Source: Deltaproteobacteria bacterium (GTDB taxonomy: Bacteria; Desulfobacterota; DSM-4660; Desulfatiglandales; HGW-15). From it: 5,171 nt of DNA. Below the pieces are notes generated by a model. That model saw only the letters and a list, made by a program, of their open reading frames with translations, ran no database searches and had not been told where the DNA came from. The DNA is taken from assembly GCA_030671095.1 (NCBI GenBank), contig DAOVAK010000249.1, positions 1 to 5,171 on the forward strand. Direction: 5' to 3'. Shown in pieces: positions 1 to 5,171 of the stretch (position 1 is its first letter; every line of letters begins with the position of its first letter). The position numbers were made by a program, and so were the translations under genes.

Positions 1-43
1 TTCCGAATGAATCGCGGACCCGGGTGAGAATAGTTGACACCAT

Positions 44-73
44 TTGGCATGGAGGCCATTCTATATGTATATT
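44..73 (+). promoter_or_regulatory. Candidate sigma-70 promoter for the radical SAM gene
   Basis: TTGGCA at 44-49 (5 of 6 to the -35 consensus) and TATATT at 68-73 (5 of 6 to the -10 consensus) are separated by 18 bp. The predicted transcript start near 80 would leave only about 8 nt before the TTG start at 88, and about 23 nt before an in-frame GTG at 103. A separate perfect TTGACA at 34-39 has no good -10 at 16-18 bp. The call rests on consensus matching only. Confidence 0.35.
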
Positions 74-87
74 AGACTGACCTGGGG

Positions 88-1371
88 TTGAAGGCCGTGA
101 GAGTGCTCCTTATTTCTGCAAATACGGAACCGATCAACATGCCCATCTTACCCATGGGATTAGGGGCTGTGGCGGCTGCAACACGAAAGGCGGGCCACGA
201 AGTGGAACTTCTTGATCTCATGAGGGTGAATGATACGGGCCCTGCAATAAAGGAAGCCGTAAAGAGATTTCCTCCTCGTGTGATCGGCATTGGGGTGAGG
301 AACATTGATGATCAGAACATGGAAGTCCCTATCTTCTTGTTGGATCAGGTCCAGGAGGTGATTTCTCATTGCAGAAGTTTCTCAAGGGCTCCTATTGTCC
401 TGGGAGGAGCAGGCTACAGCATATTCCCGGAAAGTGCCCTGTCGTATTTGGGTGCTGACATGGGGATTCAGGGTGAGGGGGAGATGGCGTTTCCAGCCCT
501 GCTGGAACGCGTGGAACAGGGAGCAGATCTTTCCAAAGCCGCCGGCCTCTATCTGCCCCGCCTTGGCCTCCAGGGAAAGAGAATGTTTGAAAAAGACCTG
601 GATATATTCCCTTTCCCAGATGTTAGCCTTTGGCCTGCCTATCTTGCCAAGGATCAGGGCCTGTGGGTGCCCATACAGACCAGGAGAGGATGCCCCCTGG
701 ATTGCAGCTACTGTTCTACGGCAACCATTGAAGGTCGTATCATCCGCAAATTCAGCCCCCAAAGGGTTATAAATGTCATTACTCGCTATTTTGAGGCTGG
801 ATTTGAGAGATTCTTTTTCGTGGACAATACATTTAATATGCCTCGATCGTATGCCAGGGAGATCTGTGGTGCGCTGATCGCCAGGGGAATGGGCATATCC
901 TGGGGATGTATTGTTTACCCTGGTACACTCGATGAAGACTTGGCAAAGGACATGGCGAGAGCGGGTTGCACGCAGGTGAGTGTGGGATTCGAAAGTGGCT
1001 GTGACCGAATGCTGAGAAATATGAATAAGAAATTTGGTGTTGAGGCTGTACGCCGGAGTTGTGCAATGCTCGGGGATCAAGGCATTCGCAGGATGGGTTT
1101 TTTGCTCCTGGGAGGGCCCGGTGAAACAAGGGAGTCGGTGGAAGAGAGCCTGACCTTTGTTGATTCCCTCCAGCTGGAGGCCGTCAAGATCACGGTCGGC
1201 ATCAGAATTTACCCGGGCACGCCGCTGGCTGAGACGGCCTTGCGGGAAGGCGTTATTTCGGGGCAGGACGATCTTCTTTTTCCAAGTTTTTATATTCAAA
1301 GGGGGCTTGAGGGTTGGTTGCAGGAGACCGTGCGGCGTTGGATGATGGAGCACCCCAATTGGATGACGTAA
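88..1371 (+). CDS. B12-binding domain radical SAM protein, substrate unknown
   Basis: This is a 427-residue iron-sulfur enzyme of the cobalamin-binding radical SAM superfamily, probably cytoplasmic. Residues 1-140 form a Rossmann-like B12-binding domain starting KAVRVLLISAN, with the loop GGAGYSIFP near 106 and the typical QGEGE near 128-132. I see no DxHxxG motif, so any cobalamin would bind without the classical histidine ligand; this is common in the superfamily. The radical SAM barrel covers about 190-400, with CPLDCSYC supplying the three [4Fe-4S] cysteines C202, C206 and C209. Further barrel landmarks are FFFVDNTFN (242-250), SVGFESG (298-304), GFLLLGGPGE (337-346) and RIYPGTPL (373-380). 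The C-terminus (EHPNWMT) looks complete. Family members do methylations, ring rearrangements and lipid or cofactor chemistry; the substrate cannot be read here. The start is uncertain: TTG at 88 gives the usual domain start, while GTG at 103 has GAAGG at 90-94 eight bases upstream. Confidence 0.9.
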   Translation: MKAVRVLLISANTEPINMPILPMGLGAVAAATRKAGHEVELLDLMRVNDTGPAIKEAVKRFPPRVIGIGVRNIDDQNMEVPIFLLDQVQEVISHCRSFSRAPIVLGGAGYSIFPESALSYLGADMGIQGEGEMAFPALLERVEQGADLSKAAGLYLPRLGLQGKRMFEKDLDIFPFPDVSLWPAYLAKDQGLWVPIQTRRGCPLDCSYCSTATIEGRIIRKFSPQRVINVITRYFEAGFERFFFVDNTFNMPRSYAREICGALIARGMGISWGCIVYPGTLDEDLAKDMARAGCTQVSVGFESGCDRMLRNMNKKFGVEAVRRSCAMLGDQGIRRMGFLLLGGPGETRESVEESLTFVDSLQLEAVKITVGIRIYPGTPLAETALREGVISGQDDLLFPSFYIQRGLEGWLQETVRRWMMEHPNWMT

Positions 1372-1404
1372 TTGCGGAGAAGGGAGGCGCCCTAAATAAG
1401 CAAA

Positions 1405-1609
1405 GCACAGAGCAAAGTGCCCCGGTGGAATAGGGTCCAGACGTGTCGGGCCCCAGTTGAACAGAAGATAGGTTGAAGATAGCTGATGGCCTCTGGCCAT
1501 CAATTTACAAGGTGGGGTATCCATTCAACCCCGGTAGGATCTTCCGGACCTACCTCGGTTAAATAGGTTTCACCCCAGTTGTATGACTTCAAGATTCAAT
1601 GGGGTAAAC
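1405..1609 (+). other. Gene-free spacer with dense inverted repeats; possible structured RNA or leader
   Basis: The 262-bp spacer 1372-1633 has no convincing gene. Stems visible on the + strand are: GCAC/GTGC (1405-1408 with 1417-1420); GGGTCC/GGGCCC (1433-1438 with 1448-1453, one G-U pair); GGTTGAA/TTCAACC (1471-1477 with 1524-1530), enclosing a perfect 8-bp hairpin TGATGGCC-TCT-GGCCATCA (1484-1502); GGTAGG/CCTACC (1533-1538 with 1549-1554); and GTTT-c-ACCCCA-g-TTG (1567-1581) with CAATGGGGTAAAC (1597-1609). All can form together, and the last ends 12 nt before the Shine-Dalgarno of the next gene. The 1484-1502 hairpin might instead end the radical SAM transcript, but it lacks a U-tract. It matches no riboswitch or housekeeping RNA I recognise. 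The pairings are seen in the sequence; a functional RNA is inference. Confidence 0.35.
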
Positions 1610-1621
1610 ATGGCGTAAAAG

Positions 1622-1629
1622 AAGGAGAG
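1622..1629 (+). promoter_or_regulatory. Strong ribosome binding site of the DUF2892-like gene
   Basis: AAGGAGAG lies with its GGAG core (1624-1627) six bases before the ATG at 1634. It is one of the two best Shine-Dalgarno sequences in the window. It is the main reason to accept the very short gene that follows. Confidence 0.75.
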
Positions 1630-1633
1630 AATT

Positions 1634-1792
1634 ATGGCAATCAACAAAAATGTGGCCAAGGTTGAAAGGGTCATTCGAATTATCCTGGGGATAATTCTTA
1701 TCTTTTGGGGCTTTTCGTTGACTGGCTTTTGGAGGCCGGCATCAATTGTCGTGGGTGTTCTACTATTGGCGACCGCTTTTATTGGATACTGA
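1634..1792 (+). CDS. Small two-helix membrane protein, DUF2892 (YgaP-like) family; possible selenoprotein
   Basis: Read conventionally, this is 52 residues starting MAINKNVAKVERVIRIILG and ending TAFIGY. The N-terminal NKNV..VERVIRIILG is the DUF2892 signature. It is followed by two hydrophobic helices (about 13-30 and 36-51) joined by a short TGFWRP turn, so it should be an inner-membrane protein. Known members run to about 60-70 residues and usually continue after helix 2 with a G-aromatic-Cys-Pro-Leu-Tyr segment; here the TGA at 1790-1792 falls at that cysteine. The frame continues TGA-CTC-TGA, then 11 sense codons to TAA at 1834, which would make 66 residues with two selenocysteines. Alternatively it is a naturally short member or has lost its tail. 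Its role is unknown; related domains accompany rhodaneses and sulfur metabolism. It stands alone, 262 bp after the radical SAM gene and convergent with the MFS gene. The gene call is firm; its 3' end is open. Confidence 0.8.
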   Translation: MAINKNVAKVERVIRIILGIILIFWGFSLTGFWRPASIVVGVLLLATAFIGY

Positions 1793-1834
1793 CTCTGAAA
1801 ATCAGTCCTGCTGAAGGTCTTCAGCAAAAAATAA
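1790..1834 (+). other. Candidate UGA-recoded C-terminal extension of the DUF2892-like protein
   Basis: In frame after GY are TGA (1790-1792), CTC, TGA (1796-1798), AAA and further sense codons to TAA at 1832-1834. With both UGAs read as selenocysteine the tail is U-L-U-KSVLLKVFSKK. The basic, amphipathic end is plausible for a protein whose N-terminus is also basic, and total length becomes 66, normal for the family. The first UGA sits at the usual conserved cysteine. Readthrough is inference and depends on selA/selB/selC elsewhere in the genome. Confidence 0.5.
1810..1825 (+). promoter_or_regulatory. SECIS-like hairpin downstream of two in-frame UGAs
   Basis: GCTGAAGGTCTTCAGC is a perfect inverted repeat. 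It can be drawn as GCUGA-AGGUCU-UCAGC, with a hexaloop identical to the one I know from the E. coli fdhF SECIS. It begins exactly 11 nt after the second UGA (1799-1809 intervene), the spacing known for fdhF, and 17 nt after the first UGA. It lacks the bulged U of the E. coli element. It is followed by AAAAAATAA rather than a U-tract, so it does not look like an intrinsic terminator. A smaller hairpin (GACT 1791-1794 with AGTC 1804-1807) overlaps the second UGA. Confidence 0.5.
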
Positions 1835-1919
1835 TCAGCTTAGGAAAAGGGGACGCCCAGGTCAAAAGGCGAAATGAGGGAAGTCCTCAAATAAAAAAAT
1901 AACGGCTTTCCAAAGTTCG

Positions 1920-1957
1920 CTTTCTTGAGAGACGCACAACTGCGCCATTCAAGAAAG
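1920..1957. terminator. Long hairpin between convergent genes, possible bidirectional terminator
   Basis: CTTTCTTGA (1920-1928) and TCAAGAAAG (1949-1957) are a perfect 9-bp inverted repeat. Inside, after a 4x4 internal loop, CGCA (1933-1936) pairs with TGCG (1941-1944) around a CAAC tetraloop. It lies 28 nt beyond the stop of the minus-strand MFS gene and about 85 nt after the end of the small plus-strand gene. The + side is followed only by GATTTG. On the - strand a T-rich run (complement of 1889-1903) comes about 16 nt after the stem. Neither is a textbook U-tract, so termination is inferred from the position between converging genes. Confidence 0.4.
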
Positions 1958-1985
1958 GATTTGTCCCCCAATCAACACCCCCAAC

Positions 1986-3164
1986 TCAGAAAGTCTGGAT
2001 TTTCTGATAGCACGAATCTGTTGAACACTCCCCCCTTAATATGCCCCTTCCCAGAAGAAAACTTCCTGCACCCAAAATGCCCAATATCCCAAAACCCCAA
2101 GTAAAGGTGCCGGTGGCATCTTTTAACAGGCCAAAGAGAAGGGTGAACAGAACGGCCCCCAAATTGGCCAGAAAGTTAACGAATCCGAAAAGGGTGGCCA
2201 ATGAATCGGCTTTGGTAACGGTGGAAGCCAGATGAAAGAAGGCGCCAAAATTGACGCAGGAGATCCAGGCTGCCAGCAAGGCGAAAGACAACAAGAGGCC
2301 CGGTGAAGGCAATGAGAAAAGGCCCCAGAAGATAAGTGTAAGGATGAGTATTGAACCGTTTGCCACGAACAGGGGCGTGAATTTCAGAAGAATAAAGCCA
2401 CCCGATATTCGCCCCAATCCGCTGATCAGCATGACCAGCATGGCTCCCCATGCGAGCTGTGTGGCTGTTGAATCTATCCAAAATTCCGCCAAGAGGGAGG
2501 GAATCCAGTTGCCCAGGCTGATCACGGTTCCCCATGAGAGGGCATGGTAGAGCCCGAGAATCCATGCGGCCCGAATCCGGGCAATCTGCCTCAAGGGCAG
2601 AGGTCCGCTGGTGGGTAAGGCTCGTGATTCAAGGTCAAGAGCTATCCAGAGGATCAAGATGGACAAGCAAAATATGCCCGGAATGAGATAGATCCATTGC
2701 CAGCTCAAATGAAGGGTTTTTGAAACCAGAAAGTAGGCCAGTACGTTACCGAGAGAGAATATGCCCGCAAAAAATGACTGATACATGCCAACCCGGCCTC
2801 CTGGTGCGTGCTGGGCAACAAATTTCATCGTGGTGACAAAGGTTAAACCGGTCCCGATTCCGGTAACCACGCGACTCATGACGGCCAGGGAAAGACTGGG
2901 CATGGCTACGGGCAACAGATTTCCAAGGGCCATGAAGGTCAAACCCAGGAGCAGGGTTCGACCGATACCGAACCTGTCTGCGATCAACCCGCCCGGTATC
3001 TGCATCAGGGCGTGGGACCATAACAGGGCACTGATAAGAACAGAGATCCCCGTGTAAGTGACCTCGTAGACCGCCATCAAAAGTGTGAGGCCAGGCGGGA
3101 TATTCATAAAAGTGAGCCCCAGGCCCAGACCTATAAAAAAGGCAAACAATATCCTGACGTTCAT
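1986..3164 (-). CDS. Major facilitator superfamily (MFS) transporter, substrate unknown
   Basis: This 392-residue inner-membrane secondary transporter is full length for the 12-helix MFS. The N-terminal half begins MNVRILFAFFIGLGLGLTFM. It carries the MFS motif A after helix 2, GGLIADRFGIGR (58-69), whose Asp63-Arg64 and Gly66 are the conserved gating residues. Helix 4 starts with SRVVTGIGTGLTF (97-109), close to the family's motif B arginine region. A polar cytoplasmic loop at about 178-198 separates the two six-helix halves. A weaker motif-A copy, SGLGRISGG, lies at 248-256 in the second half. The substrate cannot be assigned. The start is ATG at 3164, preceded by GGAAAAGG with its AAGG eight bases upstream. 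An upstream in-frame TTG at 3212 would add 16 polar residues and has no good Shine-Dalgarno. The gene is convergent with the DUF2892-like gene and divergent from the SprT-like gene, so it is probably monocistronic. Confidence 0.9.
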   Translation of the reverse strand: MNVRILFAFFIGLGLGLTFMNIPPGLTLLMAVYEVTYTGISVLISALLWSHALMQIPGGLIADRFGIGRTLLLGLTFMALGNLLPVAMPSLSLAVMSRVVTGIGTGLTFVTTMKFVAQHAPGGRVGMYQSFFAGIFSLGNVLAYFLVSKTLHLSWQWIYLIPGIFCLSILILWIALDLESRALPTSGPLPLRQIARIRAAWILGLYHALSWGTVISLGNWIPSLLAEFWIDSTATQLAWGAMLVMLISGLGRISGGFILLKFTPLFVANGSILILTLIFWGLFSLPSPGLLLSFALLAAWISCVNFGAFFHLASTVTKADSLATLFGFVNFLANLGAVLFTLLFGLLKDATGTFTWGFGILGILGAGSFLLGRGILRGECSTDSCYQKIQTF

Positions 3165-3251
3165 GTGCGTAACCTTTTCCGTCTTGATTCCCCAGCATGG
3201 GTGTCTAAACAAAGAGAGCCTTTATTGTCAAATGAAATATGAAAACACAGA

Positions 3252-3279
3252 ACTATACAAAAGGGGGCGCCTCAATCAA
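3252..3279 (-). promoter_or_regulatory. Candidate sigma-70 promoter for the MFS gene
   Basis: Reading the minus strand, TTGATT (complement of 3274-3279, 4 of 6) is followed after 16 bp by TATAGT (complement of 3252-3257, 5 of 6). Transcription would start near 3245, giving an 80-nt leader. A perfect minus-strand TTGACA (complement of 3226-3231) is closer to the gene but has no good -10. The rest of the 3165-3379 spacer shows no gene. Confidence 0.3.
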
Positions 3280-3310
3280 TCCCTGCGTCTGTGATGGGGA
3301 AAGTCTAGGT

Positions 3311-3339
3311 TTGACACTTTCGGTTCGATAGAATAGGAA
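3311..3339 (+). promoter_or_regulatory. Possible promoter for the SprT-like gene
   Basis: TTGACA at 3311-3316 is a perfect -35, with the weak TAGGAA (3 of 6) at 3334-3339 after 17 bp. A better -10, TAGAAT at 3329-3334, is only 12 bp from the -35, so the assignment is doubtful. A second TTGACA lies at 3348-3353, too close to the ATG at 3380 to make a standard promoter with a visible -10. Confidence 0.2.
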
Positions 3340-3379
3340 AAGGCTAATTGACAGAAGTTGCTGAAATATCCGACCAATC

Positions 3380-4504
3380 ATGACGAGGCAGAAACAGAAA
3401 ACAATGCTTATCCAGGAAGAACTGGAACGCCGTATCCTTCATGGCCTTGTGTGCGAATGGGAAAATGCCCTGGAGACCTTGAACCCACCTGACAAGGAGA
3501 AGTTGCGGAAACCCTTCTTCAGTCTACGGAATATGAAAGGGAAATGGGGATATTGGTCCGGTGAAAACAATGAGATATGCCTGAGTCGAGAGCTTGTCCT
3601 TGATCATCCATGGCACACTATCTGTGAAATTCTTCTCCATGAAATGGCCCATCAGTATGCCGAGCAAGCCTTAGCTGGCCATGATGAATCCCCCCACGGG
3701 CCTAAGTTCAAGAAGGCCTGTCACTTGCTCCGAGCCAATCCCAAGGCCTCAGGGAATTATAAGGCTTTGGATGAACGGATTTTACAATATTCACCAAGCC
3801 CTGAGGACAAGATCATGACCAGGGTCAAAAAACTCACGGCCCTGGCACAAAGTCAAAATCAACATGAAGCAGAATCGGCCATGGCCAAGGCCCACCAGCT
3901 GATCGCAAAGTATAACATAGATATCTTGGCCCGAGATGAAGATCGGCATTTTGTGAGCATTTTTGTTGGCCATCCAGCCCTGCGGCATTTCAGGGAAGAT
4001 TATCATCTTGCGGGCCTGTTACAGGATTTTTATTTTGTCTATGGGATCTGGGTGCCGGCCTATGTCCTCAATAAAGGGAAGATGGGAAGTGTATTGGAAA
4101 TCAGTGGAACTATCCAAAATGTAAGAATAGCCAGCTACGTTCATGATTTTGTCACACGGTTTATTGATTCCCAGTGGCAGAGATACAACAAGAAAAAGGG
4201 TCTAAATCGATATCGCAAGACGGATTTTGCCGTGGGAATTGTAAAGGGGTTTCGCTCAAAGCTGAAATTGCAAAATACGGAAAGAAAGAGGCATAAAGGT
4301 AAACCGGGGCTAATAAAGATGGAAGACCCATTGCTGCAAGAACATGTGGATTATAGATATCCGTACACCGCGAGTGTAAGGGGCCAGGTGCTGAGAGGAC
4401 ATAAGGATGTGGTGGAAGATGGAATAAGCATTGGTAAGAAGCTGGTCATTTCTAAAGGGATCACCGAGAAGGGGACGAGCAGAAAACTTTTGGTTGGCAA
4501 ATAA
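3380..4504 (+). CDS. SprT-like zinc metallopeptidase domain fused to a DUF2786 domain
   Basis: The protein has 374 residues and no signal peptide or membrane helix, so it is cytoplasmic. Residues about 12-135 are SprT-like: the strand GYWSGENNEICLSREL (57-72) precedes HEMAH (87-91), with H87 and H91 as zinc ligands and E88 catalytic, and HGPKFKKAC (106-114) supplies the third ligand H106. The C-terminal zinc ribbon of classical SprT is not seen. Residues about 142-181 (MTRVKKLTALA, then NQHEAESAMAKAHQLIAKYNI) match DUF2786. The rest to 374 is a Lys/Arg-rich alpha/beta region of unknown function, rich in basic residues near 268-310, which could bind nucleic acid. The related eukaryotic protein Spartan cleaves DNA-protein crosslinks; a similar role here is inference. 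ATG 3380 is the first ATG after an in-frame stop at 3362; no good Shine-Dalgarno is visible, and ATG 3404 is an alternative. It stands alone between 215-bp and 135-bp spacers. Confidence 0.85.
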   Translation: MTRQKQKTMLIQEELERRILHGLVCEWENALETLNPPDKEKLRKPFFSLRNMKGKWGYWSGENNEICLSRELVLDHPWHTICEILLHEMAHQYAEQALAGHDESPHGPKFKKACHLLRANPKASGNYKALDERILQYSPSPEDKIMTRVKKLTALAQSQNQHEAESAMAKAHQLIAKYNIDILARDEDRHFVSIFVGHPALRHFREDYHLAGLLQDFYFVYGIWVPAYVLNKGKMGSVLEISGTIQNVRIASYVHDFVTRFIDSQWQRYNKKKGLNRYRKTDFAVGIVKGFRSKLKLQNTERKRHKGKPGLIKMEDPLLQEHVDYRYPYTASVRGQVLRGHKDVVEDGISIGKKLVISKGITEKGTSRKLLVGK

Positions 4505-4558
4505 AAGGGAGAGATCTTTAATTAATTAATAGACTCACTTCTTCAGGATTTGGGTTCA

Positions 4559-4581
4559 TCATTAACGAATGACTGTTCATT
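4559..4581. repeat. Three alternating TCATT/AATGA pentamers in the PPIase upstream region
   Basis: TCATT (4559-4563), AATGA (4568-4572) and TCATT (4577-4581) alternate in orientation with exactly 4 bp between them. This gives two overlapping inverted repeats at a 9-bp period. They lie 59-81 bp before the PPIase ATG and could be an operator, but such AT-rich patterns also arise by chance. The rest of the 4505-4639 spacer holds a 12-bp palindrome TTAATTAATTAA (4518-4529) and no clear promoter. Confidence 0.2.
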
Positions 4582-4626
4582 GTAAATTACCTCAATCAAC
4601 ATTTTTGCCCGTCTTGTGCGGAAGAA

Positions 4627-4635
4627 AAAAGGAGG
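4627..4635 (+). promoter_or_regulatory. Shine-Dalgarno that fixes the PPIase start
   Basis: AAAAGGAGG ends four bases before the ATG at 4640. It selects that codon over the in-frame GTG at 4616, which would add eight residues and place this site inside the coding sequence. Confidence 0.8.
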
Positions 4636-4639
4636 ATTC

Positions 4640-5161
4640 ATGGGAGAAAAAATCGATTACAAGGAAGACATTGAACGACCTATTGCCGTTTTTGAAACCA
4701 GTCTGGGAACTTTCGAAGCGGAACTCTATGCAGAAGAATGCCCGGAAACAGTCTGGAATTTTATTAATCTTGCCGAAGGTAGACAACAGACTGACAGGGG
4801 CGGGAATTTCTATGACGGTCTAACTTTTCACCGGGTCATTCAAGGATTTGTCATGCAGGGAGGCTGCCCCCAGGGAACGGGAACAGGCGGTCCGGGATAC
4901 CGATTCAAAGATGAATTTCATCCCTCCCTGCGACACGACGGCGCAGGAAAGCTTTCCATGGCAAATGCGGGACCGGGAACTAACGGGAGTCAGTTTTTTG
5001 TCACCCTTGACGCAACCCCCCATCTGGATGACCGACATTCTGTTTTCGGTACAGTCATTAAGGGGATGGATGTGGTGAAAAAAATCGGTGCCATTGAGAC
5101 AGATAGTGTTGATAAGCCGTTGGAACCGGTGGTGATCAATAAAGTGACGATTAAACGGTAA
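4640..5161 (+). CDS. Cyclophilin-type peptidyl-prolyl cis-trans isomerase
   Basis: This 173-residue cyclophilin catalyses cis-trans isomerisation of Xaa-Pro bonds during protein folding. There is no signal peptide, so it is the cytoplasmic (PpiB-like) type. The domain fills the whole chain: VFETSLGTFEAELY (17-30) is the first hairpin; FHRVIQGFVMQGG (63-75) carries the catalytic Arg65 plus Phe70 and Gln73; MANAGPGTNGSQFFVTL (107-123) forms the substrate groove; HLDDRHSVFGTVIKGMDVV (128-146) holds the conserved His133. The position of the cyclosporin-contacting tryptophan of human CypA (W121) is His128 here; many bacterial cyclophilins also differ there and bind cyclosporin weakly. A loop (GRQQTDRGGNFYDG, 47-60) is slightly longer than in the shortest homologues. 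The reading frame is complete, ending with TAA ten bases before the window edge. It appears to be its own transcription unit, 135 bp after the SprT-like gene. Confidence 0.95.
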   Translation: MGEKIDYKEDIERPIAVFETSLGTFEAELYAEECPETVWNFINLAEGRQQTDRGGNFYDGLTFHRVIQGFVMQGGCPQGTGTGGPGYRFKDEFHPSLRHDGAGKLSMANAGPGTNGSQFFVTLDATPHLDDRHSVFGTVIKGMDVVKKIGAIETDSVDKPLEPVVINKVTIKR

Positions 5162-5171
5162 TCCTTTCGCC

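What the first reader, a model, noticed from the sequence alone, without database searches (positions are those of the whole stretch)
1634..1834. Candidate small membrane selenoprotein: DUF2892 protein with in-frame UGA-Leu-UGA and a SECIS-like hairpin
Seen directly: a well-translated 52-codon frame ends FIGY-TGA, then CTC-TGA, then 11 sense codons and TAA. A perfect inverted repeat GCTGAAGGTCTTCAGC starts exactly 11 nt after the second TGA. Established knowledge: bacterial SECIS elements lie just 3' of the UGA inside the coding region; the E. coli fdhF upper stem-loop begins 11 nt after its UGA and has an AGGUCU loop with an essential GU, the same hexaloop that can be drawn here. DUF2892 proteins normally have a Gly-aromatic-Cys at this point and are about 60-70 residues long; readthrough gives 66. 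Inference: one hairpin serves both UGAs (11 and 17 nt away), giving a U-x-U redox tail at the membrane face. Two Sec codons in so short a protein would be unusual. The missing bulged U and the second UGA are weak points.
Basis: partly seen in the sequence, partly recalled or inferred. Interest (0 to 1): 0.85.

Follow-up and report, generated by a model that had tools for sequence, protein, structure and literature searches.

The report
Tiny membrane protein with two selenocysteines
A very small bacterial membrane protein, filed in databases as ending at a stop signal, almost certainly reads through two stop signals as the rare amino acid selenocysteine, and it belongs to a family that the lists we could check do not contain.

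Summary
A 52-codon YgaP-like_TM (PF11127) frame is followed by TGA (1790-1792), CTC, TGA (1796-1798), 11 sense codons and TAA, with a perfect hairpin at 1809-1826. The hairpin alone is not beyond chance; conservation makes the case. Thirteen further genomes carry TGA-xxx-TGA at the same place and the tail K-(G/S/A)-x-x-LKVF-(S/G)-K. The 19 hairpin bases are 97% identical between loci, against 53% upstream and 27% downstream, and synonymous sites are frozen there. The hairpin meets the published bacterial SECIS model from both UGAs (17 and 23 nt away). SelB is in 13 of 13 of these genomes; SelD carries an in-frame TGA in 9. The first UGA aligns with Cys in 55 of 55 relatives without UGA. One database relative has Cys-Pro-Cys and the same tail. 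I conclude: a new two-Sec (U-x-U) selenoprotein family, absent from a 2026 list of 119 families and from NCBIfam. Its function (membrane-face redox or sulfane-sulfur transfer) is inferred, and selenium incorporation is unproven.

The parts
1622..1629 (+). putative Shine-Dalgarno sequence AAGGAGAG
   Evidence: read from the sequence; not tested
1634..1834 (+). proposed full coding sequence, 66 residues with two Sec (U53, U55), stop TAA 1832-1834
   Evidence: frame and tail conserved in 14 loci
1634..1789 (+). YgaP-like_TM (PF11127) core with two predicted transmembrane helices (model helices residues 9-28 and 33-50)
   Evidence: Pfam 41 bits without and 51.3 bits with the read-through tail (C for U), cut-off 25.3; low-confidence model, mean pLDDT 65
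1790..1792 (+). first in-frame UGA, proposed Sec53
   Evidence: UGA in 14 of 14 UxU loci; Cys in 55 of 55 relatives without UGA; aligns with E. coli YgaP C159
1796..1798 (+). second in-frame UGA, proposed Sec55
   Evidence: UGA in 14 of 14 UxU loci; M, L, P, A, V or I but never Cys in 55 relatives without UGA; Cys in P0020 (CPC + same tail)
1799..1831 (+). positively charged C-terminal tail KSVLLKVFSKK
   Evidence: K56, L60, K61, V62, F63 and K65 invariant in 14 of 14; a like tail in 19 of 120 listed proteins that carry sense codons at both sites
1809..1826 (+). SECIS-like hairpin UGCUGAA-GGUC-UUCAGCA, loop 17 nt after UGA2 and 23 nt after UGA1
   Evidence: 98 of 98 pair cells standard in 14 loci; 97% mean pairwise identity over 19 nt; fold -8.4 kcal/mol

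Best explanation
The gene at 1634-1834 encodes a 66-residue, two-helix inner-membrane selenoprotein. SelB carrying Sec-tRNA(Sec), bound to the single hairpin at 1809-1826, recodes both UGA codons (1790 and 1796), giving a U-x-U motif just after the second membrane helix and before a short basic tail. This decoding step rests on conservation and on the Sec genes of related genomes; it is not shown by experiment. By the positive-inside rule and the topology of E. coli YgaP, the U-x-U lies at the cytoplasmic face of the membrane (inferred). The most likely role is a membrane-bound selenium redox centre, a selenenylsulfide or diselenide that takes up sulfane sulfur or electrons at the spot where E. 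coli YgaP has C159, next to its thiocyanate site (inferred; my confidence in this role alone is about 0.4, and the confidence given below is for the two-Sec decoding).
For: (1) 13 other genomes have TGA-xxx-TGA and the same tail, although their parts upstream of the UGA are only 33-63% identical to the window's in protein. (2) RNA-level constraint: same-amino-acid codon identity is 0.92 for codons +6..+11 against 0.41 upstream; nucleotide identity 97% in the hairpin, 53% upstream, 27% after it; codon +6 is always NTG although its residue is M, L or V. (3) Protein-level constraint: K56 uses AAG and AAA, and G57 uses GGA, GGT and GGG, so the residue is kept while the codon varies. (4) The hairpin pairs in 98 of 98 cells. 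It meets the bacterial SECIS model quoted in PMC13188914 (loop 3-9 nt, G in the first two loop positions, 16-37 nt from UGA, energy at or below -7.5): spacing 17 and 23 nt, loop GGUC, 13 of 14 at or below -7.5 as rounded. (5) SelB over cut-off in 13 of 13 UxU genomes. SelD in 10 of 13, with an in-frame TGA in 9 of those. tRNA-Sec at 73-78 bits in 4 of 5 UxU genomes tested. (6) Cys at the first site in 55 of 55 relatives without UGA. A Cys-Pro-Cys relative with the full tail, P0020.
Against: The window's own genome is not held, so its sel genes are unseen. The second site is Cys in 0 of 55 relatives without UGA (M 23, L 13, P 6, A 5, V 5, I 3). Of 120 listed protein relatives, 19 carry sense codons at both sites, and only one of these is Cys-x-Cys (pairs CC 1, CG 2, WW 1, RW 2, LR 4, RR 1, RL 1, LY 2, LL 3, FG 2), so selenium looks dispensable or lost in that subclade; their DNA was not seen. 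The hairpin shows no two-sided compensatory changes and is not unusually stable in the window. G002 has only a weak 77-nt tRNA-Sec match, and SelD was not found at E 1e-40 in G002, G802 and G819. The structure model is poor and found no significant fold match. No gene neighbour shared by many loci points to a function.
Confidence: 0.91

Rival explanations
1. The first UGA is a true stop: a 52-residue DUF2892 protein, with a conserved 3' hairpin that acts as a terminator, processing or stability element.
For: Gene callers stop there: 100 of 120 listed relatives end at exactly this point. The hairpin is conserved.
Against: The tail keeps its frame and its amino acids while synonymous codons vary (K56, G57). 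Nineteen relatives with sense codons continue into a like tail. The Cys present in 55 of 55 relatives without UGA would be lost. No T-run directly follows the hairpin on either strand.
Confidence: 0.04
2. Only one of the two UGAs is decoded as Sec; the other works as a stop or as a selenium-dependent switch, giving 52-, 54- and 66-residue products.
For: Recoding at a UGA competes with termination (30-40% recoding in vivo, abstract of PMC4513850 seen in the listing), so doubly read product may be a minority. The hairpin lies at different distances from the two UGAs (17 and 23 nt). The second site is never Cys in 55 relatives without UGA.
Against: Both UGAs are kept in 14 of 14 loci with the tail downstream of both. 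Both distances fit the SECIS model. UxxU families with two Sec are listed. P0020 has Cys at both sites.
Confidence: 0.07
3. It is a selenoprotein as proposed, but the U-x-U binds soft metal ions (Hg, Cd, Cu) in a sequestration or transport role instead of doing redox or sulfur transfer.
For: SELENOP is reported to bind Cd through CXU, UXC or UXU (PMC11818150, one passage seen). CPC motifs move soft metals in P1B ATPases (recalled).
Against: The first position matches the Cys that lies near the thiocyanate site of the sulfurtransferase YgaP (PMC4730233 passages; alignment). One search found no gene shared by many loci beside it, so no metal-resistance gene either.
Confidence: 0.2
4. UGA is reassigned to a standard amino acid (Trp or Gly) in these genomes.
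For: P0023 reads W-P-W at the two sites, as if called with a code in which TGA is Trp.
Against: SelB is present in 13 of 13 genomes and SelD with a single TGA in 9. SelB genes and the window's neighbour genes are open without TGA as a sense codon. The hairpin beside the UGAs would be unexplained.
Confidence: 0.01

Closest known systems
E. coli YgaP (inner-membrane sulfurtransferase), transmembrane part, PF11127
   Same: Two-helix membrane domain; C159 at the end of the second helix aligns with U53; C159 reported near the thiocyanate site (PMC4730233 passages).
   Different: YgaP has an N-terminal rhodanese domain and a single Cys followed by GMARLLDK; no Sec. The window protein has no rhodanese domain and has U-x-U.
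Other Cys-type DUF2892 / PF11127 proteins, e.g. the MEQYIRAIAG...CPMENILEKVFK group
   Same: Similar length and core; Cys at the first site; the tail of that group aligns without gaps to the window's from C/U53 on.
   Different: No UGA and no second Sec; second site M, L, P, A, V or I.
Bacterial selenoproteins with two Sec (e.g. UxxU Prx-like, UxxU metal-binding protein, UxxU FmdB family)
   Same: Two closely spaced Sec in one small motif (PMC13188914 Table 1, read).
   Different: None of the 119 listed families is YgaP/DUF2892 or has a U-x-U motif.
E. coli fdhF SECIS
   Same: Hairpin 11 nt after the UGA and an AGGUCU that can be drawn as the loop (fdhF details recalled, not tested).
   Different: No bulged U in the stem of any of 14 loci; predicted loop is GGUC on a 7-bp stem in the window.

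Membership tests
Bacterial selenoprotein | In-frame UGA where homologues have Cys | tested here: met
   U53: Cys in 55 of 55 relatives without UGA. U55: Cys in 0 of those 55; Cys in P0020.
Bacterial selenoprotein | SECIS hairpin 3' of the UGA (loop 3-9 nt with early G, stem 4-16 bp, 16-37 nt away, energy at or below -7.5) | tested here: met
   Window: 7 bp, GGUC, 17 and 23 nt, -8.4 kcal/mol; model quoted from PMC13188914. 13 of 14 loci meet the energy limit as rounded (L002 is -7.3).
Bacterial selenoprotein | UGA and downstream frame conserved across species | tested here: met
   14 of 14 loci.
Bacterial selenoprotein | Sec machinery (SelB, tRNA-Sec, SelD) in the same genome | tested here: inconclusive
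   Window's genome not held. Relatives: SelB 13 of 13, SelD 10 of 13, tRNA-Sec clear in 4 of 5 tested. SelA not searched.
Bacterial selenoprotein | Selenium in the protein | not testable with these tools
   needs 75Se labelling or mass spectrometry
PF11127 YgaP-like_TM (DUF2892) | Score over the family cut-off | tested here: met
   41 bits (52 aa) and 51.3 bits (66 aa, C for U), cut-off 25.3.
Named selenoprotein family in NCBIfam 20.0 or in the 2026 list of 119 | Match to a model or a listed family | tested here: not met
   No NCBIfam match at E 0.001; no YgaP/DUF2892 or U-x-U entry in Table 1.
YgaP sulfurtransferase | Cytosolic rhodanese domain | tested here: not met
   Only PF11127 found in the window protein.

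The most novel reading that the evidence does not exclude
A minimal membrane machine in which two selenocysteines, inserted by one SECIS, form a U-x-U centre at the cytoplasmic end of a dimeric two-helix bundle and pass sulfane sulfur, selenium or electrons across or along the membrane: an overlooked branch of anaerobic sulfur/selenium physiology that gene callers cut off at the active site.
Probability: 0.35. Interest if true: 0.87.

Novelty: new variant of a known kind. Interest (0 to 1): 0.74.

Why it matters
It adds a selenoprotein family with a motif (U-x-U) missing from the current inventory, in a protein so small that the two Sec residues and the signal that inserts them fill its last 14 codons. 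Of 120 database relatives listed, 100 are cut at the place of the first UGA (the TGA is verified in DNA for 8 of them), so the likely active-site residues are missing from their annotation. The closely spaced pair of UGAs under one hairpin is a compact natural system for asking how SelB reads two UGAs in a row, and the subclade with sense codons at both sites is a natural experiment in losing selenium.

Tried and rejected
Tried without result: Rfam scan of the window (4 matches, all below their gathering scores); viral contig scan with the UGA-hairpin pattern (0 matches); fold search with the model (no match at E 0.001; model mean pLDDT 65); PDB sequence search (one match at E 0.26); conserved gene neighbourhood. 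One search found no cluster shared by many loci: cluster 0 (5 loci) is the antisense frame of the gene itself, cluster 1 adjoins it in 3 of 14 loci, cluster 2 (a PPIase in the window) is downstream in the window and L002, and clusters 3 to 6 join two loci each. Covariation: no two-sided changes, so covariation gives no support. The tree used 52 short columns and 88 rows, of which I kept only about a third of the proteins that end at the site; many forks are unresolved, so I use it only to say that Cys relatives fall on one side (SH-aLRT 87) and that 17 of the 19 sense-codon rows share a fork with the UxU row L051 (SH-aLRT 99). Rejected: terminator (no T-run directly after the hairpin), plain 52-residue protein, UGA reassignment.

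Counts and drops: one search found 333 proteins and listed 120; my classification covers those 120, including the window's own P0002. The codon statistics use all 14 UxU loci. A first count of Cys relatives left out four near-copies and picked six rows with a pattern that demanded a Cys, so I recounted without that: all 49 matches without TGA, one (L036) and five (L052-L056), 55 in all. One of them (G067) was reported with a TAA inside the match; it lies before the start codon.

Full report
Observation. The sequence is as described: a YgaP-like_TM frame from ATG 1634, TGA 1790, CTC, TGA 1796, eleven codons and TAA 1832. The perfect hairpin spans 1809-1826. Such a hairpin is not rare in this window, and its fold is ordinary in energy, so the single sequence proves little.

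Relatives in DNA. A scan of one genome per species for close relatives gave three loci: two recorded as Deltaproteobacteria and one as Desulfobacterales. All three continue through TGA-xxx-TGA into the same tail. Whole-genome searches that read through stops added ten. In the class of G002, 2 of 389 genomes had two TGAs inside the match (G002 itself and G198). In the family of G002, 2 of 22 (the same two). In the order of G003, 2 of 3. In the phylum of G003, 10 of 395. In the phylum of G002, 11 of 395, ten of them the same genomes. In the order and the class of G001 only G001 itself, 1 of 85 each. In all, 13 genomes plus the window, so the family is spread over the phylum but sparse. All 14 have UGA at both codons, a fixed spacing, and K-(G/S/A)-x-x-LKVF-(S/G)-K after them. 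The part upstream of the UGAs is 33-63% identical to the window's, and 44% on average among all pairs. The tail ends at TAA or TAG, except in L046, where a third TGA follows directly after ...KVFSKK.

Two layers of constraint. Across 14 loci, pairs with the same amino acid use the same codon in 0.41 of cases upstream and 0.92 for codons +6 to +11 (by columns, Mann-Whitney p 0.0006). Leu CTG, Lys AAG and Phe TTC are used 14 of 14 times and Val GTC 13 of 14, and codon +6 is always NTG although it encodes Met, Leu or Val. The RNA is therefore held fixed. At K56 and G57, outside the hairpin, the amino acid is held (G in 11 of 14) while codons vary, so the tail is also translated. After the tail, identity falls to 0.27.

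SECIS. PMC13188914 (passages) gives the bacterial model: loop of 3-9 nt with a G in the first two places, stem of 4-16 bp, 16-37 nt from UGA to loop, energy at or below -7.5. The hairpin has a GGUC loop, a 7-bp stem, 17 nt from UGA2 and 23 nt from UGA1; 13 of 14 loci meet the energy limit as rounded. In some of these genomes' own selD genes the predicted hairpin loop lies 20 nt after the UGA (L067, L068 and L071), between the two distances seen here. The three changes seen in the stem keep the pair as a wobble.

Machinery. SelB is over its cut-off in 13 of 13 UxU genomes. SelD is in 10 of 13 at E 1e-40, of which 9 have one in-frame TGA, the tenth match (G198) lacking the N-terminal part. tRNA-Sec is clear (73-78 bits) in G001, G003, G198 and G477, and weak in G002; the other 8 UxU genomes were not tested. 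G105, in the family of G002, has SelB and a Cys relative without the tail. SelA was not searched.

Cys relatives. The first UGA aligns with a Cys found in 55 of 55 relatives without UGA; the second site is Met 23, Leu 13, Pro 6, Ala 5, Val 5, Ile 3 there. One Cys subfamily (CPMENILEKVFK) aligns without a gap to the tail from that Cys on. In a protein database of 5.8 billion sequences, 333 relatives were found; of the 120 listed, 100 end exactly before U53, 1 ends after C-P, and 19 carry sense codons and continue into a like tail. Eight of the 100 are gene-called versions of loci whose DNA was read here, all TGA-xxx-TGA. For the remaining 92 the stop codon was not seen. P0020 reads C-P-C. The other 18 sense rows have G, R, W, L, F or Y at one or both sites, which speaks against a strict need for selenium in that subclade; W-P-W in P0023 may be a gene call with another genetic code.

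Function. The N-terminus and the tail carry net positive charge in 14 of 14, and the model, of low confidence, gives helices 9-28, 33-50 and 54-63. E. coli YgaP C159 aligns with U53. Spin-label work places C159 at the C-terminus of the second helix and, citing earlier NMR, near the thiocyanate site (PMC4730233, passages). I infer a cytoplasmic-face selenium centre for sulfane-sulfur or electron transfer. Soft-metal binding is the main rival (PMC11818150, one passage). No gene neighbour shared by many loci helps.

Novelty. Searches of full texts for selenoprotein with DUF2892, selenoprotein with YgaP, and selenocysteine with DUF2892 gave 0 papers; selenoprotein with 'UxU motif' gave one review, where the passage is about SELENOP. 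Table 1 of PMC13188914 (119 families; section 7, parts 1 and 2 of 3 read) holds neither this family nor this motif, NCBIfam has no match, and the passages seen of the deep-Sep paper PMC12013277 name nine new families without this one. Papers outside the held library were not searched.

Noticed in passing
P0020-P0033, P0036, P0045, P0050, P0060, P0114: Relatives, mostly next to L051 in the tree, have sense codons at both Sec sites, mostly not Cys (L, R, G, W, F, Y), yet keep the tail: loss of selenium with the protein kept, or gene calls with other codes.
   Followed up: partly
L046 (G634:C14:6015-6206, minus strand): The full-length frame meets a third TGA directly after ...KVFSKK, apparently a real stop, so read-through and termination at UGA would occur in one short mRNA.
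   Followed up: no
window 1484-1502: Perfect hairpin TGATGGCCTCTGGCCATCA in the gap upstream of the gene, of unknown role.
   Followed up: no
window 3380-4504, plus strand: Protein joining a SprT-like metallopeptidase with DUF2786 and DUF7168.
   Followed up: no
window 109-1371, plus strand: B12-binding radical SAM protein; best NCBIfam match is rSAM_ladder_B12 at 291 bits, below its cut-off of 360.
   Followed up: no
G392: Clear tRNA-Sec (73.8 bits) but no SelB over the cut-off, in a Cys-type relative's genome; possibly an incomplete bin.
   Followed up: no
P0006, P0011, P0076, P0077 and others: Members of this family carry source names such as 'sulfite exporter TauE/SafE' and 'predicted phage tail protein', which look like misannotation.
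   Followed up: no
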